64,000 bases of DNA from Flavobacteriaceae bacterium (GTDB lineage Bacteria; Bacteroidota; Bacteroidia; Flavobacteriales; Flavobacteriaceae), in the NCBI GenBank assembly GCA_024644745.1, contig JAHEHF010000009.1:1-64000 (forward strand). Reading direction: 5' to 3'. The notes beneath the pieces were generated by a model that was given only the letters and a program-made list of their open reading frames with translations, ran no database searches and was not told the DNA's origin. A program made the position numbers and the translations under genes. Below, piece by piece: positions 1 through 64,000 of the stretch (its first letter is position 1; the number at the start of each line of letters is the position of its first letter).

Positions 1-537
1 GGTATTCGCGTAAATGACTTTGCCCTGAACACCAAGCAATGCATCTTTTTCCAATTCCATAACAAAAGCATTCCCTTCAGGAACTTTAAAGGGAAATGTA
101 ATTCCAAATTTATGAGCCGGCTGATAACCAAATTTCGGATAATAATCTTCGTGCCCGATCACCACAATTGAGGTATAGCCTAATTCTCTTGCTTTTTCGT
201 GGGCATAACGCATCAATTTTGATCCTATTCCTTTTTTTTGAAAAGCTATACTTACAGCAATTGGTGCCAAAGCCAGGGTCTTTTGGAATCCTTCAGGTCC
301 GGCAATGAAAGCTTCTGTCATTAAAATATAACCTGCAAGCTTATTATCTATTTCAGCCACCATGGAAAGTTCCGGAATAAACTTCGCATCATTCCTGAGC
401 CGCTGCACGAGATAATGCTCTCTGTGATCACTGAATTCCTCATTTTTAAAAGCTTCCTCCAGCAGCTGAAAAACCTTTTGATGATCCTCAGTTGTTTCCT
501 GTCTTATGCTGACTTTTGAACTTTCAGGCCTTCCCAT
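1..537 (-). CDS. GNAT family N-acetyltransferase (C-terminus runs off the left edge)
   Basis: Reverse-strand reading by eye: MGRPESSKVSIRQETTEDHQKVFQLLEEAF...LAPIAVSIAFQKKGIGSKLMRYAHEKARELGYTSIVVIGHEDYYPKFGY, with the GNAT motif A (QKKGIGSKLM). Start codon is the complement of cat at 535-537. Open to the window edge, so absent from the ORF track. Confidence 0.85.
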   Translation of the reverse strand, partial: MGRPESSKVSIRQETTEDHQKVFQLLEEAFKNEEFSDHREHYLVQRLRNDAKFIPELSMVAEIDNKLAGYILMTEAFIAGPEGFQKTLALAPIAVSIAFQKKGIGSKLMRYAHEKARELGYTSIVVIGHEDYYPKFGYQPAHKFGITFPFKVPEGNAFVMELEKDALLGVQGKVIYANT

Positions 538-2626
538 TTTCCTGTGCCTGAATGGCTGTAATAATTACTGTATTAAAAATATCATCTACGGTACAGCCCC
601 TGCTCAAATCATTTACCGGTTTGTTGAGTCCCTGCAGCATAGGTCCTATGGCGATGGCCCCTGTTTCTCTTTGCACGGCTTTATAGGTATTATTTCCTGT
701 ATTGAGGTCCGGAAAGATCAGAACACTTGCCTCACCGGCTACCTTGGATCCGGGAAGTTTCTTTTTACCTATTGTGGCATCAACCGCCGCATCGTATTGA
801 ATGGGTCCTTCAATTTTTAATTTCGGACGCAAATTTTTGACAATTTCAGTAGCCTTTCTCACTTTCTCCACATCTGCACCCTGACCTGAAGATCCTGATG
901 AATATGAAAGCATCGCTACCTTGGGCTCAATACCAAAGGCCGCGCTTGAATCGGCTGAAGATATGGCGATCTCCGCGAGTTGTTCAGCTGTAGGATTCGG
1001 ATTAATGGCGCAATCACCAAATACAGATACACGATCATCCAGACACATAAAGAACACAGACGACACCACAGAAACACCAGGTTTGGTTTTTATAAACTGT
1101 AAGGCCGGGCGTATGGTATGCTGGGTCGTATTTACCGCACCTGAAACCATACCGTCCGCATGACCCTTATAAACCATCATGGTTCCGAAAAAAGACACAT
1201 CCTGCATGAGATCCTTGGCCATGCTCAGGTTGACGTTCTTATGCTTTCTCAATTCATAATAAGTATTTGCGTAATCTTCAAAATGACCAGATTCAGAAGG
1301 GTTAATAATTTCTATTTTCTCAAGATTGATGGCAATACCTAGTTCTGTAATTCTGTCTTTGATCTCCTTTTCAGAACCCAGCAAAGTCACATCAACAATA
1401 TCAAGTATGCTCAGTCTTGCTGCCGCCAGCAATATTCTCTCGTCCAGGCCTTCCGGAAGAACGATTCGTTTCTTGACCTTTTGTGCCCTTTTCAAAAGAT
1501 TGTACTGAAACATTCTTGGTGTAAGGCCACGGGGCTTGAAAGTCAGGTATTTTCTGGTCAGATCTTCTACATTGACATGTTTGTCGAAAGTATTGAGAGA
1601 AGTGTATATGCGCTGTTCGTTATTGGGGTATATATGGGACCTCACCGCGCCCACTTTGTTGGCCACCTCAAAAGTACCTTTCTTCACCGATAAAATAGGT
1701 ACGGTCTCCTTGAGACCTCTTATCAGTTTCATAATAGGCTCTTCGGGGACGATTCCGCCGGTAAGCATGATTCCGGCAATTTTAGGATAACTGTCTGATA
1801 TACTTGCTTGTAATGAGGTTAGGATAATATCAGCCCTGTCTCCCGGGGTAATCACAAGGCAATGGTTTTTGAGATGGGGAAGGAAATTGCGCAATTGCAT
1901 GGCTCCTACCGCCGAACTCTCGACCTGGTTATCAATCAACTCAGAACCAAACAATACTTCAGCATCCAATTCATCAATAATCTCCTTAATAGTGGGGCTG
2001 TTCAAGCTTTCAACCATTGGAATAACCCCGACAAAGATATGTTCCTCGACCTTTTCCCTCAAGGTTTTTTCTATAAAACCAGCATCTTCTGTATCCACTT
2101 TATTGGCAACAACACCCAGCACCTTCACTTCTTTGTCGGTAAATGAATCATAGGCGAGCAGAAGGTTGGTGATCAATTCGTCTTTTTCCTTATCTTTTCC
2201 GCTCCCCACGAGAATCACAGGTATGCCCAGGTTCTTTGCGATAATGGCATTGATATCCAATTCGACAAAAACCCCCTCTCCTGAAAAATCTGTCCCCTCG
2301 ACCAATATAAAGTCAAATTTATCTTCCAGTTCTTTATACTTTTTGATAATGGTATCAAGAATTTCTCCGTCTTCTCCGTTGGTCCTTTTCTGGATGACCT
2401 CAGCTCCCGTCATGGCATAGCAATCATCATATTCCATTGACAATTTAAAATGAGACAACACAGTTTCAATATGATTGTCTCGTTTTCTTTTTTCCGATAC
2501 CTCAATAATAGGTCTGAAATAGCCTACCTTCTTAGTTCTCCCAAGCAGTATTCGCATCAAACCCAGTGTTATAATTGACTTTCCACTTTCGGGTTCTCCG
2601 GTTGCTATATAAATGGCTCTGTTCAT
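524..2626 (-). CDS. pta: Phosphate acetyltransferase, long form (N-terminal P-loop/DRTGG-type region plus PTA domain)
   Basis: 700 aa ORF; N-terminal GEPESGKSIITLGL P-loop and C-terminal PTA_PTB signature (KGHADGMVSGAVNTTQHTIRPALQFIKT, SGSSGQGADVEKVRKA). Confidence 0.95.
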   Translation of the reverse strand: MNRAIYIATGEPESGKSIITLGLMRILLGRTKKVGYFRPIIEVSEKRKRDNHIETVLSHFKLSMEYDDCYAMTGAEVIQKRTNGEDGEILDTIIKKYKELEDKFDFILVEGTDFSGEGVFVELDINAIIAKNLGIPVILVGSGKDKEKDELITNLLLAYDSFTDKEVKVLGVVANKVDTEDAGFIEKTLREKVEEHIFVGVIPMVESLNSPTIKEIIDELDAEVLFGSELIDNQVESSAVGAMQLRNFLPHLKNHCLVITPGDRADIILTSLQASISDSYPKIAGIMLTGGIVPEEPIMKLIRGLKETVPILSVKKGTFEVANKVGAVRSHIYPNNEQRIYTSLNTFDKHVNVEDLTRKYLTFKPRGLTPRMFQYNLLKRAQKVKKRIVLPEGLDERILLAAARLSILDIVDVTLLGSEKEIKDRITELGIAINLEKIEIINPSESGHFEDYANTYYELRKHKNVNLSMAKDLMQDVSFFGTMMVYKGHADGMVSGAVNTTQHTIRPALQFIKTKPGVSVVSSVFFMCLDDRVSVFGDCAINPNPTAEQLAEIAISSADSSAAFGIEPKVAMLSYSSGSSGQGADVEKVRKATEIVKNLRPKLKIEGPIQYDAAVDATIGKKKLPGSKVAGEASVLIFPDLNTGNNTYKAVQRETGAIAIGPMLQGLNKPVNDLSRGCTVDDIFNTVIITAIQAQENGKA

Positions 2627-2765
2627 TTTTCAAATTTTACGCAAAGATACTTATATGTATGGTTTTACAAGACAAAATACCTGTAACAATTATAACTTTC
2701 TTTAAAAAAAATTGACAATTTATTTAGTAAATTCCCATAGCTTTGTTCAATCCCATTAATCAGCC

Positions 2766-4001
2766 ATGAAAACTCTCTTTTTCAACATTAAAGAACTGCT
2801 TCAAATCAGGGATAAATCGATTTCAAAAGTGTCCGGCGCTGAAATGAATTTGCTCCCTTCGATCAAAAATGCATACCTCTTGGTTGAAGGGGAACAGATC
2901 AAAGAATACGGCCCTATGAGCCGACTGAATAATTATGATGCCGACAGGCTTATTGACGCCCATGATCAGATCATTATGCCAGCCTGGTGCGATTCGCATA
3001 CGCATATTGTTTATGCAGGAAACAGAGAAGAAGAATTTGTTGACAGGATCAGAGGACTGAGTTATGAGGAAATTGCTGCTCGAGGTGGTGGAATTCTCAA
3101 TTCTGCAAAAAGAGTACAAGACAGCACGGAACAGGAATTATTTGAACAATCCTCACAAAGGCTGGAGGAAATCATGAAACTGGGAACCGGTGCCGTCGAG
3201 ATCAAATCCGGCTATGGCCTCACTCCTGAATCAGAAATAAAAATGCTCAGGGTCATTAAATCCTTATCAGGATCCTACCCCCTCTCCATAAAAGCAACAT
3301 TTCTGGGTGCCCATGCCATTCCTTTAAAATTCAAAGACAATAAAGAAGCTTATGTTGATCAGATCTGCAATCAAATGATTCCAGAAGTTGCGGAAAAGAA
3401 ATTAGCAGCTTATATCGATGTTTTTTGTGAAAAGGGCTATTTCGACACAGACCAAACCGACAGAATACTTAAGACCGGGAAGAAGTATGGGTTGATCCCT
3501 AAAATACACGTGAACCAGTTTAACAGCATCGGAGGAGTTCAGATAGGGATCAAGCACAAAGCACTGAGTATTGATCATTTGGAAATCATGACCTCTCAGG
3601 ACATTGAGAGCTTGCAAGGGTCAGTGACGATGCCGGTGGCCCTTCCATCATGTTCCTATTTTTTGAGCATTCCCTATACGCCTGCCAGAAAAATTATTGA
3701 CGCCGGCCTTCCTTTGGCACTGGCAACAGATTTTAACCCGGGCTCAACGCCAAGCGGGAATATGAATTTTGTGGTTTCAGCCGCCTGTATAAAAATGAAA
3801 ATGACTCCTCAGGAGGCAATCAATGCCGCTACGATTAACGGGGCTTATGCCATGGGACTCAGCAAGACTCACGGAAGTATAACAAAAGGTAAAATAGCCA
3901 ACCTGATCATTACAAAAAATATTCCCTCCTTCAATTATCTGCCTTATGCTTTCGGCAGCAACCTGATTGACAAGGTGATGATCAAAGGTGAATTCATTTG
4001 A
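2766..4001 (+). CDS. hutI: Imidazolonepropionase
   Basis: 411 aa amidohydrolase: PAWCDSHTHIVYAGNREEEF, GTGAVEIKSGYGL, LATDFNPGSTPSGNM. Confidence 0.94.
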   Translation: MKTLFFNIKELLQIRDKSISKVSGAEMNLLPSIKNAYLLVEGEQIKEYGPMSRLNNYDADRLIDAHDQIIMPAWCDSHTHIVYAGNREEEFVDRIRGLSYEEIAARGGGILNSAKRVQDSTEQELFEQSSQRLEEIMKLGTGAVEIKSGYGLTPESEIKMLRVIKSLSGSYPLSIKATFLGAHAIPLKFKDNKEAYVDQICNQMIPEVAEKKLAAYIDVFCEKGYFDTDQTDRILKTGKKYGLIPKIHVNQFNSIGGVQIGIKHKALSIDHLEIMTSQDIESLQGSVTMPVALPSCSYFLSIPYTPARKIIDAGLPLALATDFNPGSTPSGNMNFVVSAACIKMKMTPQEAINAATINGAYAMGLSKTHGSITKGKIANLIITKNIPSFNYLPYAFGSNLIDKVMIKGEFI

Positions 4002-4101
4002 ACATCCCAATCAAAGTACTGCAGGTTTAATCGGCATCACGCGTTTAAAAAAATGAAAAAAAGATGGTATATGATCCAATACTGGTCTTCATTAAATCAT
4101 T

Positions 4102-5013
4102 ATGAGAATTCTTCGTAAATTTGCAAACTTAAAGATTGAAAACATGTCAGACAGTTCAGTTGTTTTACCGCGAAAGAAAAAACCGGAATGGCTCAGGGTA
4201 AAGTTACCCGTTGGCAAAAAGTATACCGACCTCAGAGGGCTGGTAGACAAATATAAATTAAACACGATTTGTACCAGTGGCAGTTGCCCAAACATGGGAG
4301 AATGCTGGGGAGAAGGAACAGCCACCTTCATGATCCTCGGGAATATCTGCACGCGTTCCTGCGGGTTTTGCGGAGTTAAAACCGGAAAACCGGATCAAGT
4401 TGAATGGGATGAACCCGAAAAAGTAGCCAGATCCATCCATTTAATGAATATAAAACACGCGGTAATCACTTCTGTGGACAGAGATGACCTGAAAGACGGA
4501 GGATCAATTATCTGGGCTGAAACAGTAGAGGCTATCCGGAGAACAAATCCCGAGACGACTCTTGAAACACTCATTCCTGATTTCAGGGGAGATACAAAAA
4601 ATATAGACCGGATCTTGGCCGTCGCCCCTGAAGTAATTTCTCACAATCTGGAAACGGTGAGAAGACTTACTAGAGAAGTGAGAATTCAGGCAAAATACGA
4701 TCGAAGCCTAGAAGTTTTGCGCTATCTTAAAGATTCCGGGCAGCAAAGGACCAAATCAGGAATCATGCTCGGACTTGGAGAAAAAGAGGAAGAAGTTATA
4801 GAAACCCTGGAGGATCTCAACAGGGCAAAAGTAGATATTGTAACCATTGGGCAGTACCTTCAGCCCAGTAAAAAACACCTGCCTGTTCATGAATTTATCA
4901 GACCTGAACAATTTAACAGATACAAGGAGATAGGACTTGAATTGGGTTTCAAATATGTTGAAAGTGGAGCCCTGGTCAGGTCCTCTTATCGTGCTGAAAA
5001 GCATTTGATTTAA
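4102..5013 (+). CDS. lipA: Lipoyl synthase (radical SAM); true start may be the internal ATG at 4144
   Basis: [41 protein letters not shown] (both cysteine clusters) and C-terminal [16 protein letters not shown]. Confidence 0.96.
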
Positions 5014-5083
5014 ATAGTTGAGAATCTTAACATATCATTAACAGCCTGTATCAAATTCTGGTACACATTTTGATAGTAATTGT

Positions 5084-5171
5084 ATGAAGCAGAATTCCCC
5101 AATAATTTTGACTTCATTATGATTAATTTTGAGTTAGTAAGCTTAAAGCACCTCCGTAAAGAGGTGCTTTT
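5084..5171 (+). repeat. Copy 1 of a conserved intergenic block plus terminator-like hairpin; candidate small RNA
   Basis: ATGAAGCAGAATTCCCCAATAATTTTGACTTCATTATGATTAATTTTGAGTTAGTAAGCTT followed by the stem AAAGCACCTC-cgtaaa-GAGGTGCTTT. Confidence 0.7.
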
Positions 5172-5350
5172 AAGTTTCCTGAGGATCCGGTAATCGAAGA
5201 TTTTGAAATTGGCTGTTAGCTTTTTGTAAAATATTCCCATTTTCAAACTCCTGATCCAATTGTATTCTTTATTTTTTAAATAAAATTGCATTTATTAATA
5301 AAATATTAACACAATTATATGATTTTGGCACAAGATTTGCAATTAACAGC

Positions 5351-5436
5351 ATGAAGCAAAGTTCCCCACTAATTTTGTTTTCATTATGATTAATTTTGAG
5401 TTAGTAAGTTAAAAGCACCTTTTTAAGGTGCTTTTT
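5351..5436 (+). repeat. Copy 2 of the conserved intergenic block plus terminator-like hairpin; candidate small RNA
   Basis: ATGAAGCAAAGTTCCCCACTAATTTTGTTTTCATTATGATTAATTTTGAGTTAGTAAGTT followed by AAAAGCACCTT-ttt-AAGGTGCTTTTT. Confidence 0.7.
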
Positions 5437-5593
5437 ACATTTGAAACAATTGCCTCTTTATTTATTCATATATTATAAATCATATCAGTTATGACAAGCA
5501 AAATTATTAGTAAAAAGATTAAAAATTACTGATTAATTAAATTTATACCCAATTAATTTGTGAAATTATTAATAAATCTGTAATTTGCCTTGC

Positions 5594-5678
5594 AAACAAA
5601 ATTAGTCGCAAATTTTGTTTTCATTATGATTAATTTTGAGTTAGTAAGCTAAAGCACTTCTAAACCGGGAGTGCTTTA
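5594..5678 (+). repeat. Copy 3 of the conserved intergenic block plus terminator-like hairpin; candidate small RNA
   Basis: AAACAAAATTAGTCGCAAATTTTGTTTTCATTATGATTAATTTTGAGTTAGTAAGCT followed by AAAGCACTTC-taaaccg-GGAGTGCTTT. Confidence 0.7.
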
Positions 5679-5692
5679 TTACTTTACAGACC

Positions 5693-6505
5693 CTACAAAC
5701 GAGATACAAATTCTTTAACCAGTGTGCTTATTTTTTCTTCTGAGGCTTTTGCGGCTTCCTGAACGGCCTCATGAGATACTTCCTCAATTTTTCCTTCAAT
5801 CCCAAGATCAGTAATCACAGAAAGTCCAAAACATTCCATTCCCATATGCTTTGCCACAATAACTTCAGGAACAGTGCTCATGCCTACTGCATCTGCTCCC
5901 ATAAGTTTCACCATCCTATATTCAGCAGGGGTTTCAAAGGTAGGTCCCTGTAGTGCCAGATATACCCCTTCCTGAATCTTTATATCAGTTTCACGGGCAA
6001 TTGCACGCATCAATTCAATCATTTTCCAGCTGTAAGGCTCATGCATATCGACAAATCTGGGGCCAAACCGCTCTTCATTTTCACCCCTGAGCGGATGTTC
6101 AGGCATCATATTGATATGATCCGTTATGACCATGATGTCACCAACTTCAAATGCCGGATTTACACCGCCACTGGCATTTGAGACCAAAATTTTATCAATA
6201 CCCAGAAATTTCATAATCCTGATGGGAAAGGTCACCTCCTGCATTTCCCATCCTTCATAATAATGGAACCTTCCCTGCATGGCCACAACTGATTTTCCCT
6301 CAAGCGTACCGTAAATAAAGGTTCCCGAATGGCCGGTAACTGTTGAAACGGGAAAATTCGGAATGTCGTGGTATGCAATTTTCTTTTCAATTTCGATCAT
6401 TTTAACGATTCCCCCGAGTCCGGTACCCAAAACAATTCCCAATTCGGGTTTGACAATACCTATATCCCTTAAAAATTTAGTTGTCTCCTTTATTTGTTCG
6501 TACAT
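5693..6505 (-). CDS. punA: Purine-nucleoside phosphorylase
   Basis: 270 aa: GIVLGTGLGG, TVTGHSGTF, QGRFHYYEGW, SNASGGVNP, GPTFETPAEYRM, VGMSTVPEVIVA. Confidence 0.95.
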   Translation of the reverse strand: MYEQIKETTKFLRDIGIVKPELGIVLGTGLGGIVKMIEIEKKIAYHDIPNFPVSTVTGHSGTFIYGTLEGKSVVAMQGRFHYYEGWEMQEVTFPIRIMKFLGIDKILVSNASGGVNPAFEVGDIMVITDHINMMPEHPLRGENEERFGPRFVDMHEPYSWKMIELMRAIARETDIKIQEGVYLALQGPTFETPAEYRMVKLMGADAVGMSTVPEVIVAKHMGMECFGLSVITDLGIEGKIEEVSHEAVQEAAKASEEKISTLVKEFVSRL

Positions 6506-7520
6506 AATCTTTTATTAAATGATTAAACTTATCTCCTTCTTCAAGAAATTCTGCGCTAATGGGTAAATAGAAAACGGGTAAATTGACTTCCATAAAATTT
6601 CTGACATAATCCTTCTCTGTAGTCAAAATGATTTTCAACTTTTGGGGTATCTTGTCGTATTTTTTTGTAATTACTTCAAAATCTGACTGCTGAAGTATCT
6701 GATGATCACCAAATTCAATGTGTTCGAATTCTATATGAGAGGTTCTCAGAAAATCTTCAAGGGGTTTTGGATCCGCGATACCCGTTACCAGAAGCACCTT
6801 ATACCGTTTCAATTCATTTAGGGCAATCTCTGTTTCGCGACCGATCGCGGCCTCAGCATAATTTATCTTGCTAAAAAACACCTCCTGATAAGACTCAGGC
6901 TGCAACCTTTTGCGGGTTTTCTTCATTTGAACAGGTGTCAATTTCGCGGGACATTTGGTCACGATGATTATATTTGCCCTTTTCGCACCCCTCTTTCTTT
7001 CACGCAAATTTCCGGCAGGCAACAATAGGTCATCAGTGTATAAGTCGTTCCAGGAAGTTAACAAAACTGTCAGACCTGCATTGACATAACGATGCTGAAA
7101 TGCATCGTCGAGGAGGACAACCTCAAGATCAGGCCTCAGGGTCAGGAGCTGTTTGATGCCTCTTGCTCTTTTTTCATCCACTGCCACGGTGATCTGCTTG
7201 AATTTTCTAAAAAACTGGAAAGGTTCATCTCCAAGCTGCTCTGCATTCGATTGGTCATCAGCCAACAAAAATCCTTGCGTTTTCCTTCCATATCCACGGC
7301 TCAATACCGCAGTTTGAAAATTCTTGTACAAAAGCCTGATCAGGTTTTCAATCAACGGAGATTTACCCGTACCCCCAACATTCAAATTTCCTACGCAGAT
7401 TACTGGTAAATTGAACTTTTCAGATTTCAGCAAACCTTTGTCAAATGCCCAATTTCTAATCTGCGTTGCAAAACCATAAATAATGGAAAATGGAAACAAT
7501 ATTTTACGTAGCGAATTCAC
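6477..7520 (-). CDS. lpxK: Tetraacyldisaccharide 4'-kinase
   Basis: GNLNVGGTGKSPLIENLIRLL, LSRGYGRKTQGF, LLDDAFQHR motifs; overlaps the punA start by 29 bp. Confidence 0.94.
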   Translation of the reverse strand: MNSLRKILFPFSIIYGFATQIRNWAFDKGLLKSEKFNLPVICVGNLNVGGTGKSPLIENLIRLLYKNFQTAVLSRGYGRKTQGFLLADDQSNAEQLGDEPFQFFRKFKQITVAVDEKRARGIKQLLTLRPDLEVVLLDDAFQHRYVNAGLTVLLTSWNDLYTDDLLLPAGNLRERKRGAKRANIIIVTKCPAKLTPVQMKKTRKRLQPESYQEVFFSKINYAEAAIGRETEIALNELKRYKVLLVTGIADPKPLEDFLRTSHIEFEHIEFGDHQILQQSDFEVITKKYDKIPQKLKIILTTEKDYVRNFMEVNLPVFYLPISAEFLEEGDKFNHLIKDYVRTNKGDN

Positions 7521-7553
7521 CAGCTCTAAAGTACAAAAATCCTGAAGGATGGA

Positions 7554-8699
7554 TTAAAAAGGAACATATTCCACTACTTCAAGACCGTAACCGATCATAC
7601 CGACACGCTTTCCTGAATACTTGCTGTTTGATATCAATTTGATCTTGCTGATGTCCAGGTCATGAAGAATCTGTGCGCCGATACCAAAATCTTTCTCATC
7701 CATCTTGACCACAGGTTCAATCTGCTCTTTGTTTTGCTGGATATGCTTTAAATGCTTAAGCCTGTTGATCAGATCAAATGACTGGTATTCCTGGTTGATA
7801 AATACAATGGCTCCTTTGCCCTCCTCATTGATCAGGTCAAACATTTTAGACAGCTTGTCATCCGGATTATTGGTCAGGGTTCCCACAATATCATTATTGA
7901 TCAGTGTAGAATTCACCCGGACGAGCACCTCATCTCCCTTTTTCCAATTACCTTTTGTGAGTGCCAAATGAACCTGGTTATTTGTAGTTTGCTTGTAGGC
8001 CCTCAGACAAAATTTTCCAAATCGGGTTTGCAGATTAAAATCTTCTATTTTATCGATTAAGGAATCATGCTGCATCCTGTAGGCCACAAGATCTTCAATG
8101 GAGACTATTTTGAGCTGATGTTTTTCGGCAACTTTCATCAATTCCGGTAATCTTGCCATGGTTCCGTCTTCATTAAGAATCTCTACCAGCAAACCGGCTG
8201 GTTTTAAACCTGCAATACGGGCAAGGTCAATGGCAGCTTCTGTATGACCCGTTCGCCTTAAAACGCCACCCTCTTTTGCTCTGAGCGGGAAGATATGTCC
8301 AGGCCTTCCGAGGTCCTCTGCCTTTGTTTCATTCTGGGTCAGTGCCTTTACTGTTTGATAGCGGTCATGGGCAGAAATTCCCGTTGTGCATCCATGGCCT
8401 ATCAAATCGACCGAGACCGTAAACTGGGTATTGTGCAAAACCGTATTTTTTCCCACCATGAGATCAAGATCGAGCTCTTCACATCTTTTTTCCGTCAAAG
8501 GTGCACAGATAAGACCCCTGCCATTGGTTGCCATAAAATTGATCATTTCCGGGCTAACCATTTCAGCTGCAGCAACAAAATCACCTTCATTTTCCCTGCT
8601 TTCATCATCCACAACAATGATCATCTTACCATTTCTGACATCTTCAATGGCATCTTCAATACTGTCAAGTTTTATCACCGTTTTCGTTCGATCCTCCAT
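7554..8699 (-). CDS. ribB: RibBA-like: 3,4-dihydroxy-2-butanone 4-phosphate synthase fused to a degenerate GTP cyclohydrolase II-like domain
   Basis: RibB signature VVDDESRENEGDFVAAAEMVSPEMINFMATNGRGLICAPL and GRPGHIFPLRAKEGGVLRRTGHTEAAIDL. The C-terminal RibA-like part has only FGIGAQILHDL recognisable. Confidence 0.9.
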   Translation of the reverse strand: MEDRTKTVIKLDSIEDAIEDVRNGKMIIVVDDESRENEGDFVAAAEMVSPEMINFMATNGRGLICAPLTEKRCEELDLDLMVGKNTVLHNTQFTVSVDLIGHGCTTGISAHDRYQTVKALTQNETKAEDLGRPGHIFPLRAKEGGVLRRTGHTEAAIDLARIAGLKPAGLLVEILNEDGTMARLPELMKVAEKHQLKIVSIEDLVAYRMQHDSLIDKIEDFNLQTRFGKFCLRAYKQTTNNQVHLALTKGNWKKGDEVLVRVNSTLINNDIVGTLTNNPDDKLSKMFDLINEEGKGAIVFINQEYQSFDLINRLKHLKHIQQNKEQIEPVVKMDEKDFGIGAQILHDLDISKIKLISNSKYSGKRVGMIGYGLEVVEYVPF

Positions 8700-8700
8700 G

Positions 8701-10146
8701 TTATACAGAATTATTTTTTTCTAATTTAAATATTTTATTAAAGAAATTGATAAACGGCTGCAAAAATGCATCGACATTAAAAATTCCTTTGTCTTTTGTT
8801 GCACGTATCATCAGCAGGATGCCAAAAGGAAGTAAAACAAAGGTGGCCAGCCATCCCCCGAAAAATGGAGAAACCTTGTTTGATTCGGCCATATTTTTCC
8901 CAAGCGTGGAAATAAAGAAATAAATTACAAATATGACAATAGCCATGATCATGGGCAAGCCAAAGCCTCCCTTTCGTATAATAGAACCCAATGGGGTTCC
9001 CACAAAAAACAGTACGAGACAGGCTATCGAAAAAGCAATTCTTTTGTGAAATTCCACACTGTAACCATTGATTATTTTTTGCTTGTCTTTTAAAGTTTCT
9101 TTGAAGCTTTTGAGGTTGTCAACATTTCCCTTAGCAGCGATATAGGCATTATCAGCAACCATGAGCTTGTTCTTATCATCAAAATTCTCAAATAAATCAG
9201 GACTTAAGACTCCGCCTTTCACCGTATCAGGAACAAGTCTGTTGGCCTTTAAGGCTTTGAAAACACGGTCTGCCCTGTTTAAAACGAATTCATGATAAGG
9301 ATTTTGAAGTGAATCAATATAAAAATCAAGTTGCTTCAAACTCAACATCTCTTTACCTGTTTTGTATTTTACATCATCAGGGTCAAAATCACCAATCGTG
9401 GATACGTCAATGTTCACTTCATATTTATCAAAATGAGCCTTGGTAAAGGGGGCCCTTTTTCTTTTTGACCCACTGGTTTTAGTTGTCACTAAATCTTCCG
9501 CATAATATCCGTCTTCAAGCACAAGTGTCAAATACCTGCTTCCTTCTTCGGAAACAATCTCTCCTCTTTTTGCTGTAATCACCTTATTATTCACGTTGTT
9601 GGATTTCAGATCATAGATCAGAACGTTTTTAAGCAGGTTTTCATCTTCCCCGTATTTCTCATCGAATTTTATACTGAAATTAGGGATTTCGGTATTGAAA
9701 GTACCCGGAATAAGCGCAAGGCCCGGTTCTTTCATCTTCATATTGTAAATGAGGTTCTTTGACTTCAATGAAGCATAAGGAAACACATAATTCAAAAACA
9801 GGAAATTGGCAAAACTCAGCACGAACATAAGCACCACAAGAGGTCTGATAAATCGCTGCAGAGAGATCCCCGCTGATTTCACCGCGGCAAACTCATAATT
9901 TTCGGCCATGCTCCCCAGTGCCATGATGGAGGATAAAAGAATTGCTATGGGCAAGGCCGTAGGCACCATCATCAGTGCCATATAACCCAAAAATTTAAGA
10001 ATGATGACCAGACTTATACCTTTCCCTGCAATTTTATCAAACTGAAGCCATAATGCCTGCATGATCAGCACGAACAGGATAATGAAAAAAGTTGCTAAAA
10101 ATGGTGTTAGAAAACTCTTAAGTATGTATCGGTTTAAGATCTTCAT
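8701..10146 (-). CDS. LptF/LptG (YjgP/YjgQ) family LPS export permease
   Basis: MKILNRYILKSFLTPFLATFFIILFVLIMQALW...ALPIAILLSSIMALGSMAENYEFAAVKSAGISLQR; C-terminal FVGTPLGSIIRKGGFGLPMI and TM helices. Confidence 0.9.
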   Translation of the reverse strand: MKILNRYILKSFLTPFLATFFIILFVLIMQALWLQFDKIAGKGISLVIILKFLGYMALMMVPTALPIAILLSSIMALGSMAENYEFAAVKSAGISLQRFIRPLVVLMFVLSFANFLFLNYVFPYASLKSKNLIYNMKMKEPGLALIPGTFNTEIPNFSIKFDEKYGEDENLLKNVLIYDLKSNNVNNKVITAKRGEIVSEEGSRYLTLVLEDGYYAEDLVTTKTSGSKRKRAPFTKAHFDKYEVNIDVSTIGDFDPDDVKYKTGKEMLSLKQLDFYIDSLQNPYHEFVLNRADRVFKALKANRLVPDTVKGGVLSPDLFENFDDKNKLMVADNAYIAAKGNVDNLKSFKETLKDKQKIINGYSVEFHKRIAFSIACLVLFFVGTPLGSIIRKGGFGLPMIMAIVIFVIYFFISTLGKNMAESNKVSPFFGGWLATFVLLPFGILLMIRATKDKGIFNVDAFLQPFINFFNKIFKLEKNNSV

Positions 10147-10176
10147 TCAGCGCGACATCAAAAATGATTGATTCAA

Positions 10177-10845
10177 TTATTTATTGATCATATAATTCAA
10201 TTCCTCGTATTTCTTTTCATCAAATACAAACGCACTCCCGTCAAGATCCTGATTGGTCCGGATGTTACTTGCTGTCAATATGGTGCGCGTTTTATTGGTT
10301 CCTACCTCTATAACTTGATAAATATGATTTGTATTTACTTCGATTCCAACCAAAATAATACTAATTTCAGATTCAGAGTCAATAGGGGTTAGTTTCACAA
10401 ATTGCACCTTTTTGCCATTGACCGTTTTTAATTCATCCATTTCATATCCATAACCTGATTCGTAAAAGGAGTAGAATTTAGATGGTGTAAAGGCATTATC
10501 CTGATCAACATCCATTTCCGAAATGTTTACTTCCTCATTTTCAGGAATGATCGTATAGGTTTTTTCACCGTCAAAAATCTGTTGGGTTCCAAAGAGGTTT
10601 ACGACATATTTATCGCCTTCGAGCAAAACATCTCCCGACATTTCCTGCTTCACGTCCTCTGCCCTGTTGTCAAGCACATAATCAAAATCCATCGCTACAT
10701 TTTTGTAGCTGCTCATGGTACTTGAGGCTTTGTCAAGTAATTCCTTTGCCCTTGCATCTGCCTGCCCTCTAGTCAAACCAATGCATAAAAAACCTATAAA
10801 AAGGGCTAAAATCCAATGCTTTTTTATCTTATAATTTTTCATCAT
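10177..10845 (-). CDS. lolA: Outer-membrane lipoprotein carrier protein LolA-like
   Basis: Signal peptide followed by ADARAKELLDKASSTMSSYKNVAMDFDYVLDN...GDVLLEGDKYVVNLFGTQQIFDGEKTYTIIPENEEV; adjacent to ftsK. Confidence 0.82.
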   Translation of the reverse strand: MMKNYKIKKHWILALFIGFLCIGLTRGQADARAKELLDKASSTMSSYKNVAMDFDYVLDNRAEDVKQEMSGDVLLEGDKYVVNLFGTQQIFDGEKTYTIIPENEEVNISEMDVDQDNAFTPSKFYSFYESGYGYEMDELKTVNGKKVQFVKLTPIDSESEISIILVGIEVNTNHIYQVIEVGTNKTRTILTASNIRTNQDLDGSAFVFDEKKYEELNYMINK

Positions 10846-13249
10846 CTAATAATTGCTGCAGGGAAGCTAAATCTGTCACCAAGACCTGTCGAGCCTTACT
10901 ACCTTCAAACGGGCCTACAATACCGGCCGCTTCCAATTGATCAATAATTCTTCCTGCTCTGTTATAACCTAATTTCAATTTTCGTTGCAACAGGGAAGCT
11001 GATCCCTGTTGTGCGGTAACCACCAGTTTTGCGGCATCCTCAAAAAGCTGGTCCCTGCTTTCAATATCTACGTCAATACCCATGCCACTTTCCTCTCCTA
11101 CGTACTCAGGTAACATATAGGCACTCGGATAAGCGCGTTGAGAACCTATAAAATCTGTCACTCTTTCTACCTCAGGTGTATCAATGAATGCACACTGAAG
11201 ACGGGTGAGGTCATTCCCGTCAGAAATCAGCATATCTCCCTTTCCGATCAACTGGTCAGCCCCCTGAAAATCCAGAATCGTTCTTGAATCAATTTTCGAG
11301 GTTACTCTAAAGGCCACTCGCACAGGAAAATTCGCTTTGATAATTCCGGTGATCACATTGACCGAAGGCCTTTGTGTTGCTACGATCAAATGGATTCCAA
11401 TGGCCCTGGCAAGCTGGGCAAGCCTCGCGATCGGCGTCTCGATCTCTTTTCCTGCCGTCATGATCAGGTCTGCAAATTCATCAATGACCAATACAATATA
11501 CGGCAAATATTTATGACCATTTTCAGGATTCAGCTTTCTTGCAATGAATTTGGCATTATATTCTCTGATATTCCTTACATAAGCATTTTTCAGCAAATCA
11601 TATCGGTTGTCCATTTCAATACATAAGGAATTCAGCGTATTGATGACCATGGTGGTATCTGTAATGATAGCTTCTTCTGTATCCGGTAACTTGGCCAGAT
11701 AATGTCTTTCAATTTTATTGAAAAGGGTCAATTCGACCTTTTTAGGGTCAACGAGAACAAACTTTACTTCAGCCGGATGTTTTTTATAGAGCAAAGAAGA
11801 CAGTACTGCATTCAGACCTACCGATTTACCCTGTCCGGTGGCTCCCGCCATCAGCAAATGCGGCATCTTGGCCAGGTCAATGACAAAAGTTTCATTTGAA
11901 ATGGTTTTACCTAAAGCGATGGGCAGATCCATTTTCGTATTCTGGAATTTTTGAGAAGACAAAACTGATTTCATCGAAACGATAGATGGCTTCTTATTGG
12001 GCACCTCAATGCCAATGGTGCCTCTGCCGGGAATCGGTGCGATGATCCTGATGCCAAGAGCTGACAATGAAAGTGCTATATCATCTTCGAGGTTTTTGAT
12101 CTTTGAAATTCTGACCCCGGCATCCGGAACAATCTCGTAAAGCGTAACCGTAGGTCCGATCGTGGCTTTGATGCTGGCAATCCCGATCTTATAGTTATTC
12201 AAAGTTTCGACAATTCGATCTTTGTTGTTCTCAAGTTCAATCTTGTTGATATTGATGTTTTCATTGGAATAATCCTTCAACAATTTAAGCTCGGGAAACC
12301 TGTACTTTGAAAGTTCGAGCTTTGGGTCAAATTCACCAAAGTCCTTTAGCAAAGTGTTAGACAGGTTTTCAATGGTATGTTCTTCAAAAACCGGTTTTTC
12401 AACCTCGATCTCAAGATCATCTTCTGCAGGAAGACCCTCCTCCTGCTCTTTCGCTTCCTTTTTCAAGTCAGGTTCCAAAATTATGGCCTCTTCTTTTTCA
12501 ATCTTATCTTCGGGTACAATGGTTTCAAATGAATCCAGTTCTAACTCTATTTCATCCTCTGATCCTTCAATAGCGGTATTTGTAATGAAACCGTCATCAG
12601 TTACATCTGCATCCAGCTCTGATTCCTTTTTAACCCTGACCTTGGGCTCTGGCATCACTGATTTGATCTTCTGAGGCGTGATCTTGAATTTCCATATCAC
12701 AAATACCAGCAAGGTGATCAATAGCAACAAAAGTACCCCAATGCTTCCGATATAAATCTGCAGAAATTCATTTACCTCAAAACCAACCTTCCCGCCCAGC
12801 AAGGGGTATTCAGGCTTGACATAAGCCAAAGCCAGAGATAACCAGATCATCCCCAAAATCCCATTGATCCAGGACTTGTTCAACTGCTTTACAGGAATGT
12901 TTAAAATCACATACAATCCAGTAAAAAACAAAAGAATGGGAAATAAAAAAGTGGCCAATCCGAATCCGTCATAAACAAAAAAATCACTCACATTGGCACC
13001 CAATTTTCCGAGAAGATTATTGGCGCTGAATGACTTATCTGAAAAATTGGCAAGAATGCTCTGATCTTCTTTCCAATGCATCAGAAATGAATAAAAAGAG
13101 ATCAGCAAAAATATGGCTGAGGTAAATATAAACACACCAAAAACCAAATGCGTTTGTTTACTTTTTACAAAGCTTACAATACGATTTGGTTTTTTTCCTT
13201 TTTTCTTATTTTTGGAAATTGGTTTTTTCCTTTTCGACATAGGCCACAA
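10829..13249 (-). CDS. ftsK: DNA translocase FtsK/SpoIIIE (start possibly the internal Met at 13240)
   Basis: N-terminal TM helices; PHLLMAGATGQGKSVGLNAVLSSLLYKKHP Walker A; LVIDEFADLIMTAGKEIETPIARLAQLARAIGIHLIVATQRPSVNVITG; C-terminal gamma domain. Confidence 0.96.
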   Translation of the reverse strand: MWPMSKRKKPISKNKKKGKKPNRIVSFVKSKQTHLVFGVFIFTSAIFLLISFYSFLMHWKEDQSILANFSDKSFSANNLLGKLGANVSDFFVYDGFGLATFLFPILLFFTGLYVILNIPVKQLNKSWINGILGMIWLSLALAYVKPEYPLLGGKVGFEVNEFLQIYIGSIGVLLLLLITLLVFVIWKFKITPQKIKSVMPEPKVRVKKESELDADVTDDGFITNTAIEGSEDEIELELDSFETIVPEDKIEKEEAIILEPDLKKEAKEQEEGLPAEDDLEIEVEKPVFEEHTIENLSNTLLKDFGEFDPKLELSKYRFPELKLLKDYSNENININKIELENNKDRIVETLNNYKIGIASIKATIGPTVTLYEIVPDAGVRISKIKNLEDDIALSLSALGIRIIAPIPGRGTIGIEVPNKKPSIVSMKSVLSSQKFQNTKMDLPIALGKTISNETFVIDLAKMPHLLMAGATGQGKSVGLNAVLSSLLYKKHPAEVKFVLVDPKKVELTLFNKIERHYLAKLPDTEEAIITDTTMVINTLNSLCIEMDNRYDLLKNAYVRNIREYNAKFIARKLNPENGHKYLPYIVLVIDEFADLIMTAGKEIETPIARLAQLARAIGIHLIVATQRPSVNVITGIIKANFPVRVAFRVTSKIDSRTILDFQGADQLIGKGDMLISDGNDLTRLQCAFIDTPEVERVTDFIGSQRAYPSAYMLPEYVGEESGMGIDVDIESRDQLFEDAAKLVVTAQQGSASLLQRKLKLGYNRAGRIIDQLEAAGIVGPFEGSKARQVLVTDLASLQQLLDDEKL

Positions 13250-13307
13250 AAATACACAAATAATTTCGGTTTCAAACCTTCAAAATTCATTCAAAAAATA
13301 ATGAAAT

Positions 13308-13691
13308 TTAAAGAATTTTCGGAAGATAAATAATCAATCCGATAATGATGGCCGAAACAGCTGCAAATGTTACTGCACCCGCAGATATATCTTTGATGAA
13401 TTCTATCTTTTGATGGTAATCCTTATGGATAAAATCACATAATTTTTCAACAGCAGTATTTAAGGACTCTGCAACAAGAACCATGCCGATAGCCAATACC
13501 TGTAAAATCCATTCAAGCGCTGAAATATTATAATACCATCCTGCAATTGTCATGCAAACAGCAATGAACAACTGGACCATGATACTGTGTTCTGAAGAGA
13601 CAAGGAGCCAGACTCCTTTAAAGGCAAATTTAAGGCTTCGCATCCTGCCCCTGATAAAACCATTGTCTTTCAGATCCATGGCTGATGTCAA
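13308..13691 (-). CDS. dgkA: Diacylglycerol kinase family protein
   Basis: RMRSLKFAFKGVWLLVSSEHSIMVQLFIAVCM...EWILQVLAIGMVLVAESLNTAVEKLCDFIHKDYHQKIEFIKDISAGAVTFAAVSAI. Confidence 0.9.
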   Translation of the reverse strand: MTSAMDLKDNGFIRGRMRSLKFAFKGVWLLVSSEHSIMVQLFIAVCMTIAGWYYNISALEWILQVLAIGMVLVAESLNTAVEKLCDFIHKDYHQKIEFIKDISAGAVTFAAVSAIIIGLIIYLPKIL

Positions 13692-13721
13692 TTTGAATTA
13701 ATTTCCAAAAGTAAAAGCAAC

Positions 13722-14222
13722 CTATTTGAGGGCCTCCAATGCAGCTTCATAATCAGGTTCCTGGGCAATTTCAGGGACCTGTTCTGTATAGGTAACCAAA
13801 CCTTCTTCATTGACAACCACCACAGCTCTTGACAACAGTCCTTTCATGGGGCCGTTCTTGATGGTGACACCATATCTTTTACCAAATTTACCCTTTACAA
13901 AGTCAGATAATGGAATTACATTGCTGATCCCTTCAGCTGCACAAAACCTGGAATGCGCAAAAGGAAGGTCCTTTGACACATGAAGAATAACTGTATCTTT
14001 AAATTCAGACGCAGCCTCATTAAATTTTCTCATTGAATTTGCACAAATTCCGGTATCGATACTCGGTGTGATATTGAGCAGTACTTTTTTACCTTTGAAC
14101 TCTTTTAACTTGGTTGTAGAAAGATCTGTTTTTACCAATTTGAATTTAGGTGCCTTTTTTCCTATTTCCGGTAACTTTCCAATTGTTTTTATTGGATTTC
14201 CTTTTAGTGTTATTTTTGCCAT
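13722..14222 (-). CDS. tpx: Thiol peroxidase
   Basis: MAKITLKGNPIKTIGKLPEIGKKAPKFKLV...LNITPSIDTGICANSMRKFNEAA...SKDLPFAHSRFCAAEGISNVIPLSDF. Confidence 0.94.
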   Translation of the reverse strand: MAKITLKGNPIKTIGKLPEIGKKAPKFKLVKTDLSTTKLKEFKGKKVLLNITPSIDTGICANSMRKFNEAASEFKDTVILHVSKDLPFAHSRFCAAEGISNVIPLSDFVKGKFGKRYGVTIKNGPMKGLLSRAVVVVNEEGLVTYTEQVPEIAQEPDYEAALEALK

Positions 14223-14263
14223 AATTTTTGATGTTTTTTTTCTCTATCAAAGTTACACAAAAT

Positions 14264-14294
14264 AAAAAACTCCCTAAACAATTAGGGAGTTTTT
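14264..14294. terminator. Intrinsic terminator-like hairpin
   Basis: aaaaaCTCCCTAAacaaTTAGGGAGtttttg, lying between the DUF6952-like gene and tpx. Confidence 0.75.
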
Positions 14295-14323
14295 GTACAG
14301 AATAAATTTTAAATCTTTCTTGG

Positions 14324-14581
14324 CTATTGATCAATGGAGCCCAAAACTCTTTTCATAAACCCGTTCAGGGCCTCTTTTTTTGGAGTGCCTTTCCTGATTT
14401 CTCCTTGAACTTCAAGTGCTCCGTACATGTTAGAGATCAATTCTCCTATCACGTCCAGTTCTTCATCCTTTAAAGAACTCACCTCTGTCAGGTCCTCCAA
14501 TACCTCAATGGCCTCCACCAGATAATCCTCATCATTCTTTTCGATGAAGCCACCCAGGTGCTTTATGATTGGTAATTTCAT
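14324..14581 (-). CDS. Small conserved protein, DUF6952-like
   Basis: MKLPIIKHLGGFIEKNDEDYLVEAIEVLEDLTEVSSLKDEELDVIGELISNMYGALEVQ...; placed between thioredoxin and tpx genes. Confidence 0.65.
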   Translation of the reverse strand: MKLPIIKHLGGFIEKNDEDYLVEAIEVLEDLTEVSSLKDEELDVIGELISNMYGALEVQGEIRKGTPKKEALNGFMKRVLGSIDQ

Positions 14582-14609
14582 ATCCTTTCAATTAAAAGCT
14601 TAAAACGAA

Positions 14610-14918
14610 TCACACAATTTCGTTAACCAATTCCTTCAGTACGTCAAACTTATTGGTTTGGGTCTGATTCACCTTTTTCCCGTCAACAAAAGTTGCAAAA
14701 GTTGGTAAATTATCTACCTGGGCCAATTTTCTTGATTCAGGAAATTTTTCAGCATCAACCAATACAAATTGCATGTCTTCCGATTCTGAAGCCAGCTTTT
14801 TGAATTTTGGTTTCATGATGCGGCAATTTCCGCACCAGGTGGCCATATACTGTACCACAACTTTAGGTTTATCCTCAACCATTTGAGACAAGCTGTCTTC
14901 TGTTAATTCTATCAACAT
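14610..14918 (-). CDS. Thioredoxin family protein with CGNC active site
   Basis: MLIELTEDSLSQMVEDKPKVVVQYMATWCGNCRIMKPKFKKLASES. The ORF-track start at 15047 would run into the upstream peroxiredoxin gene; the ATG at 14916-14918 is the natural start. Confidence 0.9.
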   Translation of the reverse strand: MLIELTEDSLSQMVEDKPKVVVQYMATWCGNCRIMKPKFKKLASESEDMQFVLVDAEKFPESRKLAQVDNLPTFATFVDGKKVNQTQTNKFDVLKELVNEIV

Positions 14919-14965
14919 ATTCGTGTGTTTTAATGATTCATAAATATATCTGACAAATGTGTCAA

Positions 14966-15604
14966 TTAATTGGCACTCAAATAAGACGCAACTCCGTCTC
15001 TTGTAGCTTGCATCGCCTGTTTCCCATCTTCCCAGTTGGCAGGACAAACTTCACCTTTTTCCTGAACATGAGCATAAGCATCAATCAATCGTAAATACTC
15101 ATTCACATTCCTTCCCAATGGCATGTCATTCACACTTTCGTGGAAAATTTTTCCTTCTTCATCAATTAAATAGGTAGCTCGGTAAGTCACATATGATCCA
15201 TCGATTAAAACGTTGCCTGTTTCTTCATCATAGCTTTCAGAAACCACATCCAAGATTCCCAGTTGAGAAGAAAGGTTTCTATTTGTATCCGCAAGCAGGG
15301 GAAAAGTTACGCCCTCAATACCACCATTGTCCTTTGAAGTATTCAACCATGCAAAATGCACCTCTGCTGTGTCTACGGAAGCCCCTATGACCAGCGTATT
15401 TCTCGCTTCGAATTGAGCCAATGCATCCTGAAACGCTCTGATCTCGGTCGGACAGACGAAAGTAAAATCTTTCGGGTACCAGAACAACAAGACCTTCTTG
15501 CCATTTTTAACTGCTGTTTCAAGAACGTTGATCTTGAAAGTGTCCCCCATTTCGTCGATTGCATCTACCGATAAGTTTGGAAATTTTTTGCCTACTAAAG
15601 CCAT
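14966..15604 (-). CDS. AhpC/TSA-type 2-Cys peroxiredoxin
   Basis: LLFWYPKDFTFVCPTEIRAFQDALAQFEARNTLVIGASVDTAEVHFAW; C-terminal GEVCPANWEDGKQAM. Confidence 0.94.
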   Translation of the reverse strand: MALVGKKFPNLSVDAIDEMGDTFKINVLETAVKNGKKVLLFWYPKDFTFVCPTEIRAFQDALAQFEARNTLVIGASVDTAEVHFAWLNTSKDNGGIEGVTFPLLADTNRNLSSQLGILDVVSESYDEETGNVLIDGSYVTYRATYLIDEEGKIFHESVNDMPLGRNVNEYLRLIDAYAHVQEKGEVCPANWEDGKQAMQATRDGVASYLSAN

Positions 15605-16192
15605 ATTTATTGTTTTTTATTGATTAATAATTTTCATTTTTTACGATGGCAAACTTACGCCATATTTTCAGTTCTATTTTGATTATTCATCTCAAAATTT
15701 TATCATCAAATAGATTTTATTTATGAAAAAAATTAGTTTGGATCACAGAAAAACAAAGGAGATCCAATGAGTCGTATTAAGACATTCTTTTTAAACTGTT
15801 TATGATATTTCTGATTTGTGAATTCAGAAATTTGATTGCAACTTTTATTCTTTTGGCAAAGCTGTATTTCGATGATGAAGCTTCTATCAAAAGGGCAAGA
15901 AAAATTCTGCTTCATAATGTAGAAAATGATGGTTTCGGTATTGCCGAACCATAAGGGAATATAGGTCTCAGAATTTCCGGTCCCACAGAAAGATCAAAGG
16001 TTCCACAGGAAAAACTGCAAGTGAATTCATATATGGATCAATCTGGCCGTGATACGGGTAGTCAATACGGAGAAGGTTCCCGAAGTAATGATGCAAAACT
16101 ACAAAAGCCATAGCACAGCGGATTGTCCAATAAAAATTGATTGAATGAATTTTATGGGTCTGTATCAATTTGTTCGATCCCATTTCAGCAGC

Positions 16193-16227
16193 AAAAAAAA
16201 ACCGGACTCAACAGGTCCGGTTTTTTT
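16193..16227. terminator. Bidirectional intrinsic terminator-like hairpin
   Basis: aaaaaaaaaCCGGACtcaacaGGTCCGGttttttt, immediately 3' of lpd (minus strand). Confidence 0.82.
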
Positions 16228-16257
16228 ATCTTCAAATATCCATGGCTTTCTACGAAG

Positions 16258-17646
16258 CTACAGATGGATAACCTCGTCATAGGCATCTGCAACGGCTTCC
16301 ATTACCGCCTCACTCATTGTCGGGTGAGGGTGAATAGCTTTTAAGACCTCATGACCTGTGGTTTCAAGTTTTCTGCCTAAAACTGCTTCAGCAATCATGT
16401 CGGTTACACCTGCACCAATCATGTGGCAACCTAACCATTCGCCGTATTTGGCATCAAAAATAACTTTGACAAAACCTTCCTTGGCACCCGCTGCTGAGGC
16501 CTTACCGGAAGCAGAGAAAGGAAATTTTCCAACTTTGATATCAAAACCTTTTTCTTTGGCCTGTTTTTCTGTTAATCCCACACTTGCAATTTCAGGACTG
16601 GCATAAGTACAACCAGGTATGTTTCCATAATCTATGGGTTCAGGGTTCAAGCCGGCGATCTTCTCTACACAAGTTATTCCTTCCGCCGATGCCACGTGGG
16701 CCAGCGCAGGGCCGGGAACCACATCTCCAATAGCGTAATATCCGGGTAAATTCGTCTGGTAAAAATCATTGACCAAAATTTTGTCTTTGTCGGTTACGAT
16801 ACCAACATCTTCAAGACCCAGGTTCTCCAGGTTTGACTTGATACCGACAGCAGATAAAACAATATCGGCCTCAAGGGTTATTTCTCCTTTTTTGGTTGAA
16901 ACCGTGGCAACCACACCTTTACCGGAAGTATCCACTTTCGTTACACTTGAGTCCGTCATCACCTTGATCTTGGATTTCTTCAAAGATCGTTCAAATTGTT
17001 TCGATATCTCCTCGTCTTCAAGTGGTACGATATTGGGTAAAAACTCAACAATGGTCACTTCGGTTCCCATTGAATTATAGAAATATGCGAATTCAACACC
17101 AATTGCCCCTGAACCAACAATGATCATTTTTTTAGGTTGCTCGGGCAAGACCATGGCCTGTCTGTAACCAATCACCTTTTTTCCGTCAATCGGCAGAAAT
17201 GGCAATTCTCTTGACCTTGCTCCGGTCGCAATGATGACATGATCAGCACTGTATTCTTTTGAACCACCTTTTGAATCTGCGACTTCAACCTTTTTCCCGG
17301 TCTTAATTCTTCCAAAGCCTTCTATGATATCGATCTTATTCTTTTTCATTAAAAACTGAACACCTTTACTCATGCCTTCAGCAACGCCTCTGCTCCTTTT
17401 TACAATGGCCGAAAAATCTTTATCTATTTCCTTCGCTTTAAGCCCGTAACTATCAACATGCTTTAAATATTCATAAACCTGCGCACTCTTTAAAAGCGCC
17501 TTGGTTGGAATACAACCCCAGTTCAGACAAACACCACCTAATTCAGCTTTTTCGACAACAGCTACCTTAAATCCTAATTGAGAAGCTCTAATGGCGGTTA
17601 CATAACCTCCAGGTCCACTTCCAATAACTATAATATCATATTTCAT
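16258..17646 (-). CDS. lpd: Dihydrolipoyl dehydrogenase
   Basis: DIIVIGSGPGGYVTAIRASQLGFKVAVVEKAELGGVCLNWGCIPTKALL; C-terminal CHMIGAGVTDMIAEAV...AIHPHPTMSEAVMEA. Confidence 0.97.
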   Translation of the reverse strand: MKYDIIVIGSGPGGYVTAIRASQLGFKVAVVEKAELGGVCLNWGCIPTKALLKSAQVYEYLKHVDSYGLKAKEIDKDFSAIVKRSRGVAEGMSKGVQFLMKKNKIDIIEGFGRIKTGKKVEVADSKGGSKEYSADHVIIATGARSRELPFLPIDGKKVIGYRQAMVLPEQPKKMIIVGSGAIGVEFAYFYNSMGTEVTIVEFLPNIVPLEDEEISKQFERSLKKSKIKVMTDSSVTKVDTSGKGVVATVSTKKGEITLEADIVLSAVGIKSNLENLGLEDVGIVTDKDKILVNDFYQTNLPGYYAIGDVVPGPALAHVASAEGITCVEKIAGLNPEPIDYGNIPGCTYASPEIASVGLTEKQAKEKGFDIKVGKFPFSASGKASAAGAKEGFVKVIFDAKYGEWLGCHMIGAGVTDMIAEAVLGRKLETTGHEVLKAIHPHPTMSEAVMEAVADAYDEVIHL

Positions 17647-17717
17647 ATGTTCAAAATGGTTTGATTTTAATAAAAAATACCAAAAACGACTTATTCATTC
17701 ATTTTCGGAATGCAAAT

Positions 17718-18953
17718 TTAATCAAATTTTATTGCTTTTACCGGACTAATTTTACTTACTATATATGAAGGAACAATTAACATCAAAAGACACAAGACCA
17801 AAGTACCTGCATTGATCCAGACCAGGGCTGTAATACTGATGTGAACAGGCGCCTGATTTACGTAATAAGTTTCAGAATTAAGTTTGATCAGGCCAAAATA
17901 TTTTTGTGCAAGGAGCAAACCCAATCCAATGGCATTGCCCCATATCATTCCCTTCCCAATGAGAAATGAAGCATTGTATAAAAATATTTTCCGAATACTC
18001 CAGTTGTTATTTCCCAAAGCTTTCAAAATACCTATCATCTGGGTTCTTTCCAGGATCAATACCAGCAGTGCAGTGATCATATTGATGCCGGCAATAAGGA
18101 TCATGATGGCGATGATCACAACAATATTGGTATCGAACAAACTAAGCCATTCAAAAATGGCTGGAAATTTCTCTGCGGTTGTAAATGCATTCAGAGAAGG
18201 ATCAATCTGGTTATAGACTTCAAAACCTGTCTCTTTTAAAGCATCAAAATCATGAAGAAACAATTCAAAGCCACCCACTTGATTCTCATCCCATTTATTG
18301 ATCCTTTGAATGTGCCGGATGTCACCAATAATAAAGGCTTCGTCAAATTCCTCAAACCCTGAATCAAATATACCAGACACTTTGAACTTTCTTGAATTGG
18401 GAGCCATGTTGGGATCATCCTTTACAAAAAACATATGAAAGGAATCCCCTGTTTTTAACCTGAGCCTGCCTGCTGTTTTAGCAGAGATCAGGACCTCCTC
18501 AGTTACTTTATCAGCAATCATGGGCCGCTTACCGGAAACCAGGTATTCATTAAAAAATGACCAGTCATAGTTTTGATCCACTCCTTTCAGAACAATTCCT
18601 TCAAACTCATCCGGGGTCCTTATGATACCCGCCTTGGTGGCAAAGACCTGAACCTTTTTAATATTGGGGACTTCATTGAAATCCGGGTAAAAATCCTGAT
18701 TTCTATCTACCGGAACAACCGTGATCTTCGAATTGTTCGCATCGTAATTGCTGATCTGGATATCACCATTAAAACCGGATATCTTTTCCTTAATCTTTTT
18801 TTGAAGCCCGACACCGGTTGCCACCGAAAAAAGCATGACCACTATTCCGATCGCAATTGCCAGAATGGAAATTTTTATTATAGGCGACGAAACACTATTT
18901 TTGTGCTCCTTGGATGCAATTATGCGCCTGGCGATAAACAACTCGTAATTCAA
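17718..18953 (-). CDS. LolC/LolE-type ABC transporter permease (FtsX/MacB family)
   Basis: MNYELFIARRIIASKEHKNSVSSPIIKISILAIAIGIVVMLFSVATGVGLQKKIKEKISGFNGDI; C-terminal ILERTQMIGILKALGNNNWSIRKIFLYNA. Confidence 0.88.
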   Translation of the reverse strand: MNYELFIARRIIASKEHKNSVSSPIIKISILAIAIGIVVMLFSVATGVGLQKKIKEKISGFNGDIQISNYDANNSKITVVPVDRNQDFYPDFNEVPNIKKVQVFATKAGIIRTPDEFEGIVLKGVDQNYDWSFFNEYLVSGKRPMIADKVTEEVLISAKTAGRLRLKTGDSFHMFFVKDDPNMAPNSRKFKVSGIFDSGFEEFDEAFIIGDIRHIQRINKWDENQVGGFELFLHDFDALKETGFEVYNQIDPSLNAFTTAEKFPAIFEWLSLFDTNIVVIIAIMILIAGINMITALLVLILERTQMIGILKALGNNNWSIRKIFLYNASFLIGKGMIWGNAIGLGLLLAQKYFGLIKLNSETYYVNQAPVHISITALVWINAGTLVLCLLMLIVPSYIVSKISPVKAIKFD

Positions 18954-18959
18954 AACGAT

Positions 18960-20231
18960 ATGAAAAGATTAATTCAGTCCAAAAATACATATTTAATTTT
19001 AGTAACTGCATTAATCATTTTCCTTTTTGTCAAAGCGGCAGACAAGTCAAAATCTATTGACAATCAGCTGGTTAAAAACCATAATGCGAATCCATTAGAA
19101 GTAGTAAAGGATAGTTTGAAGATCATTCCCGCTGCCGATCAGCTGCAGGACTACCTCCCTTTGCTTGAGGGAAAAAACATAGCTGTTGTGGCGAACCAGA
19201 CGAGCATTGTCAAAACAGGAAAACTCAAGGAGCCTGAAAATTCTTTCAGACATCTGATCGATACGCTGCTCAGCCATAAAGTGAAGATCAGAAAGGTTTT
19301 TGCGCCTGAACATGGATTCAGAGGAAAGGCAGATGCAGGAGAAGCAGTGGCCAACGACAAAGATTCAAAAACCGGTTTGCCTTTGATCTCATTATACGGA
19401 AAGAATAAAAAACCAGGTCAGGAGCAACTTAAAGATATAGAACTGGTTCTATTTGATATTCAAGATGTAGGAGTCCGATTTTACACATATATCTCAACCC
19501 TGACCTACGTCATGGAAGCCTGTGCAGAAAAGGGAATTCCGGTAATCGTGCTTGATCGCCCAAATCCAAATGGCCATTATGTTGACGGGCCCGTCCTTGA
19601 ATCTGAATTCAGTTCCTTTTTAGGCATGCACCCGATTCCTTTGGTCTATGGAATGACCATTGGTGAATACGCAAACATGATCAATGGAGAACAGTGGCTT
19701 TCAGGAAAGTTAAAATGCGACCTAACAGTTATTCCCCTTGCGCATTACGACCACAATAAAATCTACAGCCTTCCTGTGAGACCTTCCCCAAATTTACCCA
19801 ATGACAAATCCATCAATCTGTATCCAAGTCTCGGTTTTTTTGAGGGTACCATCATCAATGCGGGAAGAGGAACGGAAAAGCAGTTCCAGCGTTTTGGAGC
19901 TCCTTTTTTCCCGGAAACAGATTTCGCCTATACGCCAAAATCAAATTTCGGGGCGCAAAACCCTAAATTCAATGGTGAAAAATGTTATGGCCTGGACCTT
20001 CAGCATACTCCCTTTCTGAGTAAAGTAAATCTTGAATGGCTGATTGACGCCTATCAAAAAACCCCTAAAGACAAAGCTTTCTTCGGACCGACTTTTACGG
20101 CACATGCAGGAAATGAAAAATTACAAAAGCAAATTGAAGATGGATGGAGTGCAGAACAAATACGTGCCACCTGGCAGGATGATATCGCGGCATTTCAAAA
20201 AATCAGGGTCAAATACCTGATATACCCCTAA
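18960..20231 (+). CDS. DUF1343 family protein; NamZ-like exo-beta-N-acetylmuramidase
   Basis: In-frame ATG at 18960 gives MKRLIQSKNTYLILVTALIIFLFV (signal/anchor), then LLEGKNIAVVANQTS, VFAPEHGFRGKADAGE, VLFDIQDVGVRFYTYISTL, VLDRPNPNGHYVDGPVL. The upstream extension in the ORF track overlaps the divergent permease and is rejected. Confidence 0.9.
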   Translation: MKRLIQSKNTYLILVTALIIFLFVKAADKSKSIDNQLVKNHNANPLEVVKDSLKIIPAADQLQDYLPLLEGKNIAVVANQTSIVKTGKLKEPENSFRHLIDTLLSHKVKIRKVFAPEHGFRGKADAGEAVANDKDSKTGLPLISLYGKNKKPGQEQLKDIELVLFDIQDVGVRFYTYISTLTYVMEACAEKGIPVIVLDRPNPNGHYVDGPVLESEFSSFLGMHPIPLVYGMTIGEYANMINGEQWLSGKLKCDLTVIPLAHYDHNKIYSLPVRPSPNLPNDKSINLYPSLGFFEGTIINAGRGTEKQFQRFGAPFFPETDFAYTPKSNFGAQNPKFNGEKCYGLDLQHTPFLSKVNLEWLIDAYQKTPKDKAFFGPTFTAHAGNEKLQKQIEDGWSAEQIRATWQDDIAAFQKIRVKYLIYP

Positions 20232-20251
20232 TGATCAAGATGAGATCAATG

Positions 20252-20746
20252 CTATAAGGGCAATTTGCTCTTTAAATTTTCCACAATATTGAACACTGCA
20301 GGGCAAATTTCGGTGTTTTTAAGCGTAAGGTCTGTTAGTTGTGCAAACTTTTTTCTATTCGTGTGCGGGTATTCCCTGCAAGCTTTTGGTCGCACATCAT
20401 ATATAAAACATGAATTATCCTGATCCAAAAAATGACAGGGAGTGGTTTTTAATACCATAAAATCGTCCTCATCCCGAACCAGATATTGAGACATAAATTG
20501 GTGCTCCTTCAATCTAAGGAATTTGGATATCCGGGAAATATCCTTATCCGTAAAAATGGGGCTCGTTGTTTTGCAGCAATTGGCACAATCAAGGCAATTG
20601 GTTGATTCAAATTCCTTCTCGTGCAATCCATGAACCAGAAGATCAAGCCTTTTCGGCGTTTTTCTTTTTAATTTTAAAAAGTATTTCTTGTTTTCTTCCC
20701 ATTTTTCTTTTGCTTTTTCCGGTAAATCAGCGATTATTCTATCCAT
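20252..20746 (-). CDS. YkgJ family cysteine-cluster protein
   Basis: NCLDCANCCKTTSPIFTDKDISRIS...CHFLDQDNSCFIYDVRPKACREYPHTN. Confidence 0.9.
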   Translation of the reverse strand: MDRIIADLPEKAKEKWEENKKYFLKLKRKTPKRLDLLVHGLHEKEFESTNCLDCANCCKTTSPIFTDKDISRISKFLRLKEHQFMSQYLVRDEDDFMVLKTTPCHFLDQDNSCFIYDVRPKACREYPHTNRKKFAQLTDLTLKNTEICPAVFNIVENLKSKLPL

Positions 20747-20803
20747 TTCAAAATTGCTTAAATCAAATGTAAGATAACTTATCTGTAATCAAACGAAAAT
20801 AAT

Positions 20804-20811
20804 TATTTTTG
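20804..20811 (+). promoter_or_regulatory. Candidate -7 element of a Bacteroidota promoter for argS
   Basis: TATTTTTG fits TAnnTTTG 24 bp upstream of the argS start; no clear -33 TTG element. Confidence 0.35.
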
Positions 20812-20834
20812 CCGCTCTAAACAATCATTACATC

Positions 20835-22604
20835 GTGGTTCAAAATATTTTAGATCCCATAGTTAAAAAAGGAATCAGATCGATTTATCAAATTGATATC
20901 GATCAGATTGAATATCAGGAAACAAGAAAAGATTTTGAGGGTGACATGACCATCGTGGTATTTCCCCTTTTAAAGTTCATCAAAGGAAACCCCTTTGAGA
21001 TCGCGAATAAACTCGGAGCCTACCTGAAGGAGCAATGTGAGATCGTCACAGGGTACAATGTGGTAAAAGGATTTTTGAACCTCGTCATATCTGATCTTTA
21101 TTATACAGGTTTTTTTAATTCCATTGAGGATACAGAGACTTTTGGTTTTGCCCGGCCAGGAAAAAATGCCATTATGGTCGAATACTCTTCGCCTAACACG
21201 AATAAACCCCTTCACCTGGGGCATATAAGGAACAACTTATTGGGCTATGCTGTTGCAGAAATTCTTGCAGCTTCGGGTAAAAAAGTCTACAAAACACAGA
21301 TCATCAACGATCGTGGTATCCATATTTGTAAAAGCATGGTGGCATGGTTAAAATTCGGACAAGGTGAAACCCCTGAAAAAACAGGACTTAAAGGAGATAA
21401 ACTCGTTGGCAATTATTATGTCAAATTTGACCAGGCCTACAAAAAAGAAACCATGGACCTTATGGCCAGTGGCATTTCAGAAAAAGAAGCCAAAAAAGAG
21501 GCTCCAATACTGCTGGAGGCGCAGGAATTATTAAGAAAATGGGAAGCCGGCGATCAGGTCACTGTGGACCTTTGGAAAAAAATGAACCATTGGGTCTACG
21601 AAGGCTTTGATGAGACCTATAAAAATCTTGGTGTAGACTTTGACATCAATTATTATGAGAGCAATACCTACCTCCTTGGAAAAGAATTTGTGGCAGAAGG
21701 ACTGGAGAAAGGTGTTTTTTATAAAAAAGAGGACGGATCGGTTTGGATCGATCTGACCGAAGAAGGCCTGGATGAAAAAATTGTCCTCAGAGCAGATGGA
21801 ACAGCAGTTTATATGACCCAGGACATCGGGACCGCCATTCAGAGGATCAAAGATTTTCCAGATATTGAAGGCCTTGTCTACACCGTGGGAAATGAACAGG
21901 ATTATCATTTTAAAGTCTTGTTTTTGATTCTTAAAAAAATGGGCTTCGCATGGGCCGAAAATTTACACCATTTGTCTTATGGCATGGTCGACCTTCCCGA
22001 AGGAAAAATGAAGTCAAGGGAGGGTACTGTAGTGGATGCAGATGACCTGATGAGGGAAATGACACGAACAGCCGGTGAGATTTCCAAGGAACTCGGCAAA
22101 CTTGAAGGATATGATGAAGAGGAAAAAAACCGTTTATACAGGATCATTGGGCTGGGCGCCCTGAAATATTACATCCTGAAAGTGGATCCCAAAAAACGCA
22201 TCCTTTTCGACCCTAAAGAATCCATTGACTTTAACGGGAACACAGGACCGTTTATCCAATACACCTATGCCAGAATCCAGTCTATTCTCAGAAAGGCCGG
22301 TTATGAAACCAAGAAAGAGGTATTGCATTTGGAATTGCATCCCAAAGAAAAGGAACTGATCAAAATAATTCAGAATTTTCCTGGAATCATACTGCAAGCT
22401 GCTGAAAATTTGAGCCCTGCACTTATTGCCAATTACACCTACGACCTGGTAAAAAGTTACAATTCCTTCTACCAGAGTGTACCTATTTTTGGCGCTGAAA
22501 ATGAGGACGAGAAAAACCTGAGAATTCAATTATCATATCAGGTCGGGTCAGTTATAAAATCGGCGTTTAAACTGCTGGGCATTGAAGTTCCCGACCGCAT
22601 GTAA
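20835..22604 (+). CDS. argS: Arginine--tRNA ligase
   Basis: 589 aa: VEYSSPNTNKPLHLGHIRNNLLGYAVAEIL, GMVDLPEGKMKSREGTVVDADDL, C-terminal anticodon-binding DALR region. Confidence 0.96.
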   Translation: MVQNILDPIVKKGIRSIYQIDIDQIEYQETRKDFEGDMTIVVFPLLKFIKGNPFEIANKLGAYLKEQCEIVTGYNVVKGFLNLVISDLYYTGFFNSIEDTETFGFARPGKNAIMVEYSSPNTNKPLHLGHIRNNLLGYAVAEILAASGKKVYKTQIINDRGIHICKSMVAWLKFGQGETPEKTGLKGDKLVGNYYVKFDQAYKKETMDLMASGISEKEAKKEAPILLEAQELLRKWEAGDQVTVDLWKKMNHWVYEGFDETYKNLGVDFDINYYESNTYLLGKEFVAEGLEKGVFYKKEDGSVWIDLTEEGLDEKIVLRADGTAVYMTQDIGTAIQRIKDFPDIEGLVYTVGNEQDYHFKVLFLILKKMGFAWAENLHHLSYGMVDLPEGKMKSREGTVVDADDLMREMTRTAGEISKELGKLEGYDEEEKNRLYRIIGLGALKYYILKVDPKKRILFDPKESIDFNGNTGPFIQYTYARIQSILRKAGYETKKEVLHLELHPKEKELIKIIQNFPGIILQAAENLSPALIANYTYDLVKSYNSFYQSVPIFGAENEDEKNLRIQLSYQVGSVIKSAFKLLGIEVPDRM

Positions 22605-22684
22605 GTATGTTAAAGTAGTTTATGTTTTTTATCTTTTTTGATTAATAAAATAAAATTGATACCTTAGTGGGCTTATTAAATGAT

Positions 22685-22716
22685 AAAAACACACACTTAA
22701 GACTGTGTGTTTTTTT
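22685..22716 (+). terminator. Intrinsic terminator-like hairpin downstream of argS
   Basis: AAAAACACACActtaagacTGTGTGTTTTTtt. Confidence 0.8.
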
Positions 22717-22728
22717 GACAAAATTATT

Positions 22729-23259
22729 ATGAAAAAAAGAAAAATAATTGTCCCCCTCATTTTATTTTTATCTTTTTACGTGGGCCAAAGTCAATTGATC
22801 ATGATTGACAGCGAAACAGGCGAATACAGATATGAAGATGTTGTTCGGGCAGAAGGAATCAGCAGTGGAGAAATCAGAGAAAGGGTTACATCCTGGTTAA
22901 CCAACTACTACGAACCGATTGAAGGCATCAGTCAGGATTCGAGCAGTGTCAAACAATTGAACACTTATAAATTTAAATGGACCCTGATCAGGAAAGCCAT
23001 AGATGTTGAGTTGTTTTTTGATGTTACTGTTAAAGTGAAAGACGATCGATTCAAATATGACTTCTCGAATTTCAGGATTGGGAAAATGATCAAAGGAGAT
23101 TTACAGGCCATGACCTTAAAAACCTATATCGAACGTTTTCCTGAATCATATCAAATATACATTGAGCAACCTATTGATGAAGAAATGACCCGTGCCATTG
23201 AGAGCCTCAGCTATTTTGTGAAAAACAACAAAATGTATGTTGAAGAAGATGACTGGTAG
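22729..23259 (+). CDS. Secreted hypothetical protein (possibly DUF4468-like)
   Basis: MKKRKIIVPLILFLSFYVGQSQ signal peptide. ATG at 22729 preferred because the ORF-track start (22705) lies inside the terminator hairpin. Confidence 0.7.
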   Translation: MKKRKIIVPLILFLSFYVGQSQLIMIDSETGEYRYEDVVRAEGISSGEIRERVTSWLTNYYEPIEGISQDSSSVKQLNTYKFKWTLIRKAIDVELFFDVTVKVKDDRFKYDFSNFRIGKMIKGDLQAMTLKTYIERFPESYQIYIEQPIDEEMTRAIESLSYFVKNNKMYVEEDDW

Positions 23260-23264
23260 CAGGG

Positions 23265-24542
23265 TCAGAGCAAGTCTAAAGTCCGCTCCAAAGCCATGCC
23301 CCTGGAAGCCTTAATTAAAAAAGTGGTATCGTTAAAAGAGAGGTTCTGCATGTAATTTTTGAATTCATCGAAGCTTGAAAACTGCTTAATTCTATTATCT
23401 GTAGCCTGAATTTGAGAAAAAGACTCACCGATCAGAAAAGCCTTTGCTATATTCGACTTTCCAAGCATATGAGCTATTTTTTGATGTTCCTCTAGGCCAT
23501 CCTTGCCCAATTCGAACATGTCTCCCAAAATTGCTATTTTATGTTTGTCGGATAAGCTATTCAGGTTGTTCAGAGCTGCCTCCATACTGTTCGGATTGGC
23601 ATTATAGGCATCCAATATAATGCGGTTGGATTCCTTCTGAATGATTTGAGACCTGTTATTGGCCGGAACGTAACTTTCAACCGCTGACCTGATGTCATCG
23701 GTTGGAACATTAAAATAGGCACCAACTGCTGTGGCCATGGCTATATTGCTGAAATTATAGGCGCCAATGAGCTTGCTTTTCATCAAAGTCCCCTGAAAAT
23801 CAATTCTGACAAAGGGATCTGCATCCATAAATTCAATCTTGTAGTTTGCGCCCTCCGGTCCAAAAGTAATGCGGTTCATTCCTTGGCTGTGTTCCATCTG
23901 GATCGTGTCGGCCCTGTTTACAAAGGCCCATTTATCATGGCTCCTTAAATGTACATACATCTCTGTTTTCCCTTTGATCACTCCTTCAAAACTCCCGAAT
24001 CCTTCCAGGTGAACCCTGCCGAAATTTGTGATATAGCCAAAATCAGGTAATGCAATATTGCACAATTCTTCAATTTCATGCACATGATTGGCTCCCATTT
24101 CGACCACTCCAAATTCATGTTCGGGCCTTATTGAAAGCAAGGTGAGAGGCACACCGATGTGATTATTGAGATTTCCCCGGGTCGCAAAACAATTGAATTT
24201 CTTCTGGAGCACCAGATTGATCAGCTCCTTGGTTGTGGTCTTTCCGTTACTTCCTGTCAATGCCAAAATGGGTATACCCAATTGCTGCCGGTGGTATCTT
24301 GCCAGGTCCTGAAGACATCTCATCGCGTCATCAACCAAAATCATTCGGTCATCAACCTGATACTCTTCCTCATCAATGACGGCGTAATTCGCCCCCTTCT
24401 CAAGTGCCTGCAAGGCATATTTATTTCCATTGAAATGGGCTCCCTTCAAAGCAAAATAAATGCTGTCACGAACTTCTTCCCTGGTGTCTTTTACAACTTT
24501 ATAGCTTTTTTGATAAAGCGGGTATAATGCTTCTATTCTCAT
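23265..24542 (-). CDS. murF: UDP-N-acetylmuramoyl-tripeptide--D-alanyl-D-alanine ligase
   Basis: LALTGSNGKTTTKELINLVLQKKFNCFATRGNLNNHIGVPLTLL...GVVEMGANHVHEIEEL; ILDAYNANPNSMEAAL. Confidence 0.96.
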   Translation of the reverse strand: MRIEALYPLYQKSYKVVKDTREEVRDSIYFALKGAHFNGNKYALQALEKGANYAVIDEEEYQVDDRMILVDDAMRCLQDLARYHRQQLGIPILALTGSNGKTTTKELINLVLQKKFNCFATRGNLNNHIGVPLTLLSIRPEHEFGVVEMGANHVHEIEELCNIALPDFGYITNFGRVHLEGFGSFEGVIKGKTEMYVHLRSHDKWAFVNRADTIQMEHSQGMNRITFGPEGANYKIEFMDADPFVRIDFQGTLMKSKLIGAYNFSNIAMATAVGAYFNVPTDDIRSAVESYVPANNRSQIIQKESNRIILDAYNANPNSMEAALNNLNSLSDKHKIAILGDMFELGKDGLEEHQKIAHMLGKSNIAKAFLIGESFSQIQATDNRIKQFSSFDEFKNYMQNLSFNDTTFLIKASRGMALERTLDLL

Positions 24543-24553
24543 CGGGTAAATGT

Positions 24554-24591
24554 AAAAAAAAACTCAATATCAGTTTTGATATTGAGTTTTT
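24554..24591 (-). terminator. Intrinsic terminator-like hairpin downstream of gldJ
   Basis: AAAAACTCAATATCagttttGATATTGAGTTTTT. Confidence 0.8.
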
Positions 24592-24614
24592 AAAATTCTA
24601 TGAGTTTTTATGGA

Positions 24615-26285
24615 TCAATTTCCTTGTTTACGCCTTCTCGAATAAGACATCTGTCCAAGTTTATCAGTGGCACATCTGAATCCGATGTAATTGGTTGCCA
24701 TATATTCAGGCAAATACCTTCTCTGAGCTGGATCCATCCAATAAGCTCTGTCATTCCAGGATCCTCCTTTAAAAACTCTTGTTTGATCACTGATGAGCGT
24801 GTTTCTTGTTTTGGTATCATATTGCTGTATGATCAGGCCGCTTTCACCAATTTGTCTTGGTATTTTCGGAGAATTATACATCCTTGGCTTGTTCTCAACT
24901 TCATCCTCATCTCTGAAATATTGTTTGGTTGAGGCAATATCACCATCCCTGCTGTCAATATTGTAGGCCTTCTCATAATTTCTTCTCATAAAGGCATCCC
25001 TTTTGGTCACCGGAACGTATTTGATACTTCCTGGAAGATCCTTAGGAACGATCTTTCCATTGTCAAGGGTATCGAATTCCACATTATTGTAATCGACCAC
25101 AACCACGTTTCCTTCCTTGTCAATTTTCTTTTTCGAAAACACATTTCCTCTGAAATAACTGAAGTCATTGGCATCATTATCAATGATGGGTCTGTAGACG
25201 TCTGCCACCCATTCAGCAACATTACCACTCATATCGTATAATCCAAAGGCGTTGGGCTTGTAAGATTTAATTCTCATGGTGATATCGGCACCGTCATTGC
25301 TCCATCCGGCCAATCCACTGTAATCTCCCTTTCCTTGCTTGAAATTAGCCATCTGGTCTCCCTTGTACCTTCTTGAGGTTTCACGAGTTGTTTCTCCGTT
25401 CCAGGAATATTTTTTTCTACCCCTGATGCTATTGTATTCTCTGTTCTCGATATATGCTTTTGCAGCGTATTCCCACTCGGCTTCTGTTGGTAATCTGAAT
25501 CGTTGCGCCAGTATACCATCAGAAGTCTTGACGTGTCTTCCGGTAAATGTACCTTCTGGCTTTTTTTCTTTTTTGGCAAAATCTCTGATCCCTTTGTAAT
25601 ATATGGTAGAATCACCACCAAATAAAAGATTCGGATTGGTCAGGTAAGTCTCTGAATCAAAACGGTTGGCTCCTTCAACATTCAATGAATCCATGTCAAA
25701 CAAGGTATGAAGGACACCTTTGTCAATAAGGATCTTCTCATTCACCCTGTCTGTTCTCCACTTACAGTATTCAGCGGCCTGTCTCCAGGAAACACCAACA
25801 ACCGGATATTCAGCATATGCCGGGTGCCTCAGATAATTTTCTGTTAATAATTCATTGAAACCCAATGTATTTCTCCAAACCAGGGTATCAGGTAAAGCAG
25901 CCTGATATATTTTTCTGTAAGTATCATCTGAAGGTGGAAATACTTTTTCCAGATACTGAAGGTATAATAAATACTCTATGTTGGTCACCTCTGCTTCATC
26001 CATATAAAATGAACGCACCTGCTGTTTCACCGGAGTAGTATTCCAATCAAACATCACATCATCCTGAACGCTTCCCATGGTAAACGTTCCTCCTTCGATC
26101 AATACCATTCCCGGTGGCGGTCCCTGCTCCCTGTAATTGGCATTAGCCTGAAAGCCACCATACTTTGGATTGTTATACTCCCAACCCGTTAAAGTGGAAA
26201 CACTCTTATTACTTTTACTGCAACTCGCCATAAGCACAGTAGTTAATAATAAAAGTAGTACTTTGTTACTGCTAAACTTTTTCAT
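24615..26285 (-). CDS. gldJ: Gliding motility lipoprotein GldJ (FGE-sulfatase/SUMF1 fold)
   Basis: Lipobox LLTTVLMASCSKSNKS; PPPGMVLIEGGTFTMGSVQDD, RSFYMDEAEVTNIEYLLYLQYLE, YDMSGNVAEWVADVYRP, VFKGGSWNDRAYWMDPAQRRYL; divergent from porU. Confidence 0.94.
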   Translation of the reverse strand: MKKFSSNKVLLLLLTTVLMASCSKSNKSVSTLTGWEYNNPKYGGFQANANYREQGPPPGMVLIEGGTFTMGSVQDDVMFDWNTTPVKQQVRSFYMDEAEVTNIEYLLYLQYLEKVFPPSDDTYRKIYQAALPDTLVWRNTLGFNELLTENYLRHPAYAEYPVVGVSWRQAAEYCKWRTDRVNEKILIDKGVLHTLFDMDSLNVEGANRFDSETYLTNPNLLFGGDSTIYYKGIRDFAKKEKKPEGTFTGRHVKTSDGILAQRFRLPTEAEWEYAAKAYIENREYNSIRGRKKYSWNGETTRETSRRYKGDQMANFKQGKGDYSGLAGWSNDGADITMRIKSYKPNAFGLYDMSGNVAEWVADVYRPIIDNDANDFSYFRGNVFSKKKIDKEGNVVVVDYNNVEFDTLDNGKIVPKDLPGSIKYVPVTKRDAFMRRNYEKAYNIDSRDGDIASTKQYFRDEDEVENKPRMYNSPKIPRQIGESGLIIQQYDTKTRNTLISDQTRVFKGGSWNDRAYWMDPAQRRYLPEYMATNYIGFRCATDKLGQMSYSRRRKQGN

Positions 26286-26430
26286 AATTATTAATTAACT
26301 ATTTTTAGATAAATACAAAAACGATTGAAATCGGTTAAATTTCGGTTTCAATGCTTGTATAACGATTGTTTTATTTCTTTATTATGTTTAATCCTGTAAA
26401 ATATTTAAATTTGAAAGATTTCAATCATCT

Positions 26431-29400
26431 ATGTTTTCAAAAAAGTATTTCCTTTTTTTAACTATTCTAACACAGAGTTTACTGATTTTTTCTCAAAATA
26501 CTGATTCTAAATCATTTACACTGCAGTGGAACGATCAAAGCCTGATTCAGCTGAGCAAAGATAAAACTGCCTATCTGCCTTTGGTTAAAGATAATTTTTT
26601 TGATGCAAATAAAATCCCTACATCTACTCATATATTTAACGTGCAAAGCAACGTAATAGTACAGGATTACCAAATAAAAAATGTTAAATTTTCAGTCTTA
26701 GCCAAGTCACAACTCGGGGCTATTGCCTTAAAAGATGTTCCAATAGCCATTGAAAGTGAATTCAAAGTGACAAAAATTAAGGAAAGATCTGTCGCAGTAC
26801 TCCAATTGAAACCCCTGATCAACGACAAGGGCCAGATCAAAAAAATTCTATCCTTTACCCTGGATTATGTCCTGGGGCCCGAAATTGTCACGGATGCCCT
26901 GAAGCTTCAAAAGGCTCCTGTTTATGCTGACAATTCGGTGCTTTCAACGGGGTCCTGGTATAAATTCAAAGTAGACACTACCGGCATTTTCAAAATTGAC
27001 CGGAAACTTCTTCAGGAAATAGGTGTGAGCACTTCGGGTCTTGACCCAAAAAACATAAAAATTTATGGAAACGGAGGCAAACTTTTACCGCAGCTGAACA
27101 GTGATTTCAGGTATGATGACCTGCAGGAAAATTCCATTTATGTCTCGGGTGAAGAAGACGGAACCTTTGATGAAAATGATTATATCCTTTTTTACGCACG
27201 CGGGCCGCACCATTGGGAGGTCAATACATTACAGCCTGAACTTTCACGCCACCGGACAAATATTTACAGTGACTTTGCCTATTATTTCATAACCACCGAC
27301 AAGGGTCCCGGCAAAAGAGTGCAGGCCTATGTCGAACCGATTCAGCTGGCGGACAGTCAGATCAGTACCTTCCACGATTTTTTGCTCCATGAAATGGAAA
27401 ATGTGAATCTTTTTGCGAACGGACAACAATGGCTTGGCGAAGATTTTAGTTTTGAAGAACGCCAGAGTTTCAGTTTTGATTTTACGGACCTCGACGCTTC
27501 ACAGCCACTTACATTCAGGGCCCGAGCTGTTGCCATTTCATCCAATGATACCCAAATGGAATTCAAGATCAATGGTCAGAATCTGATGCGTTTGAATTTT
27601 AACGGACTCTCACTGGGTTCCCTTAGTCTCGCTTCACCCCAGGAAAATACAGGTACCATAGATCTGAATCAAGAGCAAATTGCGGTGGATATTGAGTATG
27701 TCAACGGAGGGAATCCATCTTCAAGGGCTTATCTGGATTATATAGAGATCATAGGAAGCAAAAAGTTAATAGCCCGGGGTCAACAGTTCTCATTTAGGAA
27801 TCTGAATACAAATGACCCGTCACGGGTCTACGAGTACCGGATCCAGAACAGTATGAATATAAATCAGCTTTGGGATGTAACGGATCCGGTCAATCCATCT
27901 GTGATCAGCAATAACAGTGACGGAACTGAATTCACTTTCAGGAGCAACGGTGGTGCCATCAGGGAATTCATTGTTCACGGTGAGGAAGACTTTGGCACAC
28001 CTGAAACCATTGATGACAATATTGTAGAAAATCAAAATCTTCACAAGCTGAAAGATCTGGATTATGTAATCATTACGCGAAATGAGCTCAAATCTGAGGC
28101 TGATCGTCTGGCAAATTTTCACCGTTCAAACTCGGGTATGAATGCCCAGGTGATTGACCTGAATCAAATTTATAATGAATTCGGTTCAGGATCTCCTGAT
28201 CTGACAGCCATTAGAGATTTTGTCAGATTTTTATACCTCAGTGCCTCCACCCCTCAAAAAAGGGTCAAATATGTCTGTCTTTTTGGTGACTCATCATTCG
28301 ATTTTAAGGATCGTATCACCGACAACAACAATATTGTGCCTGCTTTCCAGTCCTTTGAAAGTTTTAATCTTGTGACCTCTTATGTAACGGATGATTATTT
28401 TGGAATGATGGACGAAAGTGAAGGCTTGCTTGGCAGTGCCGATATGCAGGATGTCGCCACCGGAAGATTTCCCGTCACCACACTCACAGAGGCAAGAGAA
28501 ACCATTGACAAGACCCTGAACTATTATGCAAGCAATTCTTTTGGTGACTGGCGAAACACGGTAACCTTCGTTGCCGATGACCCGGATGAACCGAATGAAT
28601 TTGTCTTGCAACAGACTGTGGACCTTATCGCACAGGAAGTAGAGAAAAAAAAGCCGGAATTTAACCTTAAAAAAATCTATTCCGATGCGTACCAGCAGGA
28701 AACTTCAGCTGGTGGTGAACTATACCCAACGGTCAATGAAGCCATCAACAACGCGGTTGAAACGGGTACTTTGGTAGTAGATTATTTCGGACACGGCGGG
28801 GTGAACGGATGGGCAGGAGAAAGAATCCTGGAGGTTCCTCAAATACAGAATTGGAAGAATTTCAATTCACTTCCCCTGTTTATAACGGTTACCTGTGAAT
28901 TTGCACGATTCGATAACCCCATAAGGCCCACGGCGGGTGAATATACTTTTTTGAATGCCCGGGGCGGGGCAGTCAACATGATCTCAACCTCTCGTGAAAT
29001 TTTTATAAGCGTGGGTCAGGTTTTCAACAATACACTGATTCAAAATCTTTTTGGATTTGAAGGCCAGGATTATACCATTTCCGAGGCCCTGATGTACAGT
29101 AAACACAGTTTTGGCACGACTCAAAGGTTCTTTATTTACAATTTCGGGGATCCCGCCATGAAACTGGCCCAGGCAAGACCCAATATTAAAATCACGAAAA
29201 TAAACGAAAATGACCTGAGCACATCCAGAGATACCCTCAAGGCATTGTCGAAAATTAAACTCGAAGGGATCATCACCGATCAAAACGACCAGCAAATCAC
29301 TGATTATAATGGGACCCTTACTGCGACTATTTACGACAAGGCTTTGGATAAATCGACCCTGGACAATGATAATTTTGGGAGAAAAATGGCCTTCACAGCT

Positions 29401-30261
29401 ATAGAAAGCAAGATTTTCAGGGGTAGAGCCTCAGTGAACAATGGTACTTTTTCCTTTGACTTTATTGTTCCAAAAGATATACGTATCGCCTATGGAAAGG
29501 CAAAGATCAGTTTGTATGCCGAAAATCTTGCAACAGACAAAACCGGTTCTGATCTTTCCATAGTCATTGGAGGGATTGACAACAATGCTCCTGAAGATTC
29601 AGAAGGGCCTGAAATCAGGCTTTTTATGAATGATGAATCCTTTGTTGACGGAGGAAATACGAGCGCATCTCCGGTTTTATATGCGGTTCTCGAGGATATT
29701 TCAGGCATCAACACATCCATTACTGCTGTTGACCATGATATCATAGCGATTTTAGACGACAACAATGCCAATCCGTATGTATTGAATGATTACTATGAAA
29801 CAGAATTAAATGACTACCAGAAGGGTAAAGTTAAGTTTCCATTTCGTGATCTTGAACCCGGTTTGCACACAATTAAATTTAAATGTTGGGACACGTACAA
29901 TAATCCATCTGAATCAACGTTAAGTTTTATTGTAGTCAATGACAATGACTTAATATTAAGTAATGTATTGAATTATCCGAATCCGTTTATAAATTATACC
30001 GAATTTTGGTTTAATCACAACAAACCAAATGAATCATTAGATGTTCAGGTACAAATTTTTACGGTTTCAGGTAAGCTGATAAAAACCCTTAACCAATCTG
30101 TTCAATCAGAAGGACTTTTGTCCAGGGACATTTCCTGGAACGGTCTTGATGATTTTGGCAACAAAATTGGTAAGGGCGTTTATGTATACAAACTTCATGT
30201 AAGGTCTCAAATCTCGAATGCCAAGGCTGAAAAATTTGAAAAACTTGTCATATTACAATAA
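26431..30261 (+). CDS. porU: Type IX secretion system sortase PorU
   Basis: 1276 aa; C25-peptidase-like core with VVDYFGHGGVNGWAGE (His) and PLFITVTCEFARFDNP (Cys); C-terminal sorting-like segment; followed by porV. Confidence 0.95.
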   Translation: MFSKKYFLFLTILTQSLLIFSQNTDSKSFTLQWNDQSLIQLSKDKTAYLPLVKDNFFDANKIPTSTHIFNVQSNVIVQDYQIKNVKFSVLAKSQLGAIALKDVPIAIESEFKVTKIKERSVAVLQLKPLINDKGQIKKILSFTLDYVLGPEIVTDALKLQKAPVYADNSVLSTGSWYKFKVDTTGIFKIDRKLLQEIGVSTSGLDPKNIKIYGNGGKLLPQLNSDFRYDDLQENSIYVSGEEDGTFDENDYILFYARGPHHWEVNTLQPELSRHRTNIYSDFAYYFITTDKGPGKRVQAYVEPIQLADSQISTFHDFLLHEMENVNLFANGQQWLGEDFSFEERQSFSFDFTDLDASQPLTFRARAVAISSNDTQMEFKINGQNLMRLNFNGLSLGSLSLASPQENTGTIDLNQEQIAVDIEYVNGGNPSSRAYLDYIEIIGSKKLIARGQQFSFRNLNTNDPSRVYEYRIQNSMNINQLWDVTDPVNPSVISNNSDGTEFTFRSNGGAIREFIVHGEEDFGTPETIDDNIVENQNLHKLKDLDYVIITRNELKSEADRLANFHRSNSGMNAQVIDLNQIYNEFGSGSPDLTAIRDFVRFLYLSASTPQKRVKYVCLFGDSSFDFKDRITDNNNIVPAFQSFESFNLVTSYVTDDYFGMMDESEGLLGSADMQDVATGRFPVTTLTEARETIDKTLNYYASNSFGDWRNTVTFVADDPDEPNEFVLQQTVDLIAQEVEKKKPEFNLKKIYSDAYQQETSAGGELYPTVNEAINNAVETGTLVVDYFGHGGVNGWAGERILEVPQIQNWKNFNSLPLFITVTCEFARFDNPIRPTAGEYTFLNARGGAVNMISTSREIFISVGQVFNNTLIQNLFGFEGQDYTISEALMYSKHSFGTTQRFFIYNFGDPAMKLAQARPNIKITKINENDLSTSRDTLKALSKIKLEGIITDQNDQQITDYNGTLTATIYDKALDKSTLDNDNFGRKMAFTAIESKIFRGRASVNNGTFSFDFIVPKDIRIAYGKAKISLYAENLATDKTGSDLSIVIGGIDNNAPEDSEGPEIRLFMNDESFVDGGNTSASPVLYAVLEDISGINTSITAVDHDIIAILDDNNANPYVLNDYYETELNDYQKGKVKFPFRDLEPGLHTIKFKCWDTYNNPSESTLSFIVVNDNDLILSNVLNYPNPFINYTEFWFNHNKPNESLDVQVQIFTVSGKLIKTLNQSVQSEGLLSRDISWNGLDDFGNKIGKGVYVYKLHVRSQISNAKAEKFEKLVILQ

Positions 30262-30296
30262 CAATTTTGACAAAATCCCTAAATCCTAATTATTAG

Positions 30297-31439
30297 ATGA
30301 AAAAATTAAGTCTAATTGCCATCGCTACAATTCTTGGACTTTTTAGTTCCTATGCCCAAAATGAAGTCAATCCGATTACAACTGCTGCGCCATTTTTGCT
30401 AATAGCCCCAGATGCAAGGGCCGGAGGACTCGCCGATATGGGAGTCGCTACTTCCCCGGACGTCAGTTCACTGCACTACAATGCCGCCAAATATGCTTTC
30501 TCAGAATCTCAATGGCAGATCGGACTCAATTATACGCCCTGGCTGAGAAATCTGACAAATGACGTGAGTCTCACCAGTTTGTTCGTAGCCAATAAAATCA
30601 ACGAGAGGAGCGCCTGGGCCACAAGTCTGACGTACTTTTCGTTGGGATCCATTGAACTAACTGACGGTTCGGGAATCAGCCTGGGTTCTGAAAACCCAAA
30701 TGAATTCGCTTTAGACGGCTCCTATTCCCTTAAATTAAGTGAAGTCATATCCATGGCCGTGGGCCTGAGGTATATCCATTCAAATCTGGCCGTAAGAGTT
30801 GATAATTCTGAGATTCAAACTGTGAACACCTTTGCCGTAGACGTTTCGATGTTCTACCAAAGTGAAGAAAACAATTATGGCGACTTCAACGGTAGGTGGC
30901 GCGCCGGCGTCAACCTGTCTAACATGGGCCCGAAAGTTGAATTGGTTCTCGGTGGCGATGAGAGTTTTATTCCTACAAACCTGAAACTGGGAGGAGGTTT
31001 TGATTTCATCCTTGATAATTCCAATACCATTACAACCAATCTTGAATTGAACAAATTATTGGTACCCACCCCTCCTATTCGGGACGCTTCAGGAGAGGTT
31101 ATTTCGGGTAAAGACGACAATGTAGGATTCCTTAAAGGAATGTTTCAGTCATTCTACGACGCACCGAGAGGCTTTGAAGAGGAAATGGAAGAATTTATCT
31201 GGCAGGCCAGTGCTGAATACCTTTACAATGAGGTTTTTTCGGTACGAGCGGGATATTTTCATGAAAGTGCCAACAAAGGTAACCGCCAGTTTTTCACTTT
31301 GGGAACTGGATTCAAGTTCAGGAGCACGACACTCGATGTCTCTTATTTGATCAATGCATCGGACGTGAACAATCCTTTAGAAAGCACTTTGAGATTTTCT
31401 CTGACAATCAATCTGGGTGACTCCTATGCTTATTTCTAA
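30297..31439 (+). CDS. porV: Type IX secretion system outer-membrane channel protein PorV
   Basis: MKKLSLIAIATILGLFSSYAQNEVNPITTAAPFLLIAPDARAGGLADMGVATSPDVSSLHYNAAKYAF; adjacent to porU. Confidence 0.94.
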   Translation: MKKLSLIAIATILGLFSSYAQNEVNPITTAAPFLLIAPDARAGGLADMGVATSPDVSSLHYNAAKYAFSESQWQIGLNYTPWLRNLTNDVSLTSLFVANKINERSAWATSLTYFSLGSIELTDGSGISLGSENPNEFALDGSYSLKLSEVISMAVGLRYIHSNLAVRVDNSEIQTVNTFAVDVSMFYQSEENNYGDFNGRWRAGVNLSNMGPKVELVLGGDESFIPTNLKLGGGFDFILDNSNTITTNLELNKLLVPTPPIRDASGEVISGKDDNVGFLKGMFQSFYDAPRGFEEEMEEFIWQASAEYLYNEVFSVRAGYFHESANKGNRQFFTLGTGFKFRSTTLDVSYLINASDVNNPLESTLRFSLTINLGDSYAYF

Positions 31440-31564
31440 AATGCGGAGCCGTAACGAATCTAAGTAATATGCCCGCGATTTTGTTCCATTTGATGGATAT
31501 AAGTTTTGAATCAGCGAATATTCTCTATATTTAATAAAAAATTCTTTAGGTTTATTGTTCTGTT

Positions 31565-32050
31565 ATGCACGACCAAAACATTTCATCAAAATTCACTGTT
31601 TACGAAAGTTCAGATGAGCTCAGTTCTTCCGAAAAAGAATTGCTGCTGAAAGCCGTTGAAGCCAGAAACAAGGCATACGCTCCTTATTCAGAATTTAATG
31701 TGGGTGCCGCCGTGCTGTTGGATGACGGGTCTGTATTTACGGGAAACAATCAGGAAAATGCGGCTTACCCTTCGGGTATTTGTGCAGAAAGAGTCGCCGT
31801 TTGGAGTGCCATGTCACATGACCCAAGGAGGAAAATAAAAAAAATATTTGTCACAGCGGCCTCTGATATTAAGGAAGTGGACAGACCCGCTGCTCCCTGT
31901 GGATCGTGCAGGCAGGCCATTGCGGAATACGAGATAAAACAGGAAAGCAAAATTGAGATCTTCTTTACCGGAGAAAAGGGAGCAATCGTTAAGGCCCCAT
32001 CGATCAGGGACCTGCTGCCCTGGCTGTTCGACAATAGCATGTTGAAATGA
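31565..32050 (+). CDS. cdd: Cytidine deaminase
   Basis: ARNKAYAPYSEFNVGAAVLLDDGSVFTGNNQENAAYPSGICAERVAVW; APCGSCRQAIAEY. Confidence 0.95.
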   Translation: MHDQNISSKFTVYESSDELSSSEKELLLKAVEARNKAYAPYSEFNVGAAVLLDDGSVFTGNNQENAAYPSGICAERVAVWSAMSHDPRRKIKKIFVTAASDIKEVDRPAAPCGSCRQAIAEYEIKQESKIEIFFTGEKGAIVKAPSIRDLLPWLFDNSMLK

Positions 32051-32424
32051 AGCCCGACATCACATCGAGGAAAGATCTGCATCTGATCGTAAAAACCTTT
32101 TACAAAGACCTCCTCCTTCATCAGGAATTAGCTCCCTTTTTCAAGGACTTTAAAGATCCTCATAAATTAAAGGCGCATCTCGAAATATTGGTCGATTTTT
32201 GGGACAATACCCTGTTTTATTCAGGAGCCTACACTAAAAACGCGATCCGTCCTCATATAGAGATCCATGAGAATAATAGGATTTCGGCCATTCATTTTGA
32301 AACCTGGCTGGACTTATTCAGCAAGGCTGTGGATGAGCATTTCGAAGGGCTTCAAGCATCAACGATCAAAAACAGGGCCCTGTCTATCGCCACCGTGATG
32401 CGCATCAAACTAAAAGCCGACTGA
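32047..32424 (+). CDS. Group III truncated hemoglobin
   Basis: DITSRKDLHLIVKTFYKDLLLHQELAPFF...LKAHLEILVDFWDNTLFYSGAYTKNAIRPHIEIHE...HFETWLDLFSKAVDEHFEG; start overlaps the cdd stop (ATGA). Confidence 0.87.
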   Translation: MKPDITSRKDLHLIVKTFYKDLLLHQELAPFFKDFKDPHKLKAHLEILVDFWDNTLFYSGAYTKNAIRPHIEIHENNRISAIHFETWLDLFSKAVDEHFEGLQASTIKNRALSIATVMRIKLKAD

Positions 32425-32528
32425 TTTAAACCGTGTTGATGTGGATTTTTTGAGCTTGCTTATTTTAGCATTAAACAAATATCCACTATCTTTGCGGCTG
32501 GTCAAATTCAAAGCATAAAACTCCAAAA

Positions 32529-33590
32529 ATGAATTCAATCATAACAGGAACAGGGAGTTACATACCTGACAGTATTAAAAAAAATTCAGATTTTTTAAAA
32601 AACACTTTCTACAGTGAAAAAAAAGATCTTTTAGCTGATTCAAATACCAGCATCATTGAAAAATTTAAAAGCATCACTGGAATTGAAGAGAGAAGGTATC
32701 TTACATCTGATTTACTCAATAGCGAAATAGCAACGATAGCGGCTCAAATTGCCATTAACAAAGCTCAAATAGATCCGGAAACAATTGACCAGATCATTTT
32801 TGCCCATAATTTTGGAGATGTAGGAGTCAAAAATAAACAATCTGACATGCTCCCAAGCCTGGCATCCAAAGTAAAACATATGCTGCGCATTGAGAATCCT
32901 GATTGTGTGGCCTATGATGTCATTTTTGGTTGCCCTGGATGGATACAGGGCCTGATCCAGGCGAATCAGTTTATCCAAACCGGTGCTGCCAAAAAATGCC
33001 TTGTCATTGGCTCAGAGACTTTGTCTCGCGTGGTTGATCCTCATGACAGGGATTCGATGATCTACGCTGATGGTGCAGGTGCCTGTATTATCGAGAAGGG
33101 AGAAGATCCATCCAAAGGCATTTTAAGTTATGCCAATCAAACCTTTACCTATGATGAGGCCAATTATATCTATTTCGGCACATCAAACAATTCGGAAATA
33201 TCCAATGATTCTCGTTATTTAAAAATGCACGGAAGAAAAATCTATGAATTTGCCTTGAATAAGGTTCCTGCCGCCATGAAAGGAGCACTTGATGCGGCCG
33301 GTCTTCCTATCGAAAAAATAAAAAAAATCCTGATCCACCAGGCGAATGAAAAAATGGATGAAGCCATCATCAAAAGATTTTACAGGTTGTACAAAACCAA
33401 TATGCCTGAAGACATTATGCCCATGAGCATCAATAAATTGGGCAACAGTTCTGTGGCAACTGTGCCTACCCTGCTCGATTTGATCCTCAACCATAAACTG
33501 GATGATCATGAGATCAAAGAAGGTGATGCCATCATTCTGGCCTCAGTAGGAGCCGGAATGAATATCAATGCCATTGTATATCAGTATTAA
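32529..33590 (+). CDS. 3-oxoacyl-ACP synthase III family protein (FabH-like)
   Basis: DVIFGCPGWIQGLIQANQFIQTGAAKKCLVIGSETLSRVVD, ILIHQANEKMDEAI, NKLGNSSVATVPTLLDL. Confidence 0.88.
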   Translation: MNSIITGTGSYIPDSIKKNSDFLKNTFYSEKKDLLADSNTSIIEKFKSITGIEERRYLTSDLLNSEIATIAAQIAINKAQIDPETIDQIIFAHNFGDVGVKNKQSDMLPSLASKVKHMLRIENPDCVAYDVIFGCPGWIQGLIQANQFIQTGAAKKCLVIGSETLSRVVDPHDRDSMIYADGAGACIIEKGEDPSKGILSYANQTFTYDEANYIYFGTSNNSEISNDSRYLKMHGRKIYEFALNKVPAAMKGALDAAGLPIEKIKKILIHQANEKMDEAIIKRFYRLYKTNMPEDIMPMSINKLGNSSVATVPTLLDLILNHKLDDHEIKEGDAIILASVGAGMNINAIVYQY

Positions 33591-33660
33591 AATGAAGTCT
33601 TTGGAGCTGTAGAGCTTCCAGTTTCAAAGTTAAATCCTTTATTAAATAAAATTGCATCTT

Positions 33661-34071
33661 ATGGAAATCAGCAAACAAGCAGAAAAATATCTTATGGAAA
33701 TGTCAAAGTGGGCAACTTTCATTGCCATTGTTGGCTTTATAGCCATTGCCCTTCTGGTGGTCATGTCTTTTTCCATTGGTACAATTATGGCTAATTTACC
33801 GGATGGATACCTTGGCGGCATTTCGCCCAATTTTTTCGCCTTTTTTTATCTGATCATGGCAGGAATCTATTTTATCCCCGTATTTTTCCTGTTCCAGTTC
33901 GGTCATAAAACAAAACAGGCCCTGATCAACAAAGACAGCAGCCTATTGACCTTTGGATTAAAAAAACTGAATGCGCACTATAAATTCATAGGAATCCTTC
34001 TGATCATTGGAATTGCACTTTATTTTGCACTGATTATGTTCGGGGCTTTTGGGGCATTGCTCATGTCTTAG
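33661..34071 (+). CDS. Membrane protein, DUF5362-like
   Basis: MEISKQAEKYLMEMSKWATFIAIVGFIAIALLVVMSF...KTKQALINKDSSLLTFGLKKLNAHYKFIGILLIIGI; ATG at 33661. Confidence 0.8.
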   Translation: MEISKQAEKYLMEMSKWATFIAIVGFIAIALLVVMSFSIGTIMANLPDGYLGGISPNFFAFFYLIMAGIYFIPVFFLFQFGHKTKQALINKDSSLLTFGLKKLNAHYKFIGILLIIGIALYFALIMFGAFGALLMS

Positions 34072-34783
34072 TATGTAAGAGGACCCGCAAATCACGGCCT
34101 GACTCAAATTCAAATGGTGACTCGCCTTTTTTAAAAATTCGGGCCTGAAGATTTCCCTTGAGTATCATTTCGTCTCCGTTCACAGCGATCCAGCTTCCTT
34201 CTCTGAGACCTATAACAATTTCTTTGTTATAGGCATGAAACTCCTTAATCCTGGTCTCTCTTGTCTCCCCTTTGTGTTTGGATTCCGGGACCGGATCAAG
34301 ATAATGGGGGTTGATATTAAACGGCAGAAGGTTCAAAGAAGACAAGGTGTCGGGTAAAACAATAGGCATGTCATTTGTTGTTTTGACACTCGGCCCCACG
34401 ATATTACTCCCCGCACTTGTTCCCAAATAGGGCGTCCCTTGAAGAATGACATCCTGAAGAGCGGGCATCAAACCTTGCCTGATCAAAGTATCCATTAAAA
34501 CAAAGGTATTTCCTCCTCCTGAAAAAATAGCCTCAGCGGCATGAATGGCTTCCCTCGGGTCTTCAAATTCATGGATTCCCTTGACAAGAAGCGGCAATTC
34601 TTTCAGTCCCTTTTTTACTCTATCAGTATAAGCTTCATATGATATGCCTCCGGGTCTTGCATAAGGTATGAACAAGAGCTTGTGAGCCGACCTGAAATGA
34701 ACTCTCAGCTGGGGAATCAGGTACTCAAGATACTTCCCTCCGTAGATGGTGGAAGTACTGGCCACAATCATTTTTTTCATCAT
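34061..34783 (-). CDS. pepE: Peptidase E (alpha-aspartyl dipeptidase), S51 family
   Basis: IFSGGGNTFVLMDTLIRQGLMPALQDVILQGTPYLGTSAGSNIVGPSVKTTNDMPIV. Confidence 0.92.
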   Translation of the reverse strand: MMKKMIVASTSTIYGGKYLEYLIPQLRVHFRSAHKLLFIPYARPGGISYEAYTDRVKKGLKELPLLVKGIHEFEDPREAIHAAEAIFSGGGNTFVLMDTLIRQGLMPALQDVILQGTPYLGTSAGSNIVGPSVKTTNDMPIVLPDTLSSLNLLPFNINPHYLDPVPESKHKGETRETRIKEFHAYNKEIVIGLREGSWIAVNGDEMILKGNLQARIFKKGESPFEFESGRDLRVLLHTKT

Positions 34784-34877
34784 TTGCTTTTAAGCAAAAA
34801 TAACGAATGTTACTCTTTAACAAAATATTATAACCATAATCATCTTATTTTTACCGTCATAATCGTTTCTTTGAACA

Positions 34878-35657
34878 ATGAATCGGCTTTACATCTTCCT
34901 GATCACAATGGTTCTTCTGGCCTTACCTTCCTATGGCCAGGAAACCGGGACTCTGATATCAGGTGAAGTGAAAAATGATTCCCTCCCTATTGAGAACGCT
35001 CATATCATAAACAAAAACACTCAGAAAGGATCCATTTCGAATGCAAAAGGGCAATTCAAAATCACAGTGAGTGACAAGGACACCCTGATCATATCCGATC
35101 TTCAATTTCAAAATAAGATCATCATGATCAATCAGGATCATCTGCTTAAAAAATTTATCGAAATCAACCTTTTGGAACTCACAAATGAACTGGATGAAGT
35201 GATCGTGATGCAATATGACAACATGGCCGAAGAACTTGGTTTACCGAATGCCGGTAAGAAACCCCTTGCTAAAATCGACAGGAACCTGAATGCTTACAGT
35301 CAAAAAAGCACACCCATTGTTATCCTGCAGGCCCTGATGTTCAAACCGGGTGGCATTGATGACATTTACAATATCGTTTCAGGCAACAGAAAAAGGGATC
35401 GAAAGTTGAAACAGCTCATGGAGGAAGACAAAGAATTGGCTATGAACAAAATTCATGTAAAAACCTTAAGAGAACATTTCGGTGAGGATTTCTTTGTCAA
35501 TACCCTGGAATTGAATTCAGAACTGATCGATCGCTATATACAGTTCTGTCTTCCCAAAGGAATTGTTCCATTATATGAAAAAGGAAGGCTCATTGAAGTC
35601 ATCGATATTTTTCTAAAAAACAAGGAATCCTATTTGTTATCCCTTGAAGAAGAATAG
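34878..35657 (+). CDS. Secreted carboxypeptidase-regulatory-like (CarboxypepD_reg) domain protein
   Basis: Signal peptide, then GTLISGEVKNDSLPIENAHIINKNTQKGSISNAKGQFKITVSDKDTLIISDLQFQNKII. Confidence 0.75.
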   Translation: MNRLYIFLITMVLLALPSYGQETGTLISGEVKNDSLPIENAHIINKNTQKGSISNAKGQFKITVSDKDTLIISDLQFQNKIIMINQDHLLKKFIEINLLELTNELDEVIVMQYDNMAEELGLPNAGKKPLAKIDRNLNAYSQKSTPIVILQALMFKPGGIDDIYNIVSGNRKRDRKLKQLMEEDKELAMNKIHVKTLREHFGEDFFVNTLELNSELIDRYIQFCLPKGIVPLYEKGRLIEVIDIFLKNKESYLLSLEEE

Positions 35658-35681
35658 CCTTTTACAGTCACAAACTTTTTT

Positions 35682-36293
35682 CTACCCCTGATCACCGATT
35701 TCCCACAAGTATTTTGAGGCTATTGACCTGTAAGGAGACCAGATCTTGGCAATTTCATTCATTTTAAGTTTCAATTCCTTTTTCTCGAGTTCAATATTGT
35801 AAAGCGACTTCATGATGTTTTGAATGCCGAGATCGTCTTCCGGAAAAACATTGGGTCTGTCCATCGGGAACATCAGGATCATTTGAACGGTCCATTTACC
35901 CACGCCTTTGATTTTTGTCAGGTATGCGATAATCTCCTCATCGGTTAACTGCTCGAGATAATCATAGCTCATGTCATGAGACAGCTTAAATTCGGCTACA
36001 TTTTTCACATACCGAACTTTATTATTGCTAAGACCAACCTTTCTCAATAATTCATGCTCTTTTGCCAGCAGGGCCTCTGCGCTTGGATATCCATCGACAA
36101 AGAGATCCGTAAAACGCTTCCATATCACTTTTACCACCTTGGTTGACAATTGCTGTGACACAATTGATGACAGTAAGGCGTGGTAAATGTCGATGTTCAA
36201 TTCCGGCCTGACCTCCCTGCCAAGTTTCAAAATGGCATTATGAAGTATGGCATCCCGTTTTAAATGATCTAATATGTTTTGGTGGGTGTCCAA
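35682..36293 (-). CDS. DNA-3-methyladenine glycosylase family protein (HhH-GPD)
   Basis: YHALLSSIVSQQLSTKVVKVIWKRF...YLTKIKGVGKWTVQMILMFPMDRPNVFPEDDLGIQ. Confidence 0.92.
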   Translation of the reverse strand: MDTHQNILDHLKRDAILHNAILKLGREVRPELNIDIYHALLSSIVSQQLSTKVVKVIWKRFTDLFVDGYPSAEALLAKEHELLRKVGLSNNKVRYVKNVAEFKLSHDMSYDYLEQLTDEEIIAYLTKIKGVGKWTVQMILMFPMDRPNVFPEDDLGIQNIMKSLYNIELEKKELKLKMNEIAKIWSPYRSIASKYLWEIGDQG

Positions 36294-36369
36294 GTTTAAC
36301 TTTTTTTTTCAACGAAAATAATTTTCAATCCTTACTTTTGCGCCATCCAAAAATAACATTTTTATCATC

Positions 36370-36867
36370 ATGAAAATATCAAAAATTATCCTTTTGATTT
36401 TGATTCTTCCAACGCTGGCCTTTGGACTACACGAATATTATATCAGCCTGACGAAGGTAGATTATGTCGCAGAAAAAGAATCGGTGCAGATCATCATGCG
36501 TTTTTTTATTGATGATGTTGAAAAGGTCCTTGAGAACCGCACAGAACTTCCAATGGAGCTCGCCACCAATAGTGAGCATGAAAATGCCAACCGGTATTTA
36601 GAATCCTATGTCAGGAGTAAATTTAAAGTTGATATCAATGGATTAGACCAGAACTATACTTATTTAGGTAAAGAATATGAGCACGATATTATTTATATCT
36701 ATCTGGAAATTAAGAATGTAAAGGAAATTAACACCATTCAAGTGCAGAACGCAATGCTTTTTGAAGAATTTGAAGCACAGCAAAATTTTATCAAACTCAC
36801 GCTTGGTGAGATCCAAAAAACATTAATCCTGGTCAAGGCAAATGATAAAGAAATGTTAAAATTATAA
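36370..36867 (+). CDS. DUF6702-like protein
   Basis: MKISKIILLILILPTLAFGLHEYYISLTKVDYVAEKESVQIIMRFFIDDVEKVLENRT. Confidence 0.65.
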   Translation: MKISKIILLILILPTLAFGLHEYYISLTKVDYVAEKESVQIIMRFFIDDVEKVLENRTELPMELATNSEHENANRYLESYVRSKFKVDINGLDQNYTYLGKEYEHDIIYIYLEIKNVKEINTIQVQNAMLFEEFEAQQNFIKLTLGEIQKTLILVKANDKEMLKL

Positions 36868-36926
36868 GTGCGTAAAACTTTTATATTAAAATTATTACTT
36901 TCGAAAACTATTAAAAAAATGACTTC

Positions 36927-39203
36927 ATGAACAAAATTACCTTATTTATTGCTGCTATTTTGATCAGCAATATTTCATTGGCACAACAAAATGAGCCCTT
37001 GGCGGAAAAGAAAAAAGAGGGCCACTATAACATCAGTAAATTCAGGCAGCTCAAACAGGAATTGGCAACCCCTAATACTTACCGTACCGCCTCAGGTGCT
37101 CCTGGGCATGAATATTACCAGCAAAAGGCTGATTATAAAATGGACATCATACTCGATGATGAAAACCAAAGAATTTATGGAGAAGAGGTCGTTACTTATC
37201 ACAACAATTCTCCCGATGAGCTTGAATACCTCTGGGTGCAACTGGATCAGAATATTAGGGCTCGCGATGCAAAAACCAATGATGTAAGATCTGGCGGACC
37301 GGCCATGTATTATAAGCCAAGGCAGTTTACGCAAACCTTCTTGGGGAATACCTTTGACGGAGGATTCAAAATTGATCATGTGAAAGATGCTGCTGATAAA
37401 GACATGGATTATACGATAAACGGGACCATGATGCGCATTGACTTGCCTGTTACCTTAAAATCAGGAGAAAAAACAAGCTTTAAAATCAAATGGTGGTATA
37501 ACATCCCGAATTATATACTCGACAGAGGCAGGTCAGGATACGAACATTTTGAAGATGGAAACAACAATTATGTCATCGCTCAATTCTTCCCCAGGATGGC
37601 GGTTTACAATGATGTAGAAGGATGGCAGAACCTTCAGTTCCTCGGCAGAGGAGAATTTGCCCTGGTTTTTGGTGATTATGAAGTAAATATCACCACTCCT
37701 GATGATCACATACTTGACGGAACGGGAGTAATCACGAACCGCAAGGAAATGCTTACATCCAAACAATGGAAAAGATATGAGGAGGCATTAACATCCTATG
37801 ATGAACCTGTGATCATCGTGACCCAGGAGGAAGCTGAAGAAAATGAGAAAAAAACCTCAAAAAAGACAAAGACCTGGAAACTAAAAGCTGAGAATGTAAG
37901 AGATTTCGCCTTTGCCTCTTCCAGAAAATATATTTTGGATGGTCAGGCGGTAAGGATAGGGAATCGAACCGTCATGGCAATCTCCCTGTATCCGAAAGAA
38001 GGTAACCCGCTTTGGGAAAGCTATTCAACAAAAGTTGTGGCGAGCACAATAAAGTCCTACTCGGCACAAATGTTTGATTATCCTTACCACAAAGCCATTT
38101 CGGTAAATGCGAAACAGCAGGGAATGGAATATCCAATGATCTGTTTTAATTTCGGGAGACCAAAACCAGACGGCACCTATTCTGACCGTGTAAGAAATGG
38201 TATGATCGGCGTAGTTATTCACGAAGTGGGACACAATTGGTTTCCAATGATCATCAACTCAGACGAGCGTCAATGGGGCTGGATGGACGAAGGGCTCAAT
38301 ACCTTCGCGCAGCTTTTGGCTGAGCAGGATTTTGAAGAAGGTTTTCCTTCAAGGGCCTATCCCAAAAATGTGGTGGGCTATATGAGTGGAGATCAAAGCA
38401 GAATCGCACCTATCATGACGCAGCATGACAACGTGTTTAACAGTGGTGCCAACGCTTATTCCAAACCGGCGGCCGGCTTGTTCATGCTAAGAGAAGTGAT
38501 TTTAGGCCATGAACTCTTTGACAAGGCCTTTAAAACGTATGCAGAAAGATGGAGGTTCAAGCACCCGACCCCTGCCGACTTTTTCAGAACCATGGAAGAC
38601 GCCTCAGGAACAGATCTTGACTGGTTCTGGCGTGGATGGTTCTTTACGACCGACAACAATGACATCGGCATCAAAGAGATCAAAAAGTACAGGGTAACTG
38701 ATGAGCCCACGGAAGAAATCAAATCGATGACTGACAGGTATGGAAGACGCGTTGCTGATCTGGGTAAAAATCTATACCTTATAGAGATGAACGCCGAAGA
38801 ATTAAGTAGTAATGCCTCTGGAGAGCAAAAATCGCTTGATGAGAATCCAACCTTGAACGAGTACCTTTTAGATAATTTCTCAAAAGAAGAAAGAGCATCC
38901 TTAAAAAAGACCAAATATTTTTATGAGGTCATTTTTGAAAAGCCGGGTGGTCTGGTCATGCCGATCCTTGCAGAAATTACCTATGCGGACGGCAGCAAGG
39001 AAAATAAATATTACCCTGCTGAAATCTGGAGATTTAATGATAATGAAGTCAAAAAAGTATTGGGTACTGAAAAGGAAATCAAATCAATTCAAATAGATCC
39101 AAACCAATTGACCGCAGATGTAAACACGGAAAACAACAGTTGGCCGAAAAAAGAGAAAGAATCGAAATTCGATAATTTCAAAAAGCAAAATTTAACTGAT
39201 TAA
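36927..39203 (+). CDS. M1 family metallopeptidase
   Basis: VIHEVGHNWFPMIINSDERQWGWMDEGLNTFAQ zinc-binding HExxH...E motif; signal peptide. Confidence 0.93.
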   Translation: MNKITLFIAAILISNISLAQQNEPLAEKKKEGHYNISKFRQLKQELATPNTYRTASGAPGHEYYQQKADYKMDIILDDENQRIYGEEVVTYHNNSPDELEYLWVQLDQNIRARDAKTNDVRSGGPAMYYKPRQFTQTFLGNTFDGGFKIDHVKDAADKDMDYTINGTMMRIDLPVTLKSGEKTSFKIKWWYNIPNYILDRGRSGYEHFEDGNNNYVIAQFFPRMAVYNDVEGWQNLQFLGRGEFALVFGDYEVNITTPDDHILDGTGVITNRKEMLTSKQWKRYEEALTSYDEPVIIVTQEEAEENEKKTSKKTKTWKLKAENVRDFAFASSRKYILDGQAVRIGNRTVMAISLYPKEGNPLWESYSTKVVASTIKSYSAQMFDYPYHKAISVNAKQQGMEYPMICFNFGRPKPDGTYSDRVRNGMIGVVIHEVGHNWFPMIINSDERQWGWMDEGLNTFAQLLAEQDFEEGFPSRAYPKNVVGYMSGDQSRIAPIMTQHDNVFNSGANAYSKPAAGLFMLREVILGHELFDKAFKTYAERWRFKHPTPADFFRTMEDASGTDLDWFWRGWFFTTDNNDIGIKEIKKYRVTDEPTEEIKSMTDRYGRRVADLGKNLYLIEMNAEELSSNASGEQKSLDENPTLNEYLLDNFSKEERASLKKTKYFYEVIFEKPGGLVMPILAEITYADGSKENKYYPAEIWRFNDNEVKKVLGTEKEIKSIQIDPNQLTADVNTENNSWPKKEKESKFDNFKKQNLTD

Positions 39204-39231
39204 GACTTGAATTCCGTTGAATAAATAAGAT

Positions 39232-39255
39232 AAGGGCCTTTTTAAGGCCCTTTTT
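39232..39255. terminator. Short intrinsic terminator-like hairpin between converging genes
   Basis: AAGGGCCTTtttAAGGCCCTTttt. Confidence 0.7.
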
Positions 39256-39267
39256 CAGTGTCTTAAA

Positions 39268-39723
39268 TCAGAAGGTGATCACGTGGGTATTTTTGACTTC
39301 ATTAATGATAAAAGTACTGTGAGCACTGCCAATATGATCAAGATAGGTCAATTTATCATTTAAAAAATTATGATAGCCTTTCATATCGGCCACGGTAATT
39401 TTTAGCAAATAGTCATAGTCACCACTGACGTTGTAGCATTCGAGCACTTCATTGAATTTGATCACCTCTTTTTCGAATTTGACCAAATACTCATGACGAT
39501 GCTCCTTGAGTTTGATCTGACAAAACACGACATAGCCCTTTTCGACAAGCGCATGATCCACCCTAACCGTATACGCCTTTATGACCCCTTTTTTTTCCAT
39601 TTTTTTGATCCTTTCATACACAGCAGTGCTTGAAAGGTTCAAATGCATGGCAAGTTCCTTAGTGGTTATTTTACTATCCTTTTGAAGGTAATAAAGAATT
39701 TTTTTATCAGAAGGGTCTATCAT
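39268..39723 (-). CDS. Lrp/AsnC family transcriptional regulator
   Basis: DPSDKKILYYLQKDSKITTKELAMHLNLSSTAVYERIKKMEKKGVIKAYTVRVD; RAM-type C-terminal domain. Confidence 0.94.
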   Translation of the reverse strand: MIDPSDKKILYYLQKDSKITTKELAMHLNLSSTAVYERIKKMEKKGVIKAYTVRVDHALVEKGYVVFCQIKLKEHRHEYLVKFEKEVIKFNEVLECYNVSGDYDYLLKITVADMKGYHNFLNDKLTYLDHIGSAHSTFIINEVKNTHVITF

Positions 39724-39828
39724 AAAAGAGAATTTTTCTAAAAAAGATTACAGTTCAACTGTTTTTATGTAAATTTAACTAAATATATGTAAAATTATAG
39801 TTTTATTATCTATGATTTATCATATAGA

Positions 39829-39859
39829 TTGATTTTATCACTATTGTTTTTTAATTTTG
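39829..39859 (+). promoter_or_regulatory. Bacteroidota-type promoter for the downstream PLP enzyme
   Basis: TTG(39829-39831)-N20-TAATTTTG(39852-39859), matching TTG/TAnnTTTG, 33 bp upstream of the ATG at 39892. Confidence 0.6.
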
Positions 39860-39891
39860 CGTAAATTACAATCACTTTAAAATAAGCTATC

Positions 39892-41106
39892 ATGAGTTTT
39901 AACCCAGCTGATCATATACAGGATCTTCAATATTTCGGTGAATTTGGTGGCGTGAATCCATCCATATCCGATTCTTCAACTTACACTTTTCTTGCAGCCA
40001 AATCGATGATTGACACCTTTGAGGGTAATCTTGAAGGATGCTATTTGTATTCAAGGCACTCGAGTCCGTCGAACCTGTATCTGGGTCAGGCCCTTGCCGC
40101 CTTGGAGGGCACGGAAACCGCTAATGTGTCATCATCAGGTATGGGATCCATATCATCTGTCATCCTGCAATTGTGTGAACAGGGAGACCATATCGTTTCT
40201 GCCCGAACCATTTATGGCGGCACCTATGCCTTCCTGAAGAATTTTACCCCAAAATTTGGAATCGACACTTGTTTCGTAGACATCACTGACTTGCAAAAAG
40301 TAAAAGAATCGATTCAGGAAAATACCAAAATCTTGTATTGCGAAAGCATCAGCAATCCATTATTGGAAATAGCCGATCTCAAAGAACTCGCCAAAATCGC
40401 CAAGGCTCATGGCTTGAAACTGGTCGTAGATAATACCTTTTCACCTTTACAAATTTCACCGGCAACGCTTGGTGCGGATGTGGTGATCCACAGTTTGACA
40501 AAATTCATCAATGGGACCAGTGACACAGTTGGAGGCGTTATCTGCGGAACAAATGAATTGATAGACAGTCTGCGCAATGTAAATAATGGTGCAAGTATGC
40601 TTCTCGGTCCCGTAATGGACAGTTTGAGAGCGGCCAGTATATTGAAAAACCTGCGTACCCTGCATATCAGAATGAAAAAACACAGTGAGAACGCCATGTT
40701 TCTGGCTCAAAAATTCGAAGCTGACGGTTATAAAGTGATTTACCCGGGGCTCAAGAGTCACCCGCAGCATGAACTTTACAAAACCATGTATAACAAAGAA
40801 TATGGTTTTGGTGGCATGCTCACACTCGATGCCGGCAGTCTTGAGAAAGCAGATGACCTGATGGAACTGATGCAGAAAAAAAACCTGGGCTATCTGGCCG
40901 TAAGCCTGGGATTCTATAAAACTTTATTTAATGCCCCTGGAACGGCCACATCTTCTGAGATTCCTGAGGAAGAACAAAAGCAAATGGGATTGACTAATGG
41001 ATTGATTCGATTCTCCATAGGACTAGACAATGACATTTCTCGAACCTATGAAGAAATGAAAAGATGTATGGAAAAGATTGATATCATGGTAAAAGTTCAG
41101 TCCTGA
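39892..41106 (+). CDS. Cys/Met-metabolism PLP-dependent enzyme (trans-sulfuration family; methionine gamma-lyase-like)
   Basis: YSRHSSPSNLYLGQALAALEGTETANVSSSGMGSISSVILQLCEQGDHIVS; PLP-lysine region GADVVIHSLTKFINGTSDTVGGVICG. Confidence 0.9.
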   Translation: MSFNPADHIQDLQYFGEFGGVNPSISDSSTYTFLAAKSMIDTFEGNLEGCYLYSRHSSPSNLYLGQALAALEGTETANVSSSGMGSISSVILQLCEQGDHIVSARTIYGGTYAFLKNFTPKFGIDTCFVDITDLQKVKESIQENTKILYCESISNPLLEIADLKELAKIAKAHGLKLVVDNTFSPLQISPATLGADVVIHSLTKFINGTSDTVGGVICGTNELIDSLRNVNNGASMLLGPVMDSLRAASILKNLRTLHIRMKKHSENAMFLAQKFEADGYKVIYPGLKSHPQHELYKTMYNKEYGFGGMLTLDAGSLEKADDLMELMQKKNLGYLAVSLGFYKTLFNAPGTATSSEIPEEEQKQMGLTNGLIRFSIGLDNDISRTYEEMKRCMEKIDIMVKVQS

Positions 41107-41162
41107 TCAAACATAAGGGCTGTACGGTCTCTAAAATGGATCAATACAATTTGTTTAACCCA

Positions 41163-42119
41163 TTATGCATCAAGGGTCTTTAAATAATTTTTTACATTCT
41201 GATCTATTCGACTCATAATGTCATTGGTATCGGCCTTTACAAAGGTCTTGCCGGTAATATTTTCGTATAACTCGATGTACCTGTTCGAAATTTCAGTGAT
41301 CTTTTCAGTAGACATTTCGGGAATAACCTGACCTTTGAGCCCCTGAAAACCATTCTCGATGAGCCATCGACGAACAAATTCCTTGGAAAGCTGCTTCTGG
41401 GCTTCCCCTTTTTCCTGTCTTTCACTGTAGCCGTCAGCGTAAAAATACCTTGAGGAATCAGGAGTATGAATCTCGTCGATCAGCACAATTTCTCCCGAGT
41501 TCAATTTCCCGAACTCATATTTGGTGTCCACGAGTATCAATCCTCTGCTGGCCGCCATTTCACTTCCTTTCTGAAAAAGTTTTCTGGTATAATCTTCCAG
41601 TTTGCTGTAATCGGCCTCTGATACAATTCGCTGCTCAATAATAGCCTCTCTGGAGATGTCCTCATCGTGAAGACCACCATCTGCTTTAGTGGACGGCGTT
41701 ATGATCGGTTGTGGAAATTTATCATTTTCTTTCATCCCCTCAGGCATGCTAACACCGCACAATACTCTTTTGCCATCCCTGTATTCTCTCCATGCATGAC
41801 CTGAAAGATAGCCCCTGATCACCATTTCAACCTTAAAAGGCTTTGCCAGATGCCCAATGGCCACGTTCGGGTCAGGACAGGCAAGCAACCAATTGGGAAC
41901 AATGTCTCTTGTTGACTCAAGCATGTATGCCGCTATCTGATTCAATATCTGCCCCTTGAAAGGAATTTGTTTGGGCATGATCACGTCAAAAGCTGATAAT
42001 CTGTCACTGGCGATCATCACCAGGTACTTGCCATTGATATTGTAAACTTCTCTCACCTTGCCCTTATAGACGTTCTTCTGGCCCGGAAAATTAAAATTTG
42101 TATTGTTTATGGTATTCAT
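41163..42119 (-). CDS. purC: Phosphoribosylaminoimidazole-succinocarboxamide synthase
   Basis: [53 protein letters not shown]...[17 protein letters not shown]. Confidence 0.96.
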
Positions 42120-42142
42120 TTAGGCGGAATTAATTGTTTCTA

Positions 42143-43087
42143 TTATTCAATTTCTAACTTTTTGTAGGCCTCTATGATATCTTTCACAAGTTTGTGACGT
42201 ATCACATCCTTTTCATCGAGATGCACAACCCCGATACCCTTCACCCCTTGAAGGGTGAGCAAAGCCTCTTTCAAACCTGAAATTTGTCTTTTTGGCAGAT
42301 CGATCTGACCCGGATCACCGTTAACAATGAATTTTGCGTGTTTTCCCATTCTTGTCAAAAACATCTTCATCTGGTTATGGGTCGTATTCTGGGCCTCGTC
42401 GAGAATCACAAATGCGCTATCAAGCGTTCTGCCCCGCATAAAGGCTAAAGGAGCGATTTGAATCGTCCCGTTCTCAATAAAAGTTGCCAGTTTCTCGGCC
42501 GGGATCATATCCCTCAGAGCATCGTACAAAGGCTGCATATAAGGATCCAGTTTTTCCTTGAGGTCTCCGGGTAAGAATCCTAAATTCTCACCGGATTCGA
42601 CTGCGGGCCTTGTCAGTATAATCCTTCGTACTTCCTTTTCTTTAAGGGCTTTAACGGCCAGGGCCACAGCGGTGTATGTTTTTCCTGTTCCCGCCGGCCC
42701 AATGGCAAAAAGCATGTCGTTCTGCTGCATCAGATCAACCATTTTTCTTTGGTTGACAGATTGGGCCTTGATCAATCTGCCCGCAACGCCATGAACCAGG
42801 ACCCCGTCAGACAATTTTGAATTCTTATGCCCGCTGACCGAAGTTAAAATTTGTTCTATACTATTATCATCAAGCTTATTATAGCGATGAAAATATTTTA
42901 GCAGCGCATCGATTTTTTTTTCAAAATCATCCATAATGGCTCCTTCACCATAAATCTTTATCTTATTACCGCGAGCGACAATTTTTAATTTTGGAAAAAA
43001 TTTCTTGACCTGTTCAATATTGCGGTTATGAGGGCCAAAAAATTCACTGGGAGCTATATGCTCCAATTCGATGATTCTTTCGTTCAA
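42143..43087 (-). CDS. phoH: PhoH family ATPase
   Basis: AIGPAGTGKTYTAVALAVKALKEKEVRRIILTRPAVESGENLGFLPGDLKEKLDPYMQPLYD; VILDEAQNTTHNQMKMFLTRMG. Confidence 0.95.
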   Translation of the reverse strand: MNERIIELEHIAPSEFFGPHNRNIEQVKKFFPKLKIVARGNKIKIYGEGAIMDDFEKKIDALLKYFHRYNKLDDNSIEQILTSVSGHKNSKLSDGVLVHGVAGRLIKAQSVNQRKMVDLMQQNDMLFAIGPAGTGKTYTAVALAVKALKEKEVRRIILTRPAVESGENLGFLPGDLKEKLDPYMQPLYDALRDMIPAEKLATFIENGTIQIAPLAFMRGRTLDSAFVILDEAQNTTHNQMKMFLTRMGKHAKFIVNGDPGQIDLPKRQISGLKEALLTLQGVKGIGVVHLDEKDVIRHKLVKDIIEAYKKLEIE

Positions 43088-43240
43088 TCCTTAAATATTT
43101 AGTTTAAAATTTAAGCAACAAGTGCTTTTATACTATTTTTATTTGATTAGATTTGTACAACAAAAATAGTACATTTTAAGAGCAATTTACCAATTGTTAA
43201 AAATATTATATTCCGCAAAATTGGAGTAATTGAAAAATAT

Positions 43241-44071
43241 ATGCCCATCATAACTTTAACAACCGATTTTGGCACTAAAGATCACTTTGTTGGTGCTGTA
43301 AAGGGTTCCATTTACAATGAATTAAAGGAGGTAAGAGTGGTAGACATATCGCATCAAATAACCCCTTTTAGCATTACGGAAACAGCATATATTTTGAAAA
43401 ATGCCTACAGGCATTTTCCCGCGGGAACGATTCATATTGTGGGTGTAGATTCTGAAATAAGTCAAGAAAACAAACCCATAGCCATTCAAATGGACGGGCA
43501 ATATTTCATTTCATGTGACAATGGCATACTTTCAATGATCACCAATGAGATCAACCCTGAAAAAATCGTTGAAATTACCATTCAAAATTCAGAAGATAAT
43601 AATTTTGCGATCCTTGGGGTTTTCATCAAGGTCGCCTGTCATATTGCCCGTGGCGGAATGCTGGAAGTCATTGGTAAGCGCATCACTGATATCAAAACGA
43701 TATATGAGATACAGCCCCAGGTCAATGAAGAACAGAATCAGATTGTCGGGAGTATCATTTATATAGATAATTTTGGCAATGTGATCAGTAATATAGCGAA
43801 AAGCATTTTTCACAACATCGGAAAAGGCCGGACTTTTGAAATTGTTGCAAGAAATTATAAATTCACAAAAATTTACGAGCAGTACAATGATATCGTTGAT
43901 TTTTCAGTTCCTGTGGACAAAAGACAGGATGATGGCAAAAGACTTGCTCTTTTCAATTCCTCAGACTTTCTGGAAATCTCCATGTACAGAAGCAATTTAA
44001 AAACAGTTGGGGGAGCCTCCAGTTTACTTGGCCTGAATTATCGCGATAATATTACCGTTCGATTTTTGTAA
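43241..44071 (+). CDS. SAM hydroxide adenosyltransferase family protein (DUF62)
   Basis: MPIITLTTDFGTKDHFVGAVKGSIYNELKEVRVVDISHQITPFSITETAYILKNAYRHFPAGTIHIVGVD. Confidence 0.9.
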   Translation: MPIITLTTDFGTKDHFVGAVKGSIYNELKEVRVVDISHQITPFSITETAYILKNAYRHFPAGTIHIVGVDSEISQENKPIAIQMDGQYFISCDNGILSMITNEINPEKIVEITIQNSEDNNFAILGVFIKVACHIARGGMLEVIGKRITDIKTIYEIQPQVNEEQNQIVGSIIYIDNFGNVISNIAKSIFHNIGKGRTFEIVARNYKFTKIYEQYNDIVDFSVPVDKRQDDGKRLALFNSSDFLEISMYRSNLKTVGGASSLLGLNYRDNITVRFL

Positions 44072-44082
44072 ATGAATCGCTT

Positions 44083-44385
44083 ATGCTGGTACGGATCGTT
44101 AAAATGACCTTTGAAGAAAACAGAATTCAGGATTTCCTGGCTAATTTTAATGTTGTGAAAGAACATATAATCGGATTTGAGGGATGTCAGCTTCTCGAGT
44201 TGTATCAGGACAGAAAAGATGCTCGTGTTTACTTTACTTACAGTTACTGGGAGTCTGAAAAAGATCTGGACAATTACAGGGATTCTGTATTTTTTAAGAA
44301 GGTATGGGCAAAAACCAAAACCATGTTTTCGGAGAAACCGGTAGCCTGGAGCGTCAATAAAATAATTAGTTTGCAACCCCGGTAA
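44083..44385 (+). CDS. Antibiotic-biosynthesis-monooxygenase (ABM) fold protein
   Basis: MLVRIVKMTFEENRIQDFLANFNVVKEHIIGFEGCQLLELYQDRKDARVYFTYSYWESEKDLDNYRDSVFFKKVW. Confidence 0.85.
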   Translation: MLVRIVKMTFEENRIQDFLANFNVVKEHIIGFEGCQLLELYQDRKDARVYFTYSYWESEKDLDNYRDSVFFKKVWAKTKTMFSEKPVAWSVNKIISLQPR

Positions 44386-44422
44386 AAGCCTGAACCCAAA
44401 TAGCACATAAATAAAATTGCCC

Positions 44423-45142
44423 ATGATAGCCATTTTAAAAAAAGAATTGAATTTATTTTTTGCCACCCCCATAGGATATTTGGTCATTGCCATGTTTTTA
44501 TTGATCAATGGTTTGTTCTTATGGGTCTTTAAAAGTGACTTCAATATATTGAATGCCGGCTTTGCCGATCTCAACAGTTTCTTTTACATCACGCCATGGT
44601 TCTTTATTTTCATCATACCGGCGATTACCATGCGTACATTTTCTGATGAGATCCGATTGGGAACGATTGAGATCATCAAGACCAAACCCATCAGCACCTG
44701 GGACATTATTCTTGGGAAATACCTGGGCTCCCTACTGCTCATACTCATAGCTCTTGTGCCAACCCTGAGTTATGTATACACCATTAACCAACTGGCCGCG
44801 ACCCCGGAAAGTTTAGACTATGGAAGTGTCATTGGTTCCTATTTTGGATTGCTTTTTCTGGCGAGTGCCATTACAGCGATAGGATTATTTTCATCAACCC
44901 TTTCGAACAATCAGATTGTCGCTTTTATCATTGGCGTTTTGCTGTCCTTTTTTGCTTTTTATGGATTTGAAGCACTTTCTGAACTCGATTTATTCAAGAA
45001 TTTTGACCTGAAAGACCTGGGTTTGAACGCAAGGTTTGAAAGTATCGGAAGAGGAGTCATTGATACAAGAGACTTCATTTATTTTATAAGTGTCAGCTTT
45101 TTCTTTTTATTTCTCACCAAAAATAATTTTGACCTTAAATAA
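44423..45142 (+). CDS. gldF: Gliding-motility ABC transporter permease GldF
   Basis: MIAILKKELNLFFATPIGYLVIAMFLLINGLFLWVFKSDFNILNAGFADLNSFFYITPWFFIFIIPAITMRTFSDEIRLGTIEIIKTKPIS; followed by gldG. Confidence 0.93.
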   Translation: MIAILKKELNLFFATPIGYLVIAMFLLINGLFLWVFKSDFNILNAGFADLNSFFYITPWFFIFIIPAITMRTFSDEIRLGTIEIIKTKPISTWDIILGKYLGSLLLILIALVPTLSYVYTINQLAATPESLDYGSVIGSYFGLLFLASAITAIGLFSSTLSNNQIVAFIIGVLLSFFAFYGFEALSELDLFKNFDLKDLGLNARFESIGRGVIDTRDFIYFISVSFFFLFLTKNNFDLK

Positions 45143-45162
45143 CACCTTACAAAACGAAACTC

Positions 45163-46809
45163 ATGACCCGGAATAAATCATCCATAAAAATTGCCATTGT
45201 TCTTGTACTGCTGGTACTGGTCAATTATATCAGCAGTAAATATTCCGAGAGATTTGATCTGACAAAAGACAAAAGATATACCCTGTCTGATGAAACTGTC
45301 TCACTGGTTAAAAGCATCGATGCTCCCTTGCAGATCAAAGTATATCTTCAAGGTGAATTTCCGGCCGAATTCAAGAGAATTCAAATGGAGACAAATCAAT
45401 TCCTGGAAGAACTAAATGCTTTAAATGATCTTGTCAGGTTCCGTTTCGTAGATCCTTTGAGCAATACAAAGGCCCTGATCGAAAAAGGAATCCAGCCCAG
45501 CAGGTTAACCGTACAGGAAGGAGGAAAAGTATCTGAGGCGGTCATCTTTCCATGGGCCATCATCAACTACAAAGACAAGGAAGAAAATGTGTCGCTTTTG
45601 GTGAATTCTTTAGCACCAAGTCAGGAGCAACAACTGCAGAGCAGCATTGAAAATCTTGAGTATGAGTTTGCCAGTGCCATACATAAAGTCATTGAGGAAA
45701 AGACGAAGAAAATAGCCATTTTAAAGGGCAACGGACAACCGGAAGACATCTACCAGTACAGCTTTCTAAAAAACCTTGGAGAATACTACAGGCTGGCCGA
45801 ATTCACCCTCGATTCTGTTGAAAAGCAGCCGGTCAAAACCCTGAACGGGTTATTGCAATATGACCTATCGATCATCACAAAGCCTACAGAAGCCTTTTCA
45901 GAAAAGGAAAAATTTGCCCTGGACCAGTATATCATGCAAGGAGGGAAAACGCTTTGGCTATTAGACAATGTCTATGCCGAACTCGACAGTCTGATGTTAA
46001 CCGGAAAGTCTCTTGCCTTTAACCGTGAGCTGAATCTTACTGACATGCTGTTTCAATACGGGATAAGGATCAACTATAATGTGACCAAAGACCTTTACAG
46101 TTCCACGATAAGGCTGGCCTCAGGAAACACCGGAAATCAGGTTCAGTACCAGGACTTCTTATGGCCTTATTACCCCCTGATTTTTTCAGATAATGCCCAT
46201 CCGGTTACCAAAAACATTGACCCTGTCCTGCTGAAGTTTCCGAGTAGCATCGACACCTTGCGAAATGACCTTAAAAAAACGATACTTTTAAGTTCATCCC
46301 CTCTGGCCAAAATAATTGGAACCCCGAGCAATATTGCCTTGAATGAAATAGCTGCTGAACCTGATAAAAACAGTTTCAAGGATGCCAATACCATTTTTGG
46401 AGTTCTTCTGGAAGGTCCTTTCTCATCTGCTTACGCCTCCAGGATCATGCCTTTTGAATATGTTCAATATAAAACCAAGGGAGCAGACAACAAAATGATT
46501 CTGATCAGTGACGGAGACGTCGCCCTGAATGAAATACTCAGAGGTGAGCCTTTACCACTGGATAAAGATAAATGGACCAGCCAGCAGTATGGCAATGCAG
46601 ATCTGCTCTTAAACAGTGTCCATTTCCTGCTCGATGACAACGGTTTGATGAACTTAAGATCAAAATCAGTACAACTCCAGTTTCTTGATAAAGAAAAAGC
46701 CTATGAAGAAAGAAATTATTGGCAATTGATCAATCTTTTGGTCCCCTTGATCCTGCTCTTTGGATTTGGCTGGGTATTTAATTTCCTGAGGAAAAAACGC
46801 CACAGTTGA
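45163..46809 (+). CDS. gldG: Gliding-motility ABC transporter substrate-binding protein GldG
   Basis: VNYISSKYSERFDLTKDKRYTLSDETVSLVKSIDAPLQIKVYLQGEFPAEFKRIQMETNQFLEEL...; C-terminal TM helix. Confidence 0.93.
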   Translation: MTRNKSSIKIAIVLVLLVLVNYISSKYSERFDLTKDKRYTLSDETVSLVKSIDAPLQIKVYLQGEFPAEFKRIQMETNQFLEELNALNDLVRFRFVDPLSNTKALIEKGIQPSRLTVQEGGKVSEAVIFPWAIINYKDKEENVSLLVNSLAPSQEQQLQSSIENLEYEFASAIHKVIEEKTKKIAILKGNGQPEDIYQYSFLKNLGEYYRLAEFTLDSVEKQPVKTLNGLLQYDLSIITKPTEAFSEKEKFALDQYIMQGGKTLWLLDNVYAELDSLMLTGKSLAFNRELNLTDMLFQYGIRINYNVTKDLYSSTIRLASGNTGNQVQYQDFLWPYYPLIFSDNAHPVTKNIDPVLLKFPSSIDTLRNDLKKTILLSSSPLAKIIGTPSNIALNEIAAEPDKNSFKDANTIFGVLLEGPFSSAYASRIMPFEYVQYKTKGADNKMILISDGDVALNEILRGEPLPLDKDKWTSQQYGNADLLLNSVHFLLDDNGLMNLRSKSVQLQFLDKEKAYEERNYWQLINLLVPLILLFGFGWVFNFLRKKRHS

Positions 46810-46930
46810 TTTTTTTGAGCAAAAATTAAGGAACCCCGGCCTCATAAATTTTTGTTAAATTATTTATGATGATATGAGGATCGATCTAATTCACGTAATT
46901 TTAAGGAATTATTAACAAAAACCAAATTCT

Positions 46931-47773
46931 ATGCAAACCAAATTTATTACACTCTTACTCGTATTAAGCGCTTTTACTTTTCAGGCGCAAATCAAAACTC
47001 CGGCACCTAGCCCTTCATCAAAAATAGAACAAGCCATTGGCCTGACCAATGTATCTGTAGAATATTCCCGTCCGGCCATGCGTGGAAGGACGATTTTCGG
47101 AGATCTCGTTCCTTACGGAAAAGTTTGGCGTACGGGTGCCAACATGAGAACAAAATTCACGACAAGTACAGACATTAAAGTTGACGGTAAGGAATTGAAA
47201 AAAGGAACTTATGCCATTTTAACGATTCCTAATAAAGAAAGCTGGGACGTTGTATTTTACACTGAGTACAATGCCGGAGGCGCTCCCGCCTCACTGGATG
47301 CCAGTAAAGTTGCGGCAAAAGTCACTGCAAAAATACATCCGATGTCATACCCGATGGAAAATTTCTCAATTGCCTTCGGTGACCTGGCAGATGGAGCATC
47401 AGGGATGATGCATTTTATGTGGGAAAAAACCAGAGTTGGAATTAAAATTGAAACACCTACGGAAGAAATGACAGTTAAGAGCATTGAAAGTGTTATGGCC
47501 GGGCCTTCTGCAAATGATTACTTCAGTGCCGCAAGTTATTACCACAGTACCGGTAAGGACCTGAATAAAGCATTGGAATGGTCGACCAAAGCTGCTGACA
47601 TGAACCCCGATGCCTTCTGGATGTCTCGTCAAAAATCATTGATACAGGCAGAGCTGGGTGATAAAAAAGGGGCGATCGCAAGTGCTGAAAAATCTTTGGC
47701 AGCTGCTCAAAAAGCGGGAAATGACGATTATATAAAAATGAACAAAGAATCCATCGCTGAATGGTCTAAATAA
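46931..47773 (+). CDS. DUF2911 domain protein with C-terminal TPR-like extension
   Basis: YSRPAMRGRTIFGDLVPYGKVWRTGANMRTKFTTSTDIKVDGKELKKGTYAILTIP; C-terminal KALEWSTKAADMNPDAFWMSRQKSLIQAELGDKKGAIASAEKSLAAA. Confidence 0.88.
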   Translation: MQTKFITLLLVLSAFTFQAQIKTPAPSPSSKIEQAIGLTNVSVEYSRPAMRGRTIFGDLVPYGKVWRTGANMRTKFTTSTDIKVDGKELKKGTYAILTIPNKESWDVVFYTEYNAGGAPASLDASKVAAKVTAKIHPMSYPMENFSIAFGDLADGASGMMHFMWEKTRVGIKIETPTEEMTVKSIESVMAGPSANDYFSAASYYHSTGKDLNKALEWSTKAADMNPDAFWMSRQKSLIQAELGDKKGAIASAEKSLAAAQKAGNDDYIKMNKESIAEWSK

Positions 47774-47781
47774 TTTTGACT

Positions 47782-48273
47782 ATGAAAACACTTAATTTAA
47801 TTGTTGCCTTTTTATTTGTTACCTCTATCGGTTGTGCTCAAAAGAGTCCAAGAATTCAAACCGAAGGAACCGTTAACGGCATTAAAGTCATGATCGATTA
47901 CGGGGCACCCAGTGTCAAAGGAAGAACCATTTGGGGCGGACTTGAAAAATATGGCCAGGTGTGGCGCGCCGGTGCCAACGAAAACACTACGATTGCCTTT
48001 GACAAAGATGTCAAGATCAATGGTAAATCATTGGCAGCTGGAAAATACGGATTTTTTCTTATTCCAAATGAAGACGGCAATTGGGTTGCTATATTCAGTA
48101 AAAAGAATGATGCATGGGGAGCCTATTCTTATGCAGAGGCTGATGATGCGCTCAGAACGGATATCAAGGCTGAATTTGTGAGTGACGTTCAGGAACAGCT
48201 CATGTACGCCGTAGATAATTCGGGAATCGTTTTTGCCTGGGACAAGGTCAGATTAAATATTCCTGTTGAATAA
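47782..48273 (+). CDS. DUF2911 domain protein, paralogue of the preceding gene
   Basis: MKTLNLIVAFLFVTSIGCAQ (lipobox-like), then DYGAPSVKGRTIWGGLEKYGQVWRAGANENTTIAFDKDVKINGKSLAAGKYGFFLIPNE. Confidence 0.88.
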   Translation: MKTLNLIVAFLFVTSIGCAQKSPRIQTEGTVNGIKVMIDYGAPSVKGRTIWGGLEKYGQVWRAGANENTTIAFDKDVKINGKSLAAGKYGFFLIPNEDGNWVAIFSKKNDAWGAYSYAEADDALRTDIKAEFVSDVQEQLMYAVDNSGIVFAWDKVRLNIPVE

Positions 48274-48292
48274 TCACAGGAATCTATTTCAT

Positions 48293-48325
48293 AAAAAAAA
48301 CCTCAATTGAATTGAGGTTTTTTTT
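48293..48325. terminator. Bidirectional intrinsic terminator-like hairpin
   Basis: AAAAAAAACCTCAATTGAATTGAGGTTTTTTTT between converging genes. Confidence 0.85.
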
Positions 48326-48353
48326 ATGCCAGGACATTTTTTGCTTCAGGGTT

Positions 48354-50021
48354 CTATTTGTTTTTTCCCAGCTTTTGAAAAATGACGGCAAAAACCATCA
48401 CCATGACACAACCTAAAAGATTTAACCACAGATAAGGCAGGACATCCAGAAAGAATATGGAAATAATAATGAGCTGTGTCAAAATGGCCGCCCTGAATAC
48501 GGCATTTCCTTTGACCATTTTTACAAAAAAGGCAAGCAGAAAAATTCCCAAAATATTACCGTAAAAAATAGACCCGATGATATTGACAAGCTGGATCAGA
48601 TTATCGAACAAATCGGCAATACTGGCCACTAATATAGCCAGGATCCCCCAGCCTAGGGTAAACCATTTTGTGGCATGAACATAATGCATTTCATTCCTCC
48701 CTGAAGATTCGTTTCGCTTGTACAGATCCATTGTTGTGGTAGCAGCAAGGGCATTTAATTCAGAGGCCGTGGAAGACATGGCAGCAGATAGAATAACGGC
48801 CAGCAACAGCCCGATAAGACCTCTGGGCAAATTGTGGAGGATAAAATGAATAAATACATAATCCTTGTCATTCACCTCCAGGGTTGAATCCGCCTTGGTG
48901 ATCAATTCCCTGGCAGCCTCCCTTTGCGCCGTCTCTCTGCTGTTCAGATCCCTTATTTTATCAATGGCATCCTGATCTTCCGGGTGCTGTGCGAAATACA
49001 TTTGTGCCGCTTTCTTTTCTGACTCGATTTCCTTGTGATCCTTATCAAGCAAGGAATATGCTTCGGCATAAGGAGAGTTCATGACTGCCGACGTAGCTGC
49101 TGGATTAAAATTAAGGGGGGACGAATTAAACTGGTAAAAAACAAATACCATGACCCCAACCAATAAAATAAAGAATTGCATGGGGACCTTTAAAAACCCG
49201 TTGAACAACAACCCTAGCTGACTCTCTCGTACAGATTTACCTGACAAATACCGCTGCACTTGGGATTGATCCGTTCCGAAGTAGGACAGCATCAAAAATG
49301 TGCCTCCCAGAAAACCCGTCCAGATGGTGTACCTGTTATTCAGGTCAAACGAAAAATCCAACACCTCCATTTTACCACTGGCACCTGCTATTTTAAGGGC
49401 CTTGCTAAAAGTGATGTCTTGGGGCAGGTAGCTTAAAATAATAAAGAAAGCCGCAAACATCCCTATAAAAATAATGGCCATTTGCTGTTTTTGGGTAACA
49501 CTCACAGCCTTGGTCCCTCCACTGACAGTATAAATGATCACAAGAACCCCGATAATGAGGTTCAGGGTCAACAGATCCCAGCCCAGAACGGCAGATAAAA
49601 TAATAGCAGGAGCAAAAATTGTAATTCCGGCTGCCAGTCCTCTCTGGATCAAAAATAAAATGGCCGCCAGGGTCCTGGTCTTCAGATCGAACCGGCCCTC
49701 GAGGTATTCATAGGCCGTATACACCTTCAACTTGTGATATATTGGAATAAAAACAAGGCATATGATGATCATCGCCACAGGCAAACCAAAATAAAATTGC
49801 ACAAAACCCATTCCGCTGTGAAAGGCCTGCCCGGGGGTCGACAAGAAAGTTATCGCACTGGCCTGGGTGGCCATAACCGATAAGCCGATCGTCCACCACT
49901 GGGCTTCATTTCCCCCTTTGATGAAGTCTTTTACGTCTTTGCTTCCCTTTGTCTTAATGGAACCATAAATTACAATGAAAAGTAAGGTTAACAATAAAAC
50001 AACCCAATCTAATAGTGCCAT
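48354..50021 (-). CDS. Sodium:solute symporter family protein
   Basis: DWVVLLLTLLFIVIYGSIKTKGSKDVKDFIKGGNEAQWWTIGLSVMATQASAITFLSTPGQAFHSGMGFVQFYFGLP; multiple TM helices. Confidence 0.92.
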   Translation of the reverse strand: MALLDWVVLLLTLLFIVIYGSIKTKGSKDVKDFIKGGNEAQWWTIGLSVMATQASAITFLSTPGQAFHSGMGFVQFYFGLPVAMIIICLVFIPIYHKLKVYTAYEYLEGRFDLKTRTLAAILFLIQRGLAAGITIFAPAIILSAVLGWDLLTLNLIIGVLVIIYTVSGGTKAVSVTQKQQMAIIFIGMFAAFFIILSYLPQDITFSKALKIAGASGKMEVLDFSFDLNNRYTIWTGFLGGTFLMLSYFGTDQSQVQRYLSGKSVRESQLGLLFNGFLKVPMQFFILLVGVMVFVFYQFNSSPLNFNPAATSAVMNSPYAEAYSLLDKDHKEIESEKKAAQMYFAQHPEDQDAIDKIRDLNSRETAQREAARELITKADSTLEVNDKDYVFIHFILHNLPRGLIGLLLAVILSAAMSSTASELNALAATTTMDLYKRNESSGRNEMHYVHATKWFTLGWGILAILVASIADLFDNLIQLVNIIGSIFYGNILGIFLLAFFVKMVKGNAVFRAAILTQLIIISIFFLDVLPYLWLNLLGCVMVMVFAVIFQKLGKNK

Positions 50022-50141
50022 TTAAAAAGTATAATATCGCATGATTACATAAAATACAAGGATATATACCGCATTTGCGATCAATAAAAAAGTATATTCC
50101 TTTTTCCATCTTTTGGAAACTGATGCCTGAGAATCTTTCAT
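50022..50141 (-). CDS. 39-aa single-TM micro-protein, absent from the supplied ORF track
   Basis: Reverse-strand reading: MKDSQASVSKRWKKEYTFLLIANAVYILVFYVIMRYYTF*. ATG lies 3 bp after the PIG-L stop; the TAA abuts the symporter ATG (TAAATG). Confidence 0.75.
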   Translation of the reverse strand: MKDSQASVSKRWKKEYTFLLIANAVYILVFYVIMRYYTF

Positions 50142-50144
50142 TCT

Positions 50145-52730
50145 TTATTCTTTTAATTCAATTTCAAAATTATTTTTTCCGACCGAGATCATGTTGGTAA
50201 ACAATTTATAAGCGCCCGGCACTCCTGCAGGCAATTCCCTAAAAAAAGATAATCCTGTGTACATATAATGACCTTTCCCGTATTTGGCAACAAGAAGGCT
50301 CCCATTCATAGGTTCATCGCCGTTTTCCTGAAAAGACAATATGGGAGAGAATTCCTCGGCCCATTTATTGGGAAAATACAAGCCTCTTTCCTGAACCCAT
50401 CCGTTAAAATCTTCTTCGACTATTTTATTAGGAAAATTCATCACTTCATGATCAGGATCAAGAAAAGTCACCCGGGCATTTTCATCAGTGATCCTGTCTC
50501 TGGAGAGCTGGAGCATATAGGGCGCCAGATTGTCTTCTACCACAAGTCTGTGATTCGTATTGTACTGCACAATAACATTTCCTCCCCTTTTTACATATTC
50601 AAAAATGACCTCCTGCTTCAATTTAAGTTCAGGTATTGTATTGTAGGCACGAATCCCCAAAATGAGCGCATCGAAATTTTTGAGCTTTCCTTCAGACAGA
50701 CCATTCGGTTCAATTTCTGTGACCTCATAACCAATTTGTCTCAAATACTTGGGAACTTCATCCCCTGCCCCTTTGATATAAGCTATTTTTTGCCCTTTTC
50801 GCATAAGGTTCAATCTCACAACCTTTGATTCAGAGGGTAATAAAACCAATTGCCTGGGAATATGATCATAGTTGATCTCAGCCATTGTTTTATCAAAGGT
50901 GAATCCATTCATGTGCACAACGGGTTTTATATGACCTTCACTTTGATCCTCTGGAGGTGAAACCACAAAGTTTAAAGTCGATTCTTCCCCCGTCTTTCCC
51001 AATTCAAATTCAATTTGATTGGGCCGAACCGTCCAGCCTGCAGGAACCTTAAGTTCCAGAAAACCTTTCACATTGTCTCTGAACGCTTTTAGCCTGACCG
51101 GGATCTCCCTCTGTTGAAACTCATTGAATATTACCACTTTTGAAGCGATCTCTGCAGTAACATCAGGCACAAGCTCAAAGGGCTGATAGACCTCTCCGTC
51201 AACCGGGTCATTGTACTTAAAAACAATATCTTTAACAAACTCTATTTGTGTACCTTCAAAATCTACAACAAAGGCCGCCTGAAGGTCATGGGGGCTTACG
51301 GGTTTACCGATCAGAGAAGGGTCTTCAACCTTGTACATACCCAAACTTCCCTTTTGCTCCAGCCAGTAGGGCGAGGTAAGTCGCATTTGATCGTTCATCT
51401 TTATTTTCTGCTCGGTGCTATAAGATTCATTATTTCCCAAGGCCTTTCCCACTTCTAGCTCAGTTTCCTGTGGCATTATTTTTATCGACTCCAGACTGAT
51501 TTTCCGATTACTTCGGTTGATCGCCTCAAATTTGATTCCAAGCGATTCATTTTTCGTGGCCGTTGACACTTCCGAAACCGCCTCAAGATAAAGACCAGCA
51601 CAAGAAGCGATGATTTCCTTTATCTGTTTTGTCTTGTAGGCCCTCCAGTATTCGTCATCCAAATTCGAAATCAATGAATAGGCTTCCAATAAGGCCGGAA
51701 TGCTTTTAGAAGGGTTTCTGAAATCAAAATTCTTTTCCACTTTCAAAAGGATGCTTTGTATCTCGGCTCCACCTTTGACTCTGGTCCAGGTCGTGTTTAT
51801 ACCTTCAAAAACATTCTGGCTGTCACCCAATTCGGCTCCCCTGATCAATTCAATATACTCCTTGTCGCTCCCTCTCGTACCCGTGCTTCCAAAGCCCTGT
51901 GATTTGTGCATGCTCCTGCTCAAGGAAGCAATTTCTGAATTTGAAAGGCCCTTTTCAGGAAAATATACGCCGGTATCGATCCAGATCATATTTGATTTAT
52001 CTATTTTATCAAATTCCTCCTGACTCCCGTAAAACCACCAATGCGTGTTAAAAAACAAGCGCTTGGGTGCCCAGGCCGCCTCTCCATTTGATTTGTACAA
52101 AGGATCCGCTGCCAGGTCAAAGGCTTCCGTGCTCAGTATGGCAGATGAAGTGTGATGACCATGTGTTTTACCAGCTGATTCAGCATTAAATCTGTTGATG
52201 ATGATGTCAGGTCTAAATTTTCGGATTATTTTGACTACATCATTCAAAACAGCCTCCTTGTTCCACAGCCTCAAAGTCTCGTCCGGGTGTTTGGAATAAC
52301 CAAAATCGTTGGCTCTTGTAAAAAACTGTTCTCCTCCATCCGTTGCCCTCGCTTTGAGCAACTCATTTGTTCTGATCACACCCAACAGTTCCCTGATCTC
52401 AGGACCGATTAAATTCTGTCCGCCATCGCCCCTTGTAATCGAGAGATACCCTGTTCTGGCATGAACCTCATTAGAAAAATACGAGATCATTCTGGTGTTC
52501 TCATCATCTGGGTGCGCTGCAAGATATAATACGGTACCCAGGAAGTTTAATTTCTTGATAGATTCATGAATTTCAACGGCATTCAATTTTTTAGGTGCCT
52601 GAGAATGGCCGTAAATAGAACAAAGTATGAAGACTAAGGCAGACAGTAAGAATTTATTAAATAGGGTCCTGTTGACACCTGTAAACTGGTTTGCAGCCAT
52701 ATATTTATTTGATTTAATTTTAAGTTTCAT
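50145..52730 (-). CDS. PIG-L family (LmbE-like) deacetylase with long C-terminal region (start likely the internal Met at 52700)
   Basis: TVLYLAAHPDDENTRMISYFSNEVHARTGYLSITRGDGGQNLIGPEIRELLGVIRTNELLKAR; DIIINRFNAESAGKTHGHHTSSAILS; C-terminal class-I-GATase-like FDALILGIRAYNTIPELKLKQEVIFEYVKRGGNVIVQYNT. Confidence 0.9.
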   Translation of the reverse strand: MKLKIKSNKYMAANQFTGVNRTLFNKFLLSALVFILCSIYGHSQAPKKLNAVEIHESIKKLNFLGTVLYLAAHPDDENTRMISYFSNEVHARTGYLSITRGDGGQNLIGPEIRELLGVIRTNELLKARATDGGEQFFTRANDFGYSKHPDETLRLWNKEAVLNDVVKIIRKFRPDIIINRFNAESAGKTHGHHTSSAILSTEAFDLAADPLYKSNGEAAWAPKRLFFNTHWWFYGSQEEFDKIDKSNMIWIDTGVYFPEKGLSNSEIASLSRSMHKSQGFGSTGTRGSDKEYIELIRGAELGDSQNVFEGINTTWTRVKGGAEIQSILLKVEKNFDFRNPSKSIPALLEAYSLISNLDDEYWRAYKTKQIKEIIASCAGLYLEAVSEVSTATKNESLGIKFEAINRSNRKISLESIKIMPQETELEVGKALGNNESYSTEQKIKMNDQMRLTSPYWLEQKGSLGMYKVEDPSLIGKPVSPHDLQAAFVVDFEGTQIEFVKDIVFKYNDPVDGEVYQPFELVPDVTAEIASKVVIFNEFQQREIPVRLKAFRDNVKGFLELKVPAGWTVRPNQIEFELGKTGEESTLNFVVSPPEDQSEGHIKPVVHMNGFTFDKTMAEINYDHIPRQLVLLPSESKVVRLNLMRKGQKIAYIKGAGDEVPKYLRQIGYEVTEIEPNGLSEGKLKNFDALILGIRAYNTIPELKLKQEVIFEYVKRGGNVIVQYNTNHRLVVEDNLAPYMLQLSRDRITDENARVTFLDPDHEVMNFPNKIVEEDFNGWVQERGLYFPNKWAEEFSPILSFQENGDEPMNGSLLVAKYGKGHYMYTGLSFFRELPAGVPGAYKLFTNMISVGKNNFEIELKE

Positions 52731-52907
52731 AAGAATTCAGGCTTGAATCCATGAAAATCAATGCTCAAAGGCCTCTTGCTTCTAAGCGGTGATGCAAGCA
52801 AATCTAAAAAAATTAACCTATTCCGTAAGATTTATTAAGAAAACCTTAACATTTATTTATGTTGATATTCAGACCAAATAAATTTTCAAAGTTCAAGTTT
52901 AAAATAA

Positions 52908-52915
52908 TATATTTG
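52908..52915 (+). promoter_or_regulatory. Candidate -7 element upstream of dnaN
   Basis: TATATTTG fits TAnnTTTG; no convincing -33 TTG. Confidence 0.3.
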
Positions 52916-53043
52916 TATGCTTGTTGCATTCCAGAGAGTTGAAAAAAGACACGCTCTTGAGCCTGACATGAAATATATGGTTAAAGCCCGTTAGATTCTG
53001 AAGTCTGCAATTGTAAAAACAAAATTTTTCAAAACCACAAAGA

Positions 53044-54162
53044 ATGAAGTTTATAGTTTCCAGTTCTCAATTATTGAAACAGTTACAAATATTAGGAGGG
53101 GTAATCAACAGTAACAATACCTTGCCAATTCTTGATAATTTTTTATTCGAGCTATCGGACAACCAATTGAGGATTTCAGCCTCAGACCTGGAGACAACCA
53201 TGAGCACTGCCATTGATGTTGAGGCAGATGAAAAAGGAGCTATTGCCGTGCCTGCTAAATTGCTTCTGGACATTTTAAAAACATTTCCGGAACAACCCCT
53301 GACCTTTAAGGTAGAAGACAACAATTCAATTGAAATCAATTCTGACAGCGGAAAATACGCCCTTGCCTATGCAGACGGAGAGGAATTCCCAAAAGCGGTG
53401 GAACTGGAGTCACCGAGCAGAACAAGCCTTAAGGGAAGTATTCTGGCAAGCGGCATCTCGAAAACCATTTTTGCATCAGGAAACGATGATCTCAGACCGG
53501 TGATGAGTGGTGTATTTTTTCAATTGAGTCCCGAAAACCTGATTTTCGTAGCCACTGATGCTCATAAACTGGTTAAATATATCAGAAAAGACGTCAGTGC
53601 TAATGAGGTTGCAGAGTTCATTATGCCAAAAAAGCCATTGACTTTACTCAAAAATATACTATCGGGCAATGACGATGAAGTTGTGATTGAATACAATGAC
53701 ACCAACGCCAAGTTCAGTTTTGGTAACAGTACACTCATCTGCAGACTTATTGACGGAAAATATCCCAATTATGAAGCTGTCATTCCTAAAGAGAATCCGA
53801 ATAAACTCACGATGGACAGAAATGCTTTTTACAATTCTGTAAGAAGGGTTTCTATTTTTTCGAGCAAAACCACGCATCAAATTCGTCTTAAAATGGCTGG
53901 TACCGAGTTGAAAATTTCAGCTGAAGATCTCGATTTTTCAAATAAAGCTGATGAGAGATTGCAGTGCAGTTATGAAGGAGATGATATGCAAATCGGTTTT
54001 AATTCACGATTCTTACTTGAAATGCTGAATCATTTGAACTCAAATGACATACTGCTTGAGATGTCACTTCCAAACAGAGCGGGCATACTAACTCCGATAG
54101 ACGGATTAGAGGAAGGAGAGGAAATTACCATGCTTGTCATGCCTGTAATGTTGAGTAATTAA
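53044..54162 (+). CDS. dnaN: DNA polymerase III subunit beta (sliding clamp)
   Basis: MKFIVSSSQLLKQLQILGGVINSNNTLPILDNFLFELSDNQLRISASDLETTMSTAIDVEADEKGAIAVPAKLLLDILKTFPE; C-terminal MLVMPVMLSN. Confidence 0.96.
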   Translation: MKFIVSSSQLLKQLQILGGVINSNNTLPILDNFLFELSDNQLRISASDLETTMSTAIDVEADEKGAIAVPAKLLLDILKTFPEQPLTFKVEDNNSIEINSDSGKYALAYADGEEFPKAVELESPSRTSLKGSILASGISKTIFASGNDDLRPVMSGVFFQLSPENLIFVATDAHKLVKYIRKDVSANEVAEFIMPKKPLTLLKNILSGNDDEVVIEYNDTNAKFSFGNSTLICRLIDGKYPNYEAVIPKENPNKLTMDRNAFYNSVRRVSIFSSKTTHQIRLKMAGTELKISAEDLDFSNKADERLQCSYEGDDMQIGFNSRFLLEMLNHLNSNDILLEMSLPNRAGILTPIDGLEEGEEITMLVMPVMLSN

Positions 54163-54382
54163 TCCGGTTTTAAGGTCCTAACATTCTAATTGAGTTTGCA
54201 TTAACTGCAAGAAAAATTTGTATTTTTCCATAGATATATGTACATTCGCTTTAGAAAATAGTTGAATCCCCTAAAATTCAATTTATTTTTTAGTGAAAAC
54301 TATCTAACTAATAATGAGCTAATTGACTTGTTATTAGTCACTTATGTTTTGCATAAAAGAAAAGTTGAACGAAATTGCGCCT

Positions 54383-55078
54383 ATGAAAAAAAAACTACTC
54401 TCACTCTACTTATTGCTTGCTTTTTCTTGTTTTACATTTGGACAAATGGATTATTCAGATGTGGAATTCAGAAGTTTTATCTATAAATACAAGGAAGCAG
54501 AACCCAGAACCACGGAACTTGGCATTGAAAAAGAACTTCTTGCTGAAATTGTGGCTTTATTGGGTCATGACATTTACACCAAAGAAGAACAGGAAGAAAT
54601 AGTCTATAAAACCTGGCTTGCCCTGGCAAAGCCAAAAGTTTTTGATTATGTGTTTAAAGACTTTGCTGTCTCATCTAACAAAAACTGGGGTTCGGAAAAC
54701 GCCAATGGAGAAATTGTGCTCGAACCCAATCCATATTTGACAGACTGGACAGTAAGTGATGACGAATACCCTTATTTTCAGTTGGCTTTGAACAAGATCC
54801 TTGAATATTTTCAATTGATGACCTATGGAGATGATGCTGAAAGCGTGGCCTCCTCCTTCAATGAATTGCTGATCACCAAGGATTTTAAATTCTCTTCCCC
54901 AAAAGATGATGACTGGGCTTATTCATACATTGAAAGTGTGAATACGGAACTGGAGAAAGAAGGTCTCGTGGCTTTGGTAACCAAAGGATATTATAATATT
55001 ATTGTTTGTGATTTAAAGAACAAAGATCAATTGACAACATTGTTCGAAAAATTTAAGTGGGAATTGGTTCAACCCTAA
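54383..55078 (+). CDS. Secreted protein of unknown function, paralogue A
   Basis: ATG at 54383: MKKKLLSLYLLLAFSCFTFGQ signal peptide; shares FDYVFKDF, KNWG, EPNPYL-WTV-DE--YFQ and KFKWELVQP with the next gene. Confidence 0.8.
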   Translation: MKKKLLSLYLLLAFSCFTFGQMDYSDVEFRSFIYKYKEAEPRTTELGIEKELLAEIVALLGHDIYTKEEQEEIVYKTWLALAKPKVFDYVFKDFAVSSNKNWGSENANGEIVLEPNPYLTDWTVSDDEYPYFQLALNKILEYFQLMTYGDDAESVASSFNELLITKDFKFSSPKDDDWAYSYIESVNTELEKEGLVALVTKGYYNIIVCDLKNKDQLTTLFEKFKWELVQP

Positions 55079-55102
55079 TTTCTCACTAAAGTTCCCCTCA
55101 TT

Positions 55103-55137
55103 AATCTGCTTTATCTTTTTAGAGCAGATTTTTTTTT
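55103..55137 (+). terminator. Intrinsic terminator-like hairpin between the two paralogues
   Basis: AATCTGCT-ttatcttttta g-AGCAGATT followed by a T-run. Confidence 0.7.
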
Positions 55138-55209
55138 ACATTTACCCAATAATAATGATCACATATCGTTTTATTTGAAACCGGGATTCAATCGTTAACA
55201 ATAACTAAA

Positions 55210-55905
55210 GTGAAAAAAGCCTTTATATTATTTTTTGTATTCTTCTATGGCATTTGCACTTTTTCTCAGCAGAAAGATTATACTGCGATCAAATTCAAGA
55301 GCAAACTGCGGAATTATACCAAGGTGATGCCAAAAACCAAAGAATTTGACATCAATAAAGAATTGTTTGTTGAATTGGTCGACAAACTGACCATGGAAGC
55401 CTATTCTGGGGAAGAAAAGGCTGCATTGGCCAATAAACTCTGGCTGGCTGTTTCAAATCCACATAAATTTGATTTTGTGTACAAAGATTATTCTTTGAAT
55501 ACCATCAAAAACTGGGGGGTTAAAATTAAATTCGAGGATCCTGATTTTGAACCCAACCCCTATTTGGCCAAATGGACCGTAACAGGGGATGAATTTATTT
55601 ATTTTCAATGGGCCATCACCCAAATCCTTAGCTATGAAAAATTGATGGCTTACAGTGAAAAAGCCAAAGTAGCTCAAAAGGCAATTCATGAACTGGCCCT
55701 ATTGAAAAATATGAAATTTTTCAATGCCAGGCCCGATGAATATGCCTATGATTATTTGCGAAGAAACAATGCCCTTCTGAGCCAAAAAGGCCTTGTGGTT
55801 ATCATCTACAATTACCACTTTGATTATATGGTCTGTAAGCTAGAAGATAAAGACCGGGTGGTGGAATTAATGGGAAAATTGAAATGGGAATTTGTGGTCC
55901 CCTGA
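55210..55905 (+). CDS. Secreted protein of unknown function, paralogue B
   Basis: MKKAFILFFVFFYGICTFSQ signal peptide; FDFVYKDY, KNWG, EPNPYLAKWTVTGDEFIYFQ, KLKWEFVVP in the same order as paralogue A. Confidence 0.8.
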   Translation: MKKAFILFFVFFYGICTFSQQKDYTAIKFKSKLRNYTKVMPKTKEFDINKELFVELVDKLTMEAYSGEEKAALANKLWLAVSNPHKFDFVYKDYSLNTIKNWGVKIKFEDPDFEPNPYLAKWTVTGDEFIYFQWAITQILSYEKLMAYSEKAKVAQKAIHELALLKNMKFFNARPDEYAYDYLRRNNALLSQKGLVVIIYNYHFDYMVCKLEDKDRVVELMGKLKWEFVVP

Positions 55906-55914
55906 ATCAAACCA

Positions 55915-56391
55915 TTAATCTTCAATGGCAAAAGCATCCACAGGGTCTCCAAAACCAATGTAAAGGATACAGGGATCTTTACTGACACATTCAGCAGTAT
56001 GCGGTTTTCTCGCCGGCCCATAAGCAAAATCACCAACCTTCATGGTATTTGTTTGCTCCCCTTTATAAGTGACCGTCATCTTTCCGCTTAATAGAACCAT
56101 ACGTTCATGCGAATTGTGCCAGTGATTGGGTATTTTAGATTTTCCATTTACCTTAAAGAGGACATCTGCATTTTTTGTAGCCGGATCTCCATGAAGTACA
56201 GCGATATTACAACCTTCTGGCATAAAAGGCGGGCATCCTCCCCATTCGAGATCGGCATCATTAAAAGAATGTAATACTGACATCTCGGTGACAGCTTCCT
56301 TGTCCATTTGGGACTGAAGTGAGCCAACCGAAAAGAAAACAAGGAAAATCATCGGGTAAGATTTTTTCAGATAAAATAAAATTGATTTCAT
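55915..56391 (-). CDS. Secreted cupin-domain protein
   Basis: MKSILFYLKKSYPMIFLVFFSVGSLQSQ; cupin motif NHWHNSHERMVLLSGKMTVTYKGEQTNTMKVGDFAYGPARKPHTAEC. Confidence 0.85.
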   Translation of the reverse strand: MKSILFYLKKSYPMIFLVFFSVGSLQSQMDKEAVTEMSVLHSFNDADLEWGGCPPFMPEGCNIAVLHGDPATKNADVLFKVNGKSKIPNHWHNSHERMVLLSGKMTVTYKGEQTNTMKVGDFAYGPARKPHTAECVSKDPCILYIGFGDPVDAFAIED

Positions 56392-56554
56392 AATTAGTAA
56401 TTTTTTAGAGTTAAACATAGGATTGAAATCCAAAGAAATAAATTGATTTTTTCTAAAAATAATATGATTATGCCATGGGTCAGGCAAAAAATGATTCAAA
56501 AGATGATACTATTGATTCATTTTGCAAAAATAAATTGAATACAGGTACTTTAGA

Positions 56555-57670
56555 CTAAACTTGCGAAGGACGGTATTGCTTGAAATATGCTGAGGGCAGC
56601 ATTCCATAGGCTTCAAGAAAGCATTTAGAAAAATAAGCCGCACTATTGAATCCTGTATCAAATGCGATCTCAGAAATGTTACCGGCATGGCGATCGATCA
56701 TTTTTCTCGCCAATTCCAATCGATAGGCCCTGATAAAGTTATTCAAAGATTCTCCTGTTAGGTATTTTACCTTTCGATACAATTGCGCCTTGCTGAAACC
56801 AAGATCAGCACTAAAGTCATCGACCCTAAGATTTGTCCTGTTCCAATTTTGCTCAACAAAGTCCATGAGACTATTTAAAAACCTTTCATCTGAAGGCTGT
56901 AAAACACGTACCCGTCCTGTTTCCAAAATATTATGATGGGTTTTACTTTCATAAAGTTCCTTTACTTCAGAAGAAACCACAATTCCACCCTCAACCACCT
57001 TGCATAACCTGTCAGCTATTTTTATGGTATCTTCAAAGATTCCCTCCCCTTCCGAAACGGGAACCCCAGCGCTAAGTCCGATACTTAGACAAGCCTTATA
57101 GGTATGCGAGTCTATATGTTTGTCAAAAGCCCTCTGAATTTCTACGGCACAATTTAATGCCCCTGAAATTGACCTGAAGGAGACAAGAGATTCATACAGG
57201 TTTTCCTTAACGATTCTTCCCTCTGACTCTGTGATCAAAGAACTTAGTCGCATTTTAATAGATTCCAGGAGCCTCCTGAACTCCGGCAAATTCTTATTTA
57301 CAGGATTTTCACATGTTGTGTTCATCACCATCAATACCCGAAATGCCGGGTCATTAATGATATTCAATTTGGCGTTTTTTGCCTTTACGGGATCTTCAAT
57401 TCGTCCTAAGAAAGATTCAACAATACTTGGATCAACTTCTATGATGCTGTTCGCAACTCCGCCATGCGCATGGTCATGCATGTCTTGCAGGGCTTTCTTA
57501 TTAGGGGCTTTGATCAGACAGAATGCCGTCTTACGTTGGTCGTCGAACCAATAGGTCAGGCCTTTACAGCCATATTCATGCTCAATTTTCAAATCTTCCT
57601 GATGAATTTGGGCCACATGCTCGGCATTAACAGACTCTGGCAGGTCATGACGGTCCATATAAATTGGCAT
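56555..57670 (-). CDS. Fusion regulator: DUF4242-like domain, class III cyclase homology domain (apparently degenerate), AraC-type HTH
   Basis: N-term MPIYMDRHDLPESVNAEHVAQIHQEDLKIEHEYGCKGLTYWFDDQRKTAFCLIKAPNKKALQDMHDHAHG; middle GALNCAVEIQRAF...LSIGLSAGVPVSEGEGIFEDTIKIADRLCKVVEGGIVVSSEV; C-term AQLYRKVKYLTGESLNNFIRAYRLELARKMI...ISEIAFDTGFNSAAYFSKCFLEAYGMLPSAY. Confidence 0.85.
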   Translation of the reverse strand: MPIYMDRHDLPESVNAEHVAQIHQEDLKIEHEYGCKGLTYWFDDQRKTAFCLIKAPNKKALQDMHDHAHGGVANSIIEVDPSIVESFLGRIEDPVKAKNAKLNIINDPAFRVLMVMNTTCENPVNKNLPEFRRLLESIKMRLSSLITESEGRIVKENLYESLVSFRSISGALNCAVEIQRAFDKHIDSHTYKACLSIGLSAGVPVSEGEGIFEDTIKIADRLCKVVEGGIVVSSEVKELYESKTHHNILETGRVRVLQPSDERFLNSLMDFVEQNWNRTNLRVDDFSADLGFSKAQLYRKVKYLTGESLNNFIRAYRLELARKMIDRHAGNISEIAFDTGFNSAAYFSKCFLEAYGMLPSAYFKQYRPSQV

Positions 57671-57845
57671 AACTGTTTAATTTTAAACTAACAAAGATTA
57701 ACTGACCTAAGTTAATAAATTTTAATTTAATTGTTTTTCCATGTGAATGGAACAGGGATTCCTTTAAATGAATTTCATATATGATGATCAAATACCTCGA
57801 TTGCGAAATACATTAGTCGCGTGTTCTGAAAACCTTGCCCCACAA

Positions 57846-57869
57846 AAAAACCGCCCGAAGGCGGTTTTT
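57846..57869. terminator. Intrinsic terminator-like hairpin downstream of the giant surface protein
   Basis: AAAAACCGCC-cgaa-GGCGGTTTTT. Confidence 0.82.
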
Positions 57870-57896
57870 AAGGTTAGTTTATTTTGGCAAAATTAT

Positions 57897-60800
57897 TTAA
57901 TACTTGATTGATTTAGTATTGATGAAACTACCATCTTCCAATCTCGCCTCAATGATCATTACAGTTCCAAGTTTGACACTTCCTGTGTTCAATTCAAATG
58001 ATTTTTGCTTGGGTTGATTATGTATGATCACTCTTCCCAAAAGGTCAAATACTTTGATTTCATTGACTGTTTTACCTGATTTGACTTTCATTAGATCGAA
58101 GTCATTTGTAACAATGAATGCATCTGTATCAATCAGGTCTTCAGGATCAAAATCAATATTGGGGTTAACAAATTCCAACTGGAACCTGTCTGGAAATGCA
58201 CCCACCTGATCAGCTTTGAACTCATAATCTGACTTGTTCAGATCGTGTTTCACATTCATATAGGTGTCTACCAAATAGATCTCGGAATCCTTAAGAGCCC
58301 CATCCTTACGATTAATACTCATTTTGAACCAACCAGTCTTTTTGGTATCAAAACCTAATTCAATATTCTTTCGAGCTCCGAATGGACTAAGACCCTGAAT
58401 TACGAATTTATCGTTTCCAATTTTTGAATAGAATTTACTGTTCTTCTCAATCAGGCTGATATTGTCATTGTATAAATTACCGGTGGCATCGTAATACATA
58501 TCATAACCATCAGTTGCATCTTCCATGAATGATAGCAATATATCATTCTTTTCAGTTCCGCTCCTCAATCTTAACCAAATCTTATCGTTCTCTTCAGAGG
58601 TATCCTCAGCAGCTTTCTTTAAACTACTGGATTTATAAAACTGATCATTTTGTCCGATCAACTTATAACTGTCTTCAAAAGACACTCCACCAAATGCTAC
58701 AGTACGAATCATAAAAGCTTGTGAGGAAGCAATATTATTAGTTACTCCGTCAGTTGATCCAGATGAATTATAGAAAATATAGTCTCCATCATCATATTCA
58801 CCTGTATCCGGATCCACAGTTGTACCATGCGTCCATAAAGCGATTTCGTTCACAGTTGGATTGTCAATTAATATTCTCTGCATATCTATGGCGGCAGGAT
58901 ATGGATTTCCAATCAAATTGAAGTTTTCATTGGCAGTTCCGGTATCAATAGTCCCACTAAAAAAGGTATTAATTTCAAAGGGACCATTAAAGGGAACACC
59001 GCTAAATGTCAGGGTCTGTTCACCTGTTGATGCACCCGGAGCGGCATAACCCTTCGCCCTTGTCATTGTTCCTGTAGCCACCCACCAGTATTTATAATTA
59101 GTGCCGGCATAAAAAGGATTATCGTCACCCGCTCTGAACTCAAATATCCTGTCTTGCTGAACACCAGTAAAAATTTCATCAATTTGGCTTCCTGCAACAG
59201 GTGATGACCAATAAGTCACATCATTGATATCGTCCAACGGAGTCGATTTTTCAATTTTTGTAATTTCACCAATTGTCGCATCCGCATTATAAACGACGAG
59301 AGATTCCTTATCACCAATGGTTAAACTGCCATTATTTACAAAATCACCATAGATCACTATACTGAAACTTGAAGCACCACCAGAGTCAAAAACAACATCT
59401 ACACCATTTGCAATTGTTAAATTACATGAAATAAAGTTGGCTGGAGCTCCAGTAAAGGAACTGGCTATCGTTGCAGTTCTGGATTGATCAGGTTGCAGGT
59501 TTGACCATGTTGAGCCATTAAACTCAGTGGGGCCAACTACTTGTGTACCCAAAGCCAAATTTGTGTTTGCTATGGCATCATCCACATCGGAAAGTAAAAT
59601 AAAGGTCCAGTCTGTTTCCTCATAATCCATATGAGGTACCTCCGTGGAACACCCTCCTTTAATATAAGATACATTGACACCCCAACCGTCAGGAGCTGAA
59701 CCTGGATTTGGGGAAACAGAACCTATGATATCGACCCTGTTAAGATAGGAATTGGTCGTGTTGGAGGTCGAAATCAGAATGACATCATCTCCGGTAAAGG
59801 AACAAACGGGAGAAACTATTCGTGTGGCATCACCTATATTGCCAGCAGAAGGGCTAACAGCTGCTCCATTCCAAAACAGCAAAGTCTCACCCGGATCCAT
59901 GGCAGGAATTGGAGTATTCTCAGAAGGAGTAGCCGATTCAATCACTCCTGTTCTGGCAACATCATCATCAAACAATACAAGGTAATATTTACCTGCCGGT
60001 ATTATCTCGTTTGAAATGTTTGAGATTTCTACCCATTTATCATTCCCACCAAAACCGTGATAATACTGTGTTATCATAATGTCACTATCTGTTGGGGGAC
60101 CAACATCAATTGTCCAGCCTTTTGCAATCAAATTATCATAAGAGGGTTGAGCCGCCAGGGTCAATCCAAGATTATTGGCAATGGTAAGTATCCCGTCAAA
60201 TTGCCCAAATACATCTAATTGATTAACAATTCCATCCAAGGTTGCTGATGTCAGAATATTATCAGTCAATTCCAATCTGGTCAGGACATTATTGTTGGAT
60301 ATATCAAGTACAGATAAATTATTTTCATTTGCCCTGAAAAAAGTTAAATTGGTCAATGTACTGATATCAACATCTGAGATATTGTTGTTTTGAATATGGA
60401 AATTTGTCAATTCAACAGCTTCAGTTGCATCAATATCAGTAATTTCCAAGGTATACACCTGTAATCTTGTTAATCCTCCAAAACCATCATCACTTGTAAC
60501 AGTAATGCTGATCGGACTTCCATCATTCGCACTGAAATCAAAAACCGGCACATTCGCAGTTTGAGTCAAAGTACCAATCAGCGCATTAGTCGCTTCCCAT
60601 ACCAGAACATTTCCAGTATTTAAAACCGAACGAGGAGACCATGCACTGATGTTTGAAGTAGTAGTCATCGTTATGGTACTGAATACCGGAGGCGTAGGTG
60701 CATCAACATCTATCGTCCAGCCTTTGGTAATCAAGTTATCATATGAAGGTTGAGCTGCCATTGAAAGCGGCTCATTATTCGCAATGGTCAATATTCCATC

Positions 60801-63800
60801 TAACAGTCCAAATACATCTAACTGATTTACTATTCCGTCCAGTACGGCTGTAGTCAAACCGTTATCAGTAAGTTCTAATCTGGTCAACAGGTCATTATTA
60901 GAAATATCAAGAGATGTCAAATTATTTTGATTTGCCCTAAAAAATGTCAGATTCGTCAAAGTACTGATATCGACATTTGAAATATTATTGTTCTGTATGT
61001 GGAAATTCGTAAGTTCAACTGCCTCATTAACATCTACATCCGTTATATCCAAAGTATATATCTGAAACCTGGTCAATCCTGTGAAACCATCATCACTAGT
61101 AACTGTAATACTGATTGGGCTTCCGTCATTGGCACTAAAATCAAAAGTTGGAACATTGGCTGTCTGAGTCAAAGTACCAATCAGTCCATTGGTTGCCTCC
61201 CAGACCAAAACATTTCCCGTATTGGCAACTGATCTTGGTGACCATGCGTCGCTTGTCGAAGTTGTTGTTATTGAAAGTGTTGTTAAAACCGGAGGTGTTG
61301 GTGCTGCAACATCAATAGTCCATCCTTTTGAAACCAAATTATCAAAAGCAGGCTGGGCAGCAATAGAAAGATCTTCATTGCCTCCAATATCCAGAATACC
61401 ATCCAACTGACCAAAAGCATCCAATTGATTTACGATAGCGTCCAACTCTGCAGTGGTCATATTATTATCCAGCAACTCCAAACGAATCAACAAACTGTTC
61501 GCTGAAATATCCAATACTGACAGATTATTCGTACCCGCTCTAAAGAAATTTAAATTGGTTAATGTACTCAAATCGATTGACCCTATCTGATTGTTTCCAA
61601 TATGCAGGTTTTCCAAATTAGTCGCCTGTGTAAGATCTAGGTCCGTAATATCCAACGTATAAATCTGGAATCTAGTAAGTCCGGATAGACCATCATTAGA
61701 TGTAACGGTAATATTGATCGGGCTGCCATCGTTGGCACTAAAATCAAAAATGGGAACATTTGCAGTTTGAGTCAAAGTTCCAATTAAGGCATTTGATGCT
61801 TCCCATACAAGGGCATTACCGGTATTGGTAACACTTCTTGGTGACCAGGCATTACTTGTTGATGTTGTGGTAATGGACATTGTTGCTATCACAGGTGGTC
61901 CTGGAGCATCTACGTCTATAGACCAACCCTTGGCAATAAGATTGTCATAAGCTGGTTGAGCAGATTCAGTAAGTCCTTCATTGCCAGAAATATTCAAAAT
62001 TCCATCTAACAATCCAAATGCATCAAGTTGATTTACAATTGCATCCAACTCTGAAGAACTTAAACTGTTGTTTTCAACCTCCAGCCTTGTCAACAAAGGA
62101 TTACCTGACACATCCAGGGCTGTGATATTATTATCGAGTCCGCGGAAAAATGTCAAATTAGACATTGTGCTGATATCTATAGAAGATATAGCATTGTTCT
62201 GTACATGAAAATTGTCCAGTTCTGTGGCAGCAGTTGCATCAATAGCCGTAATATCCAGGGTATAGACCTGAAATCTGGTCAGTCCTGAAAATCCATCATT
62301 ACTGGTTACTGTGATTGTGATCGGACTTCCATCATTTGCACTAAAGTCAAAAGTAGGCACATTGGCAGTTTGGGTCAGGGTTCCAATCAAAGCATTGGAA
62401 GCCTCCCATACAAAAGCATTTCCTGTATTGGTAACACTCCTCGGAAACCAGGCATTGCTTGTTGAAGTTGTCGTTATGGTCATGGTTGCAATCACAGGAG
62501 GAGCAGGTGCATCTACATCAATTGTCCAACCCTTGGCGATCAAATTATCATATCCTGGTTGGGCAGACTCGGTAATTCCTTGATTACCAGAAATATTAAG
62601 AATTCCATCAGAAAGTCCAAAAGCATCCAATTGATTCACTATGGCGTCTAATTCATTCGAAGTCAAATTATTATTTGTAATCTCCAAACGATTCAAAAGA
62701 CTGTTATTTGAAATATCAATTGAGGAAATAGCATTATCATTAGCTCTGAAAAAAGTTACGTTGGCCAAAGTGCTTATATCAACATCTGAGATATTGTTGT
62801 TTTGAATATGGTAATTTCCTAATTGGGTTGCTGCCGTGGCATCAATGGCAGTTATATCCAGTGTATATACCTGGAATCTTGTTAAACCGGAAAAACCGTC
62901 ATTACTCGTAACAGTTATATTGATCGGGCTGCCATCATTCGCGCTAAAATCAAAAGTGGGAACATTTGCCGTCTGTGTCAAAGTTCCTATTGCGGCATTA
63001 CTCGCCTCCCAAACAAAAGCATTACCTGTATTGGTTACACTTCTGGGTGACCAGGCATTACTTGTAGATGTTGTTGTAATTGACATTGTGGCAATCACCG
63101 GCGGACCTGGGGCACTGACATCTATTGTCCATCCTTTGGCTATCAAATTATCATATCCGGGTTGGGCCGATTCTGTAATCCCCTGATTTCCTGACAAGTT
63201 CAAAATACCATCAGTTTGACCAAAAGCATCCAACTGATTCACTATGGCATCCAATTCTGAAGAAGTCACTACATTGTTGTCAATTTCCAATCGATTCAAG
63301 ATGCTGTTATTTGAAATATCCAAACTTGAGATATTATTCCCTGAAGCTCTGAAAAATGTCAAATTGGTTAGGGTACTTATGTCAATACTTGAAATGTCAT
63401 TTGCCTGAACATGGAAATTATCCAATTGGGTGGCTGCTGTGGCATCTATAGCAGTTATATCCAGGGTATAAACCTGAAATCTGGTTAAACCGGAAAAGCC
63501 ATCATTACTTGTGATGGTTATATTAATGGGACTGCCGTCATTTGCACTAAAGTCAAATGTTGGTGAATTTGCCACCTGGGTCTGGGTTCCAATCAAGGCA
63601 TTTGTGGCCTCCCATGTAAATGCATTCCCTGTATTTGTAATACTCCTTGGGAACCATGCACTACTTGTCGAAGTTGTCGTAATGGTCATGGTAGCAATCA
63701 CAGGAGGTCCAGGAGCGGGTACATCAATCGACCAACTTTTATTCACCAAATTATCATAACCTGGCTGTGAAGCGACAGTAATTCCCTGATTACCCGAAAC

Positions 63801-64000
63801 TGTTAAGATCCCATCCGTTAATCCAAATGCATCCAATTGATTGACCAAACCATCTAAAACCGCTGAAGGCAAAAGATTGGCAGCCATTTCAAGTCTTGTG
63901 AGCAAAGGATTATTTGATATATCTAAATCGGTAATGCCATTGGTACCTGCCCTGAACAAGTTTAAATTTGGTAAAGTAGAAATATCAATTGAAGAAATTT
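57897..64000 (-). CDS. Giant secreted LRR-containing repeat protein with lamin-tail-like region and T9SS C-terminal sorting domain (N-terminus beyond the window)
   Basis: ORF open to the right edge (upstream of the listed TTG start it reads ...SSIDISTLPNLNLFRAG). Repeats of TTTSTSxAWxPRSVxNTGN...LDISNNxLLxRLELxxN; then MITQYYHGFGGNDKWVEISNISNE; C-term VNEIKVFDLLGRVIIHNQPKQKSFELNTGSVKLGTVMIIEARLEDGSFINTKSIKY. Confidence 0.92.
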   Translation of the reverse strand, partial: ISSIDISTLPNLNLFRAGTNGITDLDISNNPLLTRLEMAANLLPSAVLDGLVNQLDAFGLTDGILTVSGNQGITVASQPGYDNLVNKSWSIDVPAPGPPVIATMTITTTSTSSAWFPRSITNTGNAFTWEATNALIGTQTQVANSPTFDFSANDGSPINITITSNDGFSGLTRFQVYTLDITAIDATAATQLDNFHVQANDISSIDISTLTNLTFFRASGNNISSLDISNNSILNRLEIDNNVVTSSELDAIVNQLDAFGQTDGILNLSGNQGITESAQPGYDNLIAKGWTIDVSAPGPPVIATMSITTTSTSNAWSPRSVTNTGNAFVWEASNAAIGTLTQTANVPTFDFSANDGSPINITVTSNDGFSGLTRFQVYTLDITAIDATAATQLGNYHIQNNNISDVDISTLANVTFFRANDNAISSIDISNNSLLNRLEITNNNLTSNELDAIVNQLDAFGLSDGILNISGNQGITESAQPGYDNLIAKGWTIDVDAPAPPVIATMTITTTSTSNAWFPRSVTNTGNAFVWEASNALIGTLTQTANVPTFDFSANDGSPITITVTSNDGFSGLTRFQVYTLDITAIDATAATELDNFHVQNNAISSIDISTMSNLTFFRGLDNNITALDVSGNPLLTRLEVENNSLSSSELDAIVNQLDAFGLLDGILNISGNEGLTESAQPAYDNLIAKGWSIDVDAPGPPVIATMSITTTSTSNAWSPRSVTNTGNALVWEASNALIGTLTQTANVPIFDFSANDGSPINITVTSNDGLSGLTRFQIYTLDITDLDLTQATNLENLHIGNNQIGSIDLSTLTNLNFFRAGTNNLSVLDISANSLLIRLELLDNNMTTAELDAIVNQLDAFGQLDGILDIGGNEDLSIAAQPAFDNLVSKGWTIDVAAPTPPVLTTLSITTTSTSDAWSPRSVANTGNVLVWEATNGLIGTLTQTANVPTFDFSANDGSPISITVTSDDGFTGLTRFQIYTLDITDVDVNEAVELTNFHIQNNNISNVDISTLTNLTFFRANQNNLTSLDISNNDLLTRLELTDNGLTTAVLDGIVNQLDVFGLLDGILTIANNEPLSMAAQPSYDNLITKGWTIDVDAPTPPVFSTITMTTTSNISAWSPRSVLNTGNVLVWEATNALIGTLTQTANVPVFDFSANDGSPISITVTSDDGFGGLTRLQVYTLEITDIDATEAVELTNFHIQNNNISDVDISTLTNLTFFRANENNLSVLDISNNNVLTRLELTDNILTSATLDGIVNQLDVFGQFDGILTIANNLGLTLAAQPSYDNLIAKGWTIDVGPPTDSDIMITQYYHGFGGNDKWVEISNISNEIIPAGKYYLVLFDDDVARTGVIESATPSENTPIPAMDPGETLLFWNGAAVSPSAGNIGDATRIVSPVCSFTGDDVILISTSNTTNSYLNRVDIIGSVSPNPGSAPDGWGVNVSYIKGGCSTEVPHMDYEETDWTFILLSDVDDAIANTNLALGTQVVGPTEFNGSTWSNLQPDQSRTATIASSFTGAPANFISCNLTIANGVDVVFDSGGASSFSIVIYGDFVNNGSLTIGDKESLVVYNADATIGEITKIEKSTPLDDINDVTYWSSPVAGSQIDEIFTGVQQDRIFEFRAGDDNPFYAGTNYKYWWVATGTMTRAKGYAAPGASTGEQTLTFSGVPFNGPFEINTFFSGTIDTGTANENFNLIGNPYPAAIDMQRILIDNPTVNEIALWTHGTTVDPDTGEYDDGDYIFYNSSGSTDGVTNNIASSQAFMIRTVAFGGVSFEDSYKLIGQNDQFYKSSSLKKAAEDTSEENDKIWLRLRSGTEKNDILLSFMEDATDGYDMYYDATGNLYNDNISLIEKNSKFYSKIGNDKFVIQGLSPFGARKNIELGFDTKKTGWFKMSINRKDGALKDSEIYLVDTYMNVKHDLNKSDYEFKADQVGAFPDRFQLEFVNPNIDFDPEDLIDTDAFIVTNDFDLMKVKSGKTVNEIKVFDLLGRVIIHNQPKQKSFELNTGSVKLGTVMIIEARLEDGSFINTKSIKY
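60112..64000 (-). repeat. Coding tandem repeat array, exact 603-bp period: six full units plus a partial seventh at the edge
   Basis: The anchor gtccag/gtccat/gaccaa/gtccaa (encoding W-[ST]-I-D) falls at 60112, 60715, 61318, 61921, 62524, 63127 and 63730, all 603 bp apart. Confidence 0.93.

Follow-up and report, generated by a model that had tools for sequence, protein, structure and literature searches.

A tandem array of three putative small RNA genes with a near-invariant core between lipA and punA in the flavobacterial genus Lutimonas

The gap between a lipA-like and a punA-like gene in a member of the marine genus Lutimonas (Flavobacteriaceae) holds three related units, spaced by 267 and 240 bp. 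We consider it fairly probable that these units are three tandem small RNA (sRNA) genes of ~90 nt, two of them induced through sigma-54, whose conserved core would bind a partner, probably an RNA-binding protein. In the window (the whole stretch of 64,000 nt that was analyzed), the array lies between its conserved upstream neighbor, the lipA-like gene (radical SAM, lipoyl synthase; 4102-5013, + strand), and the convergent punA-like gene (PNP_UDP_1; 5693-6505, - strand). A preliminary description of this DNA had reported three copies of a conserved block at these spacings, each followed directly by a hairpin, and both statements were borne out. An exact 28-mer, TCATTATGATTAATTTTGAGTTAGTAAG, starts at 5114, 5381 and 5621, i.e. 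once per unit, and no further site with up to three mismatches was found elsewhere in the 3.14-Mb genome. Copies 1 and 2 do share the additional upstream block reported for them; it spans 99 nt with 82% identity, and within it lie the stem of a 5' hairpin and, ahead of this, a promoter of the sigma-54 type.

All units share the same order of elements: a promoter, a 5' hairpin, a spacer, a 20-nt core that hardly varies (AUUAAUUUUGAGUUAGUAAG) and, last, an intrinsic terminator. The 5' hairpin, which can be formed by all three copies, typically has the form GAAGCAAAATT-CCCCACT-AATTTTGTTTTC, with variants. In copy 1 (all three copies are on the + strand), the hairpin GAAGCAGAATT-CCCCAAT-AATTTTGaCTTC (5086-5115) is helix 1 of the covariation alignment A3 and the RNA is predicted to start at ~5085-5086; the near-invariant core, ATTAATTTTGAGTTAGTAAG, occupies 5122-5141 and is followed by the terminator AAAGCACCTC/GAGGTGCTTT (5142-5174), which is helix 2. 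The hairpin of copy 2, GAAGCAAAGTT-CCCCACT-AATTTTGTTTTC (5353-5382; predicted RNA start ~5352-5353), is supported by both covariation and the predicted fold, and the core (5389-5408) again leads directly into the terminator, AAAAGCACCTT/AAGGTGCTTTT (5409-5437). Copy 3 has a covarying hairpin with the inner stem CAAAATT-AGTCGCA-AATTTTG (5593-5622), a core at 5629-5648 and the terminator AAAGCACTTC/GGAGTGCTTT (5650-5678). The terminators of copies 2 and 3 are assigned from sequence as well as covariation. Four variants in other genomes are devoid of the 5' hairpin; they keep the core and the terminator, with the core, as judged by eye, near the predicted RNA start.

Covariation was assessed over 65 distinct units, mostly from Lutimonas with a few from three other genera (g4, g48 and g182). 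Over the two helices, 95.2% of the cells pair, and both partners have changed in 19 of the 21 pairs. Covariation scores 0.548, whereas shuffles give 0.208 and slid partners no more than 0.129; these figures lean towards the structure because the alignment was fitted to it. In the terminator helix, 98.2% of the cells are paired and every one of the ten pairs has changed on both sides. The compensating stem changes proposed earlier are thereby confirmed, and they extend past the terminator into the 5' hairpin, which the preliminary description had missed. Folding energies are low (z-scores -4.6 to -6.1), the lowest being that of the 92-nt RNA of copy 1 (z = -6.1); copy 3, alone among the copies, has a predicted alternative fold. 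The conserved block is presumably single-stranded. The core region could form a weak hairpin of seven pairs, on which the alignment speaks neither way because the core hardly varies.

A terminator of conserved structure belonging to each unit is a feature of sRNA genes, and the sequence supports the earlier proposal of tandem sRNA units that each end in their own terminator, with transcription predicted. The location directly after lipA, together with the terminator at each end, would also suit units that are mere terminators or part of a lipA 3'UTR, devoid of separate transcripts. This reading is very unlikely, since most units have their own promoter at a conserved spacing, the 5' hairpin covaries, five copies lie at loci with no lipA nearby, and three successive terminators would be needless.

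The promoters, which the preliminary description had also overlooked, fall into two classes. Copies 1 and 2 are preceded by -24/-12 elements of the sigma-54 type: TGGTAC-N5-TTGAT in copy 1 (5059-5074), which a whole-genome pattern search also recovers, and TGGCAC-N5-TTGCA in copy 2 (5326-5341), which agrees with the consensus at all positions. Across units, 37 of 62 have a sigma-54 site that agrees at 8 or more of 10 positions, the GG among them, and starts 21-25 nt before the modeled RNA, where 0.013 would be expected per scan. With a looser cut-off the site is seen in 41 of the 62, copies 1 and 2 included, at a fixed distance to the hairpin. Upstream of the promoter, copy 1 has a direct repeat TTAACA-N5-TTAACA with an 11-bp period (5027-5043), a putative activator or accessory site, and copy 2 has a degenerate form, TTAATA-N5-TTAACA (5295-5311); degenerate repeats of this kind occur in some other sigma-54-type units as well. 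More generally, TAAC-N6..8-TAAC is found upstream in 29 of the 41 sigma-54-type units, and in 27 of them TAAC-N7-TAAC ends 15-17 nt before the TGG (background 0.001 per region). A wider sigma-54 regulon marked by the TTAACA repeat was considered and rejected: the combined repeat and promoter pattern has just 12 matches in eight genomes, and all those that could be placed are sRNA units, a few having been left uninspected. Four Lutimonas genomes each encode a single RpoN, along with three or four strong activators of sigma-54. A -24/-12 element at a fixed spacing from the start, in a genome with RpoN and activators, is found for copies 1 and 2 and not for copy 3, and control of the first two by sigma-54 from the predicted start sites is what we infer.

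The sigma-54 site is absent from copy 3 and its orthologues. Copy 3 has a sigma-A-like element instead, TTTG-N19-GTAATTTG (5557-5587; compare TAnnTTTG), and its orthologues have better TAnnTTyG boxes than copy 3 itself. In the stretch scanned, TAnnTTyG is present in 10 of 21 non-sigma-54 units, some of these matches lying off the expected place. For copy 3 and its orthologues, a sigma-A promoter of the flavobacterial type (TTTG followed by TAnnTTTG; -7 consensus as given in PMC9723704) is the probable, if less secure, assignment.

Homologues in relatives, which the preliminary description had called for, are abundant within the genus. The core is present in 18 of 21 other Lutimonas genomes, including Lutimonas halocynthiae CECT 8444 and L. 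saemankumensis DP2N0-7, and at the same stringency in none of 128 genomes outside Lutimonas. Copy number at lipA-punA varies among relatives, as had been suggested, with up to three units per genome and often three, and several species have extra copies elsewhere. In seven three-unit genomes, units at the same position are more similar across genomes (0.756, 0.796 and 0.727 for the three positions) than units within one genome (0.679); therefore the array is old, with a triplication that predates these species. Several dispersed copies per genome, seen in some species, might suggest a DNA-level repeat or mobile element of the REP or MITE type. We reject this reading as the least probable of all: the genome studied here has just three copies, the array keeps to a single locus throughout the genus with position-specific orthology, and promoters, terminators and covariation in RNA-type stems are found in the units.

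Outside Lutimonas, a match of models R1 and R2 was accepted as a true homologue when it combined a sigma-54 site, the series of 5' hairpin, core-like stretch and terminator, and lipA upstream. Homologues with a sigma-54 site downstream of lipA were found in five other genera (g3, g4, g48, g154 and g182). Those of g4 and g48 lie ~0.4 to 1 kb from lipA, while those of the other genera mostly adjoin it; one of the copies in g182 has no lipA in reach. The core in g3 reads AAGTTTGGTTAGTTAA. Among 30 lipA loci of 27 other genera, a homologue is seen just in g3 and g154, so the distribution is patchy. In three genomes of g162, a genus that by our guess is perhaps Flavobacterium, neither a sigma-54 site nor the core follows lipA. 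Many matches of ~40 bits in other genera were excluded from the family, being either 3'UTR terminators with the GAGTTAGT motif alone or AT-rich chance matches.

The core could encode an eight-residue leader peptide, MINFELVS (ATG ATT AAT TTT GAG TTA GTA AGY TAA), the frame of which is intact in 43 of 62 units. We consider this highly improbable and have discarded it, as the start is lost in 13 and the stop at that place is absent in 14 of the 62 units, third codon positions of the core are invariant in almost every unit, and the frame is not kept in g3, g4, g48 and g154.

A serious alternative, though less probable than a binding partner, is that the units are trans-acting antisense sRNAs of the Qrr/FopS type, in which the core would be a seed pairing near the start codons of mRNAs, and the copies would give dose and separate control. 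Multi-copy sRNAs of Bacteroides act in this way (PMC11697453), and in the present units the core is near-invariant across copies while the flanks drift. Strong duplexes of the core with 355 gene starts number 7, compared with 1.6 for shuffled cores, a count matched in 0 of 60 shuffles; one candidate target is the start of a gene in the window that, judged by eye, encodes a PIG-L-like deacetylase (~52730, - strand; -14.9 kcal/mol). However, the excess is present, if somewhat weaker, on the antisense strand (4), inside genes (4) and at stop codons (5), and therefore is not specific to gene starts. The 17-nt complement of the core, with up to three mismatches, is no more common than a reversed control in four Lutimonas genomes. 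sRNA seeds can be as short as 7-9 nt, below the reach of these target searches. Nor does antisense pairing predict that the core should occur in the same sense in mRNA 3'UTRs, as described below. The small-RNA reading of the preliminary description thus holds for the tandem terminated units, their homologues and the lack of a known family, while its antisense targeting region is so far unsupported.

Part of the core recurs at the 3' ends of mRNAs. Many weaker model matches represent different transcripts, which have in common just TTTTGAGTTAGT directly before a terminator, and the short motif TTGAGTTAGT has the same sense and place in 3'UTRs as in the sRNAs. In g110 and g34, a terminator lies within 75 nt after 14 of 40 TTGAGTTAGT sites, compared with 2 of 40 when read from the other side, and the upstream genes of eight sites encode SusD homologues. 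In these eight SusD-family 3'UTRs, all from g110 and g34, the motif mostly lies just before the intrinsic terminator. A general terminator-associated motif in Lutimonas was ruled out: TTGAGTTAGT precedes none of 35 ordinary Lutimonas terminators sampled. Stretches of one Lutimonas genome totaling 400 kb served as a background sample. The 3'UTR link consequently rests mostly on other genera. Just 10-12 nt of the core recur in 3'UTRs, whereas in Lutimonas the core extends further and is more strictly conserved, a difference that a seed for base pairing might account for as well. We regard the connection between the sRNA family and a wider 3'-end motif as suggestive and unproven.

Other 3' ends carry related elements. 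An element with two motif copies, TTTGAGTTAGTA-TTTTTTGAGTTAGTTAGTT, is conserved across genera and followed in most cases by the terminator ACCGGTGGGAGCACCGGT. At seven or more loci of other genera a DUF4197-type gene ends ~70-110 nt upstream of it (Pfam was tested for one of them, L047); at a further locus, L241, the neighbor differs. In three genera (L227, L229 and L041), AATTATTTTGAGTTAGTCA and then a terminator come after members of a gene family for small exported proteins of ~130 residues. In the genome studied here, gldN is followed directly by a core variant, CTGAGTTAATAAT, and a strong terminator (C117:11050-11143, - strand), and an exact copy of the motif follows an uncharacterized gene.

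We propose that copies 1 and 2 would be switched on, upon stress or a signal of nutrient state, by an enhancer-binding activator that may contact the TTAACA direct repeat; copy 3 would provide a basal supply, so that the array would raise the dose of one common core. With less certainty, the essential part of the core, UUGAGUUAGU, adjoining the terminator, may be the place where a common partner docks; the variants that lack the 5' hairpin and keep the core and terminator fit such a site. Because the motif reads in one and the same sense in the sRNAs and in the mRNAs, a binding partner common to both is the simplest explanation, and a protein is a likelier partner than an RNA because the complement of the core is not enriched. 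Such a hypothetical RNA-binding protein would also bind the same motif in some mRNA 3'UTRs, and the sRNAs might regulate with its help or compete for it with those mRNAs. Bacteroides is described as devoid of Hfq, ProQ and CsrA and as using RRM proteins such as RbpB (PMC12119571, PMC11697453); an RRM-type protein is thus a natural candidate. As a bolder extension, which we think doubtful, UUGAGUUAGU before a terminator could be a shared 3'-end mark of Flavobacteriaceae, read by a putative RNA-binding protein on susD, gldN and other mRNAs, with the sigma-54 sRNAs as induced decoys or co-regulators; nutrient uptake and gliding would then be under a CsrB-like circuit, in a phylum described as devoid of Hfq, ProQ and CsrA. 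Should susD 3'UTRs commonly be marked by the core motif, this would point to a regulon through which marine flavobacteria control glycan uptake post-transcriptionally. sRNA control in Bacteroidota is barely charted beyond the gut genus Bacteroides, and the array offers a compact test case: its locus is defined, its promoters are of two classes, its core is strictly conserved, and strains that carry it are known by name.

The covariance models of Rfam match neither the window nor the homologues of other genera; this includes Flavo-1, singled out in the preliminary description, and the FopS/GibS family (deposited in Rfam according to PMC11697453). The Qrr family gave no match at the gathering score or among the matches up to E = 10. 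In the literature collection searched, no report of a sigma-54-controlled sRNA family in Bacteroidota was found. Rfp18 of Flavobacterium psychrophilum is likewise a conserved sRNA of Flavobacteriaceae; however, by its description, its pairing is predicted in the third stem-loop and it affects metalloprotease mRNAs (PMC9723704). As a working idea, the sRNAs may be likened to the Csr/Rsm sponge RNAs CsrB and RsmZ, in that several RNAs share a motif with mRNAs bound by a protein; the motif is a different one, and the present sRNAs have one site per RNA and a protein that is hypothetical. The Qrr RNAs of Vibrio (PMC8043402, PMC2680268) are likewise paralogous sRNAs, in up to five copies, with sigma-54-dependent promoters, one conserved targeting core and an end terminator, whereas the present units are clustered in tandem, belong to Bacteroidota and include one copy with a promoter of another class. 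FopS/GibS of Bacteroides are multi-copy paralogous sRNAs of the same phylum in which a conserved stretch leads up to an intrinsic terminator, and they are linked to SusC/SusD, but they have sigma-ABfr promoters, a single-stranded seed at the 5' end and no 5' hairpin (PMC11697453), whereas in copies 1 and 2 the promoter is of the sigma-54 type and a 5' hairpin is present. Judged from its sequence, the array represents a real and apparently undescribed sRNA family, distinct from both by the features compared, that would work in a manner similar to Qrr and FopS.
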